From contig NZ_HE978531.1 in the NCBI RefSeq assembly GCF_000311745.1, positions 1 through 64,000 of the forward strand: DNA of 64,000 bases, in the 5' to 3' direction. Source of the DNA: Anaerococcus obesiensis ph10. Lineage in GTDB: Bacteria > Bacillota > Clostridia > Tissierellales > Peptoniphilaceae. Of this stretch, positions 1 through 64,000 are shown piece by piece. How positions within the stretch are numbered: the stretch's first letter is position 1; every line of letters begins with the position of its first letter. Made by a program: the position numbers and the translations under genes. The notes under the pieces are model-generated. The model was not told the origin of the DNA. It searched no databases and worked only from the letters and a program-made list of their open reading frames with translations.

Positions 1-8
1 TTATAAAA

Positions 9-41
9 ATATCTTCTATTTTTAATAATAGAAGGTATTTA
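9..41 (+). terminator. possible hairpin before the tRNA cluster
   Basis: An 11-bp imperfect stem (tatcttctatt against aatagaaggta) with a small AT loop lies just before the first tRNA and is followed by T-rich sequence. It could be the terminator of a gene or rRNA operon lying before the window, but nothing upstream is visible. Confidence 0.3.
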
Positions 42-64
42 TATAAGATTTTTTTATTTAGAGT

Positions 65-139
65 GCTTAGGTAGCTCAATGGTGGAGCACCCGGCTGTTA
101 ACCGGTAGGTTGTGGGTTCGAGCCCCACCCTGAGCGCCA
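65..139 (+). tRNA. tRNA-Asn (GTT)
   Basis: A cloverleaf can be drawn. The acceptor arm gcttagg pairs with cctgagc, the D-arm has gctc/gagc, the anticodon loop ctgttaa gives GTT, and the T-arm is GTTCGAGC flanked by gtggg/cccac. CCA is encoded. First of 13 co-directional tRNAs; in Firmicutes such arrays often follow a 5S rRNA gene, which is not in view. Confidence 0.95.
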
Positions 140-195
140 ATGTTTCTTTAAATAGATATAGCTTCAAGTAGCTCATAACTTAGCATTTATTATAG

Positions 196-272
196 CGCGG
201 GATGGAGCAGCTTGGTGGCTCGTCGGGCTCATAACCCGGAGGTCGTAGGTTCAAATCCTACTCCCGCAACCA
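196..272 (+). tRNA. initiator tRNA-fMet (CAT)
   Basis: The loop ctcataa gives anticodon CAT. Two initiator hallmarks are visible: a mismatched C-A first acceptor pair (cgcggga against tcccgca) and three consecutive G-C pairs at the base of the anticodon stem (cggg/cccg). CCA is encoded. Confidence 0.95.
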
Positions 273-275
273 TGT

Positions 276-352
276 GGCGAAGTAGCTCAGTTGGCTAGAG
301 CATTCGGTTCATACCCGGAGTGTCAAGAGTTCAAGTCTCTTCTTCGCTACCA
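276..352 (+). tRNA. tRNA-Met elongator (CAT)
   Basis: Anticodon CAT. The acceptor stem ggcgaag pairs with cttcgct, including a G-U first pair, and lacks the initiator C-A mismatch and GGG/CCC stem. The overall sequence resembles Firmicutes elongator tRNA-Met. A lysidine-type tRNA-Ile2, which also has a CAT gene anticodon, is less likely. Confidence 0.88.
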
Positions 353-396
353 TTTTTTTATAAGCTCTTAGCTTATTAACCAGCATGGAGCTTTTA

Positions 397-471
397 GGCT
401 CCATGGTCAAGTGGTTAAGACACCAGCCTCTCACGCTGGTATCCCGGGTTCAAATCCCGGTGGAGTCACCA
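397..471 (+). tRNA. tRNA-Glu (CTC)
   Basis: The acceptor ggctcca pairs with tggagtc, the anticodon loop ctctcac gives CTC, and the T-arm is GTTCAAAT within cccgg/ccggt. CCA is encoded. A second Glu isoacceptor (TTC) follows at 767, with a disordered stretch between them. Confidence 0.93.
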
Positions 472-766
472 CTTATATTTTTTTATAATTTTATGGCCCT
501 ATGGTCAGCAGATCATTTCTAGCCAGTCGGCTAAAGCCTCCTGGGAAATGAGTTGCATCAGACCTTCCAACAATTTGCTTACGCTCATTGGGATAGGTCT
601 AGAAAGCGGTTTATGATCCTAACCCAATTTATGAAATAAATTGATGGTAGGTCAGATGTCGCGGTGTTTCAAAGTTTTTTGCAACTTTGTCAACAAGCTG
701 ACTAAGACATTTGTAGCTTGCTGCAAGTTAAAAAAAAGTATGTTTAATGAATATAATAATGATTGA
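472..766. other. intergenic stretch with tRNA-Glu 5' fragment and repeat
   Basis: Nearly 300 bp without a gene between the two tRNA-Glu genes. Bases 495-507 repeat the first 13 bases of the downstream tRNA-Glu (TTC) exactly and then diverge. Bases 649-703 are one copy of a 55-bp repeat whose second copy is at 879-933. The stretch looks like debris of a partial tRNA duplication. No protein-coding signal was seen. Confidence 0.5.
649..703 (+). repeat. 55-bp direct repeat, copy A
   Basis: Matches 879-933 over 55 bases with about five mismatches. Each copy holds a short palindrome built on caaagtt/aactttg. The copies lie on either side of the intact tRNA-Glu (TTC), suggesting that a segment containing tRNA and spacer was duplicated and then decayed. 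Confidence 0.75.
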
Positions 767-841
767 GGCCCTATGGTCAAGCGGTTAAGACATCGCCCTT
801 TCACGGCGGTATCCCGGGTTCAAATCCCGGTAGGGTCACCA
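767..841 (+). tRNA. tRNA-Glu (TTC)
   Basis: The acceptor ggcccta pairs with tagggtc, the loop ctttcac gives TTC, and the T-arm is GTTCAAAT within cccgg/ccggt. CCA is encoded. This is the intact gene from which the fragments at 495-507, about 980-1001 and 1138-1161 seem to derive. Confidence 0.95.
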
Positions 842-853
842 TAATGACCTATC

Positions 854-874
854 ACCATTTGCAAAGCAAATGGT
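854..874. repeat. perfect hairpin in tRNA spacer
   Basis: A 9-bp perfect stem (accatttgc/gcaaatggt) with a 3-nt AAA loop, 12 nt after tRNA-Glu (TTC). It has no T-tract, so it is not a classical terminator. It could act as a processing signal in the precursor or be part of the decayed repeat region. Confidence 0.6.
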
Positions 875-878
875 ATGA

Positions 879-933
879 AGGTCAGATGTCGCGGTGTTTC
901 AAAGTTGCTAGCAACTTTGTCAACAAGCCGACT
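879..933 (+). repeat. 55-bp direct repeat, copy B
   Basis: Second copy of the repeat at 649-703. It contains a complete 20-bp palindrome at 900-919 (caaagttgctagcaactttg), which is interrupted by a T-run in copy A. Confidence 0.75.
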
Positions 934-979
934 TTTAATCTTTATATTAAAAAGAGATTTATCCTTCGTTTTAGAGGGA

Positions 980-1161
980 AACCACCGTGTCACGACGGTA
1001 TTGTTCTTCAGATTTGCCCAAGGGCTCATCTTGAAGATTTAAAATCTTTTAGATTTTAAACCTCACATGGGACACGAAAACTTTATTTACATATTTATGT
1101 AGTTTTCGGGATAAATCATCTACTGGATAATTTATCAGATACAAATCCCAGTAGGGTCACC
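980..1161 (+). pseudogene. decayed tRNA-Glu fragments
   Basis: Bases about 980-1001 resemble a tRNA-Glu anticodon arm (a cac-containing loop between ccgt/acgg, then gtat). Bases 1138-1161 match the T-arm and acceptor end of tRNA-Glu (TTC) except for an atac replacement of the gttc start and one base change in the stem. About 135 bp of AT-rich sequence with its own hairpin (1076-1109) separates the two pieces, so no functional tRNA can form. Best read as a broken duplicate of the gene at 767. Confidence 0.55.
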
Positions 1162-1165
1162 TAAT

Positions 1166-1241
1166 GGAAGTATAGCTCAGTTGGGAGAGCATCTGCCTTA
1201 CAAGCAGGGGGTCACAGGTTCGAGCCCTGTTACTTCCACCA
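1166..1241 (+). tRNA. tRNA-Val (TAC)
   Basis: The acceptor ggaagta pairs with tacttcc, the anticodon loop cttacaa gives TAC, and the T-arm is GTTCGAGC. CCA is encoded. It starts 5 nt after the decayed tRNA-Glu remnant. Confidence 0.95.
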
Positions 1242-1273
1242 TAATATTTTTAATATTAGGCTATTTTAATTAT

Positions 1274-1350
1274 GGCTTAGTAGTTCAGCTGGTTAGAATG
1301 CCGCCCTGTCACGGCGGAGGTCGTGGGTTCGAGTCCCATCTAAGTCGCCA
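1274..1350 (+). tRNA. tRNA-Asp (GTC)
   Basis: The acceptor ggcttag pairs with ctaagtc, the anticodon stem ccgcc/ggcgg carries loop ctgtcac (GTC), and the T-arm is GTTCGAGT. Discriminator G and encoded CCA fit tRNA-Asp. Confidence 0.95.
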
Positions 1351-1400
1351 GATATTTGTCCTTTTAATTTAGGACTTGGATTTCAATTGAAATCCATTTT

Positions 1401-1476
1401 GCTGATGTAGCTCAATTGGTAGAGCAATTGATTTGTAATCAATAGGTTGTAGGTTCAAGTCCTATCATCAGCTCCA
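1401..1476 (+). tRNA. tRNA-Thr (TGT)
   Basis: The acceptor gctgatg pairs with catcagc, the loop tttgtaa gives TGT, and the T-arm is GTTCAAGT. CCA is encoded. Confidence 0.95.
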
Positions 1477-1599
1477 TATTAAGGTTTTCCTTTATATTAT
1501 AAATTTTAACGTTTATTAAAAATAAAAATAGGAATTGGGTGCTTGCTAATTTAATAATTTATTTTAGCTTTCACTTTGTTATTTCCTTTTATATTATTT

Positions 1600-1674
1600 G
1601 CGGAAGTGGCTCAGTGGTAGAGTATCGCCTTGCCAAGGCGAGGGTCGCGGGTTCGAATCCCGTCTTCCGCTCCA
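1600..1674 (+). tRNA. tRNA-Gly (GCC)
   Basis: The acceptor gcggaag pairs with cttccgc, the loop ttgccaa gives GCC, and the T-arm is GTTCGAAT. Discriminator U and encoded CCA fit tRNA-Gly. A 123-bp AT-rich spacer precedes it. Confidence 0.95.
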
Positions 1675-1681
1675 ATTTTAT

Positions 1682-1755
1682 GCGGGTGTAGCTCAGTGGT
1701 AGAGCCCCAGCCTTCCAAGCTGGTTGCGAGGGTCCGATTCCCTTCACCCGCTCCA
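1682..1755 (+). tRNA. tRNA-Gly (TCC)
   Basis: The acceptor gcgggtg pairs with cacccgc and the loop cttccaa gives TCC. The T-loop begins GTCCGATT instead of the usual GTTCGA. CCA is encoded, and it lies 7 nt after the GCC isoacceptor. Confidence 0.93.
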
Positions 1756-1872
1756 TTTTTTTTATAAATTATTTTTATTTTTAAAATTTTGTGGTATAAT
1801 CTATATTACAGTAGGTAATGATAGTACCATATTATATTGTTAAGATATTAATAAACTTATATTTTTAATTAT

Positions 1873-1949
<77 letters not shown>

Positions 1950-1978
1950 AATATCTTTTTAGATTATATTTTTAATTT

Positions 1979-2055
<77 letters not shown>

Positions 2056-2077
2056 ATATTTTTATAAAAAATATTGA

Positions 2078-2154
2078 GCGGTATTAGCTCAGTTGGATAG
2101 AGCGACTGGCTACGGACCAGTAGGCCTGGGGTTCGAATCCTCAATGCCGCGCCA
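2078..2154 (+). tRNA. tRNA-Arg (ACG)
   Basis: The acceptor gcggtat pairs with atgccgc, the anticodon loop ctacgga gives ACG, and the T-arm is GTTCGAAT. CCA is encoded. The A34 needs deamination to inosine, which the TadA encoded at 27679 would provide. Last tRNA of the cluster. Confidence 0.94.
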
Positions 2155-2161
2155 GAATTTT

Positions 2162-2192
2162 AGATCTTTAGTTTTGCTAGAGGTCTTTTTTA
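2162..2192 (+). terminator. terminator of the tRNA cluster
   Basis: A 10-bp stem (agatctttag against ctagaggtct, with G-U pairs) and a 5-nt loop, followed by a T-tract, 8 nt after the last tRNA. Confidence 0.75.
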
Positions 2193-2265
2193 TTGCTTTT
2201 TTATTTTTTCTAATTATTTTGTATTTATCTTTATATGCGTTGATTTATTTTTTGTAAATTTGCAT

Positions 2266-2357
2266 AAAAAAACTGTTGCAAAATTTTTTTATAATCAATA
2301 TTAAGTCTTTGAAATTTTGAATTTCTCTAATTATTGATTATTTTTATTTTGCAACAG
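2266..2357 (-). terminator. long-hairpin terminator of the B3/B4 gene
   Basis: A 12-bp perfect outer inverted repeat (ctgttgcaaaat at 2273, its complement at 2346) encloses a second 10-bp inverted repeat (2291-2300 and 2332-2341). Read on the minus strand the stem ends in seven Ts. At about 85 nt the structure is long for a terminator. Confidence 0.6.
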
Positions 2358-2367
2358 ACATTTTTTT

Positions 2368-3072
2368 CTATTTGATTTCTATGCTTGGATTATCTTTTGT
2401 TAAAAAGTGAATTTCTACTTTTCCTTCCAAATATTTTTCTAAATTTTCTGCTAGATAGTTTATTGCTTCTTTCAAATCGTCTTTTCTATCTGGATCTATG
2501 TTTTCCATAAAAAGTATTGCGTTTTTTGTATCTTCTGTTATCATTGTTCTTTGGCAATCTCTCCAATTAAAACATCTACAAATTGCGCCTTTTTCATCTC
2601 TATAGCATAATTCGCCTTCTAGGGTTGGGGAGTCTTTGTCATCTCCTATAGCTTGGAAAGGATCATTTCCTTCTGTGATTTCAAGTTTTACATCGCCTAC
2701 AAATTTGTCTATATCTTCAGCTCCGCATGGTAGGGCATAATTTAATGATGCAGCATTGTAAATGTCAACTAGTGGATTGATACTTCCAACGTCTTTGTCT
2801 TTTGCCACTCTTTTTAATAGGGCTTCTATTGAACAGCGTGCTCCTTTTTTTGTTTTGAATAATTTAAAGGCATCTCTCCACACTTTTATTACTGGATTTT
2901 CGCTAAATACTGGTTTTGTAAGATAATCTAGAGCTTTTTCGTTTGCATTATCAAGTTCGTCTCTTATTTCTCTATTTGATTTTTCTTCCATTTTTATGTC
3001 TTTAAATAGGATAAGTCCTATTTCTGCTTCAGGGAATAAATCCCAAAAAGATTCGCTTGCTATAAATTTCAT
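2368..3072 (-). CDS. B3/B4 tRNA-binding domain protein
   Basis: A 234-residue protein resembling the free-standing B3/B4 domain of phenylalanyl-tRNA synthetase beta subunit. Features seen are the N-terminal region with FPEAEIGLILFKDI, the central NPLVDIYNAASLNYALPCGAEDID stretch and the later CFNWRDCQRT segment near residues 168-177. In PheT this domain takes part in editing mischarged tRNA; stand-alone homologues are poorly understood, so a tRNA or amino-acid quality-control role is inference. The ATG start has a good AGGAG site 7 nt upstream. It lies 25 bp downstream of the AraC-type regulator on the same strand, and a long hairpin follows it. No signal peptide or membrane segment. Confidence 0.8.
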   Translation of the reverse strand: MKFIASESFWDLFPEAEIGLILFKDIKMEEKSNREIRDELDNANEKALDYLTKPVFSENPVIKVWRDAFKLFKTKKGARCSIEALLKRVAKDKDVGSINPLVDIYNAASLNYALPCGAEDIDKFVGDVKLEITEGNDPFQAIGDDKDSPTLEGELCYRDEKGAICRCFNWRDCQRTMITEDTKNAILFMENIDPDRKDDLKEAINYLAENLEKYLEGKVEIHFLTKDNPSIEIK

Positions 3073-3097
3073 AATTTTCTCCTTTTCTTTTTTCCTA

Positions 3098-4360
3098 CTA
3101 TATTATATTTCCTTCAGAGTCTTGGTAGTTTATTGTTGTCCTAAATTTATTAGGGGATACACCAATTATTCTGCTAAAGGCTCTTTGGAAAGTTCTTGTT
3201 GAATTATACCCGACTTTCATTGCTATATCTATTATTTTTAAATCTGTTGTTTTTAACATTTCACATGCTTTTGAAATCCTAAGAAAATCTAAATATTCGT
3301 AGAAATTTTTTTCAAATTGGAAATAAATTAATCTGTTTACTTCAGATGTTGAAATGCCAAATTCTTTGGCTACTTTTCCAATTGTAAGATCTGTGTCAGT
3401 ATAGTTTTTGATTTCATAATTTATAACACTATCAAGAAGTTTTGCCTCAGATTGTTTGAGACTAACTTGTTTAATATTGTAATAATTTCTAAATTCGCCA
3501 GGATTGATTCCTTCAGTATTTTCAAATATTTTTGTAAAGTGTGATGAGTCTGTATAGCCAACGCGTTTTGCAATTTCATTTAGACTTTTTTCAGAAAACA
3601 TTAGTAAGTCGATTGCTTTTGAAAATCTAATCCTATTTAATAATTCTGAGAAAGTAAATCCAATGTTTTCTTCTAAATATTTTGTAAGACTTGATTTGCT
3701 AATGAAAAATGTAGAGGCAAGTCTGTCAAGTGTTAATTTTTCGCTCATGTGGGAATACATATACCTAAGAATTTGATTAATTTGAATTTGATGTTCATAA
3801 TTTTGCTTGGTACTTATTTCATTTTTGTTTTCAAATCTTAAAAATTTAATTAAAATTCTTATAATTGATGAAATAAGATATTCATCAGAATATGGTTTTT
3901 CATCAATTTCTTCTTGGAAAGAGTCATTTCCGACTTCGTCTTTGATTTCAATAAAGGAATTTTTCATATCATGAAAAGCCTTGCTATCAAGAATTTTTAT
4001 AGGATTTTTTGATAAAACTTCTATAGAATTTATTTGATTTTTCCTAAAATTACAAATATTTTTCAAATCGTCATTTATAATTTGAAAATTGTATACGATT
4101 TTGTAAAATTCCAAATCTTCTGTAACATCAGTGATAGTTGTAATATCCCAAGGCAGAATAGAAATCATGGTATTTTTTTCGATTAGATACTCAACCCCGT
4201 TTATCATAAATTTTCCCTTGCCTTTTTTGAACAAAAGAAGTCTTGCTGTACTGTGAATTAAAGTAGTGGTAGAGCTGTCTTGAAATTCTACTTCAAAATT
4301 ACATATTTTTGATAAATCTGAAATTGCAGAAATTTTGGTTTGTATATTACTTATAACCAT
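3098..4360 (-). CDS. AraC-family regulator with two HTH domains
   Basis: A 420-residue transcription factor. Residues 1 to about 130 look like a cupin-type sensor domain. An AraC HTH pair lies at about 196-295 (LTLDRLASTFFISKSSLTKYL, then IAKRVGYTDSSHFTKIFE). A second complete AraC HTH pair follows at about 310-415 (LTIGKVAKEFGISTSEVNRLI, then IAMKVGYNSTRTFQRAFSR). Two full HTH modules in one chain are unusual because most AraC proteins have one. It is transcribed away from arcA with a 301-bp shared upstream region, so control of the arginine deiminase operon is a reasonable guess. The ligand is unknown. Confidence 0.88.
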   Translation of the reverse strand: MVISNIQTKISAISDLSKICNFEVEFQDSSTTTLIHSTARLLLFKKGKGKFMINGVEYLIEKNTMISILPWDITTITDVTEDLEFYKIVYNFQIINDDLKNICNFRKNQINSIEVLSKNPIKILDSKAFHDMKNSFIEIKDEVGNDSFQEEIDEKPYSDEYLISSIIRILIKFLRFENKNEISTKQNYEHQIQINQILRYMYSHMSEKLTLDRLASTFFISKSSLTKYLEENIGFTFSELLNRIRFSKAIDLLMFSEKSLNEIAKRVGYTDSSHFTKIFENTEGINPGEFRNYYNIKQVSLKQSEAKLLDSVINYEIKNYTDTDLTIGKVAKEFGISTSEVNRLIYFQFEKNFYEYLDFLRISKACEMLKTTDLKIIDIAMKVGYNSTRTFQRAFSRIIGVSPNKFRTTINYQDSEGNII

Positions 4361-4661
4361 AAATAACCTCTTTAATTTTAGTTTGATATATACTTATATT
4401 ATATAATATTTTAAGCTAATTTACTAATTTTTAGCCATTTATTAATAATTTTTCATAAAAACACTTATAAAAACATTTTCATTTGAATATAATTTACAAT
4501 AAACTATCCGAAATTTGTCGTGTAAAAATGAAACGGTTAGAGTATACTATTGATGTAAACGATATGAGTGGCTCTAAAATTTATCTTGAATGAAAAAATC
4601 AAAACGAAACTTTATTCAAGTAAAGAGATACACTCTATTTATATATATTTTAGGAGGAATT
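4361..4661. promoter_or_regulatory. divergent control region, AraC regulator / arc operon
   Basis: About 300 bp between the divergent regulator and arcA. A TATACT at 4543-4548 may be the -10 of the arc promoter, but no well-spaced -35 was found, which would fit an activator-dependent promoter. Bases 4585-4620 form a 10-bp hairpin (cttgaatgaa against tttattcaag) in the presumed leader, and the arcA ribosome site AGGAGGA lies at 4652-4658. Confidence 0.45.
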
Positions 4662-5891
4662 ATGAAAAAGATTCAAGTAACAAGCGAGATTAAACCACTA
4701 AAAAGAGTTTTGGTTCACAGACCAGGAGATGAATTATTAAATTTAACTCCATCAACTCTTGAAGAACTATTATTCGATGATATTCCAGATCTAGCATTAG
4801 CTCAAGAAGAACATGATAGATTTACAAATATCATGAGAGATAATGGAGTAGAAGTTGTTTATCTTGAAGATTTAATGACAGAAACATTAGATGCTAACGA
4901 AGGTTTAAGAGAAACTTTCTTAGAACAATATTTAAGTGAAACAGGATGCGAAGATAAAGAAATCCTTGCAAAAGCTAAAGAATATTTAGAAAAAATTGAA
5001 GATACAAAAGAATTTGTTGAAAAAACAATGGCTGGTTTAACATTAAAAGAACTAGGACTTTTCACAGAAGAAGATCTTCATGAAATGGTTGTAGGAAAAT
5101 CATATCTTGCAATTAACCCAATGCCAAACCTATACTTTACAAGAGATCCATTTGCATCAGTAGGAAACGGTGCAGTTATCAATAGAATGTATTCTGTAAC
5201 AAGAAATAGAGAAACAATCTACTGTGATTATATCTTTAGATTCCACCCAGAATACAAAGGAAATGTTCCAAATCTTTATGGTAGAGATAACGAATACCAT
5301 ATAGAAGGTGGAGATACATTCAACGGTAATGAAACAACACTATTAATTGGTATTTCACAAAGAACACAATATGAAGCAATCAAAGTATTAGCTAAAAAAT
5401 TATTCTTTGGAGAAAATGAAAACAAGATTGAAAAAATCTACGCATTAAAAATCGATGAAAACAGAGCATTCATGCACTTAGATACAGTATTTACACAAAT
5501 CGATTACGATGCATTCACATACCATCCAGCTATAATCAAAGAAATGGAAGTTAAAATCATAACAAAAGATGAAGCAAACAATGATTTACACATTGAAACA
5601 GCTTCAGGAAAATTAGACGAAATCTTAGCAAAAGCACTAGGAATCGAAAAAGTACGTCTAATCCCATGTGGTGGTGGAGACCCAATAGCTGCAGAAAGAG
5701 AACAATGGAATGATGGTTCAAACACATTAACACTTGCTCCAGGAAAAGTTTTAGTTTACAAGAGAAATACAGTAACAAACGAAGTACTAAGAAAAGAAGG
5801 TATTGAAGTATTAGAATTAGATGCATCAAACCTAACAGTAGGTCGTGGTGGTCCAAGATGTATGTCAATGCCATTAGAAAGAGAACTATAA
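4662..5891 (+). CDS. arcA: arginine deiminase
   Basis: Hydrolyses arginine to citrulline and ammonia, the first step of the arginine deiminase ATP-generating pathway. The 409-residue length is typical. Visible family motifs are the N-terminal RVLVHRPGDE, PNLYFTRDPFA near 155-165, the EGGD-containing region, HLDTVFTQID near 270, and the catalytic Cys400 in GRGGPRCMSMPL. The ATG at 4662 is chosen over an in-frame upstream ATG at 4590 because AGGAGGA sits just before it and family proteins begin here. It is followed by arcB, arcC and a transporter on the same strand, so arginine is probably an energy source and a route to raise pH. Confidence 0.97.
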   Translation: MKKIQVTSEIKPLKRVLVHRPGDELLNLTPSTLEELLFDDIPDLALAQEEHDRFTNIMRDNGVEVVYLEDLMTETLDANEGLRETFLEQYLSETGCEDKEILAKAKEYLEKIEDTKEFVEKTMAGLTLKELGLFTEEDLHEMVVGKSYLAINPMPNLYFTRDPFASVGNGAVINRMYSVTRNRETIYCDYIFRFHPEYKGNVPNLYGRDNEYHIEGGDTFNGNETTLLIGISQRTQYEAIKVLAKKLFFGENENKIEKIYALKIDENRAFMHLDTVFTQIDYDAFTYHPAIIKEMEVKIITKDEANNDLHIETASGKLDEILAKALGIEKVRLIPCGGGDPIAAEREQWNDGSNTLTLAPGKVLVYKRNTVTNEVLRKEGIEVLELDASNLTVGRGGPRCMSMPLEREL

Positions 5892-5970
5892 GAAGTAAGT
5901 TAGTCTACAAAATTTAAACAAAGTTATAATATAAAATATTGAAAAAATTTCAAAATAAGGAGATAATAAT

Positions 5971-6975
5971 ATGCCAGTAAATTTACAAGGACAAAGTATA
6001 CTAGGATTAAAATTCCTAACAGAAGATGAAATCAAATACCTAATAGATCTAGGTGAACAATTCAAAAAATTAAAATTAACAAGAACACCACATAGATATC
6101 TAGAAGGAAAAAATATAGTATTATTATTCGAAAAAACTTCAACAAGAACACGTTGTTCATTTGAAGTAGCTGGAATGGACTTAGGAATGGGAGTAACATA
6201 CCTTGATCCAGGTTCAAGCCAAATGGGACACAAAGAATCAATCGAAGATACAGCAAAAGTATTGGGAAGATTTTATGATGGAATCGAATACAGAGGATTT
6301 GACCAAGAATTAGTAGAAAAATTAGCTAAATATTCAGGAGTTCCAGTATGGAATGGTCTTACAGATGATTTCCACCCAACACAAATGATTGCTGATATGC
6401 TTACAATCAAAGAAAACTTTGGTTACCTAAAAGGATTAAATTTTGTATTTATGGGCGATTGCAGAAACAACGTAAGCAACTCATTAATGGTAGCATGTGC
6501 TAAACTTGGAATCAACTACACAGGTTGCGGTCCAAAAGAATTATGGGCAGATGAAAAATTAATTGCAGAAGCAAAAGAATTTGCAAAAGTTCACGGTTCA
6601 AAAGTAGAATTTACAGAAAACGTAGAAGAAGCAGCAAAAGGTGCTCACGCAGTTTATACAGACATTTGGGTATCAATGGGAGAACCAAAAGAAGTTTGGG
6701 AAAAGAGAATTGAATTACTTCATCCATTCCAAGTAAACCAAAAAGTTATGGATTTAGCAGATGATGATGCAATCTTCTTACACTGCCTACCATCATTCCA
6801 CGATCTTCACACAACAACAGGTATAGATGTAAACGAAAAATTCGGAGACAAATATGACCTTGATGGAATGGAAGTAAAAGACGAAGTATTCCTAGGAAAA
6901 CAAAGTAAAGTATTTGATCAAGCAGAAAACAGAATGCATACAATCAAAGCAATTATGTATGCAACATTAAAATAG
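5971..6975 (+). CDS. arcB: ornithine carbamoyltransferase, catabolic
   Basis: Converts citrulline and phosphate to ornithine and carbamoyl phosphate in the arginine deiminase pathway. The 334-residue protein shows the carbamoyl-phosphate motif STRTR at 57-61, HPTQ at 135-138 and the ornithine-side HCLP loop, here HCLPSFHD rather than the common HCLPAFHD. The catabolic assignment rests on position between arcA and arcC; the sequence alone cannot separate ArcB from ArgF. The ATG has AAGGAGA 7 nt upstream, and the 79-bp gap after arcA shows no clear terminator. Confidence 0.95.
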   Translation: MPVNLQGQSILGLKFLTEDEIKYLIDLGEQFKKLKLTRTPHRYLEGKNIVLLFEKTSTRTRCSFEVAGMDLGMGVTYLDPGSSQMGHKESIEDTAKVLGRFYDGIEYRGFDQELVEKLAKYSGVPVWNGLTDDFHPTQMIADMLTIKENFGYLKGLNFVFMGDCRNNVSNSLMVACAKLGINYTGCGPKELWADEKLIAEAKEFAKVHGSKVEFTENVEEAAKGAHAVYTDIWVSMGEPKEVWEKRIELLHPFQVNQKVMDLADDDAIFLHCLPSFHDLHTTTGIDVNEKFGDKYDLDGMEVKDEVFLGKQSKVFDQAENRMHTIKAIMYATLK

Positions 6976-7009
6976 AAAAAATAAAAATAGAAACGGATAT
7001 ATTTAATAG

Positions 7010-7945
7010 ATGACAAAAAAAAGATTAGTTATCGCTCTAGGGGGTAATGCTTTAGGCAATACCCCTCAAGAGCAATTAGAATTAGTAAAAAAGACAGCTA
7101 AAACAATAGTAGATTTATCAGAAAACTACGATGTAGCAGTAGGACACGGAAACGGTCCACAAGTAGGAATGATAAATAACGCAATGGAATTTTCAGCAAA
7201 CAAAGGTGGAAATACACCTGAAATGCCATTTCCAGAATGTGGCGCAATGAGCCAAGGATACATTGGTTATCATTTATCACAATCAATAAGAAATGAATTA
7301 AAAAACAGAGGCAAAGATTCCGAAATAGCTTGCGTTGTTACACAAGTTTTAGTTGACAAAGATGATGAAGCTTTCAATAAACCAACTAAACCAATAGGAA
7401 GTTTCTTAACAAAAGAAGAAGCTGAAGCCAAACACGAAGAAAACGGCTACGAATACGTAGAAGATGCAGGTAGGGGATACAGAAGAGTTGTAGCAAGCCC
7501 AATACCTAAAGAAATCATTGAAATAAATGTTGTGGAAAATTTGGTTTCAAATGGTAATATAGTAATAACAGTTGGTGGAGGTGGTGTACCGGTAATAGAT
7601 ACAGAAGAAGGATTACAAGGTGTGCCAGCTGTAATAGATAAAGATAGATCATCTGCATTATTAGCAAAAGAATTAAATGCTGATATGTTAGTAATATTAA
7701 CAGCAGTTGATAGAGTTATGATCAATTTCAACAAACCAAATCAAGAAGAAATCAAAGAAATGACTGTTAATGAAGCTAAAAAATATATTGAAGAAGGACA
7801 CTTTGCTCCTGGTTCAATGTTACCAAAAGTAGAAGCTTGTTTAGAATTTGTTGAAAAATCAGAACAAGGTCTTGCACTAATTACATCTTTAGAAAAAGCA
7901 GCTGAAGCATTAGAAGGAAAGACAGGTACTATAATAAAAAAATAG
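7010..7945 (+). CDS. arcC: carbamate kinase
   Basis: Transfers the phosphate of carbamoyl phosphate to ADP, giving ATP, CO2 and ammonia: the energy-yielding step of the pathway. The 311-residue amino-acid-kinase fold protein has an N-terminal ALGGNALG motif, GNGPQVG near 49-55, the VITVGGGGVPV loop and KDRSSALLA near 209-217. The start is ATG at 7010; the ribosome site is weak (only purine-rich aaacgga upstream). It lies 34 bp after arcB and 9 bp before the transporter gene. Confidence 0.96.
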   Translation: MTKKRLVIALGGNALGNTPQEQLELVKKTAKTIVDLSENYDVAVGHGNGPQVGMINNAMEFSANKGGNTPEMPFPECGAMSQGYIGYHLSQSIRNELKNRGKDSEIACVVTQVLVDKDDEAFNKPTKPIGSFLTKEEAEAKHEENGYEYVEDAGRGYRRVVASPIPKEIIEINVVENLVSNGNIVITVGGGGVPVIDTEEGLQGVPAVIDKDRSSALLAKELNADMLVILTAVDRVMINFNKPNQEEIKEMTVNEAKKYIEEGHFAPGSMLPKVEACLEFVEKSEQGLALITSLEKAAEALEGKTGTIIKK

Positions 7946-7954
7946 GAGAATACT

Positions 7955-9460
7955 ATGAAAAAAGGTAAGAAAAAATCACTAAGTGCATTTTCTATCTTGA
8001 TGATAGTTCTAGCTGCTGTATGTTTAATAACTTTATTAGCTAGTGGTCAAGCAATCGATTCAGATATTATTAAATCATTAGACCCAGGCAAATATGAAGA
8101 TCTTATAAATGCAGTTAAAGCTGGAGAAACAGTTACTGTACAAAGTGCTAGTTTAAGTGACTTTATTATGGCTATTCCAAATGGATTTATGGATGCCGCA
8201 GATCTAATTATATTTATTTTATGTATTGGTGGATTCATCGGTATAGTAATGAGTACTGGTGCTATGGAAGCAGGAATTCGTTCCTTAGTAAGAAAAAACA
8301 AAGGTAAAGAAGGAAGACTAATTGCAGTATTAATGTTCCTATTCTCAGTTGGTGGATCAACATACGGAATGGCAGAAGAAACAATTGGTTTTTATCCATT
8401 AATCACAGCAGCAATGGTAGCAGCTGGACTTGATACAATGGTAGCAGTAGGAACAGTTCTACTTGGAGCTGGAGCCGGAGTACTAGGTTCTACAATCAAC
8501 CCATTCGCTACATCAGCAGCTATGGGAGCATTAGAATCAGTTGGTATAAAATCTAATGCAACAACAGTAATGGTTATAGGTGTTATCCTTTGGTTGTCAA
8601 CAGATTTAATCGTTATAAAATTTGTATTGAATTATGCTAAAAAATTATTAGAAAACAAAGAATCTTCCGTTCTAAGCGCTGACGAAAAAAACGCTATGGA
8701 AGAATATTTCTCTAACGATAACGGAGAAGAATTAGAATTTACTGGAACACACAAAGCTGTATTAACAGTTTTTGCTATAACATTTGCAATAATGATTATA
8801 TCATTAATTTCTTATGTAGACATCAATTTCCACGGAGACGAAGAAGCTTATTTGAAAGCATTTGGTTGGTCAGATTTCTTGACAGGTAATCCATTAGGAT
8901 ATTGGTACTTCAAAGACTTAGCAGCACTATTTACCCTATCTAGTATAGTAATAGCTATAGTTGCAAAAATTGGCGAAAAAGAATTTGTAGATGGATTTAT
9001 CGCAGGAGCTGCTGATTTATTATCAGTAGGTTTAATCATAGCAGTAGCAAGAGGAATTACAGTAGTAATGAGCTCTACTCACTTAGATTTCTACATCCTA
9101 CAAAATTCAGCTAAATTGCTAAGAGGAGTTTCTCCATTTGTATTCGCACCACTTGCATACTTGATTTACATGTTACTATCATTCTTAGTACCATCAACAT
9201 CAGGACTTGCAGCATTATCAATTCCAATCATGGGATCTCTTGCTCATCAATTAGGATATGACCCTAACATAATGATCATGATTTTCTGTGGCGCTTGTGG
9301 ACTTGTAAACTTTATTACACCAACATCAGGAGTTGTAATGGGTGGACTTGCAGCAGCAAGAGTAGAATATTCAACATATTTGAAATGGGTAAAGAAACCA
9401 TTCTTTATAGTAATGATTGCAAATATTGTAATTTTATCAATTGCAATGGCTGTAATGTAA
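7955..9460 (+). CDS. YfcC-family transporter, likely arginine/ornithine antiporter
   Basis: A 501-residue integral membrane protein with about a dozen hydrophobic segments, the first near residues 12-30. GGSTYGMAEETIGFYP, GAGAGVLGSTINPFATSAA and the C-terminal SFLVPSTSGLAALSIPIMG are typical of the YfcC/DcuC-like group. Several arginine deiminase operons carry a YfcC-type exchanger as ArcD, and this gene starts 9 bp after arcC with its own GGAG site, so arginine/ornithine exchange is the likely role. Substrate specificity is inferred from context only. A strong terminator ends the operon. Confidence 0.85.
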   Translation: MKKGKKKSLSAFSILMIVLAAVCLITLLASGQAIDSDIIKSLDPGKYEDLINAVKAGETVTVQSASLSDFIMAIPNGFMDAADLIIFILCIGGFIGIVMSTGAMEAGIRSLVRKNKGKEGRLIAVLMFLFSVGGSTYGMAEETIGFYPLITAAMVAAGLDTMVAVGTVLLGAGAGVLGSTINPFATSAAMGALESVGIKSNATTVMVIGVILWLSTDLIVIKFVLNYAKKLLENKESSVLSADEKNAMEEYFSNDNGEELEFTGTHKAVLTVFAITFAIMIISLISYVDINFHGDEEAYLKAFGWSDFLTGNPLGYWYFKDLAALFTLSSIVIAIVAKIGEKEFVDGFIAGAADLLSVGLIIAVARGITVVMSSTHLDFYILQNSAKLLRGVSPFVFAPLAYLIYMLLSFLVPSTSGLAALSIPIMGSLAHQLGYDPNIMIMIFCGACGLVNFITPTSGVVMGGLAAARVEYSTYLKWVKKPFFIVMIANIVILSIAMAVM

Positions 9461-9473
9461 TAAAAACAAAACT

Positions 9474-9506
9474 AACAAACTCAGATTTTTCTGGGTTTGT
9501 TTTTTA
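9474..9506 (+). terminator. terminator of the arc operon
   Basis: An 11-bp stem (aacaaactcag against ctgggtttgtt, one G-U pair) with a 6-nt loop and a T5 tail, 13 nt after the transporter stop. Confidence 0.88.
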
Positions 9507-9664
9507 TTTCAAAAAAATAAATAAGAAATTAATTATAAAAAATTAAAAATAATTTTAGAAGAATCATTTAAAGAAATTTACAAAATCAAATTTATACTTA
9601 TCTATAACATATTATTTACAATTTTTTATATAATAATATAGGAAAGAATAATAAGGAGGAATAG

Positions 9665-10894
9665 ATGGCTAGAAGAAATCGTGGTTCTGGTGGATTTTCT
9701 AATTTTCTTTCAGGACTTATAGGAGCTGTTTTGGGTGGATTTTTAGTTTTTTCACTTTTGGGTAGCTCATTAAAAACATCAGATAATAATAAAAAAGAAG
9801 CTAATACAAATTCAAATACCAAAAAAAATAATGTAGTAAATATAACAACAAACGATGAGATGACAATGGAAAGAGCAGTTGTCGAAAAAAGTATAGATTC
9901 TGTTGTAGGAATTACAACAAAAACAAAAACTACACAAAATACAATTTTAGGTCAACAAACAGGCTATGTTGAAGGAGTCGGCTCAGGCTCAATCGTTACA
10001 AAAGATGGATATATTTTGACAAATTCACACGTTGTAGGCAATGGAGATGCAAGCGAAATCAATGTTTTGTTTTCAAATAATAAAACAAAAAAAGCAAAAC
10101 TTGTTTGGAATGATACAACCTTGGACCTTGCAGTTATAAAAGTCGAGGCAAATAATTTAAAACCAATCGACTTAGGCGATAGCGATACAGTAAAAGTAGG
10201 AGATAAATCAGTAGCAATAGGTAATCCATTAGGACTTCAATTACAATCAACAGTTACAAGCGGAATAATTTCAGGACTTGATAGGACAGTTTCATTCCAA
10301 AATGGAGCACAAATGGATGGATTAATGCAAACAGACGCTGCAATAAATTCCGGAAATTCAGGAGGAGCCTTGCTAAATTCAAAAGGACAACTTATAGGAA
10401 TTAATACAGCAAAGGCAGGAAATTCTGATGGAATAGGATTTGCAATTCCAGTAAATTTGGCAAAAAAAGTTATAAAAGAAATAGCCAAAAACGGCAAATT
10501 TAATTCAGTATATTTGGGAATTACAGGAATAAATTTGGATTTACTTTTACAATACAATAATATAGATAGCAAAAACGTAGGAAGTGAAGACGGAGTATTT
10601 GTACAATCAATCTCAGATGATGCGAATAATTATTTCAGAAAAGGCGATATAATTACAGGAATAGATGGACAAAAAGTAAAAGATATGTCCAACCTAAAAA
10701 AGATTCTATTAAATTATAGCGTAGGAGATACTTGCAAAATTCAAATTGTAAGAGCAGGCGAGAAAAAAGAAATAGATTTCAAATTTACAATGGATTCATC
10801 AAACGTAGAAGAATTTAAAGAGGCAAATCCAAAAAAAGAAGACAGTAAAGAAGAAAAAGAAGGTCAACAATTGCCAGATTGGCTAAGACCATAA
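9665..10894 (+). CDS. HtrA-like serine protease
   Basis: Envelope quality-control protease of the HtrA/DegP family (409 residues). A single N-terminal transmembrane anchor lies at about 15-35, followed by an Asn/Lys-rich linker. The trypsin-like domain carries the triad His122 (TNSHVV), Asp154 (TTLDLAVIKV) and Ser232 (NSGNSGGALLN). A single PDZ domain covers about 280-380 and a charged tail follows. It would face the outside of the cell and degrade misfolded secreted proteins. AAGGAGGA precedes the ATG. Flanked by terminators on both sides, so monocistronic, and next to two surface-protein genes that could be clients (inference). Confidence 0.94.
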   Translation: MARRNRGSGGFSNFLSGLIGAVLGGFLVFSLLGSSLKTSDNNKKEANTNSNTKKNNVVNITTNDEMTMERAVVEKSIDSVVGITTKTKTTQNTILGQQTGYVEGVGSGSIVTKDGYILTNSHVVGNGDASEINVLFSNNKTKKAKLVWNDTTLDLAVIKVEANNLKPIDLGDSDTVKVGDKSVAIGNPLGLQLQSTVTSGIISGLDRTVSFQNGAQMDGLMQTDAAINSGNSGGALLNSKGQLIGINTAKAGNSDGIGFAIPVNLAKKVIKEIAKNGKFNSVYLGITGINLDLLLQYNNIDSKNVGSEDGVFVQSISDDANNYFRKGDIITGIDGQKVKDMSNLKKILLNYSVGDTCKIQIVRAGEKKEIDFKFTMDSSNVEEFKEANPKKEDSKEEKEGQQLPDWLRP

Positions 10895-10906
10895 AAAATA
10901 AAGACC

Positions 10907-10946
10907 AAAAACATGGGTAAAATTGATTAATTTGCCCATGTTTTTT
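10907..10946 (+). terminator. terminator after htrA
   Basis: A 14-bp stem (aaaacatgggtaaa against tttgcccatgtttt) around ttgattaa, followed by Ts, directly after the protease stop. Confidence 0.88.
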
Positions 10947-11023
10947 ATTGGAAATAGTTTAGAAATTTTCGAATTTTCCTTTATGGATAAATATTTAAAA
11001 AAATAAATAAAAGGAGAAAATTT

Positions 11024-11907
11024 ATGAACAAAAATAAGAAAATTATAAGCGCAAGTCTAGCCTTGGCACTAGGAGTAAGCTTATTAATTCCTGATGCAAA
11101 AGCAAATGAAGAAAAAACACTAGAAAAAATCTTAAAAGAGCCAGCTAAAACTAGTGAAACAGTAAAAACAGAAGAAAAACCAACTGTAGAAGATAAAAAA
11201 ATTACTATAAAGAAAGCTCCAGTAAATGAAAAGGGAGAAGAAAAGCCAGATGACGAAACAGAAAAGCCAGACGGCGAAACAGAAAAACCAGAAGGCGGAG
11301 AAGAAAAGCCAGACGGCGAAACAGGAAAACCAGATGACAAAACAGAAAATCCAGAAACTAACGAAGAAAAACCAAAAGACGAAAAGAAAGTAAAACCTAA
11401 AGAATATAAAATGAGTGAACTTTTAAATGAAAAGGGTGCTTTTGAAAAATGTAAACAAGGAGAGTTAGGTTTTTTGGGTTTTGAAATAATGAATGGTATA
11501 AATGGAGAACCTCCTGCTCCTGAAGAAGAAGTTGATGCTATGAGACGTAAATATGAAAAATTACAAAAAGCAACAACTTGGGAAGAAATGGGAAAAATAC
11601 TTGGTTATGGTAAAGAATATTTTGCAAGAAATATTTTGTCAATGAAGGGCGAAAAAGATGCTTATGATGAAAATTTAGTAAAAATCATAGACGATATGGC
11701 AAATCAAAAACCACAAAATCCTAGCAAAAAAATCCTAACAGAAAAAATAAAAAAACAGGCACAACAAATACAGCAAACACAGCAAATACAGGCAATAAAG
11801 TAAATAATGCTGGAGAAAATGTACAAACAGGAGTTGGCAGCCTATCAGCAATTTTGGGCTTATTAGGAGCATCAAGCCTAGGTTTATTTAAAAGTAAAAG
11901 AAAATAA
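11024..11907 (+). CDS. sortase-anchored repeat surface protein (frameshifted)
   Basis: A signal peptide occupies residues 1-27 (charged start, hydrophobic core, cleavage after DAKA). It is followed by a short Lys/Glu region, then Pro/Asp/Glu-rich tandem repeats of the type EKPDGET (about residues 70-120), then a folded region of about 115 residues of no recognised family. The uninterrupted frame stops at 11803 after a Gln-rich tail. In the next frame the sequence continues to 11907 with a wall-sorting signal: NVQTG, a hydrophobic stretch and KSKRK. Adding one A to the A7 run at 11749-11755 joins both parts and yields a Thr/Asn-rich spacer before NVQTG. I read this as one protein; see findings for the phase-variation alternative. 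Confidence 0.75.
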
Positions 11908-11940
11908 TAAAATTTAATATTTTAAAAAATTAAAAATTCA

Positions 11941-11993
11941 AAAATGAGTATCAACCTAGCCTTTAAGACCTTGGTTGATACTCATTTTTTAAA
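11941..11993. terminator. bidirectional terminator between surface-protein genes
   Basis: A perfect 16-bp stem (11941-11956 against 11973-11988) beginning in As and ending in a T6 tract, so it can stop transcription from both converging surface-protein genes. Confidence 0.88.
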
Positions 11994-12016
11994 AATATAT
12001 TAAAGAGTTTGTGAGT

Positions 12017-14491
12017 TTATTTTCTTTTCTTTTTTAAAGCAAAAAGAGCTGATAGGGAAAGTGCCAAGGAAGTTCCTGCAAAGGATAGGCTTTCAATTCC
12101 TGTTTTTGGAGAGGTTATTCCTTGAGTCTTTCTTTTGTTTTTATCTTCTTGTTTTTTATTTTTTTCGTCTGGATGATTTTTATTTTTTTCCTTGTCACTA
12201 GGATTATTTGATGTATGGGTTTGATCGTTTGGTTTTGATTTTACATTATTTAAGGCGTCGGTTAATTTGTTATTTAATGAAAGAATATCATTTATTGTTA
12301 GATTTTCGCCTTTAAGAGCTTTTTCTATTTCTTCAATTACCTTATTTAAATTTTTATCATTTATTTTCTTGCTAGTTTTTAATAAATTTTCAAGCGACGC
12401 TTTTGCTTTTTGGATAGATTCTTTTTCTTTTTGTAAGCTTAGGGCGTCTTTTTTATTTTTAAGATTATCTTTTGCTAAATCAAGGTTATCTTTTGCCTTG
12501 TCTATATCTTTTTGCAATTGTGTTTTTTCATCATGTGCTTTATTAAGTCTAGCTTTGATTTCATCTTCTTCTTTTTGTGCTTTTTCAAGCATTTCTTGAG
12601 CTTTTTGAGCTTCGTTTTTTGCTTTATTATATTTTTCCTTAGCTTCATTTATTTTTTCATCGTCTATTTTTTCTGGCAAATTATTTGTAAGATTTTTTAT
12701 CAAATCTTCAAGTTCTTTGACCTTTTTGTCAGCTTGATCTTTTTGGATTTTTGTTTTATTCAAATTTTCGCTGGCTGTGTTTAGGTCTTCGTTTGCCTTT
12801 GCTATCAAATTTTTATTTGCTTCAATTTCTTTTTTCTTAGAATCTAGGAGATTTTTTGCTTCTTCTAATTCTTTTTGTGCTTGTTCGTATTGGGCATTAG
12901 CTTGGTTGAAAGAATCGGTTAAATTTTTAAGATTTTCTTTATTTTTATCTACTTGTTCAAGCAAAATATTTGCACTTTCTAAAGCTTTTGCATAAGCTTC
13001 TGCTTGTTCAACTTCTTCCAAAGACTCTAAATAAATATCAGCTTTCTCTTTTAATAGAGGAAGTTTTTCCTTTAATATTGCAAGATTATTTTCAAATTCT
13101 TCGGAATATTTTTTTATAAGTTTTTTGGCTTCTTTTTTGAAAATCTCATCTCTACTTGAATCGTAAGCAATATTTTTTTGCTCTTGCAAAACTTCACATG
13201 CATGTGATAAATTCATCCAAGCCTTGTGGAATTCATCATTAATCATTTCGTAATCATGTCCTTTGCCATTTCTTTTTAAATACAAGTCACCTAATTTATT
13301 ATTTGCAGCTTTAGCTTTTTCTTCTAGATTATCCTTGTTTAATTTTCCATCTAAAATTTCTTGTATTACAATATTTTTGGCATTTGCTTGGCTTTTTTCT
13401 TTGATATTTTCTTTGAGATCATTGAAATTAGTATTATAATTTCTAAATATGTCAAATTCTTTTTCAGCCTCTTTATATAAATTTTTGTAATCTTCGGTAA
13501 TTTTTTTGCAAATTTTATCAATTTCTTCTATTTGCTTATTTAAATCATCAATTTCATTTTGTTTTGCCTTATACCCATCACTATTCGGCTGAAGCCATTT
13601 AATATTTTCTTTGGCTTCTAGCAAATTTTGTTTAAGTTCTGACTTTTTATCGCTTATATCAGTCTTGTCTTTTTCATAATTTTTAATAGACGCATAGAGT
13701 TTATCCAAATCTTCATTTTGAGAATTTAAAGAATTGCGTGAATCATCAACTTTTGATTTCGATTTATCATAATTTTGATTTTTTTCTGTCAAATCTTCTT
13801 TTTGATCTTCCAAAAAATTATCAGAATTTTTTTTCGCTTGGTCTAAATCTTTTTTTGCCTTATCTTTTTTCTCCAAGGCATCACTTGCTTTTTTCTTTGC
13901 TTGATTCTCATAAATATCTTCTTGAGCTTTCTCATTTTTCTTAGCATCATCAAGCTTATTATTTGCCAAGTCTAGGGCTTTTTTCTTTTCGTCAGCATTT
14001 TTTTGAGCTAAATTTAAATTCTCTTTTGCTTTTTCTTGTTGATTTTTAGCGATATTAAGTTCTTCTTTTGCTTTGGCTAAATTTTTGTCAGCCTCAACTT
14101 GTTTATTCTTTTTTTCGCTAAGATTTATATATTCGTCACTTGCCTCACTTTGTTTTTTGTAAGCAGAAATAAAATCATTATCAGCTTTTTTCTTATTTTC
14201 ATTGGCTTTATTAAGTTCATTTTGTAAAGATAAAACTTTTTTATCAAGTTCTATTTTTTCATTTTCTTTAGCTTTTAAATTTTCATTTGCAAGATCTAAT
14301 TCTTTTTGTGCCTTGCTAAGTTCATTTTCAAGATTTTTTTCATTTAAATTATCAGCAAAGCCAGTAGAATTTTCTCTATATTCTACCATATTTTCATCAT
14401 TATTAGATGCGTAAGAATTATAAACGGGATTAACAACCCCCAAGCCCATAGCCAAAATTAGGGCAGTAGCGAATTTTTTATTCTTTTTCAA
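12017..14491 (-). CDS. coiled-coil wall-anchored surface protein
   Basis: An 824-residue protein with a signal peptide (about 1-30), followed by very long Lys/Glu/Asn/Ala-rich heptad sequence (about 50-390 and 490-730) predicted to form extended coiled coil. A more mixed segment lies near 390-480. The tail holds SPKTG, a hydrophobic stretch and KKKRK, i.e. a sortase signal with Ser replacing the Leu of LPXTG. Such proteins are often rod-like adhesins or immunoglobulin/matrix binders; no binding domain was recognised. Translation starts at TTG with GGAGG 8 nt upstream. A Fur-box-like sequence lies about 165 bp upstream. Confidence 0.87.
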   Translation of the reverse strand: MKKNKKFATALILAMGLGVVNPVYNSYASNNDENMVEYRENSTGFADNLNEKNLENELSKAQKELDLANENLKAKENEKIELDKKVLSLQNELNKANENKKKADNDFISAYKKQSEASDEYINLSEKKNKQVEADKNLAKAKEELNIAKNQQEKAKENLNLAQKNADEKKKALDLANNKLDDAKKNEKAQEDIYENQAKKKASDALEKKDKAKKDLDQAKKNSDNFLEDQKEDLTEKNQNYDKSKSKVDDSRNSLNSQNEDLDKLYASIKNYEKDKTDISDKKSELKQNLLEAKENIKWLQPNSDGYKAKQNEIDDLNKQIEEIDKICKKITEDYKNLYKEAEKEFDIFRNYNTNFNDLKENIKEKSQANAKNIVIQEILDGKLNKDNLEEKAKAANNKLGDLYLKRNGKGHDYEMINDEFHKAWMNLSHACEVLQEQKNIAYDSSRDEIFKKEAKKLIKKYSEEFENNLAILKEKLPLLKEKADIYLESLEEVEQAEAYAKALESANILLEQVDKNKENLKNLTDSFNQANAQYEQAQKELEEAKNLLDSKKKEIEANKNLIAKANEDLNTASENLNKTKIQKDQADKKVKELEDLIKNLTNNLPEKIDDEKINEAKEKYNKAKNEAQKAQEMLEKAQKEEDEIKARLNKAHDEKTQLQKDIDKAKDNLDLAKDNLKNKKDALSLQKEKESIQKAKASLENLLKTSKKINDKNLNKVIEEIEKALKGENLTINDILSLNNKLTDALNNVKSKPNDQTHTSNNPSDKEKNKNHPDEKNKKQEDKNKRKTQGITSPKTGIESLSFAGTSLALSLSALFALKKKRK

Positions 14492-14653
14492 AATTTAAAC
14501 CTCCATAATGTTAAATTTTTTCTATTAAATTATAATTTAATAAATAATGATTATTTGATTTTCATTTGAATAGTAATTTTTTAAATTTCAAATCATTTAA
14601 ATAAAAAAATTTAAAAAAGCAAATTTAAAAATAAAAATTCAAAGGAAATAATT

Positions 14654-14672
14654 CATAACAATAATCATTATC
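14654..14672. promoter_or_regulatory. Fur-box-like sequence
   Basis: Sixteen of 19 positions match the classical Fur consensus gataatgataatcattatc, including an exact atAATCATTATC half. It lies upstream of the 824-residue surface-protein gene. Binding by a Fur-family regulator is inference; AT-rich DNA raises the chance of a random match. Confidence 0.4.
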
Positions 14673-14814
14673 ATAAATATGATAACAAAAATTTTTTTCT
14701 TTGAATATCAAAATATTGTCTTTTATTGAAAATAATATTAAAAAATAATTGTACAAAATAAAATTTATAAAAATAAATAGGGAATCAGACTTTTGACAAA
14801 TTATAAAAATACTC

Positions 14815-14920
14815 ATGCGAAGAATATCATACGGAAATAATTGTTTTGATTTGAATTTTAAAATTCAAAAATCAATAATTTTTGCAGTCAGATATTCGTG
14901 CTTGAGGTTTTATCTACGCT
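14815..14920 (-). repeat. dispersed intergenic repeat, copy 1
   Basis: Read on the minus strand, two blocks adjoin here: block A (14853-14920) and block B (14815-14858). Block A matches 23874-23941 and block B matches 24119-24162, each with few mismatches; the core cctcaagcacgaatatctga is shared exactly. In the other copy the blocks are about 180 bp apart. No coding potential. Confidence 0.75.
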
Positions 14921-15048
14921 TTTGGGGAATTTTTTATTTTCAATTTTAAAATATTTTGAAAATTTTTAGAATTAAAAATATTTTCAAATTTTAAATTAAT
15001 TTTGCTTGAAAAAATTTTATTTAAGATTGAAAATTCAAGAAAAAAATA

Positions 15049-15116
15049 GTCAAGAAAAAGTCTTGACATTAGATTGAATTGCTAGTATACTTTATAGGTC
15101 AAGAAAAATACTTGAC
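15049..15116 (+). promoter_or_regulatory. ylxM-ffh promoter with duplicated inverted repeat
   Basis: A -35 TTGACA (15063-15068), a 17-bp spacer and a -10 TATACT (15086-15091) form a near-consensus promoter. Two copies of the inverted repeat GTCAAG-N7-CTTGAC occur: 15049-15067, overlapping the -35, and 15098-15116, at the expected start of the transcript. This arrangement looks like a pair of repressor operators. Confidence 0.75.
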
Positions 15117-15126
15117 GGGTGAGAAT

Positions 15127-15449
15127 ATGGAAAAATTAGTACAAGTTGCAAGATTGTTTGACACTTATGGCTCTCTTTTAAATGAAAAACAAAAAGACGT
15201 CATAAATTGTTATTACAATGAAGATTTATCATTAAACGAGATAGCAGAAAATAACAATAAATCAAAACAGGCAATTTCTGATATGATTCAAAGGTCTGTT
15301 GACAAGTTATTTGAGTTTGAAAATGAGCTTTCTTTAATAAGAAAAAAAATCAATTAAGAGAAGATTTGTCTTTGTTAAGAGAGTTGATCGAAAGTTCAAA
15401 TCAAAGTGAAGCTATGGATATGATCGATGAAATGATAAATAAAATTTAG
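15127..15449 (+). CDS. ylxM: YlxM, SRP-associated HTH protein (frameshifted)
   Basis: A small helix-turn-helix protein normally encoded just before ffh and thought to modulate the signal recognition particle. Visible are LFDTYGSLLNEKQKDVINCYY and the sigma-factor-like HTH LSLNEIAENNNKSKQAISDMI. The open frame stops at 15357 after 76 residues. One extra A in the A8 run at 15342-15349 continues it through LREDLSLLRELIESSNQ to a stop at 15449, giving about 107 residues, the usual family length. The ATG at 15127 follows gggtgag; earlier in-frame codons lie inside the promoter. Ffh follows after 11 bp. Confidence 0.88.
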
Positions 15450-15460
15450 GATGTGAAAAT

Positions 15461-16798
15461 ATGATTTTTTCAAATCTTTCTGAGAAGTTACAAGAATCTT
15501 TAGGAAAACTTACAGGAAAAGGAAAATTAAGCGAAAAAGACATCGACAATGTAGCCAGAGAAATAAAACTTTCTTTGCTTGAGGCTGACGTTAATTACAA
15601 AGTAGTTAAGGAGTTTGTCAAAAAAATAAAAGAAAGAGCTATGGGTCAAGATGTCATGGAATCTCTTACTCCAGGTCAAACTGTAATTAAGATTGTAAAT
15701 GAAGAACTTACAAATCTTATGGGTAAGGAAAATTCTAAACTTGAGCTAAAGGGATCTACTCCTCACGTTGTGTTGATGGTAGGTTTGCAAGGTTCAGGTA
15801 AGACAACTCACTCTGGAAAACTTGTCAGGAAATTAAAAAAGGAAGGCAGAAATCCTCTTTTAGTAGCTCTTGATGTTTACAGACCTGCGGCAATTGAACA
15901 ATTGAAAGTTGTGGGCAAACAAGCTGAGGTTGAAGTTTTTGAAAAGGGAAAGCAAGATCCTGTTCAAACTGCAAATGAAGCAAAAGAATATGCTAGAAGA
16001 AATAACAATGATGTTGTTATAATGGATACGGCTGGACGACTTCAAATCGATGAAGATTTGATGGATGAGCTTAAAAATATTAAAAAAGTTGTAAAACCTG
16101 ACGAGATACTTTTGGTAGTTGATGCCATGGTTGGACAAGAATCTGTAAATGTTGCAAAAACATTTGATGAATATCTTGATATTACTGGCGTTATTCTAAC
16201 AAAACTTGACGGAGATGCAAGAGGTGGAGCAGCTCTTTCAATTAGACAAGTTGTAGGAAAGCCAATTAAATTTATTGGTACAGGCGAAAAGCTTGATGAT
16301 CTTGAAGCCTTTCATCCAGACAGGATGGCATCAAGAATTCTTGGCATGGGAGATGTCTTATCCCTAATTGAAAAGGCAGAAAAGCAAGTTTCTTTGAAAG
16401 ATGCAAGAGAGCTTGAAGAAAAAATGCGAAACCAATCCTATACTCTTGATGATTTTGTTGAACAAATAAATCAAATAAGAAATATGGGACCGCTTGAAGA
16501 TTTACTTGCTATGATTCCTGGAGTAAACAACAAAATGCTAAAAAATGTAAATGTTGATGAAAAAGGATTTGTAAGGATTGAAGCTTTAATATCTTCTATG
16601 ACAAAAGAAGAAAGAGAAAAACCTGAGATTATTGGCAAAAGCCGTAAGGAAAGAATTGCCAAAGGCTCTGGGGTTGATATGAATGAATTAAATAAATTAT
16701 TAAAGCAATTCAAAGAACTAAAGAAAATGATGAAACAATTTACTAATATGAAAAAGGGAAGAAAAGGCAAAAGAAAATTCAATATGCCTTTCTTCTAA
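15461..16798 (+). CDS. ffh: signal recognition particle protein Ffh
   Basis: GTPase of the signal recognition particle that targets nascent membrane and secreted proteins to FtsY and SecYEG. The 445-residue length is standard. The NG domain covers about 1-295 with the P-loop [14 protein letters not shown] near 106-118, [20 protein letters not shown] and [13 protein letters not shown]. The C-terminal M domain (about 325-430) is Met-rich and basic and would bind the SRP RNA. First large gene of a translation series (rpsP, khpA, rimM, trmD, rplS) in classic Firmicutes order. Confidence 0.98.
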
Positions 16799-16815
16799 AA
16801 AATACGGAGGTTATG

Positions 16816-17061
16816 ATGGCAGTTAAAATTAGATTAAAAAGAATGGGACAAAAGAAAAGACCATTTTACAGAGTAGTTGTAGCAGATTCTAGAAGTCCAA
16901 GAGATGGAAAATTCATCGAAGAAATCGGAACATACAATCCAGTATCTGAACCAAAAGAATTTAAAATTGACAACGAAAAAGCTAAACAATGGATTAAAAA
17001 TGGTGCAAAACCAACTTCTATTGTTGAAAAATTATTTAACGACAACAACGTTTTAGCATAA
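16816..17061 (+). CDS. rpsP: 30S ribosomal protein S16
   Basis: Small-subunit protein of 81 residues with the family start [26 protein letters not shown]. The second of two adjacent ATGs (16816) is preferred because CGGAGG at 16805-16810 is then 5 nt away and the product starts as in homologues. It lies 17 bp after ffh. Confidence 0.97.
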
Positions 17062-17065
17062 TAAA

Positions 17066-17290
17066 ATGAAAGAATTAGTCAAACTAATAGTTACAGAACT
17101 TGTCGAAGACAAAGATGCTGTAGGAATAATATTAGAAGAAGACAACGGAGAAGTTAACATAAAAATTAACGTAGCAGAAAAAGACAAGGGAAGAGTTATA
17201 GGAAAGGGTGGAAATATTATTAATTCCATTAGAACTATTGCTCGTGCTTGTGCAGTCAAAGAAGATGTTAAGGTTAATATAAGAATATGA
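17066..17290 (+). CDS. khpA: KH-domain RNA-binding protein KhpA (YlqC)
   Basis: A 74-residue single KH domain. The GXXG loop is GKGG in RVIGKGGNIINSIRT, near residues 45-60. KhpA proteins bind RNA, often with KhpB/Jag, and affect cell elongation in streptococci. It sits between rpsP (4-bp gap) and rimM (ATGA overlap), its usual Firmicutes place. Confidence 0.93.
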   Translation: MKELVKLIVTELVEDKDAVGIILEEDNGEVNIKINVAEKDKGRVIGKGGNIINSIRTIARACAVKEDVKVNIRI

Positions 17291-17772
17291 AAATAACTGT
17301 AGCAGAGATACTTACAACACACGGGATAAAAGGAAATCTAAAAATAAAATCTTATTCAGATAATGAAAAAAGATTTGAAAAAGGATCAAAACTTTTACTT
17401 GATGGAAATTTAGTTACAATCGAATCATCTTTTAAGCATAAGGGTAGTATCATCATAAAACTCAAGGAATATGATGATATTAATGAGGTAGAAAAGTTTA
17501 TTGGACACGAACTTACTATTGAGGATAAGGACTTAGAAAAATTAAATGATGGAGAATATTATTTATTTGATTTGATTGGCCTAAAAGTTTATGAAAAAAA
17601 TCAAGAACTTGGTTTTATAAAAGATGTCATCACTGGAGTTTATCCAAATGATATCTATGTAATAGAAAAAGACGGAAAAGAAATTTATTTTCCAGCCTTA
17701 AATGCTACAGTAAAAAATGTTGACTTAGAAAATAAAAAAATAGAAGTAGAAAACTTCAAAGATTATGAATAA
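17287..17772 (+). CDS. rimM: 16S rRNA processing protein RimM
   Basis: Assembly factor for the 30S head that binds S19 (161 residues). The N-terminal beta-barrel contains ILTTHGIKGNLKIKSYSD, and the C-terminal PRC-barrel has YYLFDLIGLKVY and YPNDIYVIEKDGKEIYFPAL. The start codon overlaps the khpA stop (ATGA) and its end overlaps trmD by 8 nt, so translation is coupled. Confidence 0.96.
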   Translation: MKITVAEILTTHGIKGNLKIKSYSDNEKRFEKGSKLLLDGNLVTIESSFKHKGSIIIKLKEYDDINEVEKFIGHELTIEDKDLEKLNDGEYYLFDLIGLKVYEKNQELGFIKDVITGVYPNDIYVIEKDGKEIYFPALNATVKNVDLENKKIEVENFKDYE

Positions 17773-18484
17773 AATAACTATACTTACACTTTTTCCCGAA
17801 TCATTCGAATTTCTAAAAAGCTATGGAGTTATAGGAAAGGCAATTGAAAAAGGACTTATTGAAATTAATCTTGTTGATATAAGAGATTATAGCAAAGACA
17901 AACACAACAGGGTTGATGATACAGTTTTTGGTGGGGCAGCAGGAATGCTTATGAGGCCTCAACCGATTTATGATGCTCTAATAGCAAATAAAAGTTCAAA
18001 ATCAAAAGTAGTCTACATGTCTGCAGCAGGAGAAATCCTAAACCAAAAATTAGCAATCAAATTTGCAGATTTTGAAGACTTGGTAATAATTTGCGGTCAT
18101 TACGAAGGAATAGATGCAAGAATTACCAATCACTATGTTGATTATGAAGTTTCAATTGGAGATTATGTTTTAACCGGTGGCGAAATCCCTGCCATGGTGT
18201 TAATAGATTCTCTTTCAAGATTTATTGGGGGAGTTGTTGGGAAAAAAGAATCATTAGTTACAGATTCACACTACAATGGTCTACTACAATATGATGAGTA
18301 CACGAAGCCTAGAAATTTTAATGGATATATGGTTCCAAAAGAACTTTATAGTGGAAATCATAAATTAGTAGAAGAGTGGCAAAAGAAATCATCTCTTCAA
18401 AAAACCAAAAGAGTAAGAAGAGATTTATACGATAGATATATCAAGGAGGATCACGATGGAATTAATCAAAAAAATAGAAAATGA
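17765..18484 (+). CDS. trmD: tRNA (guanine-N1-)-methyltransferase TrmD
   Basis: Methylates G37 of tRNAs using S-adenosylmethionine, preventing +1 frameshifting. The 239-residue SPOUT enzyme shows the trefoil-knot motifs: [32 protein letters not shown] near 110-121 and [15 protein letters not shown] near 132-146. The 3' end overlaps rplS by 29 nt. Confidence 0.97.
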
Positions 18485-18803
18485 ACAACTACGTGAAGAT
18501 AATCCAGACTTTAGAGTTGGAGATACTGTAAGAGTAAGCTACAGAATCAAAGAAGGAGACAAAACAAGACTCCAAGACTTTGAAGGAGTAGTAATCAAAA
18601 TAAATGAAGGAAATCTTGGAAAAACTTTCACACTTAGAAGACTTTCTTATGGTGTAGGAGTAGAAAGAACATTCCTTTATCACTCACCAAGACTTGAAGC
18701 ATTCAAAATCGTTAGACGTGGTAAGGTAAGACGTGCAAAACTAAATTACCTAAGAGGACGTCAAGGTAAGGCTGCAAAAGTTAAAGAAAAAACAAATTAT
18801 TAA
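18456..18803 (+). CDS. rplS: 50S ribosomal protein L19
   Basis: Large-subunit protein at the 30S/50S interface (115 residues), with [29 protein letters not shown], the [22 protein letters not shown] core and a basic tail. AAGGAGG lies within the end of trmD, 5 nt before the ATG. Last gene before a terminator. Confidence 0.97.
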
Positions 18804-18808
18804 AAATA

Positions 18809-18832
18809 AGGGCCGAAAGGCTCTTTTTTATT
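18809..18832 (+). terminator. terminator after rplS
   Basis: A gggcc-GAAA-ggctc hairpin with a tetraloop followed by T6, a few bases past the rplS stop. Confidence 0.88.
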
Positions 18833-18841
18833 TTATATAAA

Positions 18842-18855
18842 CACAAATATTTGTG
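18842..18855. promoter_or_regulatory. 14-bp palindrome before rbgA
   Basis: The perfect palindrome cacaaatatttgtg lies upstream of a -10-like taaaat/tataag and 31 bp before rbgA. It could be an operator for the rbgA-rnhB-yraN-dprA-topA group. Nothing identifies the regulator. Confidence 0.35.
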
Positions 18856-18886
18856 ATAAAATATAAGATAAAGATTAGGAGGATAT

Positions 18887-19723
18887 ATGAATATAAATTG
18901 GTATCCGGGTCATATGAAAAAGACCAAAGAAGAAATTAAAAATTCTTTAAAACTTGTTGATATAGTTTTAGAAGTAATAGATGCAAGAATTCCAAAATCT
19001 TCAAGAAATCCATTGATTACTGAAATAACTGAAAAAAAAGATAGAATTATTATAATGAATAAAACTGATCTTTCAGATCCAGTTGAAAATGAAAAATGGA
19101 TAAAAAAATTTGCTGATGATGGAATAAAAGCGATAAAAATGAATGCAAAAGAAAAAATAAATACAAAAGAAATTTATAATATTGCAAAAGAAATTCTTTT
19201 TGAAAAATTTAAAAAAAATGAAGAAAAAAATATTGAAAATGAAAATATTAGGATGATGGTTGTAGGAATTCCAAATTCTGGGAAATCTACTTTTATAAAT
19301 AATATTGCAAAAAGAAAGGGAGCAAGGGTTGGAAATAGACCTGGAGTTACTCAACAAAAACAATGGATAAAAACAAAAGAAAATATTTTGCTTTTGGATA
19401 CACCTGGTGTTTTGTGGCCAAAATTTGATGGGCAAACAGGACTTAATTTGTCTTTTACAAATGCAATTAAGGATGAAATTTTAAATATTGAGGAATTGTG
19501 CCTTAAATTTATTGAATTTATGAAAGAATTTTATCCAAAAAATTTGGAAGAAAGGTATAAGATAGATTCTAATAAAACTGCTCTTGAAATTTATGAAGAA
19601 ATCGGGATAAAAAGAGGGGCAATTATTAGAAAAGGCGAAGTTGATTATACAAGATGTGCAAATTTAATTTTTAATGATTTTAGAAGTGGAAAACTTGGAA
19701 GGATAACAATTGAAAAAGCCTAG
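18887..19723 (+). CDS. rbgA: ribosome biogenesis GTPase RbgA (YlqF)
   Basis: Circularly permuted GTPase needed for late 50S assembly. The 278-residue protein begins with the family signature INWYPGHMKKTK. Permuted G motifs appear in order G4 (MNKTD near 58-62), G1 (GIPNSGKST near 128-136) and G3 (LDTPGVLWPK near 167-176), followed by the C-terminal RNA-binding region. TAGGAGG precedes the ATG. First of a run of five tightly packed genes ending in topA. Confidence 0.96.
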   Translation: MNINWYPGHMKKTKEEIKNSLKLVDIVLEVIDARIPKSSRNPLITEITEKKDRIIIMNKTDLSDPVENEKWIKKFADDGIKAIKMNAKEKINTKEIYNIAKEILFEKFKKNEEKNIENENIRMMVVGIPNSGKSTFINNIAKRKGARVGNRPGVTQQKQWIKTKENILLLDTPGVLWPKFDGQTGLNLSFTNAIKDEILNIEELCLKFIEFMKEFYPKNLEERYKIDSNKTALEIYEEIGIKRGAIIRKGEVDYTRCANLIFNDFRSGKLGRITIEKA

Positions 19724-20342
19724 ATATTCTGAATTTAATGATAAAATAAAAAATGAAATTCATGAAAAATATGAATTGATTGCAGGAATAGATGAAGTTG
19801 GAAGGGGGCCTTTGGCAGGACCTGTTGTGGCTTGTGCAGTTATAATGAAAAAAGATTCTCATATTAAAGGAGTCACAGATTCCAAAAAATTATCAAAAAA
19901 GAAAATGAAAGAACTCTACCAAAAAATTATAGATGATACGATTTCCTATTCTTTTGGTTATGCAAATAATATCCTTATTGATAAAATTAATATAAAAGAG
20001 GCAACGAAACTTGCTATGAAAGATGCCCTAGAAGGTCTTAAAAAAAAGCCTCAAATTGTTTTGATTGATGCTGAAAGAATTGATACGGATATTAAACAAT
20101 TAAATATAGTAAAGGGCGACTTGTATGAATATTCTATTTCATGTGCATCAATTCTTGCTAAGGTTAGAAGGGATAAAATAATGGAAAATTTCTCAAAAAT
20201 TTATCCTCATTATTCATTTGAAACAAACGCAGGCTATGGAACAAAAAAACACTACGATGGTCTTGAAAAATATGGGGAATGTCCAATTCATAGAAAAACT
20301 TTTTTAAGAAAATTTTATGAAAGGCAATTATCTTTTCTATGA
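19710..20342 (+). CDS. rnhB: ribonuclease HII
   Basis: Removes ribonucleotides and RNA primers from DNA. The 210-residue protein has the GIDEVGRGPLAGPVV metal motif (Asp28, Glu29), VTDSKKLS, LIDA and the SCASILAKVRRD segment. The start is TTG at 19710, inside the end of rbgA, with GGAAGGA upstream. The stop overlaps the next start (ATGA). Confidence 0.95.
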   Translation: MKKPRYSEFNDKIKNEIHEKYELIAGIDEVGRGPLAGPVVACAVIMKKDSHIKGVTDSKKLSKKKMKELYQKIIDDTISYSFGYANNILIDKINIKEATKLAMKDALEGLKKKPQIVLIDAERIDTDIKQLNIVKGDLYEYSISCASILAKVRRDKIMENFSKIYPHYSFETNAGYGTKKHYDGLEKYGECPIHRKTFLRKFYERQLSFL

Positions 20343-20695
20343 AAAGCAAAAAAAGAACAATAGGAGATTTTGGGGAGGATATAGCCTTAAAATATTTGGA
20401 GAAAAAAGGTTACCAAATTTTGGATAGAAATTTCATAAAACCCTACGGAGAAATTGATATTATTGCAATAAAAGATGATATTTTGACCTTTGTGGAAGTT
20501 AAAACAAGAAAAAATGATGAATTTAAGCCTGCAAGTTTGGATGTTGATTATTATAAACAAGAAAGAATCAAAAAAACAGCCCAAGCCTATATTATGGAAA
20601 AAGATTTGGGCGAATTTTTGATCTCTTTTGATGTGTGCGAAGTTTATCTTGAAAATAAAACAATTCATTACATAAAAAACGCTTTTGGTGATTAG
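20339..20695 (+). CDS. YraN family (UPF0102) nuclease-like protein
   Basis: A 118-residue restriction-endonuclease-fold protein with the family pattern GEDIALKYLEKKGYQILDRNF, YGEIDIIAIKDDILTFVEVKTR and QERIKKTAQAYI. The D-ExK arrangement is that of the nuclease fold, but biochemical function is poorly known. It is commonly adjacent to rnhB and dprA, as here. Confidence 0.9.
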   Translation: MKSKKRTIGDFGEDIALKYLEKKGYQILDRNFIKPYGEIDIIAIKDDILTFVEVKTRKNDEFKPASLDVDYYKQERIKKTAQAYIMEKDLGEFLISFDVCEVYLENKTIHYIKNAFGD

Positions 20696-21775
20696 ATGGA
20701 CAAAAAAGATTTGTTATTATATTTTAATTTTATAAATTTACAAAACAAAATAATTTTGGATTTTTGTGAAAATCTTGATATGGATAATTTTTTTGACCTT
20801 GATAGGAAAATTTTTGAAAATTTATCTAAGATAAATAAGGAAAAGATATTTTCTTCTAAGAATTTAGAAAATTTTAAAGCTTATAGACAAAAAGTTTTTA
20901 ATGGTCCTTATAAAATTTCTACCATATACGATGATAATTATCCGGTAAATTTATCCTACATAGATGACAGGCCTGCTCTTTTTTATTACAAGGGAAAGTT
21001 GGAAAAAGAGGACAAAAACGCCATAGCCTTTGTTGGTGCAAGAAAATGTACTGATTATGGGAAATGGGCTTGTAAAAAAATCGTAGAAGGTTTTAAGGAT
21101 ACAAATATTAGGACTGTATCAGGTCTTGCTTATGGAATTGATGCAATTAGCCATAAGGTAAGTCTTGAAAATAATATTAAAACTATTGGAGTAATTGGCT
21201 CAGGTCTTGATATAATTTATCCCAAGGCAAATAAATATTTGTATGAAAAAATCCAAGAAAAGGGAGTAATAATTTCGGAATTTCCCTTAGAAACTCCGCC
21301 AAATGCCTACAATTTTCCAAGAAGAAATAGGATAATTTCTGGACTTAGCAAGGGAGTTTGTGTGATTGAGGCAAAGGAGAAATCTGGAACTATGATTACA
21401 ACAAATTTTGCCCTTGAACAGGGAAGGGAAGTGTTTTGTCTTCCAGGAAATATAAATTCGATTTATTCAAAGGGATGCAACAAATTAATTCAAGAAGGAT
21501 CCAAACTTGTAATGGATGCAAGTGATATAATAGATGAAATTGAAGATTTTAAAAATATAAATAATAAGAAAAACAAAATTAATCTTGATGGACTTGATAA
21601 AGATGCGGCAAATGTAGTAAAGTATATAATCGACAAGCCATCTTCAAATGCAGATGAGATTTCGCAAAATCTATCCATTTCGATTGAGGATGTAAATTAT
21701 ATTTTGATATTTTTGGAATTAAATGATTATATAGAAAATATGGGAAACAATGAGTATGTGTGTAAAGGGGATTAA
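20696..21775 (+). CDS. dprA: DNA processing protein DprA
   Basis: Protects incoming single-stranded DNA and loads RecA during natural transformation. The Rossmann-like core spans about 90-290, with IAFVGARKCTDYG, VSGLAYGIDAISH, GVIGSGLDIIYPK, FPRRNRIISGLS and SGTMITTNFALEQGREVFCLPG. A winged-helix-like C-terminal region follows (about 300-359). Its presence alone does not prove competence, and no com genes are in the window. It starts directly after the yraN stop. Confidence 0.95.
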   Translation: MDKKDLLLYFNFINLQNKIILDFCENLDMDNFFDLDRKIFENLSKINKEKIFSSKNLENFKAYRQKVFNGPYKISTIYDDNYPVNLSYIDDRPALFYYKGKLEKEDKNAIAFVGARKCTDYGKWACKKIVEGFKDTNIRTVSGLAYGIDAISHKVSLENNIKTIGVIGSGLDIIYPKANKYLYEKIQEKGVIISEFPLETPPNAYNFPRRNRIISGLSKGVCVIEAKEKSGTMITTNFALEQGREVFCLPGNINSIYSKGCNKLIQEGSKLVMDASDIIDEIEDFKNINNKKNKINLDGLDKDAANVVKYIIDKPSSNADEISQNLSISIEDVNYILIFLELNDYIENMGNNEYVCKGD

Positions 21776-23835
21776 ATGGCAAAAAATTTAGTAATAGTAG
21801 AATCTCCAACAAAGGCTAAGTCAATCACTAGGATGTTGGGCTCAAATTATAAGGTAAGAGCAACTTATGGTCATCTTAGAGATTTGCCAAAGTCTAAACT
21901 TGGAGTGGATATAGAAAATAATTTTGAACCAAAATATATAAAAGTTCGTGGAAAGGCAAAAACAATCAATGCCTTAAAAAAAGAAGCAGAAAGCGTAGAC
22001 AAAGTTTATCTTGCAACAGACCCTGATAGGGAAGGCGAGGCAATAAGCTGGCATTTGCAATATCTTTTGGGACTTGATAAAAATGAATTAAACAGAGTAG
22101 AATTTCATGAGATAACAAAAAATAATGTAAAAAAATGCTATCAAAAAATCCAAGAAAAATCGACCAAAATTTGGTAGATAGCCAACAAGCAAGAAGAATT
22201 ATGGACAGGATAGTAGGTTATGAAATTTCTCCAATTTTGTGGAAAAGAGTAAAATCTGGTCTATCTGCAGGAAGAGTCCAATCAGTTGCTTTAAAACTAA
22301 TTGTAGATAAGCAAAGAGAAATTGATTCTTTTGTTCCTGAAGAATATTGGACAATTACAGCCAAGCACAAAGAAGATAAAATTGAATTTGAATCAGAATT
22401 TTATGGATCAAAATCCAAAAAAATGAAAATTTCAAATGAAAATGGGGCAGAAAAAATCCTAAATAGGATTGATAAGGACAAGTTTGAAGTTGTAGATATT
22501 CAAAAAACAAAAAAGAAAAGAAAACCACAAAAGCCATATACAACTTCAACTTTACAACAAGACGCCTCAAATAAATTAGGATTTTCTACAAAATATACAA
22601 TGTCTCTTGCCCAACAATTATTTGAAGGAATTGATTTAGGAGAAAAGGGAAGAGTCGGTCTAATTACTTATATGAGAACAGATGCCACAAGACTTTCAAA
22701 TGAAATTATTGGAGAAAGTTTATCATATATTAAGGAAAAATTTGGAGAAAAATACGCATCAAAAGGAAATTCTTATTCAAAAAAATCAAAAACAAGTCAA
22801 GATGCTCATGAGGCAATAAGGCCTACTTCAATTTACAATGATCCAATAAGTGTAAAAGAATATTTAACAGACCAACAATATAAACTCTACAAATTAATTT
22901 GGACAAGAGTTGTTGCAAGTCAAATGACAGATTACGAATATTTGTCAACATCTCTTTCTTTTGATTCAAATGGAGTGATTTTTAAAACAAATGGAAAAAT
23001 AACCTTGTTTGATGGGTTTATGAAAGTTTCAAATGCAAAAGAAAATGAAAATATCCTACCAGATTTAAAAAAGGGAGATATTATAAAAGCACTTGACATT
23101 AAAAAAGACCAACATTTTACTAAGCCACCAGCAAATTACACAGAGGCAAGTCTTGTAAAAACTTTGGAAGAATATGGAATAGGAAGACCATCAACCTATT
23201 CATCAACAATAGCTTCAATTATTTCAAGAAATTATGTAGAATTTGAACAAAGAAAAATTCTTCCGACAAAACTTGGAATAAGAGTAAATGATTTTTTACA
23301 AGAAAGTTTTGACGACATAATAAATGTAGAATTCACAGCGAAAATGGAAGATGAACTTGATAAAATTGCTCAAGATGAAGTTTATTGGAAAGATGTCTTA
23401 AAATCTTTTTATGAAGGATTTGAAAAAGATTTAAAACAAGTTTCAAAAGATAGGACAGATTATAAGGTAAAAGATAAAGTTTTGGATGAAAAATGTCCAA
23501 AGTGTGGCCATCCGCTTGCAGAAAAACACGGAAGAAATGGAAAATTTATTGGATGTACAAATTTCCCAGAATGCGATTTTACAAAATCAATTATAAAAAC
23601 AACAGGAGTAAAATGTCCAGAATGTGAAAATGGAGAAATAATAGAAAAAGTTTCTAAGAAGGGCAAAAGATTTTACGGCTGTTCAAATTTTCCAAAATGT
23701 GATTACGCAACATGGGATCCACCAACAGGAGAGAAATGTCCAAAATGCGGAGACCTTTTAGTCCACAAAAAAAATAGATCAACTGATGAAATAAAATGTA
23801 ATTCTTGTGATTACGTTAAAGAAAAAAGAAGATAA
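21776..23835 (+). CDS. topA: DNA topoisomerase I (frameshifted)
   Basis: Relaxes negative supercoils by single-strand passage. The toprim domain at the N-terminus (VIVESPTKAKSI, DPDREGEAISWHL), the active-site Tyr in GLITYMRTDATRLS and three C-terminal Cys4 zinc motifs (CPKCGHPL, CPECENGE, CPKCGDLL with partners) are all present. The frame breaks at the A7 run 22129-22135: upstream codons run to a stop at 22177, downstream codons are open to 23835. One added A restores KKMLSKNPRKIDQNLVDSQQ, the expected family sequence. Since topA is essential, the break is almost surely a sequencing error. Confidence 0.93.
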
Positions 23836-23850
23836 AATTTTTTATTAAAA

Positions 23851-23870
23851 AAGCAGGCTTTATGCCTGCT
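23851..23870 (+). terminator. hairpin after topA, first copy
   Basis: An agcaggc/gcctgct hairpin matching 18 of 20 bases of the terminator at 24191-24210, but followed by aatag rather than Ts. It looks like a terminator separated from its T-tract. Confidence 0.55.
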
Positions 23871-23873
23871 AAT

Positions 23874-24162
23874 AGCGTAGACAAACCCTCAAGCACGAAT
23901 ATCTGACTCCAAAAATTGTTGATTTCTAAATTTCAAAATTCTAAAATCGCAAACTCGCTAACGCGAGAACAGATAAATAGCTTAAAATTGTGCCAGTGGC
24001 ACGATTTTAATATTTATCCCTCGGAATATAACGAAGAATAGAAATTTAATTGAATTTATTTTATTTAATAAATTATCATTGCTTTAAATTTTAGAGTGCG
24101 ATTTTTGACGAATTTTATAATTTGAAATCAAATCAATTTTTTACGTATGATATTCTTAGCAT
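23874..24162 (+). repeat. dispersed intergenic repeat, copy 2
   Basis: Block A (23874-23941) and block B (24119-24162) match the reverse complement of 14815-14920. The material between them, absent from copy 1, holds two strong hairpins: ctcgc-taac-gcgag near 23954-23967 and a 13-bp stem at 23982-24010 around gtgcc/ggcac. Confidence 0.75.
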
Positions 24163-24190
24163 AAGGATTTGTATACTTTGTTAATAATTT

Positions 24191-24220
24191 AAGCAGGCTT
24201 TGAGCCTGCTTTATTTTTTT
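24191..24220. terminator. topA/mscL terminator
   Basis: An aagcaggc/gcctgctt hairpin followed by T-rich tattttttt on the + strand, with A-rich sequence on the other side. It lies a few bases before the end of mscL and may serve both converging genes. Confidence 0.8.
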
Positions 24221-24224
24221 AAAA

Positions 24225-24632
24225 TTATTTAATTTCTTCAGAAAACCCTTCAAGCTTTGATGTACAATGAGGACATCTTGTTGCTTCTATATTAATTTCT
24301 GATTTACAATGAGGGCAAATTTTTGTTGTAGCTTCTACAACTTCTTCTTTTTTTGCCTTGTTCAATGCTTTTACAATTAAAAATAGGAATAATGAAATAA
24401 TTAAAAATGTAATAATTGCATTAATAACGCTACCTATTTGTAATTTTGCTCCAAAAAAATTAACTGCCAAATCTTCGTAATCAACTCCTGCTGTAAGTCC
24501 TGAAATAATTGGCATCAAAATTCCATCTACAACAGCAGTTACAATTGCAGTGAAAGCAGAGCCCATGATAAGACCTATTGCCAAGTCAACTACATTTCCC
24601 TTTGAAATAAATTCTTTAAATTCTTTCCACAT
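24225..24632 (-). CDS. mscL: large-conductance mechanosensitive channel with zinc ribbon
   Basis: Emergency osmotic release valve in the membrane, a homopentamer. The 135-residue protein has the N-terminal amphipathic helix WKEFKEFISKGNVVDLAIGLIMGSAF, TM1 (about 15-45) and TM2 (about 68-90). The C-terminus carries an added zinc-ribbon-like CPHC-x(10)-CPHC (about residues 106-122) before the final acidic tail, which the standard MscL helical bundle lacks. Possible redox or zinc sensing is speculation. The ATG is preceded by an AAGGAG site. Confidence 0.93.
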   Translation of the reverse strand: MWKEFKEFISKGNVVDLAIGLIMGSAFTAIVTAVVDGILMPIISGLTAGVDYEDLAVNFFGAKLQIGSVINAIITFLIISLFLFLIVKALNKAKKEEVVEATTKICPHCKSEINIEATRCPHCTSKLEGFSEEIK

Positions 24633-24739
24633 AATATCTCCTTATTTCTTATTTGTCTTCATTATACTCATATTTTTATAAATGTGTAGGATAGAAAATA
24701 TTTTAAAAATAGTATAGTGATTATAAGGAGAAAAAATTT

Positions 24740-25318
24740 ATGAAAAATTTACAAGTTGATGATGAATTTTATAAAAAATTATCTAAATATGCTGTTTTTA
24801 TTCCTATAATTAATATTGATGGGAAAGACCATATTTTATTTGAAGTTAGGAGTAATCTCATTTCTCAAGCTGGCGAAGTTTCTTTTCCTGGTGGTGGAGT
24901 AAATGAAGGAGAAAAATTTGAGATGGCTGCCATTAGGGAATGTAGGGAAGAATTAAATTTAGATGAAAAAGATGTTTCTTTGATTGGTTATTCTTCTATG
25001 ATTTTGTCTTCTTCAAATAGGCTAATCAAAGCTTATTATGGAAGAATTAATAAAAATTTTGAAAATATTTCTTATAATATGGAAGTTGATTCTATTTTTA
25101 CGGTTTCTATTGATTATTTGAAAAAAAATCCTCCAGAAAAATATACGGCAAAACTCAAAATGGATTTGCCAGATGATTTTCCTTTTGAAAAAATTCCTAA
25201 TGGAAAAAATTATAATTTTTGGCAAAGATACCATACTTTTTATTTTTATAATACAAAACCTGTTATATGGGGAATGACTGCAAATGTTTTGAAAGATTTT
25301 TTAAAATTTTATAAATAA
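24740..25318 (+). CDS. Nudix hydrolase, CoA pyrophosphatase type
   Basis: A 192-residue Nudix protein with the box GGGVNEGEKFEMAAIRECREEL (about 54-75), whose Glu residues bind Mg2+. SQAGEVSFPGGG just before it is the NuCoA-type signature found in enzymes that split coenzyme A into 4'-phosphopantetheine and 3',5'-ADP. Exact substrate is inferred. AAGGAG precedes the ATG. Confidence 0.85.
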   Translation: MKNLQVDDEFYKKLSKYAVFIPIINIDGKDHILFEVRSNLISQAGEVSFPGGGVNEGEKFEMAAIRECREELNLDEKDVSLIGYSSMILSSSNRLIKAYYGRINKNFENISYNMEVDSIFTVSIDYLKKNPPEKYTAKLKMDLPDDFPFEKIPNGKNYNFWQRYHTFYFYNTKPVIWGMTANVLKDFLKFYK

Positions 25319-25396
25319 TTATTTCTTATAAAGATTTATAATTTGTGGTAAAATTAGTTTATAGGAGAATTGTTTGTAAGAAAGAAAGATGTGGTT

Positions 25397-26230
25397 ATGA
25401 AAAGTTATATTATAGAAAAATTAAAAGATTATTCCAAATCTAATGAAAAAGTCAAGGCGATTTTTTTTGTAAAGGAAGATAATAATAATGAATATTTTGC
25501 AAATATTTATCTTGTTTTGAGTGATATTATTATTTCAAAAATCAAAGAAGATTTGGAAAATATTTTTGATGATTATGCAATGATTAATAAAAGAAAAGAT
25601 TCTTTTGAGCTTGATAAAAAAAATCAACAATTTACAAAGTTCGAACTTTATACTAATGATTCTACAAAAATTTCCATAAATTTAATTTTGGAAGATAAGG
25701 CAAATGATTTTATAAAATTGTGTCCGGGAAGTATTGAATTTATTTGTGATAAAATGAATTTAGAAGAAGAAATTGGTGAGAAAAATATTGTTTATAGTCT
25801 TGCTCGTGAATTTGAATTTGATGAGTGTTGTAAGAACTTTTTTTCAAGCTGTTTGGATGTTTCTTTTAATCTTATGTCAAGAGATCTTATTAGTGCAGGT
25901 TATAGAATGCAAAGTGTAAGGGATTATCTATATAAATTATTAAATTGGTATATAATTGATAAATTTAATAAGGGCAAAGATGCTGGGGAGTATGGACAAA
26001 ATTTAATTCATACTTTGGAAGCTGATATTAAGGAAGAATTGTTATTGACCTTTAAAACAAATGATATTACTGAAATTTATGGGGCAATTTTTGCAGCTTG
26101 CCAATTGTTTAGAAAAATTGGTATGCAACTTTCTGAAAAATTCGATTTTTCTTATCCAAAAAAAGATGATGTTTATACACTAAAGCTTTTGAGAAAAAAT
26201 TACAAAAAAATGGAATCGCTACAAGTATAG
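25397..26230 (+). CDS. ANT(6)-like nucleotidyltransferase family protein, probably inactive
   Basis: The C-terminal two thirds (MSRDLISAGYRMQSVRDYLYKLLNWYI, EYGQNLIHTLEADI, EIYGAIFAACQLFRKIGMQL) follow the pattern of streptomycin 6-adenylyltransferase-like proteins. The N-terminal nucleotidyltransferase signature expected near residues 20-45 (GSR followed by a DxD-type pair) is not visible; the corresponding part reads AIFFVKEDNNNEYFANIYLVLSD. It is therefore unlikely to modify aminoglycosides. The start is uncertain: ATG at 25397 has a weak ribosome site, while TTG at 25370 lies only 2 nt after AGGAG. The next gene follows after 8 bp. Confidence 0.6.
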   Translation: MKSYIIEKLKDYSKSNEKVKAIFFVKEDNNNEYFANIYLVLSDIIISKIKEDLENIFDDYAMINKRKDSFELDKKNQQFTKFELYTNDSTKISINLILEDKANDFIKLCPGSIEFICDKMNLEEEIGEKNIVYSLAREFEFDECCKNFFSSCLDVSFNLMSRDLISAGYRMQSVRDYLYKLLNWYIIDKFNKGKDAGEYGQNLIHTLEADIKEELLLTFKTNDITEIYGAIFAACQLFRKIGMQLSEKFDFSYPKKDDVYTLKLLRKNYKKMESLQV

Positions 26231-26238
26231 GGGGATGA

Positions 26239-27462
26239 ATGAAAAGGAAAAAAATTATAGCATTTTTATTGGCGTTTTTGTTTATATTTTCTCCAATCAA
26301 AACTTTTGCTGATGATACGGTAGCAAAAGACGGAGATAATATTGTTGGTGCTGATAAATTTGTAAAAGCGTACTTGATTGGAAATCAAGAAAGTGGAGAT
26401 ATTTTTTATCAAAAAAATGCAGATCAAACTTATCCAATAGCATCAATGAGTAAGCTTATGACATTTTTACTTGCAAGAGATGCAATCGAAAGTGGAAAAA
26501 TTTCTTTTGATACAAAGGTTAAGGGGACTAAGGAAGCCGAAGACTTAACAGGGCCAGAATATTCTGCAATGGGAATTAAAGAAGGCGAACAGTACACAAT
26601 AAAAGAATTGCTCACAGGTCTTATGGTAGTTAGTGGCAATGATTGTGCAAATCTTTTGGCAAGTACAATTTCAGGAAGTGAAGCTAATTTTGCCAATGAT
26701 ATGAATAAAAAAGCTCAAGAATTAAATTTGAAAAGTCAAAAATATTACAATGCATCAGGAATAAATACAGAAGATGATAAACAAAATTCATCATCTGCAA
26801 AAGATTTATTTGAACTTACAAGAATAATTGTTGACAAGTATCCAGATGTTTTAGAATATTCAAAAATAAATGAGATTAATGATAACAAAAAAGATATTCA
26901 CAAAAAATCAACTATTCCACTTAGGGACGAAATAAAAGGCGTTGATGGATTAAAAACAGGAACAACAGAAGAAGCAGGTCATTGTTTAACAACAACCATC
27001 GATATGAACAAATTTGATCCAAAAAATGAATTTAGGGCAATAGGAATCGTGATGGGAGCTGAAGAAAATGAATTTAGAAATTCAGCTATGACCGATTTAA
27101 TCTATTACGTTTCAAGATATTTTAATTATAAAAAACTTACAGATAAAGATTTGCCTAGCGATTCAATAAAAGTTAATTCCGTAAAAGAAGGATATGTAGA
27201 ATTATATCCAGAAAAAACAGTTGGCTTTATAATTAAAGACAAAGCAATGCCAAGTGTGAAAATTAAAATTAATAAAGATATAAAAGCACCAATCAAAAAA
27301 AATGAAAAACTCGGCAAGGCTTACATAAAATATAAGGACAAAGCATACGAAGTTAATTTGATAAGCAAAAAAGATCAACAAAAGGCATCAAACTTTACTA
27401 GAGTAAAAAGAACAGTATCAGATGCTTGCAATTTTTTGGTAGAATGTATTATAGCTAGATAG
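26239..27462 (+). CDS. D-alanyl-D-alanine carboxypeptidase
   Basis: Penicillin-binding protein of the DacF type (peptidase S11) that trims the terminal D-Ala from peptidoglycan stem peptides. The 407-residue protein has a signal peptide (1-24), catalytic SMSK at 69-72, the SGN triad in VVSGNDCANLL and KTG in GLKTGTTEEAG. The C-terminal S11 beta domain and a final amphipathic segment (about 385-407) would hold it at the membrane. The ATG at 26239 follows an AGGGGG site. Confidence 0.93.
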   Translation: MKRKKIIAFLLAFLFIFSPIKTFADDTVAKDGDNIVGADKFVKAYLIGNQESGDIFYQKNADQTYPIASMSKLMTFLLARDAIESGKISFDTKVKGTKEAEDLTGPEYSAMGIKEGEQYTIKELLTGLMVVSGNDCANLLASTISGSEANFANDMNKKAQELNLKSQKYYNASGINTEDDKQNSSSAKDLFELTRIIVDKYPDVLEYSKINEINDNKKDIHKKSTIPLRDEIKGVDGLKTGTTEEAGHCLTTTIDMNKFDPKNEFRAIGIVMGAEENEFRNSAMTDLIYYVSRYFNYKKLTDKDLPSDSIKVNSVKEGYVELYPEKTVGFIIKDKAMPSVKIKINKDIKAPIKKNEKLGKAYIKYKDKAYEVNLISKKDQQKASNFTRVKRTVSDACNFLVECIIAR

Positions 27463-27494
27463 AAAAAGTTTTACTTTTTCTATCTTTTCTGCTA
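27457..27494 (+). terminator. terminator after the carboxypeptidase gene
   Basis: A stem of agatagaaaaagt against acttttctatct-like sequence around a short tt loop, followed by tttct. It overlaps the carboxypeptidase stop and precedes the tRNA. Confidence 0.7.
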
Positions 27495-27508
27495 TACTAT
27501 TGGGGTAG

Positions 27509-27585
27509 GTCCTGGTAGCTCAGCTGGATAGAGCACCGCCCTCCTAAGGCGGGTGTCGGAGGTTCGAATCCTCTTCAGGACGCCA
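27509..27585 (+). tRNA. tRNA-Arg (CCT)
   Basis: The acceptor gtcctgg pairs with tcaggac, the anticodon loop ctcctaa gives CCT, the T-arm is GTTCGAAT, and CCA is encoded. A lone tRNA far from the main cluster; it reads AGG. Confidence 0.95.
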
Positions 27586-27678
27586 AATATTTTTAGCTAT
27601 TGCAAATTTTAAAAAAATGAGCGATAGCTTTTTTTGTTGAAAAAAACTTTAAAATAATTTAAAATTGTGGAGAAATAA

Positions 27679-28152
27679 ATGGATGATATTTTTTATATGA
27701 AAGAAGCCATAAATGAGGCAAAGCTTGCAAGATTAGAAGACGAAGTTCCAATTGGTTGTGTGATTGTAAAAGATGAAAAAATAATTGCAAGAAGTCACAA
27801 CTATACATACAAAGGAAAATCTGCATTGAAACACGCAGAAATTCTTGCGATTGATAAGGCGAGCAAGTATGTTGGAGATTTTAGATTAGAAGATTGCACA
27901 ATGTATGTAACAATGGAGCCTTGTTCCATGTGTGCTGGAGCAATAATAAATTCAAGAATAAAAAGATTAGTTATAGGTCTTGCCGATGTAAAAAGAGGAG
28001 CTTGCGGTTCAAACACAAATATTACAGGAGACAGAAGCCAATTGCATTATTTAGATGCAGAATTTGGTTTGATGAAAGAAGAAAGCCTAGAGCTTTTGCA
28101 AAATTTTTTTAAAAAATTGAGAAATAAAAAGAAAAAAGATTCTTGCCAATAA
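27679..28152 (+). CDS. tadA: tRNA-specific adenosine deaminase TadA
   Basis: Converts A34 to inosine in tRNA-Arg (ACG), a gene present at 2078. The 157-residue zinc deaminase has HAE (His52, catalytic Glu54) and PCSMC (Cys82, Cys85). The following NSRIKRLVIGLADVKRGACGS is typical of TadA rather than guanine deaminase. The start is ATG at 27679 after a GGAG site. Confidence 0.95.
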   Translation: MDDIFYMKEAINEAKLARLEDEVPIGCVIVKDEKIIARSHNYTYKGKSALKHAEILAIDKASKYVGDFRLEDCTMYVTMEPCSMCAGAIINSRIKRLVIGLADVKRGACGSNTNITGDRSQLHYLDAEFGLMKEESLELLQNFFKKLRNKKKKDSCQ

Positions 28153-28172
28153 GGGTAAGAATCTTTTTTAAA
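28133..28172 (+). terminator. terminator overlapping the tadA stop
   Basis: A 14-bp stem (aaaagattcttgcc against gggtaagaatctttt) with loop aataa, ending in Ts. The tadA stop lies in the loop region. Confidence 0.85.
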
Positions 28173-28177
28173 ATAAA

Positions 28178-28576
28178 TTAAATTGTAGCAATAATTTGCC
28201 AAAATACCTTGTATTTATCGATCAAGGTTGTAAATAATTTCTTATTAATTGTTTGGGGTTGCATTAATACCTTTGATTCCTTTTCAAGTTTTGAATAAGC
28301 TTTATATAAATTTTCGCTGTTTGTTTCAATAACAACCCTTCCATTATTTCCACTTGTCCAATGCTTATCATCAGTTGTGTCAAATAAATATACATTATTT
28401 CCATAAATTTCTAATTTTGAATTATAAATTCGATCTCGGATTTCTTCGGGAAAGTTATACTGTTCAAAGTCAGAATATCTGATTATTTTTTCAGGCGGAT
28501 CAAGGTCAAACATATCGCAATAATATTCAATAGCCTCCAAGCATTTTCCATTTTTAAATGATATACCAACTGCCAT
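28178..28576 (-). CDS. VOC/PhnB-like protein
   Basis: A 132-residue protein resembling the PhnB-type branch of the VOC (glyoxalase fold) family: MAVGISFKNGKCLEAIEYYCDMFD at the start, YNSKLEIYGNNVYLFDT in the middle and a closing KYKVFWQI equivalent to the common fGv-WQi. Metal ligands are not obvious, so enzymatic function is unknown. An isolated minus-strand gene among + strand genes, with AAAGGAA before its ATG. Confidence 0.7.
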   Translation of the reverse strand: MAVGISFKNGKCLEAIEYYCDMFDLDPPEKIIRYSDFEQYNFPEEIRDRIYNSKLEIYGNNVYLFDTTDDKHWTSGNNGRVVIETNSENLYKAYSKLEKESKVLMQPQTINKKLFTTLIDKYKVFWQIIATI

Positions 28577-28664
28577 ATTAAATTCCTTTCTTTAATTAAA
28601 TTTAACATAATAGTATAATAATATCAAGATAAAAAATTATTAATAAAATATAAAGGGGGCGTAA

Positions 28665-29609
28665 ATGAAGATTTCTTTAATAGATCCTTTGCTCGTTGAT
28701 GATAAAATAATTGAAAGTCATAAGGAAAAAATAGAAAAACTTGGTCATGAATTTCAATATTTCAAAAAAAGCGCATCTGATGATGAAAAAATAATTGAAA
28801 GATTAAAAGACAGCGATGTGGCTATAATTACAAATAATAAATTTTCAAAAAATGTAATTGAAAATACAAATTTAAAATTAATTGATGTGGCATTTACTGG
28901 TTTTAATCATGTTGATATTGAAGCATGCAATGAAAAAAATATTATTGTAGAAAATGCCAGCGGATATTCTGATGATTCTGTCGCTGAGCTAGTGCTTGGT
29001 CTTACAATTTCTCTTATGAGAAAATTTAATGAAAACAGAAAAAATATGTATGAATATGAATCTTTTAAGGTCATTGGTCAAATTATAAAAGGAAAAACTG
29101 TTGGAGTTGTTGGCACAGGAAAAATTGGAATAAGAGTTATTGAATTATTTAAGGCTTTTGGTGCAAATATTTTGGCATATAGTCGAAGTGAAAAAGATGA
29201 AGTGAAAAATCTTGGTGCAAAGTATGTTAGCCTTGATGAGCTTTTGAAAAATTCTGATATTGTTACAATTCATCTTCCTCAAAACAAAGAAACTTGTGGT
29301 TTTATTGGAAAAAATGAACTTGATCTTATGAAAGATAAGGCAATTTTGATAAATTGTGCAAGGGGACCAATTGTTGACAATGATTATTTGGCAAAATTAT
29401 TAAATGAAGATAAGTTAAGAGCTGGCATTGATGTTTTTGATATGGAACCTCCGATTGATAAAAATTATCCGCTTAGAAATGCAAAAAACACAGTGCTTAC
29501 AAATCATGTAGGATTTTTAACTCAAGAAGCTATGGATATTAGATGTGAAATTGTTTTTGATAATTTATATAAGTTTCTTGATGGCAAAATCGTAAATAAA
29601 GTAAATTAA
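28665..29609 (+). CDS. D-2-hydroxyacid dehydrogenase
   Basis: NAD-dependent oxidoreductase of the D-isomer family (314 residues). The nucleotide-binding GVVGTGKIGIRVIELFKAFG lies near 146-165, INCARGPIVDNDYL near 226-239, and the catalytic Arg/Glu/His set falls in those regions and NHVGFLTQEAM. Substrate cannot be told from sequence; 2-hydroxyisocaproate- or lactate-type or a regulator-type role is possible. It is followed after 2 bp by udk. Confidence 0.88.
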   Translation: MKISLIDPLLVDDKIIESHKEKIEKLGHEFQYFKKSASDDEKIIERLKDSDVAIITNNKFSKNVIENTNLKLIDVAFTGFNHVDIEACNEKNIIVENASGYSDDSVAELVLGLTISLMRKFNENRKNMYEYESFKVIGQIIKGKTVGVVGTGKIGIRVIELFKAFGANILAYSRSEKDEVKNLGAKYVSLDELLKNSDIVTIHLPQNKETCGFIGKNELDLMKDKAILINCARGPIVDNDYLAKLLNEDKLRAGIDVFDMEPPIDKNYPLRNAKNTVLTNHVGFLTQEAMDIRCEIVFDNLYKFLDGKIVNKVN

Positions 29610-29611
29610 TT

Positions 29612-30226
29612 ATGGATACAAAAATTATAGCGATAGCAGGCGGATCTGCTAGTGGAAAATCTTCTATTGTTGAATATATAAAAAATTATTTTTCTAAAGA
29701 TTTGTATGTAATTGGACATGACAATTATTATAAATCACATGATGATCTTAGTTTTGAAGATAGGGAAAAATTAAATTATGATAAACCTGAATCTTTTGAC
29801 AATGAAATGTTTTTAAGGGATCTTTTGGCTTTAAAGGCTGGAAAAGAAATTGATATGCCAACCTATGATTATAATATTCATACTAGAAGCAAAGAAACTA
29901 TTCATGTTGTTCCAAAAAAGATAATTCTTATTGAAGGAATTTTGGTTTTGTATGATGAGAGAATAAGAAATATTTTGGATACTTGCGTTTTTATTGATGC
30001 GGATAGTGACGTAAGACTTCAAAGAAGAATTTTAAGAGATACTAAAGAAAGATCTAGGAGTTTGGAATCGGTTTTGACTCAATATATAAAACAAGTAAAG
30101 CCAATGCACGAAAAATATGTTGAGCCAACAAAAAAATATGCAGATATAATAATTCCAAGAGGAGCAAAAAATACTAGAGGAATAGATATTTTAATTAAGC
30201 ATATCGAAGATTTGATTGAGGAATAA
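29612..30226 (+). CDS. udk: uridine kinase
   Basis: Phosphorylates uridine and cytidine in pyrimidine salvage. The 204-residue P-loop kinase has GGSASGKSS at 10-18, HDNYYKSHDDLSFEDREKLNYDKPESFD, the RD-containing RRILRDTKERSRS segment and IIPRGA near the end. The start lies 2 bp after the dehydrogenase stop. Confidence 0.93.
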   Translation: MDTKIIAIAGGSASGKSSIVEYIKNYFSKDLYVIGHDNYYKSHDDLSFEDREKLNYDKPESFDNEMFLRDLLALKAGKEIDMPTYDYNIHTRSKETIHVVPKKIILIEGILVLYDERIRNILDTCVFIDADSDVRLQRRILRDTKERSRSLESVLTQYIKQVKPMHEKYVEPTKKYADIIIPRGAKNTRGIDILIKHIEDLIEE

Positions 30227-30227
30227 A

Positions 30228-32033
30228 ATGGAAGTGAAGTTACTTGATGTAGATTATAAAAAAATAGAATCCTACTTAAATGGCGATTCCAAGTTGGGCC
30301 ATAAAATTTTTGGATCAATAAAAAAAGATGATGGATATGTTTTTAGATTATATGCTCCAAAAGCTGATAGGGTTTTAATCAAAGGAGATTTTTCAAATTG
30401 GCAAGAAATTCCTATGTTTAAAAATGAAAAGTATGGATATTTTTATAAATTTATTAAGGCAAAAGAGGGCGATTACTATAAATATGTTATAGAAAGTCAA
30501 GGAAATAGATTTGAAAAATTTGATCCTTATGGAAAATATTTTGATATGTCTCCAGAATTTGCCACAAAAATTATAGATACATCTTATGATTTTTCTGATG
30601 AAAAATGGATGGAAAAAAGAGAAAAAAATTTGGATAAACCAGTAAATATTTATGAAATTCATTTGGGAAGCTGGTTAAGATATAATTCTATGCCAAATAT
30701 TTTGGATATAGTTGATAAATTAATTTCTTACGTAAAAGATATGGGCTATACTCACATAGAACTTATGCCAGTTACAGAACACCCTTATTATCCTTCTTGG
30801 GGCTATCAAGTTTCAGGATTTTTTGCTATGTCATCAAGATATGGTTCTATAAAAGATTTGCAAAAATTTGTAGAGATTTGCCACCAAAATGATATTGGAG
30901 TAATTTTTGATTTTGTAATTGTTCATTTTGCAGAAGATTATTATGCCCTAAAATATTTTGATGGAACTAGTCTTTACGAATCTGATTATAAAGATTTGCA
31001 ATATTCTGAATGGGGAAGTTTGAATTTTGATTATTCAAAAGGTCATGTGAGAAGTTTTATGAAATCTGCTATTAATTTTTGGATAGAAAATTGTCATTTC
31101 GATGGAATAAGAATTGATGCAGTTTCTAATATGATTTATTATGATGGAAATAAAAATAGGGGAGTAAATCCTAATAATATTAAATTTTTAAAAGAATTGA
31201 ACAGAGATCTTTCAAATGATTATCCAAATTTCATGAAAATTGCAGAAGATTCATCATCTTATGAATTTGTAACAGGAAAAAATTCACAAGATAGTCTTGG
31301 TTTTGATTACAAGTGGGATTTGGGATGGATGAATGATACTTGCAAATATTTTGAGGTTGATTCAATAAACAGGCATATATATCAAGGAAAAATTAATTTT
31401 TCTATGTTTTATTTTTACAGAGAAAATTTTCTTCTACCTTTAAGCCATGACGAGGTAGTTCATCTAAAAAAACCAATGATAAATAAAATGAACGGTTTTT
31501 ATGAAGATAGGTTTAAACAATTAAAATTATTAAATACTTATCAAATGACTCATCCTGGCAAAAAATTAAATTTTATGGGCAATGAATTTGCAACTTTTGA
31601 TGAATGGAATGAAAATGAATCTTTAAATTGGGATATTTTAAAATTTCCAATACATTCAGATTTTAAAAATTTTGTGAAAGATTTAAATTTCCTTTACAAG
31701 GACAATCCAAGTTTTTACAAAAATGATTTTGATGAAAAAGGATTTTTGTGGAAAGTTGTTGATGACAATATAAATTCTGTTTTTGCCTACGAAAGACTTG
31801 CAGATGATAAAAGATTTTTGGTAGTATTAAATATGACTAATACTTATAAAAAATCTTATCCGATTTTTTATGATGAAAATTTGATTTTTGTTGAAAAAAT
31901 TAATAGTCTTTCTGAAAAATATGGTGGAGATAAATATAAAAGAGAAAATATAAAAATTAATAAGGGGGAAAATCTTGAGCTAGAGCTTTGGGAATATGAG
32001 GCTGTAGTTTTTGAAATAAAAGAAAATGAGTAG
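30228..32033 (+). CDS. glgB: 1,4-alpha-glucan branching enzyme
   Basis: Introduces alpha-1,6 branches into glycogen-like polymers. The 601-residue GH13 enzyme has an N-terminal CBM48 domain (FRLYAPKADRVLIKGDFSNWQEIPM), then YEIHLGSW. Catalytic regions are GIRIDAVSNM (Asp nucleophile), MKIAEDSSSY (Glu acid/base) and LPLSHDEVVH. The ATG at 30228 is preferred because GAGG precedes it. No other glycogen gene is nearby; it overlaps the next gene by 8 nt. Confidence 0.95.
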   Translation: MEVKLLDVDYKKIESYLNGDSKLGHKIFGSIKKDDGYVFRLYAPKADRVLIKGDFSNWQEIPMFKNEKYGYFYKFIKAKEGDYYKYVIESQGNRFEKFDPYGKYFDMSPEFATKIIDTSYDFSDEKWMEKREKNLDKPVNIYEIHLGSWLRYNSMPNILDIVDKLISYVKDMGYTHIELMPVTEHPYYPSWGYQVSGFFAMSSRYGSIKDLQKFVEICHQNDIGVIFDFVIVHFAEDYYALKYFDGTSLYESDYKDLQYSEWGSLNFDYSKGHVRSFMKSAINFWIENCHFDGIRIDAVSNMIYYDGNKNRGVNPNNIKFLKELNRDLSNDYPNFMKIAEDSSSYEFVTGKNSQDSLGFDYKWDLGWMNDTCKYFEVDSINRHIYQGKINFSMFYFYRENFLLPLSHDEVVHLKKPMINKMNGFYEDRFKQLKLLNTYQMTHPGKKLNFMGNEFATFDEWNENESLNWDILKFPIHSDFKNFVKDLNFLYKDNPSFYKNDFDEKGFLWKVVDDNINSVFAYERLADDKRFLVVLNMTNTYKKSYPIFYDENLIFVEKINSLSEKYGGDKYKRENIKINKGENLELELWEYEAVVFEIKENE

Positions 32034-32496
32034 AAACAAAGAGGCTATCAATCTTTCTTGGTTGGTAGAAAAATGGACAATTTGGGATAATTCATATTTA
32101 AAAAATATTTGGTTAAATCTTGACACTTTGGATTTGATAAGAATAAATGATGATATGGATAACAATGACGATATAGAAGAATCTTATATTGATATTGAAA
32201 ATAATATGGACGAATTTGTTTGTATGCCAGGTCGCGAAGCTGTAAATAAAAAACTTGCAAGAGAAGTTTTTATGGATTATTTGGGAAGCGTCGATAGGGA
32301 CAGGCTTTTTGAAAATTATAATGAATACTCAGCTGACGAGGAATTTTTGGATTTGATTTATGAGCTAGGACTTGAAAATAAACTCCAAGAATTTAGAGAA
32401 AAAATTGCTGGAGCTATTTTATTAAATTGGGCAAATGAAGAAGATATTAAAGTAAATAAAGATATGGTAGTAATAGATTTATATAATAGGGATTAG
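32026..32496 (+). CDS. UPF0158-like protein of unknown function
   Basis: A 156-residue acidic soluble protein. The second half (MPGREAVNKKLAREVFMDYL, then a 45-residue spacer and EFREKIAGAILLNWANEEDI) resembles the UPF0158 pattern of a residue-rich loop, FI/FMD helix and a closing W-containing helix. The N-terminal part (SWLVEKWTIWDNSYLKNIW) is not recognised. It overlaps glgB by 8 nt and precedes the ApbE gene closely, so it is co-transcribed with both. Confidence 0.45.
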   Translation: MSRNKEAINLSWLVEKWTIWDNSYLKNIWLNLDTLDLIRINDDMDNNDDIEESYIDIENNMDEFVCMPGREAVNKKLAREVFMDYLGSVDRDRLFENYNEYSADEEFLDLIYELGLENKLQEFREKIAGAILLNWANEEDIKVNKDMVVIDLYNRD

Positions 32497-32499
32497 ATT

Positions 32500-33653
32500 T
32501 TGAAAAATAAAAAATAAAAATGACTTGTGCAGTGCTAGGCTTATGTTTAGCACTTTCATCATGTAATAAAAAAATTGAAAAAGTTAAACCAGAAGCAAAA
32601 AGCAATATTAAAAGTGAATTGAGTGATGATAAGAAAATTTCTTCAAACAATTCAAATAATGTTGACGAAAATCAATTGAAAAAATTTGAGGCAACAATTT
32701 ATGAATACTTTGACACAATAACAACTTTTACTGCTTATTGCAAAAATGAAGAAGAATTCAACAAATACAAAGATTTAGTTGAACAAAGAATGGCAGAATA
32801 TCATAAATTATTTAATAATTATGATAAATTTGATAAGGTAAATAATTTTTCCACTATAAACGAAAATGCTGGAAAAGAAAAAGTCAAAGTTGACAAAAAA
32901 ATAATTGATATTTTAAAAGAAGGAAAAAAATGGTACAAGGAAACTGATGGCGATATAAACATTGCATACGGCAGAGTTTTAAAAATATGGCTTGATTTAA
33001 GAGAAAAAAGTGAAAAAGATCCAGAAAATATAAAGCTTCCATCAGACAAACAGCTCGAAGAAGCAGGAAAATATAGAAATATAGATGCCATAGAAATAGA
33101 TGAAAAAAATCAAACAGCATACATTAATGATAAAAATGTTCAAATTGATATTGGTGGAATTGGAAAAGGCTACGCAACTGAATTAATAAAAAAAGAATTG
33201 ATGGAAAAAGGACTTCAAACTGGAATTTTATCAGTTGGTGGAGATGTTGCAATAATTGGAAAAAATCCTACAAGACCATCGGGGAAATTTAAAATTGCAA
33301 TAAAAGATCCATCACTATCAGAAGATCATCCTTATGCTTCAGTAGTTTCTGTAAATAAGACATCAGTTGTAACAAGTGGAGATTATGAAAGATATTTTGA
33401 AATTGACGGAAAAAAATATCATCACATTATAGATCCAGATACAAATTATCCATCAACAAAATTTAAATCTGTTTCAGTAATAACAGATAATATTGCCTAT
33501 GCAGATGCTCTTTCAACAGCTCTTTTTATAAAAGATTTGGAAGAAGGAAAAGAATTAGTCAAAAAATTTAATGCAGAAGCTTACTGGATTGACAAAGATG
33601 GCAATACATTTAAAACTGAAAATTGGGACAAATACGAAGTAAAAGAAAAATAA
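32500..33653 (+). CDS. ApbE-type FMN transferase lipoprotein (N-terminal frameshift)
   Basis: Flavin transferase that attaches FMN to Thr residues of extracytoplasmic redox proteins. A lipobox (LALSSC) makes it a lipoprotein. The body has the family patterns YEYFDTITTFTAYC, IAYGRVLKIW, VQIDIGGIGKGYAT, LSVGGDVAIIG and SGDYERYFEIDGKKYHHIIDP. The uninterrupted frame begins at ATG 32520, with no ribosome site and no charged signal start. Adding one A to the A6 run 32509-32514 connects it to TTG at 32500 and gives MKNKKIKMTCAV, a normal signal peptide. Partner substrates such as Rnf or Nqr are not in the window. Confidence 0.88.
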
Positions 33654-33756
33654 AATTTTTTAAAAAATTGATGCGATATTTCGCATCTTTTTTTATAAAA
33701 ATATTCAAAAATTTTTTCATCTAGTATATAATATAATCTGTATTTAGGAGGTAGGA

Positions 33757-35234
33757 ATGATAAAAAAAGCTTTTAATAATGATAAATATATAAAAATCCA
33801 GTCGGAAAAAATAGAGGAAAGAATAAAAGAATTTGATAAGTTGTATCTTGAATTTGGCGGAAAGTTATTTGATGATTCTCACGCATCAAGAGTTTTGCCA
33901 GGATTTTTGCCTGATTCTAAATTACAAATGTTAAAAAAATTAAAAGATATTACAGAAATTGTAATCGTAATAAACGCAAATGATATTGAATCAAATAAAA
34001 TCAGATCAGATCTTGATATAGGTTATGACACAGAAGTTTTAAGGCTAAAAACTTCTTTTGAGGATTTGGGATTTTTTGTAAATTCAATAGTAATAACTCA
34101 ATTCGATAACCAACCATCAGCTATAAAATATGGAAAATATCTTGATAGTTTAAATATAAAAAATTATAAGACTTATGATATTGAGGGTTATCCAAATAAT
34201 ATTCCTCATATTATAAGCAAAGATGGTTTTGGAAAAAATGATTATATACAAACAAGTAGGGACTTGGTAGTTATAACAGGACCAGGACCTGGAAGTGGAA
34301 AGCTTGCAACTTGTCTTTCACAAATGTATTTGGAAAATGAGAGAGGAATAAACGCAGGCTATGCAAAATTTGAAACTTTTCCGGTGTGGAACCTTCCTTT
34401 AAAACACCCAGTAAATATTGCCTATGAAGCAGCTACAGCCGATTTAAATGATGTAAATATGATTGATCCATATCATCTTGAAGCTTATGGAAAAACAACA
34501 GTAAATTATAATAGAGACGTTGAAGCTTTTCCTATTTTAAAACAAATGTTTGAAAAAATTTCAGGAGTTTGCCCTTACAAATCTCCAACTGATATGGGAG
34601 TAAATATGGTTGGTTTTTGCATCGACGATGAGAAAGAAACAATAAAGGCCTGTGAAAATGAAATAATAAGAAGATATTACAATGCCCTAGTAGATTTTAA
34701 ACTTGCAAAATCCGACTTTAAACCTGTAGAAAAAATAGAAATTTTGATGAGCGGACTAAATTTAGAATCATCAGATAGGATAGTTGCCATAAAAGCTAGA
34801 GAAAAACAAAAAGAAAAAATTCAGAAATTTTTGCAATTGAGCTTGGTGGTGGAAAAATTGTTACAGGCAAAAAATCAAAATTAATGTCATCTCCAGCAGC
34901 TTGTATTTTAAATGCCTTAAAAGAAATTTCTGGAATAAATGATGAAATTCCATTAATATCTCCACATATATTAGAGCCGGTTTTGAAATTAAAAGAAGAT
35001 ATTTTAAAACAAAAAGAGGAGTCCTTATCAGTTGACGATGTATTGATAGCTCTTTCAATATCAGCAACAACCAATCCAGTAAGTCATTTGGCACTAGAAA
35101 ATTTAAATAAGCTAAAAGGACTTGATGCTCACTCAACAATAATTTTAAACGACAGCGACAAAAAAACTCTTTTAAAAATGCACTTTAATTTCACCCAAGA
35201 TCCAGTGTTATCACAAGGATATTTAAATATTTAA
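33757..35234 (+). CDS. DUF1846 family protein (frameshifted)
   Basis: A roughly 490-residue protein of the DUF1846 family, of unknown function. Visible are FGGKLFDDSHASRVLPGF, TGPGPGSGKLATCLSQMYLENERG (a loop resembling a P-loop), YCI/KFETFPVWNLPL and YGKTTVNYNRDVEAFPIL. The first frame ends at 34884. One extra A in the A6 run 34814-34819 gives GGGKIVTGKKSKLMSSPAACILNALK and continues to 35234. AGGAGG precedes the ATG, and a terminator follows. Family members occur widely in Firmicutes, and reported structures do not settle a function. Confidence 0.85.
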
Positions 35235-35262
35235 AAAATTCCCCGATGAGGGAATTTTTTAT
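35233..35262 (+). terminator. terminator after DUF1846 gene
   Basis: An aaaaaattccc/gggaatttttt hairpin with a short loop and T-tract. Confidence 0.8.
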
Positions 35263-35317
35263 TTGCAAATTTTTAAAAAAATTCGAATTAATTTATAATT
35301 CTATTTACTATATTTGC

Positions 35318-35346
35318 TTGACAAAAATTAATCAATGTTATAAGAT
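35318..35346 (+). promoter_or_regulatory. promoter of the crotonase gene
   Basis: TTGACA (35318-35323), 17-bp spacer and TAAGAT (35341-35346), about 45 bp before the start codon. A sequence agaaagcgttttta just downstream is similar to a CcpA cre site, which would suggest catabolite control; this is weak evidence. Confidence 0.6.
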
Positions 35347-35390
35347 GAATTTATAGAAAGCGTTTTTAAAAAAATCTTAAAGGAGAAAAT

Positions 35391-36167
35391 ATGAATAACG
35401 TAAAAGTAGATGTAAAAAATGAAATTGCTTATGTAACTATTGATAGACCAAAAGCTTTAAATGCTTTAAATTCAGAAACTTTAAAAGAATTAAATGAAAC
35501 TTTTTCAGATATAAGAGATAGAAAAGATGTAAAAGTTTTAATTCTTACTGGTGGCGGAGAAAAATCTTTTGTAGCTGGTGCTGATATTTCTGAAATGGTA
35601 AATGCTACACCTCAAGAAGGTAGAGCAATGAGTATGCTTGCTTATGAAACTTTTAATATGCTTGAAGAAATGCCACAAGTTACGATTGCAGCTGTAAATG
35701 GATTTGCACTTGGCGGTGGTTGTGAAATTTCTATGGCTTGTGATATTAGAGTTGCATCTAAGAATGCTCTATTTGGTCAACCAGAAGTTGGTCTTGGAAT
35801 AATTCCAGGATTTGGTGGAACTCAAAGACTTCCAAGACTTGTTGGAAAAGGAATTGCAAAAGAATTAATTTTTACAACAGATTCTATAAAAGCTGACGAA
35901 GCTTACAGAATTGGTCTTGTAAATCATGTTGTTGAAAAAGAAGAATTAATTGATTATTGTACAAAAATGGCAGAAAAAATTATTTCAAAAGCATCTTATG
36001 CAGTTACTCTTGCAAAACAAGTTATAAATCTTGGAGTAGAATCTGATCTTCACACAGGAATTCAATTAGAAGCAAATACTTTCGCATCAACTTTTGAAAC
36101 TCACGACAAAAAAGAAGGCATGACAGCTTTCCTTGAAAAAAGAAAAGCAGATTTATCTGATTTTTAA
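35391..36167 (+). CDS. enoyl-CoA hydratase/crotonase
   Basis: A 258-residue crotonase-fold enzyme, probably 3-hydroxybutyryl-CoA dehydratase as in butyrate-forming anaerobes. The oxyanion-hole motif SFVAGADISEM lies near 60-70 and GFALGGGCEISMACD near 102-116. Catalytic Glu residues sit in that motif and in FGQPEVGLGIIPGFGGTQRL. Unlike in clostridial bcs operons, no thl, hbd, bcd or etf gene is adjacent; terminators stand on both sides, so it is monocistronic. Confidence 0.88.
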   Translation: MNNVKVDVKNEIAYVTIDRPKALNALNSETLKELNETFSDIRDRKDVKVLILTGGGEKSFVAGADISEMVNATPQEGRAMSMLAYETFNMLEEMPQVTIAAVNGFALGGGCEISMACDIRVASKNALFGQPEVGLGIIPGFGGTQRLPRLVGKGIAKELIFTTDSIKADEAYRIGLVNHVVEKEELIDYCTKMAEKIISKASYAVTLAKQVINLGVESDLHTGIQLEANTFASTFETHDKKEGMTAFLEKRKADLSDF

Positions 36168-36178
36168 TTAAAAAAATA

Positions 36179-36222
36179 GGTGCTTTTGTAGAATTAAATT
36201 ATTTCTACAAAAGCACCGTTTT
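36179..36222. terminator. bidirectional terminator
   Basis: A perfect 15-bp stem (36179-36193 against 36203-36217) with Ts after it on both strands, between the converging crotonase and phosphoesterase genes. Confidence 0.9.
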
Positions 36223-38340
36223 TTATTCATCTTCGTATTCTACGTAAGAAAAATAATGATCTCTTTCATTTAAATCTTCATTTTCGTAAGTTTCAATTAC
36301 TTCGTTGTTGATTGATTTTACTAAATCTATTATATATGATCTAAGATTTGCTCTTCCTAGCATTTTTTTACCTAAATTTTGTTTTATATTTGTGATTTTT
36401 TTATAATTTACTATATATTTTGCAAGGTCGACTCCTTCAACTCTTCTTTTTTTCAAAATAAATTTTGAAATAAAAGTTAGAAGGTCGAACAAATTATTTG
36501 ATTTTCTTTTTAAATATTTAATTAAACTATTAAAAAATATTCCCTTTATAGAAACTAATTTATCAAAAAATTTATCTTTTGAACCATCAATTTCAAATCT
36601 TATATTTTTTGTTAAAAATTCAAAAATTTCATTAATTTCATCTTGGCAATAATCAATTATTTGGTCTGTGATTGAATAATTTGGATTATTTAATTTTGCC
36701 ATAAATTCAACTACATAAGATGGAGTTGTCTTTTCATCAAGCGCCTTGTATTGATAAATATAATTTGAAAAATCATATAAGCTATGACCATCTTTTGAAA
36801 TTGGCATAGAAATACCTTTTTTCATAAGCTTATCATAATAATAAATTATATTGTCTGTTGTAATTATTTTTTCTTCAAATTGCTCAATCAAAATTTCTAG
36901 GCATTCTTCTAAGTCTTTTGCTTTTATTATGGCGTGAGACCTGTATGAATCAATTTTTATAAACATTTCCCCATCTGCATCAAAAATATTTATAAAACCT
37001 AATTTTTCAATATGAATTGGGAATTTATCCTTGTAAAATTTTAAAATTTCTCCTATATATCCTTCTTTTGGAAGATTTATTTTTAAAGCTGTGTTTATCC
37101 TATCAATTAAAAATTTTTTAATATTCATTTCAGAAATCATAGGATTTTTTGCCATGGAATGAACGTAATTAAACAAAACATCTTTTAGTGATAATTGATT
37201 TTCTAGAGCGTAGGCAATTGAATTTTCTATTTTTATGGTTTCTCCTGATAAATTTTCGTAAGAAAAAGATTTGATTAATTGAGTTTTTAAATCAACAGAA
37301 AATCCATTAAATTCTTCTATATCATCCAAAACATTAATGTGTCTTATTGGAAGAGGATAGGTTACAGTTGAGCCAGTTTGAATATTAAATATTTCATTTC
37401 CAAAAACAGATTTATATTTTGCAGTTCCATTTTCATGCAGGTGACCTGTAAATAAAAATTTTACCCCCATATCTGCCAAAACTTCAATTGGAAGCTTATC
37501 ATTTATTCTAGGATCATCGTCAATATATTTTTCATTCCAATTTTTTATTATAAAAGGTCCCAAGACGAGTCTTTGATCTCTAAAATTTGGAATAAAAGCA
37601 TGATGAGATATTACAAAAATCATATCTTTTCTACCTTTTGCCTCATCAATTTTTTCAATCGCCCATTTCATAACATTTTTATCAAGAGCTCCAACCACAT
37701 TTGTTTTGCCATCCTTATGATTTTGTTCATAATCACAAGAATAAATTGAAGTGTCAATAAAAAGTAAAGTTAGAGAATTTTTATTTTCTAAATTATTATC
37801 AATTCTTGCAAGATAAGAGCCATATCCTTGGCAATAATAAGAATATTTAAAATCTCTGTTAAATTTTTTATTTACAAAATCTAGATGAGATTTGAAAATA
37901 TTAGAATTTTTATAAAATTCCAAAACCTTATCTTTGTACAAAAAATCATATATTTCAAAAAAATCTCTAGGTTCAATATAATCAGTCTTTTTGAGGTTTT
38001 TATAATCAAAAGCCTGCTTGTTATTTATATCATGATTTCCTGGAATTAAAAATATTTTTCTTTGTGGATTTTCATAGGTCCAAGATTTTAAAATTTCCAT
38101 AACTTCTAGATGTGATTTTTTTTCTCCATCTTTTGTCAAATCGCCAGGAATTATTATATATTTGCTATCATTAAGACTTGCAAGCTCTAATGCTTTTTTT
38201 AAAAGCCCTTCGCCTTCAACCAAAAATTTTCTGTCATATTTGATAGCCATATTAAATTCTTTATTATTAGCCATCAAAGATCTTGCCAAAATATGAATAT
38301 CAGAAAGAATGCTGAGGCTTATTTTTTTATTATTTTCCAT
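36223..38340 (-). CDS. large metallophosphoesterase
   Basis: A 705-residue cytoplasmic protein. Residues 1 to about 320 form a calcineurin-like phosphoesterase with all metal motifs: LSDIHI, PGDLTKDG, PGNHDIN, SHHAFIP and TGHLHENG. The remaining 380 residues match no family I can name and are rich in Lys/Ile/Phe; they include repeated DxxxKFLIDRI- and FISKFILKK-type helices. No signal peptide. The catalytic substrate is unknown. AAAGGAA precedes the ATG, and it is the only gene of its unit. Confidence 0.82.
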   Translation of the reverse strand: MENNKKISLSILSDIHILARSLMANNKEFNMAIKYDRKFLVEGEGLLKKALELASLNDSKYIIIPGDLTKDGEKKSHLEVMEILKSWTYENPQRKIFLIPGNHDINNKQAFDYKNLKKTDYIEPRDFFEIYDFLYKDKVLEFYKNSNIFKSHLDFVNKKFNRDFKYSYYCQGYGSYLARIDNNLENKNSLTLLFIDTSIYSCDYEQNHKDGKTNVVGALDKNVMKWAIEKIDEAKGRKDMIFVISHHAFIPNFRDQRLVLGPFIIKNWNEKYIDDDPRINDKLPIEVLADMGVKFLFTGHLHENGTAKYKSVFGNEIFNIQTGSTVTYPLPIRHINVLDDIEEFNGFSVDLKTQLIKSFSYENLSGETIKIENSIAYALENQLSLKDVLFNYVHSMAKNPMISEMNIKKFLIDRINTALKINLPKEGYIGEILKFYKDKFPIHIEKLGFINIFDADGEMFIKIDSYRSHAIIKAKDLEECLEILIEQFEEKIITTDNIIYYYDKLMKKGISMPISKDGHSLYDFSNYIYQYKALDEKTTPSYVVEFMAKLNNPNYSITDQIIDYCQDEINEIFEFLTKNIRFEIDGSKDKFFDKLVSIKGIFFNSLIKYLKRKSNNLFDLLTFISKFILKKRRVEGVDLAKYIVNYKKITNIKQNLGKKMLGRANLRSYIIDLVKSINNEVIETYENEDLNERDHYFSYVEYEDE

Positions 38341-38543
38341 ACTATCATTTCCTTTTTCTTAATTTTAATATACCATAAGTAAAAAATAAAAATAAGGAGA
38401 AATATAGAATTTTTAATGGAAAAGGCTAATTAATAATTTAAATTATTTAATTTTTTTGTTTTGATTTTTTTGGGTTAGCTTTTTTTTGCTAAAAATCGTA
38501 TAATCTATGTGATAAACATCCTAAAAAAATAGAAAGGATTTTT

Positions 38544-39434
38544 ATGAATGATTATTTAAAGAAAAATAAAAAATTAGGAGCAATAATTTTTGGTTTAATA
38601 AATGTTGTTTTAGCATTTTTATCAACTCGTTTTTTGGTATTTGCGTTTTTTATTCCAATTTTTACTGCCATAAAATTGTGGGAATTAAATGATAAAAATA
38701 AAATGATATTTTTGTTTACGACAGGTTTATTTTCTGCAATTTTAAATATTAGGATGACTATTTTTCTAATGTCTCCTATGATAATTTTTGGAAATGTTTT
38801 ATATGATTTAATTAAGAAAAATAAAACTGATAAGTATAGTTTGAAAGTACTTACTATAATTTTTTCGGTTTTATCTTTGACAATTATTGGGTATCTTTAC
38901 TCTAAGTCAGATATTAATTTTAATTTTTTAGTAGATGCAACAGAAAAAATATTTAAAGATCAAAATTTCAAAATAAATAAAGTAATAATAAGAAAAAGTC
39001 TTAAAGCAATACCTTTGGTTTTTATTTTCTTTTCTTTGATTTACAGTATGATTTCACTAAAACTTGTTAGAAATTATTTGAATTATAAAAATGAAAATAT
39101 AAGGGATTTAAGAAGAATTAACACAATTAGAATTGATATAAAAGATTTAAGAGATATTTTTATTTGCCTAATTATTTCAGTAATATTATGTAAAATTTTA
39201 TCTTTTTCAAATGAATTTATTTTGTTAAATTCAATTATGGCTTTTAAATTATTATTTTTTCTAAATGGAGTTTTGCTTATTGATTATTTTGTATCACTAA
39301 AGAAAAACAAAGTAGCAAGAATAATTAATTGGTTTTTATTATTTATATTCTTTGCTTACATATCAGATATTATAGCAACAATAGGTTTTATTGATATATT
39401 TTTGAATTTAAGAAAAAAAGTGAGGATAGCATGA
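38544..39434 (+). CDS. YybS-like membrane protein (DUF2232)
   Basis: A 296-residue membrane protein with about eight hydrophobic segments. It stands just before gdpP, rplI and dnaB, the place held by YybS in many Firmicutes, and its general layout fits. Sequence conservation in this family is low, so the call leans on context. The stop overlaps the gdpP start (ATGA). Function is unknown. Confidence 0.7.
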   Translation: MNDYLKKNKKLGAIIFGLINVVLAFLSTRFLVFAFFIPIFTAIKLWELNDKNKMIFLFTTGLFSAILNIRMTIFLMSPMIIFGNVLYDLIKKNKTDKYSLKVLTIIFSVLSLTIIGYLYSKSDINFNFLVDATEKIFKDQNFKINKVIIRKSLKAIPLVFIFFSLIYSMISLKLVRNYLNYKNENIRDLRRINTIRIDIKDLRDIFICLIISVILCKILSFSNEFILLNSIMAFKLLFFLNGVLLIDYFVSLKKNKVARIINWFLLFIFFAYISDIIATIGFIDIFLNLRKKVRIA

Positions 39435-41437
39435 AGGAAAAATTAAGGTATTTTACGAAAGAAAATTATATTTTTATACTAATCTTACCTCTAATTATTT
39501 CGATAATCTTGTTTTTTTATGAGAAAATTTTTGCAACTATAGGACTTATCCTTGTAGTTTTATTATATTTTTATATTAAAAAAATAGATGATAATAATGA
39601 GGATTTTTTCCAAGCATATATTGATGAGTTGGATTATTCTTTTGATGAAATAACTAAAAATGTTGTATTTCAAATGCCATTTCCTATTGTTATTTTGGAA
39701 GATGGAAAAACAATTAAGTGGCATAATTCTAATTTTAAGGAATTGTTTGAGGCGAAAAATTTAATAGGGAAAAGTGTAAATAATTTTATAACAGATTTTA
39801 GCCAAATAGATTTTTCTAAACAATCAACGGATCCTATAACTGTTGATATTTACGATAAGGTTTATGAATTTTATTATTCTACAATAAAAAGAGAAAAATT
39901 TGATGATGAGCTTACTTTTGTTTATGGAATTGATAATACATCTGATGAGAATATCAAAAAGATATTTAAAGACAGACGCCTTGTTGTTTTGACAATGTAT
40001 ATTGACAACTTTGATGATTTAAGACAATCTACAAAGGCAAGTGATAGATCATCTTTAACTGGAGAAATTGATAGAATTATAATGAATTATTTTGAAAAAT
40101 ATGGTGCCATGGTAAGAAAATATGAAAATGATAGGTACATGGTAATGATTCATTATGATGATTACAAAAAAATTTATGATAGTAAATTTAAAATTTTGGA
40201 TTTGGTAAGAGATGTAAAAAAAGGAAATTCTATTCAACCAACTCTTTCTGTTGGTGTAGGTTTATCAGGTTCAAAGCCTATTGATGTTTATGAGGAATCT
40301 AGAATTTCAATAGATATTGCTCTTTCGCGTGGTGGCGATCAAGTTGTAATAAAAGAAGGCGATAATTACGAATATTTTGGTGGCAAATCAAAAGCAACAG
40401 AAAAAATTTCAAAAGTAAGAAGTCGTGTTATATCACAAGCTTTAAAAAGAATGGTAGAAACATCATCAAAAGTTTTTGTAATGGGACATAATAATCCAGA
40501 CATGGATTCTTTTGGGTCAGCTCTTGGAATTTATGAAGGAATAAAAAGTATTGGCAAGGAATGTTATTTTGTTTTAAATGAAGTAAACAAACCAATAGAA
40601 AATATTTACAATAGAACTGTTGAAGATTTGGAAGGATTTAGAGAAAATGTTGTTACAGAAATAAAAGCTTTGGAATTGATGGATCAAGGCTCTTTGGTAA
40701 TTGTGACAGACAATCACAGAAAAAATTCTACAGAAGCTCCATCATTAATAGATAGGACAGAACAAATTGTAATAATTGATCATCATAGAAGGGGAAATGA
40801 TTATATAAGAAATGCAACAATTTCTTATATTGAGCCTTATGCCTCAAGTGCAAGCGAGCTTGTAACAGAAATTTTAAATTATTTTGATGAATCATTTAAG
40901 GCAAGAGTTCCAGTTGCGGAGGCTTTACTTGCAGGACTTACTGTTGATACAAAAAATTTCGTTTATCAAACAGGAGTAAGAACTTTCGAAGCCGCATCAA
41001 TTTTAAAAAGATGGGGAGCAGATTCAATTATAATAAAAAGAATGTTCAAAGATGATTTTGAAATAGTAAAATACAAATCAGAAGTAATAGCTGATTCGAC
41101 AGTTGTAAATGATTTTATTGCAATAGGTCATTTTAATAGAGAAATGGATGGCTCAACTTTAATAGCAAGTCAAGCTGCTGATGATTTATTAAATATAAAA
41201 GGTGTTAAAGCAAGTTTTGTTTTGACAAGATCAAATGATAAAATCCATATATCAGGAAGAAGTTTGGGAGATATTTCAGTTCAATTAATTTTAGAAAGAA
41301 TTGGCGGAGGTGGACATTTAACTTCAGCTGCAACCCAACTTGATATGAGTATAGAAGAAGCAGAAATTATGCTTAAAAAAGCTATAAAAGAATATTTAGA
41401 GGAGGAAGTTGAAAAAAATGAAGATAATATTAACTGA
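39431..41437 (+). CDS. gdpP: cyclic-di-AMP phosphodiesterase GdpP
   Basis: Membrane-bound enzyme that hydrolyses c-di-AMP to pApA and so controls potassium and osmolyte balance. The 668-residue protein has two N-terminal transmembrane helices (about 12-50), a PAS-like domain (about 75-150) and a degenerate GGDEF domain (about 170-310). The DHH/DHHA1 phosphodiesterase part (about 335-655) carries GHNNPDMDSFGSALG, VTDNHR, IIDHHRRG and GGGGHLTSAATQL. Its end overlaps the rplI start region. Confidence 0.96.
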   Translation: MKEKLRYFTKENYIFILILPLIISIILFFYEKIFATIGLILVVLLYFYIKKIDDNNEDFFQAYIDELDYSFDEITKNVVFQMPFPIVILEDGKTIKWHNSNFKELFEAKNLIGKSVNNFITDFSQIDFSKQSTDPITVDIYDKVYEFYYSTIKREKFDDELTFVYGIDNTSDENIKKIFKDRRLVVLTMYIDNFDDLRQSTKASDRSSLTGEIDRIIMNYFEKYGAMVRKYENDRYMVMIHYDDYKKIYDSKFKILDLVRDVKKGNSIQPTLSVGVGLSGSKPIDVYEESRISIDIALSRGGDQVVIKEGDNYEYFGGKSKATEKISKVRSRVISQALKRMVETSSKVFVMGHNNPDMDSFGSALGIYEGIKSIGKECYFVLNEVNKPIENIYNRTVEDLEGFRENVVTEIKALELMDQGSLVIVTDNHRKNSTEAPSLIDRTEQIVIIDHHRRGNDYIRNATISYIEPYASSASELVTEILNYFDESFKARVPVAEALLAGLTVDTKNFVYQTGVRTFEAASILKRWGADSIIIKRMFKDDFEIVKYKSEVIADSTVVNDFIAIGHFNREMDGSTLIASQAADDLLNIKGVKASFVLTRSNDKIHISGRSLGDISVQLILERIGGGGHLTSAATQLDMSIEEAEIMLKKAIKEYLEEEVEKNEDNIN

Positions 41438-41858
41438 AGATGTTAAAAAAATCGGCAAAAAAGGCGAAGTTGTAAATGTAAAGCAAGGTTATTTTAGAAA
41501 TTATATTTTACCAAATAATCTTGGAGTAGAAGCAAATAAAGAAAATTTAGCAAAGCTTGATGAACATCTTAAACAACTAAAAAAAGAAGAAGATGAAAAT
41601 ATAAAAGCTGCAATGGAAAATAAAGAAAAAATTGAAAAAACAGAAGTTATAATCAAGGTAAAAGCTGGAGAAAATGGAAAATTATTTGGTTCAATTACAA
41701 ATATGGATATTAAAAAAGCTCTTGATGAAAAAAATATTGAAGTAGATAAGAAAAAAATCGACAAGGCTGACATTGATTCACTTGGAGATTATGAAGTTAC
41801 AATTAAGCTTTACCAACAAGTTTCTGCAAAATTAAAAGTGAAGGTTGAGGCAGAATAA
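41418..41858 (+). CDS. rplI: 50S ribosomal protein L9
   Basis: A 146-residue protein with the family start MKIILTEDVKKIGKKGEVVNVKQGYFRNYILP, a long connecting helix and the C-terminal domain. GGAGG at 41401-41405 could also serve TTG at 41409, which would add three residues; ATG 41418 agrees with homologues. The last base is shared with the dnaB start codon. Confidence 0.95.
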   Translation: MKIILTEDVKKIGKKGEVVNVKQGYFRNYILPNNLGVEANKENLAKLDEHLKQLKKEEDENIKAAMENKEKIEKTEVIIKVKAGENGKLFGSITNMDIKKALDEKNIEVDKKKIDKADIDSLGDYEVTIKLYQQVSAKLKVKVEAE

Positions 41859-43183
41859 TGGAAGAAAATCTTAGGCAAATGCCTAGTGATATTTCTTCAG
41901 AGATGGCTATAATTGGTTGTATAATTACAAAAAGTGAAACCATAGATCAGGCTATACAATTAGTAAAGCCTTATGAGTTTTATGATTCAAGATGCCAAAG
42001 AATTTATAAGACTTTAGTTAATATGTATCAAAAAGATATAAAAATAGATGAAGTAAGTCTTATATCAAAATTAAAATCAGAAAACATCTTGGAGGAAGTT
42101 GGAGGAGAGCAGTTTATTGTAGAGATAACACTCTCCTCATTTTATACTCCAAATATGGATCAATACTGTGAGAATGTCAAAGAAAAAGCTCTCCTTAGAG
42201 CATTAATCGGTGCGTGTGATGAAATAGTTGGAAAATCTTACGAACAAAAAAAAGATGCTAAAGAAGTTATAGAAATGGCAGAATCAAAAATTTTTGAAAT
42301 AAGCCAAAAAAATCTTGAAAAGGGTCTTGTAAGAGTTTCTGAAACTATGGATGAAACAATAAAACAACTTGAACTTTTAAGTTTAAATGAAGGAAAAATA
42401 ACTGGCGTTACGACAGGAATTTCAAGTGTTGATGATAAACTATCAGGTCTTCAAAATTCCCAATTAATTTTACTTGCAGCAAGACCTGCAATGGGAAAAA
42501 CTGCTCTTGGTCTTACTATGGCATGGAATGCAGCAAACGCTGGCAAATCTGTTGCGTTTTTTTCATTAGAAATGTCAACTTATCAATTAAATCAAAGATT
42601 AATTTCTATGGTTTCAATGATTGATCTTGAAAAAATAATTACAGGAAATTTGGAAGCTGACGAGTGGATTGAAATTATAAATGCAATTACAAAAATAAAA
42701 GAAAAAGAAATATATGTAGATGAAACTGCAGGAATTACTTTGTCAGAGCTTAGAAGTAAATGTAAAAGATTAAAGGCAGAAGAAGGACTTGATTTAATTG
42801 TAATCGATTATTTGCAACTTATGACTGGGGAAGGAAGATTTGATAATAGGCAACAAGAAATTGCACAAATTTCTAGAGGTTTAAAATCTTTATCAAAAGA
42901 AATAAATTGCCCAGTTTTATCACTTGCCCAACTATCTCGTGAGGCTGACAAAAGATCTGATCACAAGCCTATTTTATCAGATCTTCGTGAATCAGGAGCA
43001 ATCGAGCAAGATGCTGATGTTGTTATGCTTTTGTATAGGGAAGATTATTACGACGTAGATGATAATCCTAATGTAGCAAAAGTAATTTTGGCAAAACACA
43101 GAAATGGGCCAACAGGTCTTATGGAATTATTTTTCCACAAACAATGCACAACTTTTAAAGACCTAAGTCATGATGAAAAATAA
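41858..43183 (+). CDS. dnaB: replicative DNA helicase DnaB
   Basis: Hexameric fork helicase (441 residues; called DnaC in Bacillus). The N-terminal primase-interaction domain covers about 1-110. The RecA-like ATPase has Walker A [13 protein letters not shown] (about 206-218), Walker B [10 protein letters not shown], and [34 protein letters not shown]. The companion loader dnaI and primosome protein dnaD are two genes downstream. Confidence 0.97.
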   Translation: [441 protein letters not shown]

Positions 43184-43748
43184 AATGAAAATAATTGGAA
43201 AAGACGATAAGATATATTTAAAAAAATTAGCCTTAGATGATGCTTATGATTTAAGAAAATGGTCAATGAATGAGGATGAAAGATTAAAAGGCTATAATTA
43301 TGGAAATTTTTCTCAAATTGATTGCGAAGTTTGGTTTATGAATGTAAATATTTATAGGAAAAGATATTTTGCGGTAAGAAAAATTGACGATGATAGTTTT
43401 ATTGCCTTTATAGGTCTAAAAAATTATAATCCGATTTTAAGAAAAAGTGAATTGGGAATTGTTTTTGATCCACAATATACTTCAAGAGGTTATGGTTTTA
43501 AGGCTATGAAAATCTTACTTGATTATTATTTTGAGGATTTAAAATTTAATGAACTTTATCTTGATGTAAATAATTTTAATAAAAGAGCGATTTCTTTGTA
43601 TGAAAAATTAGGATTTAAAAAATGTGGCGATACAATAGAAATTTTTGAAAATCAAGAAATATATCCTGACGACCAATATTTTTTAATGAAAAATGGCAAA
43701 ATTTATAGTTTTATTACAAAAATGAGAATAAGAAAAAATGGAAGGTAA
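43170..43748 (+). CDS. GNAT N-acetyltransferase
   Basis: A 192-residue protein with the acetyl-CoA loop pattern YTSRGYGFKAMKILLDYYF (about 108-126) and NNFNKRAISLYEKLGFKKCG near the end. It resembles ribosomal or spermidine-type acetyltransferases; the substrate is unknown. It starts within the end of dnaB; in-frame ATGs at 43173 and 43185 are also possible. Inserted between dnaB and dnaD, it is probably co-transcribed. Confidence 0.85.
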   Translation: MMKNKMKIIGKDDKIYLKKLALDDAYDLRKWSMNEDERLKGYNYGNFSQIDCEVWFMNVNIYRKRYFAVRKIDDDSFIAFIGLKNYNPILRKSELGIVFDPQYTSRGYGFKAMKILLDYYFEDLKFNELYLDVNNFNKRAISLYEKLGFKKCGDTIEIFENQEIYPDDQYFLMKNGKIYSFITKMRIRKNGR

Positions 43749-44499
43749 TAATTTGGAATTTAAAATTCAAAATTTAAGTTTGGATATGGGAGAAACATCA
43801 TTTGAAAATATGTTTTTAAATACATACGTACCCATGGCAGACGGAGATAGCCTAAAAGTTTTTTTGCTTTTATATAAGGATTTAAAATCTAGTGGAGAAG
43901 TTGATTTAGAAAAAATAAAAAGACAACTTGCCTTTGATGATGAAAAAATGAACGAAATAATTTCATATTGGACAAATATGGGAGTATTTAGGAAAAAAGA
44001 TAGGGGTGATGGGACTTTTTATCTTGAAATAATTTCTCTAAGACAAGCTTATTTTGGAAATTCAAAGGCAAATGCAAGCGAAAATATGCTTGATACATCA
44101 AAAAGAAAATCTGTAATGTTTAATCAGGTTGAAAGAATTATTCAAAGACAGCTTACTCCACAAGATATTAGAAGAATTCACGAAACTTTAGATGAATATA
44201 AACAAGATCCTGAGCTTGTTACAGAAGCTTTTAGGCAAGCAAAAGAAGTAAATAATGTTGATGTAAAATATGTAATGGGATTTTTAAAAACTTGGAGAGA
44301 TCAAAGTATTTTTTCCTTAAATGACTTAAAAATAAAAGAAGAAAGAGCGAAATTAATGAGAGAAAAATCTCCAAGAAAATATAAGAGTGCAAAAAAAGTT
44401 TATAGGTCAAAAAATAAAAATCCAAATGAAAAATCTTATGCCCAAAAGGCAAGGGAAGAAAGATTTAAAAAAATTCTTGAAGGAGGGGATATAAGATGA
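43738..44499 (+). CDS. DnaD-like primosome protein
   Basis: A 253-residue replication-restart/initiation protein of the DnaD family. It has an N-terminal winged-helix-like part (YVPMADGDSLKVFLLLYKDLKSSG) and the C-terminal DnaD domain (LTPQDIRRIHETLDEYKQDPELVTEAFRQA, then KYVMGFLKTWRDQ). The tail is Lys/Arg-rich and would bind DNA. TTG at 43753 has a better GGAAGG site than ATG 43738, so the true start may lie there. It overlaps the loader gene by 4 nt. Confidence 0.88.
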   Translation: MEGNNLEFKIQNLSLDMGETSFENMFLNTYVPMADGDSLKVFLLLYKDLKSSGEVDLEKIKRQLAFDDEKMNEIISYWTNMGVFRKKDRGDGTFYLEIISLRQAYFGNSKANASENMLDTSKRKSVMFNQVERIIQRQLTPQDIRRIHETLDEYKQDPELVTEAFRQAKEVNNVDVKYVMGFLKTWRDQSIFSLNDLKIKEERAKLMREKSPRKYKSAKKVYRSKNKNPNEKSYAQKAREERFKKILEGGDIR

Positions 44500-45455
44500 G
44501 TCCCAATGACAATATTTCAAGAATAATTGAAAAAAGAAGAATAAAAAATAAAGAAGAACAAGAAAAAAGAAAAAAAGAAATATATGAAAAATTTCCAAGA
44601 ATTAAAGTTATTGACAAAACTATTGCATCGCTTGGGCAAATGGCAATAACAAAGGCTCAAGAAGGAATTAATGTAGATGAATTAAAGAAAAAATTAAAAG
44701 AGCTTGATAGGCAAAAGGAAGAAATTTTACTTGAAAATTCTTACCCAAAAGACTATTTAAAAATCCATTATCATTGTGATATATGTAAGGATACAGGTTT
44801 TGTAAATACTCAAATTTGTAGGTGTAGAAAAAAACTTATAATAGAGAAAAAATATTCCCAATCAAATATTAGTAGGCTTGTTCAAAGAGAAAACTTTAGA
44901 ACATTTAACGCAAATTTATATTCTAAAAATCTTTACAAAGATTATCCAATTAGTCCCTACGAGAACATAATTAGAATTCAAAATGATGCAAAAATGTATG
45001 TTGAAAATTTCTCAAAAAATTATAAAAATCTTTATATATTTGGAGATGTAGGAAGGGGCAAAACTTTTTTGATAAATTCTATTGCCAAGGAAATTTTGGA
45101 TAGAAATTATTCAGTTCTTTATCTTACAGCTACAAAATTATTTTCTTTTATGAATGATTATTTGTATGCTTTTTCTGAAAGAAAAGAGGAATTAAAAGAA
45201 AGATATGATTTGATTTTTGAATCAGACCTTTTAATTATTGATGATTTGGGAAGCGAAAATGATAGAAATTCTAATGAATCAAATTTATTTGAAATTGTTA
45301 ATGATAGGATGATTAACAAAAAACCAATTATTTTTTCATCAAATTATTCTGAAGATGAGCTAATGGAGTTTTATGGAGATAGGATTTTTTCAAGAATTAT
45401 TGGTTCAAGCCATGTAATGGAAATTTTTGGAGAAGATTTAAGACTTTTATTTTAG
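44496..45455 (+). CDS. DnaI-like helicase loader
   Basis: AAA+ ATPase that loads the DnaB helicase at the origin or a primosome (319 residues). A zinc-binding element lies near 91-110 (CDICKDTGF and CRC), Walker A FGDVGRGKTFL near 181-191, and Walker B LLIIDDLGSE near 244-253. SNYSEDELM and RIIGSSHVMEIFGEDLR close the AAA core. The zinc motif and place after dnaB-dnaD favour DnaI over IstB. Confidence 0.92.
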   Translation: MSPNDNISRIIEKRRIKNKEEQEKRKKEIYEKFPRIKVIDKTIASLGQMAITKAQEGINVDELKKKLKELDRQKEEILLENSYPKDYLKIHYHCDICKDTGFVNTQICRCRKKLIIEKKYSQSNISRLVQRENFRTFNANLYSKNLYKDYPISPYENIIRIQNDAKMYVENFSKNYKNLYIFGDVGRGKTFLINSIAKEILDRNYSVLYLTATKLFSFMNDYLYAFSERKEELKERYDLIFESDLLIIDDLGSENDRNSNESNLFEIVNDRMINKKPIIFSSNYSEDELMEFYGDRIFSRIIGSSHVMEIFGEDLRLLF

Positions 45456-45464
45456 GAGTAAAAT

Positions 45465-46127
45465 ATGCTTTTAGTAGATCGTGAAACCATGCAAAATATT
45501 GACAGCTATGCAATAAATGAAATTAAAATTCCATCTTTGTGTTTGGTTGAAAGAGCAGCACTTTCTGTAATGGAAAATATTAATCTTGATATAAGACACT
45601 CTTTTGCTCTTATTGTTTCTTGTGGAAACAATGGAGCAGATGGACTTGCTCTTGCTAGAAATTTACTTGCCATTTCTAAAGATTGTGATATTTATATTAT
45701 TGGAAATAAAAACAAGGCAAGCAAAGATTTTATAATAAATTATAATGCTTGTAAAAATCTTACAGAAAATATTTATTCGATTGAAACAATTGAAGATATG
45801 AATTTTTTGAGAAAAAATCTTGATAGGGTAAATACGATTGTTGATGGGATATTTGGAACGGGTTTGAATAGACCTGTTTCTGGAATTTATGCAAATATAA
45901 TTGATTTGATAAATGAAAAAAATATCTACACGATTTCAATTGATTTGCCATCAGGTTTTGATGCAAATGGGGAAAATAATTATGGATCTTATGTTGATAG
46001 CGACTTAATTGTTTGTATGCAAATTTTAAAAAAAGGTCTTTATGAAGATAATTATTTTAGGGATAAAACTGTAGTTTGTGATATTGGACTTCCTCAAATT
46101 GCTATTGAAAAATTTGTTAATGTTTGA
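45465..46127 (+). CDS. nnrE: NAD(P)H-hydrate epimerase
   Basis: Repairs damaged NAD(P)H by epimerising R- to S-NADHX. The 220-residue YjeF N-terminal domain has CGNNGADGLALARNL near 52-66 and the FGTGLNRPV and SIDLPSGFDANG loops. Many bacteria fuse it to the ADP-dependent dehydratase NnrD; here the dehydratase half is missing and none is nearby. AGGAG precedes the ATG. Confidence 0.92.
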   Translation: MLLVDRETMQNIDSYAINEIKIPSLCLVERAALSVMENINLDIRHSFALIVSCGNNGADGLALARNLLAISKDCDIYIIGNKNKASKDFIINYNACKNLTENIYSIETIEDMNFLRKNLDRVNTIVDGIFGTGLNRPVSGIYANIIDLINEKNIYTISIDLPSGFDANGENNYGSYVDSDLIVCMQILKKGLYEDNYFRDKTVVCDIGLPQIAIEKFVNV

Positions 46128-46164
46128 AAAAAATAAAAATAAAAGTATATTACTATTAATTGAA

Positions 46165-46345
46165 TAAAGCTGTGATGAGAAGTAGTAATTAAAAATAACC
46201 TTTAGAGAGAAGATGGTTGGTGAAAATCTTTGGCGAAAGTTAATGAATCCGTCTTTGAGCTTATAAATTTAAAGTGAATGAATTTATTTCATTAAATTGG
46301 GTGGTACCGCGATAATCTCGTCCCTTTTGGGATGAGATTTTTTTA
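46165..46345 (+). ncRNA. T-box riboswitch, serine-responsive
   Basis: The leader of serS carries the conserved stem I distal motif AGAGAG-x-GGTTGGTGaAAATC at 46204-46228, the specifier TCC (Ser) at 46248-46250 followed by the typical tctttgagc, and the T-box core TGGGTGGTACCGCG at 46298-46311. The terminator follows. Uncharged tRNA-Ser (GGA) should pair with the specifier and antiterminator and allow serS expression. Confidence 0.95.
46314..46345 (+). terminator. T-box controlled terminator
   Basis: An 11-bp stem aatctcgtccc/gggatgagatt, a 4-nt T loop and T7 tail. It is mutually exclusive with the antiterminator formed by the T-box core. Confidence 0.92.
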
Positions 46346-46368
46346 TTGTAAAAAAATTAGGAGGAAAT

Positions 46369-47661
46369 ATGTTAGACATAAAATTTGTAAGAGAAAACCC
46401 AGATTTTGTAAAAGAAAATATCAAGAAAAAATTTCAAGATGAAAAATTAGTTTTGGTTGATGAAGTAATTGAGCTTGATGAAAAATTAAGAGATGTAAAA
46501 ACTGAAGGAGACAATTTAAGAGCAAAAAGAAATAAAACTTCAAAACAAATTGGTGCTCTTATGGGCCAAGGAAAAAAAGATGAAGCTGAAAAAGTAAAAG
46601 AAGAAGTTTCAGATATAAATGATAGACTTGTTCAAATCGAAGAAGATACAAGAAAATTCCAAGACCAATTAAAAGAAAAAATGCAAGTTATCCCACAAAT
46701 AATTGACGATTCAGTTCCAATAGGAAAAGATGACAGCGAAAATGTAGAAATTGAAAGATTTGGCGAAAATGTAACTCCAGATTTTGAAGTTCCTTATCAC
46801 GTTGATATTATGGAAAGTTTTAATGGAATTGATTTAGATTCTGCAAGAGATACATCAGGAGCAGGTTTTTATTATTTAAAAGGAGATATTGCAAGACTTC
46901 ATTCAGCAATTCTTTCTTATGCAAGGGATTTTATGATAGACAAGGGATATGAATATCACATTCCACCATTTATGATTAGATCTGACGTTGTTACAGGCGT
47001 TATGAGCTTTGCTGAAATGGAAGATATGATGTATAAAATCGAAGGCGAAGATTTATATTTAATCGGAACAAGTGAGCACTCAATGATTGGTAAATTTATA
47101 AATTCAATCACAGATGAAAATGAAATGCCACTAAGAATGACATCATATTCTCCTTGTTTTAGAAAAGAAGTTGGAGCTCACGGAATTGAAGAGCGTGGAG
47201 TTTATAGAATCCACCAATTTGAAAAGCAAGAAATGGTTATAATTTGTAAGCCTGAAGATTCAAAGAAATTTTACGATGAATTATGGAAAAATACAGTAGA
47301 ATTTTTTAGATCATTAGAAATTCCTGTAAGAACACTCGAATGTTGTTCAGGAGACTTGGCAGATTTAAAAGTAAAATCTTGCGATGTTGAAGCATGGAGC
47401 CCAAGACAAGGAAAATATTTTGAAGTAGGTTCATGTTCAAATCTTGGAGATGCACAAGCAAGAAGACTTAAAATAAGATTAAGAGGAGAAAAAGGAAATT
47501 ATTTTGCTCACACATTAAATAACACAGTAGTAGCTCCTCCAAGAATGTTAATTGCATTTTTAGAAAACTTATTACAAGAAGACGGATCAGTTAAAATTCC
47601 AAAACCACTTCAAATGTATATGGGCGGAATGGAAAAACTTGTTCCAAAAAATAAAAAATAA
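46369..47661 (+). CDS. serS: seryl-tRNA synthetase
   Basis: Charges tRNA-Ser; class II synthetase of 430 residues. The N-terminal coiled-coil arm (about 27-105) that contacts the long variable arm is followed by the catalytic domain, with FRKEVGAHGIEERGVYRIHQFEKQEM (motif 2) and NTVVAPPRMLIAFLEN (motif 3). Also TSEHSM and DVEAWSP. AGGAGG precedes the ATG. Controlled by the T-box leader. Confidence 0.97.
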   Translation: MLDIKFVRENPDFVKENIKKKFQDEKLVLVDEVIELDEKLRDVKTEGDNLRAKRNKTSKQIGALMGQGKKDEAEKVKEEVSDINDRLVQIEEDTRKFQDQLKEKMQVIPQIIDDSVPIGKDDSENVEIERFGENVTPDFEVPYHVDIMESFNGIDLDSARDTSGAGFYYLKGDIARLHSAILSYARDFMIDKGYEYHIPPFMIRSDVVTGVMSFAEMEDMMYKIEGEDLYLIGTSEHSMIGKFINSITDENEMPLRMTSYSPCFRKEVGAHGIEERGVYRIHQFEKQEMVIICKPEDSKKFYDELWKNTVEFFRSLEIPVRTLECCSGDLADLKVKSCDVEAWSPRQGKYFEVGSCSNLGDAQARRLKIRLRGEKGNYFAHTLNNTVVAPPRMLIAFLENLLQEDGSVKIPKPLQMYMGGMEKLVPKNKK

Positions 47662-47900
47662 ATATTAAGATTTTAAATTAAAAAGGCAGTATAGTTAAGT
47701 ATAAAATTTATCTTTGCTGTCTTTTTTTATTTTGAATTAAAAAAAATTTTTTACTAGAAATTAAATAAAAAATTTTATTAGAAGTTAAATAGAAATTTTT
47801 AAAAAAGCTATTGATAATGATTACGATTTTCTTTATAATAAAATTACAATATAAATCAAGAATAAAAACTCAAAAATTTTTCATAACGAGGGGAAATAAT
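47662..47900. other. intergenic region with weak hairpin and Fur-like box
   Basis: A weak stem (aaggcag against ctgtctt, 47681-47728) followed by Ts may terminate serS. A Fur-box-like sequence at 47813-47831 matches 15 of 19 positions of gataatgataatcattatc, about 70 bp before a small membrane-protein gene. Confidence 0.35.
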
Positions 47901-48155
47901 ATGAATTTTGAAAAGTTAAAGGATAATTTATACTATAAAACTATAAGGGCGATTTTCGCTATAGCTATGATTTTCATTATAGTTAGTTCTTATTTTGGAT
48001 ATAATGTGCCTGAAAATTTAGCTAAGTTCATTATGCTTGTTTTTTATATTATATTTTTTGTAAATTTTGTTTTGGTATATAAAAACAAATCTTTATTTTG
48101 GAATTTACTTATAATCTGTGCTTCTTTTTTTTCTATAATAACTATAATTTTTTAA
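47901..48155 (+). CDS. small membrane protein, unknown
   Basis: An 84-residue protein with three hydrophobic segments (about 14-34, 40-58, 63-84) and no recognised family. The ATG at 47901 has a GAGGGG site; the open frame extends upstream but without a start signal. A bidirectional terminator follows. A Fur-like box upstream raises the possibility of iron control, which is only a guess. Confidence 0.6.
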   Translation: MNFEKLKDNLYYKTIRAIFAIAMIFIIVSSYFGYNVPENLAKFIMLVFYIIFFVNFVLVYKNKSLFWNLLIICASFFSIITIIF

Positions 48156-48164
48156 AATATAAAC

Positions 48165-48203
48165 AAAAACTCTAAAGCTTTATTTAAAACTTTAGAGTTT
48201 TTT
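48165..48203. terminator. bidirectional terminator
   Basis: A 13-bp stem (aaaaactctaaag against ctttagagttttt) with 12-nt loop and runs of A and T on the two sides, between the converging small membrane-protein and cyclo-ligase genes. Confidence 0.85.
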
Positions 48204-48205
48204 CT

Positions 48206-48741
48206 TTAGAATATATTTTTATCTGTAATTATTAAATCTAATTTTTGATCAAAATTATCAAAATTTAATTTGTAAGATTTATTTATTTGATAAAATAAAC
48301 CGATGTAAAAGGATTTATGATTTTTTATGTAATAATCATAATATCCTCCGCCGTAGCCAAGTCTAAATTTATTTTTGTCAAAGGAAAGTCCTGGGACTAT
48401 GGTAAGGTCTATTTTTTCCAAACTTTTTTCAAGTTTTGATGTTTTTATTTTATATGCTCCATCTATAAGATCGTCAAATGAAGTGAGCAAAACTGGAATC
48501 ATTTCAGATTTTTTTATAATTTTTGGTATATAAACTTCCTTTTTATCTAAAAATGCTTGTTCTATTATTTTTTTGTATTAATTTCATCTTCTGTTGAATA
48601 ATAAATAAAAATCGACTTGGCAATTCTATAGTATTCGCTTTTTATAAGTTTATTTTTTATTTTTTCATCCCAAATTTTTTTATCGTTTTTTGGGATTTTT
48701 TTTCTGTTATTTATAAAATAACGTCTTAGTTCTTTCTTCAT
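48206..48741 (-). CDS. 5-formyltetrahydrofolate cyclo-ligase (frameshifted)
   Basis: Returns 5-formyl-THF to the folate pool as 5,10-methenyl-THF. The C-terminal part has the signature DLTIVPGLSFDKNKFRLGYGGGYYDYYI. The frame starting at ATG 48741 (GGAG site) encodes MKKELRRYFINNRKK and reaches a stop at the A7 run (48568-48574 on this strand). One more A joins it to NTKKIIEQAFLDKKEVYIPKI and the conserved end, giving a normal length near 178 residues. Confidence 0.87.
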
Positions 48742-48795
48742 TAAATCACTCCAAAAGCTTTTATATTATGATTCAATAATTTTAAAATTTTTTTC

Positions 48796-49676
48796 TTAAT
48801 TTAATCCTGTAAATTTATTTTTTGTTTTCATATAGGCTGCAATGATTTCTGCGCCCAAAATTATTGTCAATGAAAATAAAAGCATCCAAACTAATAAGGC
48901 TATAATTCCTGCCAAAGCTCCGTAAATAACAGACATATTGCTCATATTATTTAAGAAAAATGAATAGGCAAAGCTTGTTATGGTAATCATAATTGTTGTA
49001 GAAATTGAGCCGACAAAGGCGTCTTTGAAGCTTATTTTTATTGAATTATTGTAAGGCGCACACTTGTATAAAAGGCTTAGACCAAGAATTAAAATTATTG
49101 GCGGAAGTATTCCTGAAACTAAATTGATTAGCCAGGTAAATTTTTCAAGAGAAAATGACGAATTTACAAGTTGCAATACATTTTCTATTAAATTTAAAAT
49201 TCCATTTGAATAAATTCTTAGCAAAAATAAAAATATTAGGATAAAAATAAGGATAAATGTATACAAAAATCCAAATATTTTATTTTTTATCATGGAATGA
49301 TCGTCTTCAAGTCCGTAGGCTACATTTATTGCAAGAATTATTTTTGAAACTCCTTTTGATGCTGACCAAAGGGCAAATATCAATGTGATTGTAGAAAGTG
49401 TTGAAACTGATGATGAATTAATAATTGATTTTACAAGCATCAAAATTACACCTCTTATTGTTTCTGGCAAAAGCTCAATAAATTCTACAATTACATCTTC
49501 GTTACCTTTCATATATTTTGTGACAAGATTTAACAAAACCAAAAGCATGGGAATTGCTGCTGACAAAAAATAATAGGAAAGAGAAGACGCCAAGGTCATA
49601 ATATCGTGGGACTTTGCTCTTTCAATTAGGGTAAAAATAAATTTTTTTGTTTTTTTGATTTTATTTTTCCTTTCAT
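48796..49676 (-). CDS. YihY/BrkB family membrane protein (frameshifted)
   Basis: An integral membrane protein of the YihY family (once suggested to be RNase BN, now considered unrelated). About six transmembrane segments, with LASSLSYYFLSAAIPMLLVL near the N-terminus and the closing YGALAGIIALLVWMLLFSLTIILGAEI. The uninterrupted frame begins mid-protein at 49599. Adding one base to one of two A7 runs (49642-49648 or 49650-49656) extends it to ATG 49676 and gives FIFTLIERAKSHDIMTL. That ATG overlaps the stop of the preceding S9 peptidase gene (ATGA). Confidence 0.85.
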
Positions 49677-51582
49677 TTTAAGTACCCATCAAACCAATCT
49701 TTAATTTTTTCTATTCTTTTTATTCTTGCTTTTGGCTTTCCTGATCTTGACAATTCGTGATTTTCTCCGTGAAAAATATACATTTTTGTATCAACGCCAT
49801 TTTCTTTTATTCTTGTATACATTTGAAGACCTTGCTCTAATGGACATCTATAATCTTCGTCAGAATGAATAAACATTGTTGGAGTTTTTACATTTTTCGC
49901 GTGTTTAATAGGAGATTGCTCCCACATTTTTTCTAAATTATCCCAAGGATTTGCTCCTGTTTGGTCAGGCGCAAAATAATATCCTATATCAGAAACTCCA
50001 TAGAATGAAGTCCAATTTGAAATTGACCTTTGAGAATTTGCAGCCTTAAATCTATTTGTGTGTGAAACAATCCAATTTGTCATAAATCCACCATAAGATC
50101 CGCCATAAACTCCCATATTATTTTCATCAATTTGTGGATATTTTTTTATAGCAAAATCTGTAAAATTCATCAAATCTTCATAGTCAATAGTTCCATATTT
50201 TCCTCTAATATCAGAATATTTTACGCCATTTCCACTTGAACCGTGTGGATTTGTATAAATAATTATATATCCATCATTTGCAAAAACTTGGTGCTCGTGG
50301 TGGAAAATATTTGAAAATTCTGTTTTTGGTCCGCCGTGGATTGATAAAATGGTAGGATATTTTTTGTTTTTATCAAAATCTACTGGCAAAAGAACAAATC
50401 CTCTAATTTTATCGCCGTTTGATTCATAGAAAAACTCTTCGATTTTTCCAAGTGATGAATTTATTTTATTATCAAGTAAAATTTTGTTATTTTTCTTTTC
50501 TTTTAAGTGGGAAATTCTATCTTCTGTCATTGCAAAATAATAAATATTGTCATTTGCTATTGCAAAATCTTCAACGCAACCAGAAATTTCCAGTTTTATA
50601 TTTTCATTTTCATCTAAGGAATAAAGTTTTGATTCTTCTTTTTCTGTAACTACAAAATAAAATTTATTGTTTTTGTAAAAAAAAGTCCTATAAGCTTCGT
50701 ATCTTGCATCGCTACCAATAGAATTGCCAAAAGATTTATCAAAATCATCAGGACTTATTTTTTTATATTCTCCAGTTAAATTGCTTTTGTAGATAAAGGC
50801 ATCTTCATTTATTCCGCCTTTTTTCATATCACTTGCCACAAAAATAATTTCATCTTTGTCATTAAAAAATAAATCATAATAGGCAAATTTATTTTCGATT
50901 ATAATTTTTCTTCCTTATTTTCTAAATCTAAAATTACTAAATCATCTCTAAGTCTTGAAACTTTATTATCATTTTTTCCCAAAACTAGAGCTAATTTATT
51001 TGCGTTTTTATTTATTGCAAAAGCATTTAGACTTTCATTTTCAAAATCTCTAATTTTTTGAAGACTTTTATCTTCTTTTTTGAAAAGGTAAAGACTTTGT
51101 TTTTGATTATTTATATAACCTGTGCCATTAAACCAAAAAGGCAATTTGCTAACTTCCTTATAAAAAGAATTTTCCTTTTGTTTTTTCCTTTCGTCCTCTT
51201 TTAATTTGTCGCTAGCTTTTATCAAATAATATCCATTTTTTAAATCTTTGATATATGAAACATTCTTATCAATTTTAAATTCTAAACTTCCAACTCCCAT
51301 TGACCTATCTTTTTTATAAAAATAATCAAATTTATCGTCGGATTTTTCCTTGTAAATTAAATTATCATTTTCATCAAAAATAAAGATTCCAATATTTTTA
51401 TTGTCAGAAACTTTATATTTTTTATTTTTTTCTATATCAAAAAGATAAAGATAAGAATTGTATTTATTTTCGTCTAAATCGGCATTTGTTTTTAAAAAAG
51501 CCAAATATTTTTCGTCATTAGATATTTCAAGACTTGAATAAAAATCATAAGTTAAAATATCATTAATTTTTGTTTTTTCCAT
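49673..51582 (-). CDS. S9 family peptidase, acylaminoacyl-peptidase type (frameshifted)
   Basis: Prolyl-oligopeptidase-like serine peptidase of about 636 residues: an N-terminal beta-propeller (ISNDEKYLAFLKTNADL, YLYLFDIEKNKKY) and a C-terminal alpha/beta-hydrolase. The nucleophile Ser is in GVYGGSYGGFMTN, Asp in HSDEDYRCP and His in HGENHELS. The frame breaks at the A5 run 50905-50909 (this strand); one extra A gives EEKIIIENKFAYYDLFF and joins the halves. The second ATG (51582), with AGGAGG upstream, is the start. It probably degrades peptides in the cytosol, since no signal peptide is seen. Confidence 0.9.
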
Positions 51583-51696
51583 TTCTCCTCCTTGCATTTA
51601 TCTCATTATACAATAAATTTTAATAAAGAAAAAACTAAAGGTTTACATTAAACTTAGGGGGGTATATATATAATATCAAAAGGACGGAGGTTCAAT

Positions 51697-52230
51697 ATGA
51701 AATTAAATATTAAAGGTAAAAACATCAATGTTTATGAAAGCTTAAAAGAAGAAGCTAAGGAAAAATTTGATAGGCTTGACAAATATTTCAACAAGGAAGA
51801 AGAAATGGACCTCAAATTTTCTACCGAAGGTAATTTAAAAAAAGTTGAATCAACCATTTTTCTTAAAGGCGGAACAATTTTAAGAGCTGAGGAAGTAAAT
51901 GATAATTTCTCAACAGGAATTGATAAGGTAATAGATGCTTTGGTTCGTCAAATTAGAAAACAAAAAACAAAATTACAAAGAAATAGAAGAAATGGTGAAT
52001 CAATTAAATTTGAATCCTTTGATAACATTGAAGAAGGAAAAGAGGAAAATATTCCAAAGATCAAAAGACAAAAAGAAATAGTTCTAAGACCTATGAGCGA
52101 TGAAGAAGCTTGTATGCAAATGGAATTATTAAACCATGATTTCTTTATATACTTAGATGATGAAGAAATGAAAACAAGACTTGTATATAAAAGAAAAGAT
52201 GGACATTACGGATTAATTATTCCCGAATAA
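51697..52230 (+). CDS. hpf: ribosome hibernation promoting factor, long form
   Basis: Dimerises ribosomes to 100S in stationary phase or stress. The 177-residue length shows the long form: an N-terminal domain of about 1-100 (LNIKGKNINVYESLKEEAKEKFDRLDKYF) and a C-terminal dimerisation domain (KEIVLRPMSDEEACMQMELLNHDFFIYLD). A -35-like TTTACA at 51642 and TA-rich -10 region precede it, and CGGAGG lies 7 nt before the ATG. Followed by a terminator, so monocistronic. Confidence 0.94.
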   Translation: MKLNIKGKNINVYESLKEEAKEKFDRLDKYFNKEEEMDLKFSTEGNLKKVESTIFLKGGTILRAEEVNDNFSTGIDKVIDALVRQIRKQKTKLQRNRRNGESIKFESFDNIEEGKEENIPKIKRQKEIVLRPMSDEEACMQMELLNHDFFIYLDDEEMKTRLVYKRKDGHYGLIIPE

Positions 52231-52240
52231 AATAAATTAG

Positions 52241-52271
52241 CTGCTGCAAATTATTTTGCAGCAGTATTTTT
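52241..52271 (+). terminator. terminator after hpf
   Basis: A ctgctgcaaa/tttgcagcag stem, 4-nt loop and T5, 10 nt past the stop. Confidence 0.9.
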
Positions 52272-52333
52272 GTGTTCACTAAAATTTTTTTGATATAATA
52301 TAAATAAAAATATTTAAATATGAGGGATAAATA

Positions 52334-53140
52334 ATGAAAAAAATTGCTATAGTTGGTTTAGGATTAATGGGCGGTTCTTTTGCTAAGGCTTTTATAGAGT
52401 ATAGTGATAATATAGTTTATGGCTATGATATTGATGAAAAAACAAAAAAATCGGCCAAGAATTTTGGTATAAAAATAATTGAAGATAAGAATGAATTAAA
52501 AAAAATGGATCTTACAATTATTTGTTTAAATCCATTAACCATAAAAAATTTTGTTGGAAAAAATTATAAATACTTATCCAAAACTGTTATGGAAATTTCT
52601 GGAGTAAAAAATAATTTGCATCCATATATAAAAAAATTATCAGAAAAATATTCTTTCGTATATAAATCAATTCATCCTATGGCTGGTAGAGAAGTTTATG
52701 GCTTTGAATCTTCTTTAAAAGATTTATACAAAAATGCTTCGATGATTTATGTTGATGATTTAGATGATGAGGAAATTTCTTTATTTAAAAAAATTGGATT
52801 TAATAAATTTGTAAAGGCAAGTCCCAAAAAACACGATGAAATGATTTCTTTTACATCTCAACTATGTCATGTGATTTCTAATGCTTATGTATTAAATCAA
52901 AAAAGCATTTACCATGATGGATTTTCTGCTGGGAGTTTAAAAGATATGACAAGAGTTTCAAAGATTGATGAAAACTTATGGTCAGAATTATTTTTATTAA
53001 ACAAGGATTTTTTGATTGAAGACATAAATACAATGATAGAAAACTTGGAAGAATTAAAAAATGATTTGAAAAATAATGACGTAGATAGATTAAAAGCCCA
53101 ACTAAAAAAAGGAAATGACATAAGAAAGAAGATGTGGTAA
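52334..53140 (+). CDS. tyrA: prephenate dehydrogenase
   Basis: Oxidatively decarboxylates prephenate to 4-hydroxyphenylpyruvate for tyrosine synthesis. The 268-residue protein has the N-terminal Rossmann motif IAIVGLGLMGGSFAKAF, VMEISGVKNNLHPYI and the catalytic-site segment KSIHPMAGREVYGFESS. HDEMISFTSQLCHVISNAYV and SAGSLKDMTRVSKI follow in the C-terminal domain. It lacks the ACT domain present in longer TyrA forms. First gene of the aromatic cluster; its stop shares a base with the aroB start. Confidence 0.92.
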   Translation: MKKIAIVGLGLMGGSFAKAFIEYSDNIVYGYDIDEKTKKSAKNFGIKIIEDKNELKKMDLTIICLNPLTIKNFVGKNYKYLSKTVMEISGVKNNLHPYIKKLSEKYSFVYKSIHPMAGREVYGFESSLKDLYKNASMIYVDDLDDEEISLFKKIGFNKFVKASPKKHDEMISFTSQLCHVISNAYVLNQKSIYHDGFSAGSLKDMTRVSKIDENLWSELFLLNKDFLIEDINTMIENLEELKNDLKNNDVDRLKAQLKKGNDIRKKMW

Positions 53141-54171
53141 TGAAATTAAGTGTAGATTTAATAAATCCCTATGAAATAGAAATAGGCTCAAATATTATAA
53201 AAAAATTAAATACATATTTAAAAGAAAATTATAAAAATTCAAAAATTTTAATTATAAGCGATGACTTAGTTTATAAAATCCACAAAGAAAAATTAATTAA
53301 AGAGCTTGATGGATTTTTTTATAAAGAATTTATAATAAAAAATGGAGAAAGTTCAAAATCAACAGAAAATCTGATAAAACTTCTAGAATTTGCTGCTGAA
53401 AATCAATACAGAAGAAATGATTTAATTATTGCTTTTGGTGGAGGAGTTGTAGGAGATATTTCTGGGCTTGTTGCATCTTTATATCTTAGAGGAATTGATT
53501 ATATTTCAATTCCAACTACTTTTTTATCAGCAATTGATTCATCAGTTGGAGGAAAAACAGCCGTAAATTTAAAGGCAGGAAAAAATTTGTGTGGAACTTT
53601 TTACCAACCCAAAAAAGTTTTTATTGATACAGATTTTTTAAAAACTCTTTCGGATTATTATTTTAATGATGGTTTGGCTGAGGCTATAAAATATGGAATT
53701 ATAAAAGATAAGTCTATTTTTGATGAAATTTCAAAAGAAAATGTAAGTAAAACTTACGAAAATCTCCCATCAATTATAAAAAAATGCTTGGATATAAAAA
53801 AAGATGTGGTTAAAGATGATGAAAAAGATTTTGGTATTAGGCAAATTTTAAATTATGGCCACACATTTGCTCATGCTATAGAGAAAAATTCAAATTTTGA
53901 AATAAGCCATGGCCATGCGGTTGCTCTTGGTATGAAAATTATGGTTAAAAATTTTTACGAAAGTTTTTACGATGATTTTATAAAAGTGTTGAAAAAATAT
54001 AATCTTGATAAAAAAATTGATTTTGATACAGAAAAAATATTAAAAGTTTGTATGGTTGATAAAAAATCAAGAAATGACAGGATAAATATAATTGTTGTGA
54101 GAAATCTTGGAACTTGCGAAATTTTAAATATAGATTTAAAGGATTTGAGGAAAATTTATGAAAACAGATAA
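53140..54171 (+). CDS. aroB: 3-dehydroquinate synthase
   Basis: Second shikimate-pathway step. The 343-residue protein has NAD-binding GGGVVGDISGLVASLYLRGIDYISIPTT (about 103-130), SSVGGKTAVNLKAGKNLCGTF and the zinc ligands in the EAIKYG, LNYGHTFAHAIE and HGHAVALGM segments. ATG 53140 is used; an in-frame GTG at 53134 would add two residues. It overlaps aroA by 14 nt. Confidence 0.95.
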   Translation: MKLSVDLINPYEIEIGSNIIKKLNTYLKENYKNSKILIISDDLVYKIHKEKLIKELDGFFYKEFIIKNGESSKSTENLIKLLEFAAENQYRRNDLIIAFGGGVVGDISGLVASLYLRGIDYISIPTTFLSAIDSSVGGKTAVNLKAGKNLCGTFYQPKKVFIDTDFLKTLSDYYFNDGLAEAIKYGIIKDKSIFDEISKENVSKTYENLPSIIKKCLDIKKDVVKDDEKDFGIRQILNYGHTFAHAIEKNSNFEISHGHAVALGMKIMVKNFYESFYDDFIKVLKKYNLDKKIDFDTEKILKVCMVDKKSRNDRINIIVVRNLGTCEILNIDLKDLRKIYENR

Positions 54172-55387
54172 TATTTTAATTCATCCATCAAGGCTTGAAG
54201 GAGAAATTGACGCCATTTCCTCAAAATCTTATGGACATAGGGCTTTGATTTTGGCAGGTCTTTGCGAAAATCCTACAAATATTTATATTAATGAATTTTC
54301 AAAAGATATAAATGTAACTATTGATGCTTTAATAAATTTGGGAGTTGGGATTGAAAAATTTGAAAATTTTGTAAAAGTTACTCCTCCAAAAGAAAAAATA
54401 GAAAAAGCCACAATAGATATGTACGAGTCGGGTTCTTCACTAAGATTTTTTTACAGCTGTAGCAAATCATTTTGCCAAAGAAGTAAAAATTATTGGAAAA
54501 GAAAGATTAAGTCAAAGACCAAATTATGAATTAATAAAAAATTTGAGAAAGCATGGTCTTGAAATTTCATCTAATAAAATTCCTTATACGATAAAGGGAA
54601 ATTTATTTGGCGGAAATTTTGAATTTTTTGAAAACAAATCCAGTCAATATATTACCGCAATTATGCTTGCGTCAAGCAAATCATCTGGAAAAACTTCGAT
54701 AAAATTAAAAGAAAAACCCGAATCGCTTGGCTATATTGATATAAGCAGAGAAGTTTTGAAAGATTTTAATGTAGATGTAAAAGAAGAAAATAATTCTTAT
54801 TTTATAAAAAATCCACAAATAAAATCGCCTAATAATTATTATGTTGAAGGCGATTGGTCAAATGCTGCCTTTTTTTATGGGGCAAATCTTATAAATTCTA
54901 AAATAAAAATCAACAACTTGAAAGAAGATTCCTTGCAAAAAGATAGGGAAATTGTAGATATTATAAAAAAATTAAAAATTGCAAAAATGAAAATAAGACA
55001 CTTGAAATAGATATTTCTCAAATTCCAGATCTTTGTCCAATACTTGCTCTTCTTTTAACATATTTAGATAAAACGTCTTATATTACAAATGGAAAAAGAT
55101 TGAGGCTTAAAGAAAGCGATAGGCTTGAATCAACTTCAAAAATGCTAAATGATTTGGGAGCGAAATGCGAAATTATTGGAGATAATCTAAAAATTTCAGG
55201 GAAAATAAAATCTGGAACAGTCGATTCTTTTAATGATCACAGAATTGTAATGGCAGCAAGCATCGCTTCCTTAATGGCAAAAGATGATATTATTATAAAA
55301 AATTATAAGGCAGTAAACAAATCCTATCCTTCATTTTTTAAAACTTTTGAAAAATTAGGAGGAAAAATTGAGTATTTAGGAGCTTAA
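54158..55387 (+). CDS. aroA: EPSP synthase (two frameshifts)
   Basis: Makes 5-enolpyruvylshikimate-3-phosphate. Three open pieces (to 54529, 54543-55010 and from 55100) form one protein of about 410 residues. The first break lies at T7 54446-54452, where T6 gives SSLRFFTAVANHFAKEV and is the only case here of an apparent extra base. The second lies at A7 54965-54971, where one more A gives IKKIKNCKNENKTLEIDISQIPDLCP. Active-site elements are present: SKSYGHRALIL, RPNYEL, QYITAIMLA, EGDWSNAAFF, KESDRLEST and NDHRIVMA. The stop abuts the next start. Confidence 0.92.
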
Positions 55388-56875
55388 ATGGAAGATTTAA
55401 AAGAGATTAGAAATCAAATTAATAAAATTGATGAAGAAATTATAAATTTATTGAAAAAAAGATTTGACCTTTCAAAAAAAGTTAGAGCCTACAAAATTTC
55501 CCACAATAAAAAAATTTACGATCCAAAAAGAGAGCGAGAAATTTTAAAAAAAATAAAAGAGAAAAGTCCTGAATACGGCGAATATTTTCTTCCTATTTTT
55601 CAAGAAATTATGGATCAATCGAAAAATTTACAAAAAGAAGAAGAAAAATATGGACTTTTAGGAAAAAGTTTAGCTCATTCTTATTCAAAAATAATTCACG
55701 AAAAAATAGCCTTTTATGATTACCAATATTTTGAAAAAAACGAAGAAGAATTAGATTATTTTTTTGAAAGAAGAGATTTTAAAGGAATAAATGTAACAAT
55801 TCCCTATAAAAAAACAGTAATGAAATACCTAGATTTTGTTTCAAAAAAAGCAGAAAAAATTGGAGCAGTAAATACAATTGTAAATAAAAATGGAAAACTT
55901 TACGGTTACAATACTGATTATTATGGATTTTCTTATAATTTGAGAAAAAATAAAATAAATGTAAAAGATAAAAAATGCTTAATTTTAGGAAAGGGTGCTT
56001 CATCAGAAACTGTAAGCCAAGTTTTAAAAGATGAGGGGGCAAAAAAAATAGTATTTTTGTCAAGAAAATATAAACCTTATTTTAAAGATGTAAAAGATTA
56101 TTTTGATTTTGATATTATAGTAAATACAACTCCTGTTGGAATGTATCCAAATAATGGAAAATATTTAAAAGAAATTAAGCTCTATGATTTTAAAAATTTA
56201 GAGGCAGTTGTAGATTTAATTTACAATCCATATATGACAAAAATTATAGCTTGTGCCAAAGAAAAAAATATAAAATATGCAACAGGTTTTGATATGTTGC
56301 TTGCCCAAGCAGTAAAAGCAAGCGAATTGTTTTTGGATAAAAAAATTGATGAATCACTGATTGAAAAAATAAAAAAATCTATTTATAAAGAAAAAATAAA
56401 TATAGCCCTAATAGGTATGCCAGCAGTAGGCAAAACCAGTCTTGGAAAAATTTTGGCAAAAAATATGAATAGAAAACTTGTCGATATTGATTTAGAATTT
56501 GTAAAAAAATATGGCAATATTGAAGAATTTTTTAATAAATATGGGGAAGATGAATTTAGAAGAAAAGAAAGCCAAATAATAAAAGAAATTTCAAAAAAAA
56601 CTTCTCTTATTATAAGCTGTGGCGGAGGAGTTGTTGAAAGGAAAGAAAATTATTATTTCCTAAAAGAAAATTCTCTAATAGTAGAAGTAAAAAGAAATTT
56701 AGAAGATTTAGAAGTGGAGGGAAGACCTATTTCAAAAAAATATAATTTATTTGACTTGTATAAAAAGAGAAAAAAATTATATGACAGTTTTAAAGATTTT
56801 GAGGTGGAAAATAATAATTTGCTGGAATGTGCTAAGGAAATTGAGGTGAAATTTTATGAGAATATTGATAATTAA
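55388..56875 (+). CDS. trifunctional chorismate mutase / shikimate dehydrogenase / shikimate kinase
   Basis: A 495-residue fusion of three enzymes. Residues 1-85 are an AroQ-type chorismate mutase (IRNQINKIDEEIINLLKKRFDLSKKV, then REREILKKIKEKSPEYGEYFLPIFQEIMDQS). Residues about 88-335 are shikimate dehydrogenase AroE (GLLGKSLAHSYSKIIH, NVTIPYKK with catalytic Lys, GAVNTIV, NTDYYGF with catalytic Asp, LGKGASSETV, NTTPVGMYP). Residues about 340-495 are shikimate kinase AroK (Walker A GMPAVGKTSLGK, DIDLEF, CGGGVV, GRPISKK). It thus covers two mid-pathway steps plus the branch to prephenate, feeding tyrA. No stop or homopolymer shift was seen between domains. Confidence 0.92.
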   Translation: MEDLKEIRNQINKIDEEIINLLKKRFDLSKKVRAYKISHNKKIYDPKREREILKKIKEKSPEYGEYFLPIFQEIMDQSKNLQKEEEKYGLLGKSLAHSYSKIIHEKIAFYDYQYFEKNEEELDYFFERRDFKGINVTIPYKKTVMKYLDFVSKKAEKIGAVNTIVNKNGKLYGYNTDYYGFSYNLRKNKINVKDKKCLILGKGASSETVSQVLKDEGAKKIVFLSRKYKPYFKDVKDYFDFDIIVNTTPVGMYPNNGKYLKEIKLYDFKNLEAVVDLIYNPYMTKIIACAKEKNIKYATGFDMLLAQAVKASELFLDKKIDESLIEKIKKSIYKEKINIALIGMPAVGKTSLGKILAKNMNRKLVDIDLEFVKKYGNIEEFFNKYGEDEFRRKESQIIKEISKKTSLIISCGGGVVERKENYYFLKENSLIVEVKRNLEDLEVEGRPISKKYNLFDLYKKRKKLYDSFKDFEVENNNLLECAKEIEVKFYENIDN

Positions 56876-57290
56876 CGGACCAAATATAAATATGCTTGGA
56901 ATTAGAGAAAAAAATATTTATGGCTCAAAAAATTATAAAGATTTAATAAAATATATAAAAGAATACACTGAAGATAAGGACATTGAAATTGAAATTTACC
57001 AATCAAATTCTGAAGGACAAATTATAAATAAAATTCAAGAAGCTTATAATTTGTACGATGGAATTGTAATAAATCCAGCAGCTTATACTCATACATCAAT
57101 TGCAATTTTGGATGCACTAAAAGCTGTAAATATTCCAACAGTTGAAGTGCATTTGACAGATGTAGATAAAAGAGAAGATTTTAGAAAAATATCTTACGTT
57201 TCATATTTTGCCAAAAAAACTATTAAAGGCAAGGGATTTGATGGTTATATAGAAGCGATTGATTTTTTAAAAGAAAATTATGATAAATAA
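56856..57290 (+). CDS. aroQ: 3-dehydroquinate dehydratase, type II
   Basis: Third shikimate-pathway step (144 residues). The family signature INGPNINMLGIREKNIYG lies at 5-22, with catalytic Tyr at 22 equivalent, NPAAYTHTSIAILDALKA near 71-88 and VEVHLTD. GAGGTG precedes the ATG, inside the end of the fusion gene. Last gene of the cluster. Confidence 0.95.
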   Translation: MRILIINGPNINMLGIREKNIYGSKNYKDLIKYIKEYTEDKDIEIEIYQSNSEGQIINKIQEAYNLYDGIVINPAAYTHTSIAILDALKAVNIPTVEVHLTDVDKREDFRKISYVSYFAKKTIKGKGFDGYIEAIDFLKENYDK

Positions 57291-57416
57291 ATTTGTAAAT
57301 TTATTTTACAATTTGTTGATTTTCATTTAATATTATATTTGTGATAGTTTAATCCTAACTTATTGCCAAAAGCTTATAAAAAGGGTAGGATATACAGAGA
57401 ATTAGAGGTGAAAGAT

Positions 57417-60130
57417 TTGGCGTTATTAAATATATTTAAATCATTTAGTCAAAAAGAAATTGATAACAACCAAAAATTGGTTGATAAAATTTTAGCACTA
57501 GATGAAGATATGCAAAAATTAACAGATAAACAGTTACAAGATAAAACTAATGAATTTAAAGAAAGATTAAATAAGGGCGAAAGTCTTGATGATTTATTGG
57601 TAGAGGCATTTGCAACAGTAAGAGAAGCAAGTGATAGGGTTTTGGGAATGAAACACTATCCAGTTCAATTACTTGGTGGAATTGTTCTACATAATGGACA
57701 AATTGCAGAGATGAAAACAGGAGAAGGAAAAACTTTGGTTGAAACTCTTCCTGCTTATCTAAATGCCCTTGATGGAAAAGGCGTTCACATAGTTACAGTA
57801 AATGATTATCTTGCAAAGCGTGACCAAGAGTGGATGGGAAAAGTTTATTCATTTTTAGGTCTTACAGTAGGTTGTATAATTTATGGACTTACAAATTCAG
57901 AAAGACAAAAAAATTATAACTGTGATATAACTTATGGAACAAACAACCAATTTGGTTTTGATTATCTAAGAGATAACATGGTTATTTATAAGGACAATAT
58001 GGTTCAAAGAGGACTTCACTATGCCATAGTCGATGAGGTTGACTCAATTTTAATAGATGAAGCTAGAACACCACTTATTATTTCTGGAGAAGGCGATGAA
58101 TCAACTGATACTTATGTAAAAGCAGATGAATTTATAAAAGGCCTTGAAGGAAGAATTTTAGATCCAAACGAAGATTTAGATCAAGATCCATTTGATAGAG
58201 AATTTGTTGTAGAAAAAGTAGATTTCTTAGTTGATGAAAAAAGAAAATCATCAAACCTTACAGAACAAGGTACAGCAAAGGCAGAAAAATTCTTTGGAAT
58301 TGAAAATTTATCAGATCCAGAACATCTTGAACTTGCTCACTACATCAACAATGCTTTGAAAGCAAACACTACAATGACAAGAGATATTGATTATGTTGTA
58401 AATAATGGCGAAGTTATGATTGTAGATGAATTTACTGGACGTATCATGCAAGGAAGAAGATATTCTGATGGTCTTCATCAAGCAATTGAAGCAAAAGAAG
58501 GCGTTGAAGTTCAATCAGAATCAAAAACTCTTGCAACAATTACCTTCCAAAATTACTTTAGAATGTATGATAAATTATCAGGAATGACTGGTACTGCAAA
58601 AACAGAAGAAGAAGAATTTTCAGAAATTTATAATCTAGATGTTGTAGAAATTCCTACAAATAAACCAATTCAAAGAGTTGATGATGTAGATTATGTTTAT
58701 ATAAATGAAAATGGAAAATATAATGCGATAATTGAAGAAATTAAAAGAGTACATGCAACAGGTCAACCAATCCTTGTAGGTACAATTTCAATAGAAAATT
58801 CTGAAAAATTATCAAATGCTCTTAAAAAAGAAAAATAAAACACGTTGTATTAAATGCAAAAAATCACGAAAGAGAAGCTGATATAGTTGCTCAAGCAGGA
58901 AGATTAAATTCTGTAACAATCGCAACAAATATGGCAGGCCGTGGTACTGATATTATGCTTGGTGGAAATGCCGATCACATGGCAAAACAAAGATTGAAAA
59001 GAGAAGGAATCTCAGAAGAATTGCTTGAACAAGTTGACTCTTTCCAAGAAACAGACAACCAAGAAATATTAGAAGCAAGAAAAAAATATAAACACTACAA
59101 ATCTCTAGTAAAACCTGGCATAGATGAAGAAGCTAAAAAAGTTAGAGAAGTCGGTGGACTTTATATAATTGGTTCAGAAAGACACGAATCACGAAGAATT
59201 GATAATCAGTTGAGAGGTCGTTCTGGAAGACAAGGAGATCCAGGAAAATCAAGATTTTTCATTTCATTAAAAGATGACTTGATTAGACTTAATGTTGGAG
59301 AACAAATTTCAAAATTTGTAGAAAATTATAATTATCCAGAAGATGAACCAATTGTTTCAAAAATGGTTACAAGGTCAATTGAAAAAGCTCAAACAAGAGT
59401 TGAAGCAAATAACTTTGCAACAAGAAAAAGAGTTCTTCAATACGACGATGTAATGAACAAACAAAGAACAATAATCTATAACGAAAGAAAACAAGTTCTT
59501 TACGGAGAAAATATGAGAGATTCAATTCTTGGAATGATAAAAGATTCAATCTCCCAATCCGTTTATTCATTTACAAATCCACAAGTAAAACCAGAAAATT
59601 GGGAAATGGTTGCTTTATTAAATCATTTAAAATCAATTGCAATTCCTGTTGAATTATTGAAGTTTGAAAATATAAATGATTTTACTCAAGAAAAACTAAT
59701 AGATTATATTTACCAAACAAGCTTAGAAAAATATGAAAATAAGGAAAAACAATTTGGCGAAGAAAACATGAGAGAAGTTGAAAGAGTTGTTTTACTTAGA
59801 GTAATTGATACAAAATGGATGGAACATATCGATTCAATGGATCAAATGAGAAAAGAAATTGGTGTAAGGGCAATGGGAAATGATGATCCTGTAAGAGCTT
59901 ACACAAATACTGGTTTTGATATGTATGAAGAAATGACTAATGCCATCCAAGAAGAAACTGTAAGACTTATGATGGGTGTTGAAATCAGACAAAATATTGA
60001 AAGAAAACAAGTTTTAAAACCTGATGAAGAAGGATTTGAAAATCCTGAAAATCCAGAAGAAGCAACAAACAGGGCTGAAAGAAGAAGATTAAAAAGAGAA
60101 GCTAAAAAAGGACACATCAAGGGTAATTAG
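57417..60130 (+). CDS. secA: protein translocase subunit SecA (frameshifted)
   Basis: ATPase motor of the Sec export pathway, about 904 residues. Visible are the DEAD-type [55 protein letters not shown] and, after the break, [14 protein letters not shown] and [25 protein letters not shown]. The frame breaks at A5 58831-58835; one extra A gives [29 protein letters not shown] at 57417 is the start (AGAGGTG upstream; product MALLNIF), not the longer open frame from 57363. The C-terminus ends in a Lys-rich tail without the Cys-rich SecB-binding zinc motif. Confidence 0.94.
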
Positions 60131-61240
60131 ATGGCAGAAATTTATGAGCTAAGAGAAATCATTAAAGAACTTGATAAAAATCTAGATATGATTGGCTCTC
60201 ATCTTAACCCAGAAAAGCTAAATACAGAAATAAAACAAATTGAAAAACAAACTCTAGAAGAAAATTTTTGGGATGATAGCCAAAAAGCTCAAGAAATAAT
60301 GGCAGATTTGTCAGATAAAAAAGAAAATTTTAAAACTTTTACAAGCTTTGAAGAAGAATTAAAAGACCAATCTGATCTTTTGGATATAATTGAAGAAAGC
60401 AATGAAGATTTAGAAAGTTTGAATGAAATTGAAGAAATTTTAAATTCATTAAAAAAAGAAATAGGATCTTTTAAAATAAAAACTGAGCTTGATGGAGAAT
60501 ATGACAAAAATAATGCCTATCTTGTAATACATGCTGGAGCTGGTGGACTTGAAGCTACTGATTGGGCAGAAATGCTTATGAGAATGTACACAAGATTTTT
60601 CGAAAAAAGAAATTTTAAATTTGATGTAACAGATTTAAATAACGAAGAAGCTGGTGGTATAAAATCTGCAACAATTCATGTGAAAGGTTCTTTTGCTTAT
60701 GGATATTTAAAAGGAGAAAAAGGCGTTCACAGGCTTGTAAGGATTTCTCCTTTTGATTCTTCAAAAAGACGCCACACTTCTTTTGCATCAGTTGATATTT
60801 TTCCTGAATTAAATGATGATATGAGTGTAGAAATTGATCCAAAAGATTTGAGGATTGATACTTATAGGGCAAGTGGAGCTGGTGGACAACATGTTAATAA
60901 AACTGATTCTGCTGTAAGAATTACCCACATCCCAACAGGAGTTATAGCATCAAGTCAAGCTGAAAGAAGTCAAACTCAAAATAAAGAAACAGCAATGAGG
61001 CTTCTTTTGGCAAAACTTACTCAAATTAAAGAAGAAGAACACAGGGAAAAAATTGAAGATATTCAAGGAAATTACACCCAAATAGCTTGGGGAAATCAAA
61101 TAAGATCTTATGTATTTCATCCATACACTTTGGTTAAAGATCATAGAACAAATTTTGAAGTTGGAAATGTTGAAAGCGTAATGGATGGAGATATTGACGG
61201 ATTTATAGATGAATATTTAGCTAATAAGGGAAGGGAATAA
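60131..61240 (+). CDS. prfB: peptide chain release factor 2
   Basis: Reads UGA and UAA stops. The 369-residue protein has the anticodon-like SPF in VRISPFDSSKRRHTSFASV and the catalytic GGQ in ASGAGGQHVNKTDSAVRI. Most bacterial prfB genes need a programmed +1 shift at an in-frame UGA near codon 25; here the reading frame is continuous through GSHLNPEKLNTEI, so this control is absent. It starts directly after the secA stop, with GGGTAA as ribosome site. Confidence 0.96.
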   Translation: MAEIYELREIIKELDKNLDMIGSHLNPEKLNTEIKQIEKQTLEENFWDDSQKAQEIMADLSDKKENFKTFTSFEEELKDQSDLLDIIEESNEDLESLNEIEEILNSLKKEIGSFKIKTELDGEYDKNNAYLVIHAGAGGLEATDWAEMLMRMYTRFFEKRNFKFDVTDLNNEEAGGIKSATIHVKGSFAYGYLKGEKGVHRLVRISPFDSSKRRHTSFASVDIFPELNDDMSVEIDPKDLRIDTYRASGAGGQHVNKTDSAVRITHIPTGVIASSQAERSQTQNKETAMRLLLAKLTQIKEEEHREKIEDIQGNYTQIAWGNQIRSYVFHPYTLVKDHRTNFEVGNVESVMDGDIDGFIDEYLANKGRE

Positions 61241-61257
61241 TCTTTCCCTTATTTTTT
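61226..61257 (+). terminator. terminator overlapping the prfB stop
   Basis: An aagggaa/ttccctt stem around a short loop containing the end of prfB, followed by atttttt. Confidence 0.75.
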
Positions 61258-61274
61258 ATTAAAAAGGAGAAAAA

Positions 61275-62363
61275 ATGAAAAATATAATTTTAACTGGAGA
61301 TAGACCAACAGGAAAACTTCATTTGGGCCATTATGTTGGCTCATTAAAAAATAGGGTTAAAATGCAAAATGAAGGAAATTATGACAAAATGTATGTTATG
61401 ATTGCCGATGCTCAAGCTCTTACTGATAATTTTGATAATCCAAAAAAAATCAGAGAAAATATTACAGAAGTTATGCTTGATTATTTATCAGTTGGACTTG
61501 ATCCAAATAAGGTAACATTTTTTGTTCAATCTTATGTAAAAGAGCTTACAGAATTAACTTTTTATTTATTAAATTTAGTTACCCTATCAAGGCTTGAAAG
61601 AAATCCTACTGTAAAAAGCGAAATAAAATCTAAAAATTTTGAAACAAGTCTTCCTACTGGATTTTTAATTTATCCTGTTAGCCAAACTTCAGATATTATT
61701 TTGTTTGATTCTAATATTGTTCCAGTTGGAGAAGACCAAGAGCCAATGCTTGAACAAGCTAGAGAATTGGTTCGTTCATTTAATAGTACTTACAAAGAAA
61801 TTTTTAGAGAACCAAAAGCAGTAATTCCAGAAAATAAAGTTTGTAGAAGACTTCCAGGAATTGATGGAAATGCAAAAATGAGTAAGTCTTTGGATAATTG
61901 TATTTACTTATCAGATTCAAAAGAAGAAGTAAAGAAAAAAGTAATGTCAATGTTTACAGATCCAGGACATATAAAAATTACAGATCCAGGAAAGGTTGAA
62001 GGAAATTCTGTATTTACTTATCTTGATGCTTTTTGTGAAGATTATCATTTTGAAAAATATTTGCCAGAATATAAAAATTTAGATGAATTAAAAGATCATT
62101 ATAGACGTGGTGGTCTTGGAGATGTGAAAATTAAAAAATTCTTAAATAAAGTTTTGGAAGATTTTCTTGTTCCTGTTAGAGAAAAAAGAGCTTATTATGA
62201 AAAAGATATTTCCAAATTATTTGAAATTATGGAAAATGGTTCGAAAGAGGCAAGTGCTTATGGAAAAATGAAACTTGAACAAGTAAAAGACGCTATGGGC
62301 ATAAATTATTTTGATGATAATAATTTAATTTCTGAACTTCAAAGAAAATATAACCAAAAATAA
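61275..62363 (+). CDS. trpS: tryptophanyl-tRNA synthetase
   Basis: Class I synthetase that charges tRNA-Trp (362 residues). The HIGH-like motif is TGKLHLGHYVGS (about 12-23) and the KMSKS loop is AKMSKSLDNCIY (about 199-210). DAQALTDN and PVGEDQEPMLEQARELVR are typical. The 34-bp gap after prfB holds only the terminator; no T-box is present. Confidence 0.96.
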   Translation: MKNIILTGDRPTGKLHLGHYVGSLKNRVKMQNEGNYDKMYVMIADAQALTDNFDNPKKIRENITEVMLDYLSVGLDPNKVTFFVQSYVKELTELTFYLLNLVTLSRLERNPTVKSEIKSKNFETSLPTGFLIYPVSQTSDIILFDSNIVPVGEDQEPMLEQARELVRSFNSTYKEIFREPKAVIPENKVCRRLPGIDGNAKMSKSLDNCIYLSDSKEEVKKKVMSMFTDPGHIKITDPGKVEGNSVFTYLDAFCEDYHFEKYLPEYKNLDELKDHYRRGGLGDVKIKKFLNKVLEDFLVPVREKRAYYEKDISKLFEIMENGSKEASAYGKMKLEQVKDAMGINYFDDNNLISELQRKYNQK

Positions 62364-62385
62364 GAAAAATTGATAATAATTTGTT

Positions 62386-62416
62386 AAAAAAGTGCAATTT
62401 TATTTGCACTTTTTTT
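62386..62416 (+). terminator. terminator after trpS
   Basis: An aaaaagtgcaa/ttgcactttttt hairpin with loop ttta and a T7 tract, just past the stop. Confidence 0.88.
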
Positions 62417-62504
62417 CTTTATGTCCTATAATGGATAGGTAGTCACGTTACGAGCTATATATTTTACATAAAAATATAGCTAAAAAAGGAGTGTTTAAAT
62501 TTTT

Positions 62505-63755
62505 ATGAGTAAATCTGAAAAGAAAAAACTTGGTTTAATACCTAAATTATTGATAGCGATTGCCTTAGGTACTTTAGCTGGTTTATATTTGCCTGAATGG
62601 TTTGTAAGAATTGCAGTTACATTCTCATCAATTTTCGGTGCATTTTTAAACTTTGTTATCCCACTTATGATAATCGCTTTTGTTACTAAAGGAATAGCAG
62701 ATCTTGGAGAAGGAGCTGGAAGGTTACTTGCTGTAACTGTTCTTATTGCTTATACATCAACTATAGTTGGTGGTTCATTATCTTATTTAATGAGTTCAAA
62801 TATTTTCCCAGCTTTTATTAGTCAAGATCAAGTTGCTAAGATCCAAGCTTCAAGTGAAATTGAAGTTAATCCATTTTTTGAAGTGCCTATCACACCATTT
62901 TTTGATGTTACATCAGCAATTATTTTTGCTTTTATGATGGGAATTTCAATTTCTTGGTTAAGAAAACATGGTAAGGGAGAATATTCTTACGGTTTAATTG
63001 GAGAATTTAATGAGATAATTACAAAAGTTTTATCAACAGCAATTGTACCATTATTACCATTTTTTATTTTTGGTAATTTCTCAAAAATGGCATTTACAGG
63101 TTCTGTATTTGCAGTTCTTTCAATTTTCTGGAAAATATTCTTGTGTGTAATTGCTCTTCACTTATTATACATATCTGCTTTATTTATAATAAATGGTCTT
63201 TATACAAAGAAAAATCCTCTTGTTTTAATCAAAAATCAAATCAAAGGATATTTAACAGCTGTTGGAACTCAATCATCTGTTGCTACAATTCCTGTAAACT
63301 TAGAATGTGCTAAGTCAAATAGTGTTAGCAAGGGAATAAGAGATTTTGTAATTCCTCTTGGAGCTACAGTTCACATGCCAGGCTCAATGATTACAATTAC
63401 AGCTTGCACATTTACAATTTTAACCATGTATGGAATGGATCATTCTTATTTATTAATGTTAAGATATATGGCAATTTTGGGAATAGCTATGGTTGCAGCC
63501 CCTGGAGCACCAGGTGGAGCTGTAATGAGTGCCCTACCATTTTTACCAGTTGTAGGAATTCCTTCAGAAGGAGAGCTTGCATCATTATTGATTACACTAT
63601 ATCTAACTCAAGATTCATTTGGAACCGCTGCAAATATATCAGGAGATACAGCAATCTCTATTGGTATAGATAAAATATTTAATAAACATATAGTTAAAAA
63701 TGATGACTACAAAGACGGTTTCAATGATGAAATTATAAATGCTGAAGAAATTTAA
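62505..63755 (+). CDS. dicarboxylate/amino acid:cation symporter
   Basis: A 416-residue DAACS-family transporter of the GltP/SstT type with about eight transmembrane segments and re-entrant loops. Visible are FLNFVIPLMIIAFVTKGIADL near 47-67, the Ser-rich hairpin TAVGTQSSVATIPVNLECAK near 254-273, GATVHMPGSMITITACTF and TLYLTQDSFGTAANISGD near the C-terminus. Substrate (glutamate/aspartate, serine/threonine or C4-dicarboxylate) is open. AAAGGAGTG precedes the ATG; a hairpin (agctatat/atatagct) lies just before it. Confidence 0.92.
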   Translation: MSKSEKKKLGLIPKLLIAIALGTLAGLYLPEWFVRIAVTFSSIFGAFLNFVIPLMIIAFVTKGIADLGEGAGRLLAVTVLIAYTSTIVGGSLSYLMSSNIFPAFISQDQVAKIQASSEIEVNPFFEVPITPFFDVTSAIIFAFMMGISISWLRKHGKGEYSYGLIGEFNEIITKVLSTAIVPLLPFFIFGNFSKMAFTGSVFAVLSIFWKIFLCVIALHLLYISALFIINGLYTKKNPLVLIKNQIKGYLTAVGTQSSVATIPVNLECAKSNSVSKGIRDFVIPLGATVHMPGSMITITACTFTILTMYGMDHSYLLMLRYMAILGIAMVAAPGAPGGAVMSALPFLPVVGIPSEGELASLLITLYLTQDSFGTAANISGDTAISIGIDKIFNKHIVKNDDYKDGFNDEIINAEEI

Positions 63756-63758
63756 TTA

Positions 63759-63788
63759 AAAAACTAGGCTTTGCGCCTAGTTTTTTTG
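63759..63788 (+). terminator. terminator after the symporter gene
   Basis: A 9-bp stem aaactaggc/gcctagttt, 5-nt loop and T-tract, a few bases past the stop. The minus-strand kinase gene begins just beyond, so it may work for both. Confidence 0.88.
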
Positions 63789-63801
63789 TGCTTAAAATTA
63801 T

Positions 63802-64000
63802 TTATAAATTAGAAATTGGTAGGGAAACTTTTATTAGGCTTCCTTTGTCTTTGTCTAAAACTTTAATTTTTCCTCTATGAAGTTTTATTGTTTCTTTTAC
63901 TAGAGAAAGTCCTAGTCCTGATCCTATTTCTTCATTTGCTTTTATTCTATAAAAGGCTTTGAAGATATTTTCTTTTTCGCTTTTTGCTATTCCTATTCCA
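63802..64000 (-). CDS. sensor histidine kinase, C-terminal end (partial)
   Basis: About 65 residues in view, cut by the window edge. The translation on the minus strand reads GIGIAKSEKENIFKAFYRIK, then GSGLGLSLVKETIKLHRGKI and ends KGSLIKVSLPISNL. These are the F- and G2-box parts of a HATPase domain, i.e. the ATP-binding end of a two-component kinase. The stop codon is at 63802-63804. The input domain and partner regulator lie outside the window. Confidence 0.88.
   Translation of the reverse strand, partial: GIGIAKSEKENIFKAFYRIKANEEIGSGLGLSLVKETIKLHRGKIKVLDKDKGSLIKVSLPISNL

Follow-up and report, generated by a model that had tools for sequence, protein, structure and literature searches.

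A single gene of Anaerococcus obesiensis ph10 encodes one intact chain of 495 residues that joins chorismate mutase (CM), shikimate dehydrogenase (AroE) and shikimate kinase (AroK). The fusion is genuine, and it is a recurring rather than an isolated case. It lies in the window analysed here, the first 64,000 nucleotides of contig NZ_HE978531.1. Judging from sequence comparisons, we consider it probable (about 0.8) that the product is a genuine catalytic trifunctional enzyme, homodimerised by its CM part and born by gene fusion within an operon.

Gene structure, active sites and assembly integrity

The fusion gene occupies positions 55388..56875 of the forward strand as a single open reading frame of 495 codons plus stop, whose ATG start lies immediately after the aroA stop and 5 bases downstream of AGGAG, its likely ribosome-binding site (55378..55382, +). 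As the sequence-only reading had proposed, this one frame joins the three enzymes, and each has a Pfam match. The type II CM domain covers residues 1-84 (55388..55639, +), with CM_2 matched at residues 7-83 (76 bits against a cut-off of 27); the shikimate dehydrogenase domain covers residues 86-335 (55643..56392, +), with Shikimate_dh_N at residues 90-164 (60.6 bits against 27); and the shikimate kinase domain covers residues 336-495 (56393..56872, +), with SKI at residues 346-479 (98 bits against 22.1). SDH_C, the small C-terminal AroE model, was absent among the Pfam matches of the protein. The PDB relatives of the three parts are chorismate mutases and CM-DAHP synthases (2d8d and 3nvt), shikimate dehydrogenases (5dzs first and 3fbt second) and shikimate kinases (4y0a and 2pt5), respectively. 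The NCBIfam scores were strong though under the curated cut-offs, narrowly for the CM model TIGR01805 (66.5 bits versus 71.2), and also for the aroE equivalogs TIGR00507 (162.1 versus 200.2) and NF001322 (175.3 versus 285) and for the best aroK equivalog (77.5 versus 204), which marks the chain as a divergent member of these families.

The joins between the domains are tight: CM ends at about residue 84 and YGLLG, the motif of the first AroE strand, begins at residue 88, while AroK starts right after the last AroE helix without a linker. Within residues 70-100 and 320-345, in-frame ATG, GTG or TTG occurs only at codons 75 and 344; both lie inside domains, which makes it unlikely that internal starts yield AroE or AroK as separate products. 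The AlphaFold2 model of the single chain, built from only 5 alignment rows, had a mean pLDDT of 44.4, and so no domain arrangement is argued from it.

Each domain had also been credited with its main active-site residues, and all 24 residues checked are indeed present in the window protein (8/8 in CM, 7/7 in AroE and 9/9 in AroK), so that none of the three domains has the missing catalytic residues that the sequence-only reading had named as a ground for refuting it. In CM they are R8, R25, K36, D45, R48, E49, S78 and Q82, which we take to be the equivalents of R11, R28, K39, D48, R51, E52, S84 and Q88 of the E. coli enzyme. The AroE residues are S98, S100, T137, K141, N162, D177 and Q307, of which K141, D177, N162 and S98/S100 provide the catalytic Lys, Asp, Asn and Ser of a shikimate dehydrogenase, and the AroK residues are the P-loop G343-K349, D366, D368, R391, G412-G414, R446 and R461, with the P-loop, DxD, FR..E, GGG, lid RP and R...Y motifs of shikimate kinases all in place; the roles of the residues in the three domains are assumed from general knowledge. 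Over 35 chains, eight of the nine AroK positions were invariant and the ninth was a gap in one truncated chain, and R25 of CM and N162 and Q307 of AroE were likewise invariant. The remaining CM positions were kept in 30-32 of the 35 chains, except Q82 (21/35), and the S98 position held S in 23 and T in 9; most of the CM and AroE substitutions occur in one genus, g4. Each domain is under purifying selection, with dN/dS values of 0.07-0.35 in every domain when the window gene is compared with four relatives.

The nearest named genome, A. vaginalis ATCC 51170 (96% protein identity), differs from ph10 by a handful of single-base length differences over 12.8 kb. These indels break aroA, secA (57363-60130, split into reading-frame pieces) and, on the minus strand, a gene for an S9-type peptidase (49673-51597, also split), all of which are intact in A. 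vaginalis ATCC 51170, and since secA is an essential gene, they are probably assembly errors. Their existence is what lends some ground to the idea that an assembly or frameshift artefact joined three genes, which we regard as extremely improbable and rejected: none of the indels falls in the fusion gene, which shows zero length difference from that of A. vaginalis ATCC 51170 at 95.8% identical DNA, and the chain is intact in independent assemblies, A. jeddahensis among them, with uninterrupted full-length matches in relatives. By eye, the chorismate synthase of the ph10 assembly likewise lies in two frames.

Operon order and probable repeated fusion

Upstream of the fusion gene, the operon contains tyrA, encoding prephenate dehydrogenase (52334..53140, +; PDH_N and PDH_C), aroB, encoding 3-dehydroquinate synthase (53134..54171, +; profile matches in Pfam and NCBIfam), and aroA, encoding EPSP synthase (54158..55387, +), which is in three reading-frame pieces here but unbroken in relatives, A. 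vaginalis ATCC 51170 among them. Downstream, aroQ, encoding the type II 3-dehydroquinate dehydratase (56856..57290, +; Pfam and NCBIfam), begins inside the fusion gene and shares its final 20 bases. The aro genes (51697-57363) are flanked by a gene resembling that for a ribosome hibernation factor and by secA, two genes that are neighbours in Bacillus; by our searches the aromatic pathway is patchy within Anaerococcus, where 18 of the 31 genomes gave no match to the chain at E 1e-5, and the flanking genes and this patchiness suggest an inserted, accessory operon.

AroE and AroK act in sequence and CM acts later, so that, as the sequence-only reading had remarked, the order of the domains is not simply that of the pathway; an explanation by pathway order was rejected, and the domain order follows instead the gene order of the operon in relatives. 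In G047 (f12, L066) aroB, aroA, aroC, CM, aroE and aroK stand in that order, all unfused, and three f19 genomes (L102-L104) have CM, aroE and aroK separate and adjacent, while a frequent arrangement in relatives is aroC, then CM-PDT (with prephenate dehydratase, PDT), then AroE-AroK, then aroQ. Other junctions of the same operon are fused as well. An AroC-CM-AroE-AroK chain of four enzymes forms an 863-residue open frame in two genera (G086 and G094; L060:3829-6417 and L061:3607-6195), and G488 has a CM-AroE-AroK-AroQ chain in a 661-residue open frame (L076:1366-3348). Further combinations are AroE-AroK-AroQ (G071), CM-AroE-AroQ (G372 and G437), CM-AroK (G095, G096, G137 and G140), CM-AroE with a separate AroK (family f25, L116-L120), AroB-AroE (G389, L122:942-2903) and shikimate kinase followed by type I dehydroquinase (G569, L121). 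Pfam confirmed the chains at L051, L053, L054, L060, L061, L069, L076, L114, L115 and L122, that of G071 included, whereas those of L052 and f25 rest on our own profiles, the CM of L052 also matching PF01817.

A full-length match to the triple chain in one open frame was found in 23 of the 130 genomes of the family, spread over seven genera; a CM_2 match lies within the chain in 20 of them, and the other three are genomes of genus g4, in which the CM region of the chain goes unrecognised by Pfam. The chain is interrupted in three further family genomes (G003, G007 and G013). Among the matches listed for the 249 genomes of the order, no full-length one fell outside the family. The searches of the class and the phylum covered samples of 391 and 398 genomes, and as lower bounds they gave at least 10 full-length rows in the class (f20, f57 and f60), with G401 in addition, where AroK was added by the domain map, and at least one more in the phylum (G690 of f132, with CM_2 in the same frame). 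The fusion chain holds the only above-cut-off CM_2 match in 41 of 44 fusion-bearing genomes, and no PDT was found in 27 of the 44.

In a tree of 115 AroE+AroK rows, the label CM-AroE-AroK was clustered and required 9 changes, well supported branches forcing at least 8 of them. A careful tree was built from 45 chosen rows, 13 of them CM-fused, and there the fused rows required 6 changes, at least 4 of them forced; such counts do not separate gain from loss. The 13 rows formed one clade in none of 200 bootstrap trees of the 45 rows, and a single clade of fused chains was rejected by the AU test (p-AU 0.00019, 45 chosen rows of the 115), which makes repeated fusion likely. The trees were built without the frameshifted chains of G007 and G013 and without the G690 chain; taken alone, they may also be compatible with one early fusion and several later fissions. 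Overall, related anaerobes seem to have built triple and larger chains several separate times from adjacent genes. The clearest gain is that of G387, which is sister to G286 and G449, both with a CM-PDT followed by AroE-AroK. Identity between its CM and that of those two CM-PDT proteins is 65% and 60% (next best 50%), the G387 junction keeps their SYQEKL linker start after CM and their KKFGLLG/RKFGLLG start before AroE, with PDT missing in between, and no PDT was found in the genome, which is 85% complete. This suggests that the CM of G387 is the stump of a CM-PDT gene after a presumed loss of PDT. In f60, all nine triple-bearing genomes also encode a prephenate dehydratase (L151-L159) whose N-terminus resembles CM, scoring 28-38 bits with our own profile, and there the equivalents of K39, D48 and R51 are replaced in 9/9, the intact CM being that of the triple chain.

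These observations also bear on whether the close packing of the operon yields fusions as nearly neutral side effects, through small deletions or stop loss, that bring neither channelling nor regulation. We lean against this explanation while giving it real weight, for CM or CM-PDT and aroE overlap or lie one stop codon apart in most of the unfused pairs listed, several junctions of one operon are fused and the G387 junction resembles a PDT loss, whereas neutrality does not require the label to be clustered on the tree or the chain to be uninterrupted, as it is, across 10 species of g57 and 9 of f60. Frequent fusion and retention could both be true.

Relation to known fusion enzymes

AROM is the standard multifunctional case of the shikimate pathway. 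The window chain shares only shikimate dehydrogenase and shikimate kinase (SK) with its five domains, and aroB, aroA and aroQ are separate ORFs. According to the part available of PMC6851490, the eukaryotic, pentafunctional AROM is homodimeric and likewise unites several enzymes of the pathway in one chain, but in the form DHQS-EPSPS-SK-DHQD-SD, covering five steps and having no CM. Among smaller fusions, PDB 3FBT ('chorismate mutase and shikimate 5-dehydrogenase fusion protein'), which ranks second among the PDB matches of the AroE domain (E 4.5e-40), resembles the window chain in that CM and AroE are annotated as one protein; it differs in having no AroK, and its solved chain of 282 residues was matched in the AroE part only. 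AroE-AroK fusions have these two domains in the same order as here without CM, and are carried by at least very many members of the class in our sample; they are described for 42 of 55 Methanomicrobiales and two bacterial assemblies in the part available of PMC11237513, where the domain order is unstated and CM-PDT and CM-PDT-PDH fusions are also reported. With three domains, the window chain is neither a CM-AroE pair of the 3FBT type nor an AroE-AroK pair. The bifunctional DHQD-SK of Clostridia (CASP15 T1180, UniProt R7C7N8; PMC10792529) is likewise a clostridial shikimate-pathway fusion with shikimate kinase, but has a type I dehydroquinase in place of AroE and no CM, and the accessible text of that article describes prokaryotic shikimate steps as typically performed by single enzymes, with bifunctional fusions only as exceptions. 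In CM-PDT (PheA) and CM-DAHPS the type II CM is the N-terminal partner, as here, although the partner enzymes differ; CM-PDT occupies the same operon slot in many relatives, whereas the PDT of ph10 is a separate gene elsewhere. The accessible portions of PMC3608921 and PMC5897657 name only CM-PDT, CM-PDH or CM-DAHPS pairs.

Pair fusions of the pathway are thus already published, and the triple and larger chains extend them. The sequence-only reading had made novelty depend on the architecture not being widely catalogued, and this can be upheld only in part: the architecture is widespread in genomes, but no paper describing the CM-AroE-AroK triple or the larger chains was found in the open-access full text searched. 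Repeated fusions of three and four enzymes within a single bacterial lineage, with close relatives that are unfused, half-fused or fused, are natural material for telling channelling, dimerisation or feedback from a neutral collapse of the operon. Animals lack the pathway, which serves as a target of drugs and herbicides (PMC6851490, from the part available), and a fused target may respond differently to inhibitors.

Probable function and its possible loss in one genus

If the chain is, as we favour, a trifunctional enzyme, AroE would convert 3-dehydroshikimate to shikimate, which the linker-less AroK would then phosphorylate in the consecutive step, and the N-terminal CM would convert chorismate to prephenate for the Phe and Tyr branches. 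The sequence-only reading, in which AroE and AroK work in succession and CM later, agrees with this scheme. The type II CM is an intertwined dimer, and so the CM part is predicted to join two chains, each with its AroE-AroK half, into a homodimer. The chain itself would derive from fusion of neighbouring genes in an operon of the order aroB-aroA-aroC-CM(or CM-PDT)-aroE-aroK-aroQ; since CM acts downstream, its inclusion presumably reflects gene history, dimerisation or feedback being a possible gain, and any channelling between the active sites would likewise be a putative benefit.

The fusion chain carries the only above-cut-off CM_2 match of the ph10 genome, and also its only Shikimate_dh_N and SKI matches; an AroH-type CM was not found there, and since the genome is 92% complete, a second CM could be missed. 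Besides tyrA, the genome has, elsewhere, a separate prephenate dehydratase gene, and both enzymes need prephenate. These data matter for a different role of the CM part, namely that it is mainly regulatory, binding chorismate or prephenate and feeding back on AroE and AroK. CM regulates CM-DAHP synthase in Bacillus and Listeria, fusions of CM to enzymes of the pathway are frequent, with CM-DAHPS among the PDB matches (2d8d and 3nvt), and genus g4 keeps a full-length N-terminal region despite loss of CM and AroE residues, which fits a non-catalytic role. We nevertheless find a mainly regulatory CM unlikely in ph10, where the catalytic residues are complete and a purely regulatory protein, being the only CM found, would leave prephenate synthesis unprovided.

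The three genomes of genus g4 (G032, G084 and G085; L064, L065 and L098) encode a full-length chain with substituted CM and AroE active sites. The CM lacks the equivalents of K39, R51 and E52; the AroE lacks those of S14, S16 and T61, has the D102 equivalent changed from D to E and keeps the catalytic Lys in one chain of the three. The checked AroK residues are kept, and Ser replaces the first Gly of the GGG motif of the kinase in 3/3 chains. Within 9-10 kb around two of the g4 chains, no other aro gene of the reference set was found. A separate 93-residue CM accompanies the degenerate fused one in G085, in line with CM activity being the thing retained, but the genomes of G032 and G084, lacking any CM_2 match, do not agree with this. 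With the chain of G387, which lacks the D48 and R51 equivalents of CM, the g4 losses indicate that catalysis by every domain is not universal among the relatives, and the g4 chain is possibly a pseudoenzyme scaffold or reflects a new role for the kinase. A broader scenario, which we offer as speculative and rather doubtful, is that the clostridial aro operon is a recurrent maker of bacterial counterparts of AROM with up to four enzymes, in which CM, often a stump left by loss of PDT from CM-PDT, would serve both as an enzyme and as a dimerising or feedback-sensing hub, one genus having decayed to a non-catalytic CM-AroE scaffold on a kept kinase.

Some minor observations concern other genes of these genomes. 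A weak second CM_2 match in ph10 at 220920 (20.8 bits, cut-off 27) was discarded, the ORF looking by eye like a sigma factor. The prephenate dehydratases of Anaerococcus (L029 and L160-L166) have an N-terminal extension of about 60-80 residues; no CM remnant is claimed there, as the similarity to CM was too low to be of use (at most 2.8 bits over 8 PheA). In addition to the triple fusion, G008 has a second aro operon (L068) with a different AroE-AroK pair that is 42% identical to the window chain.
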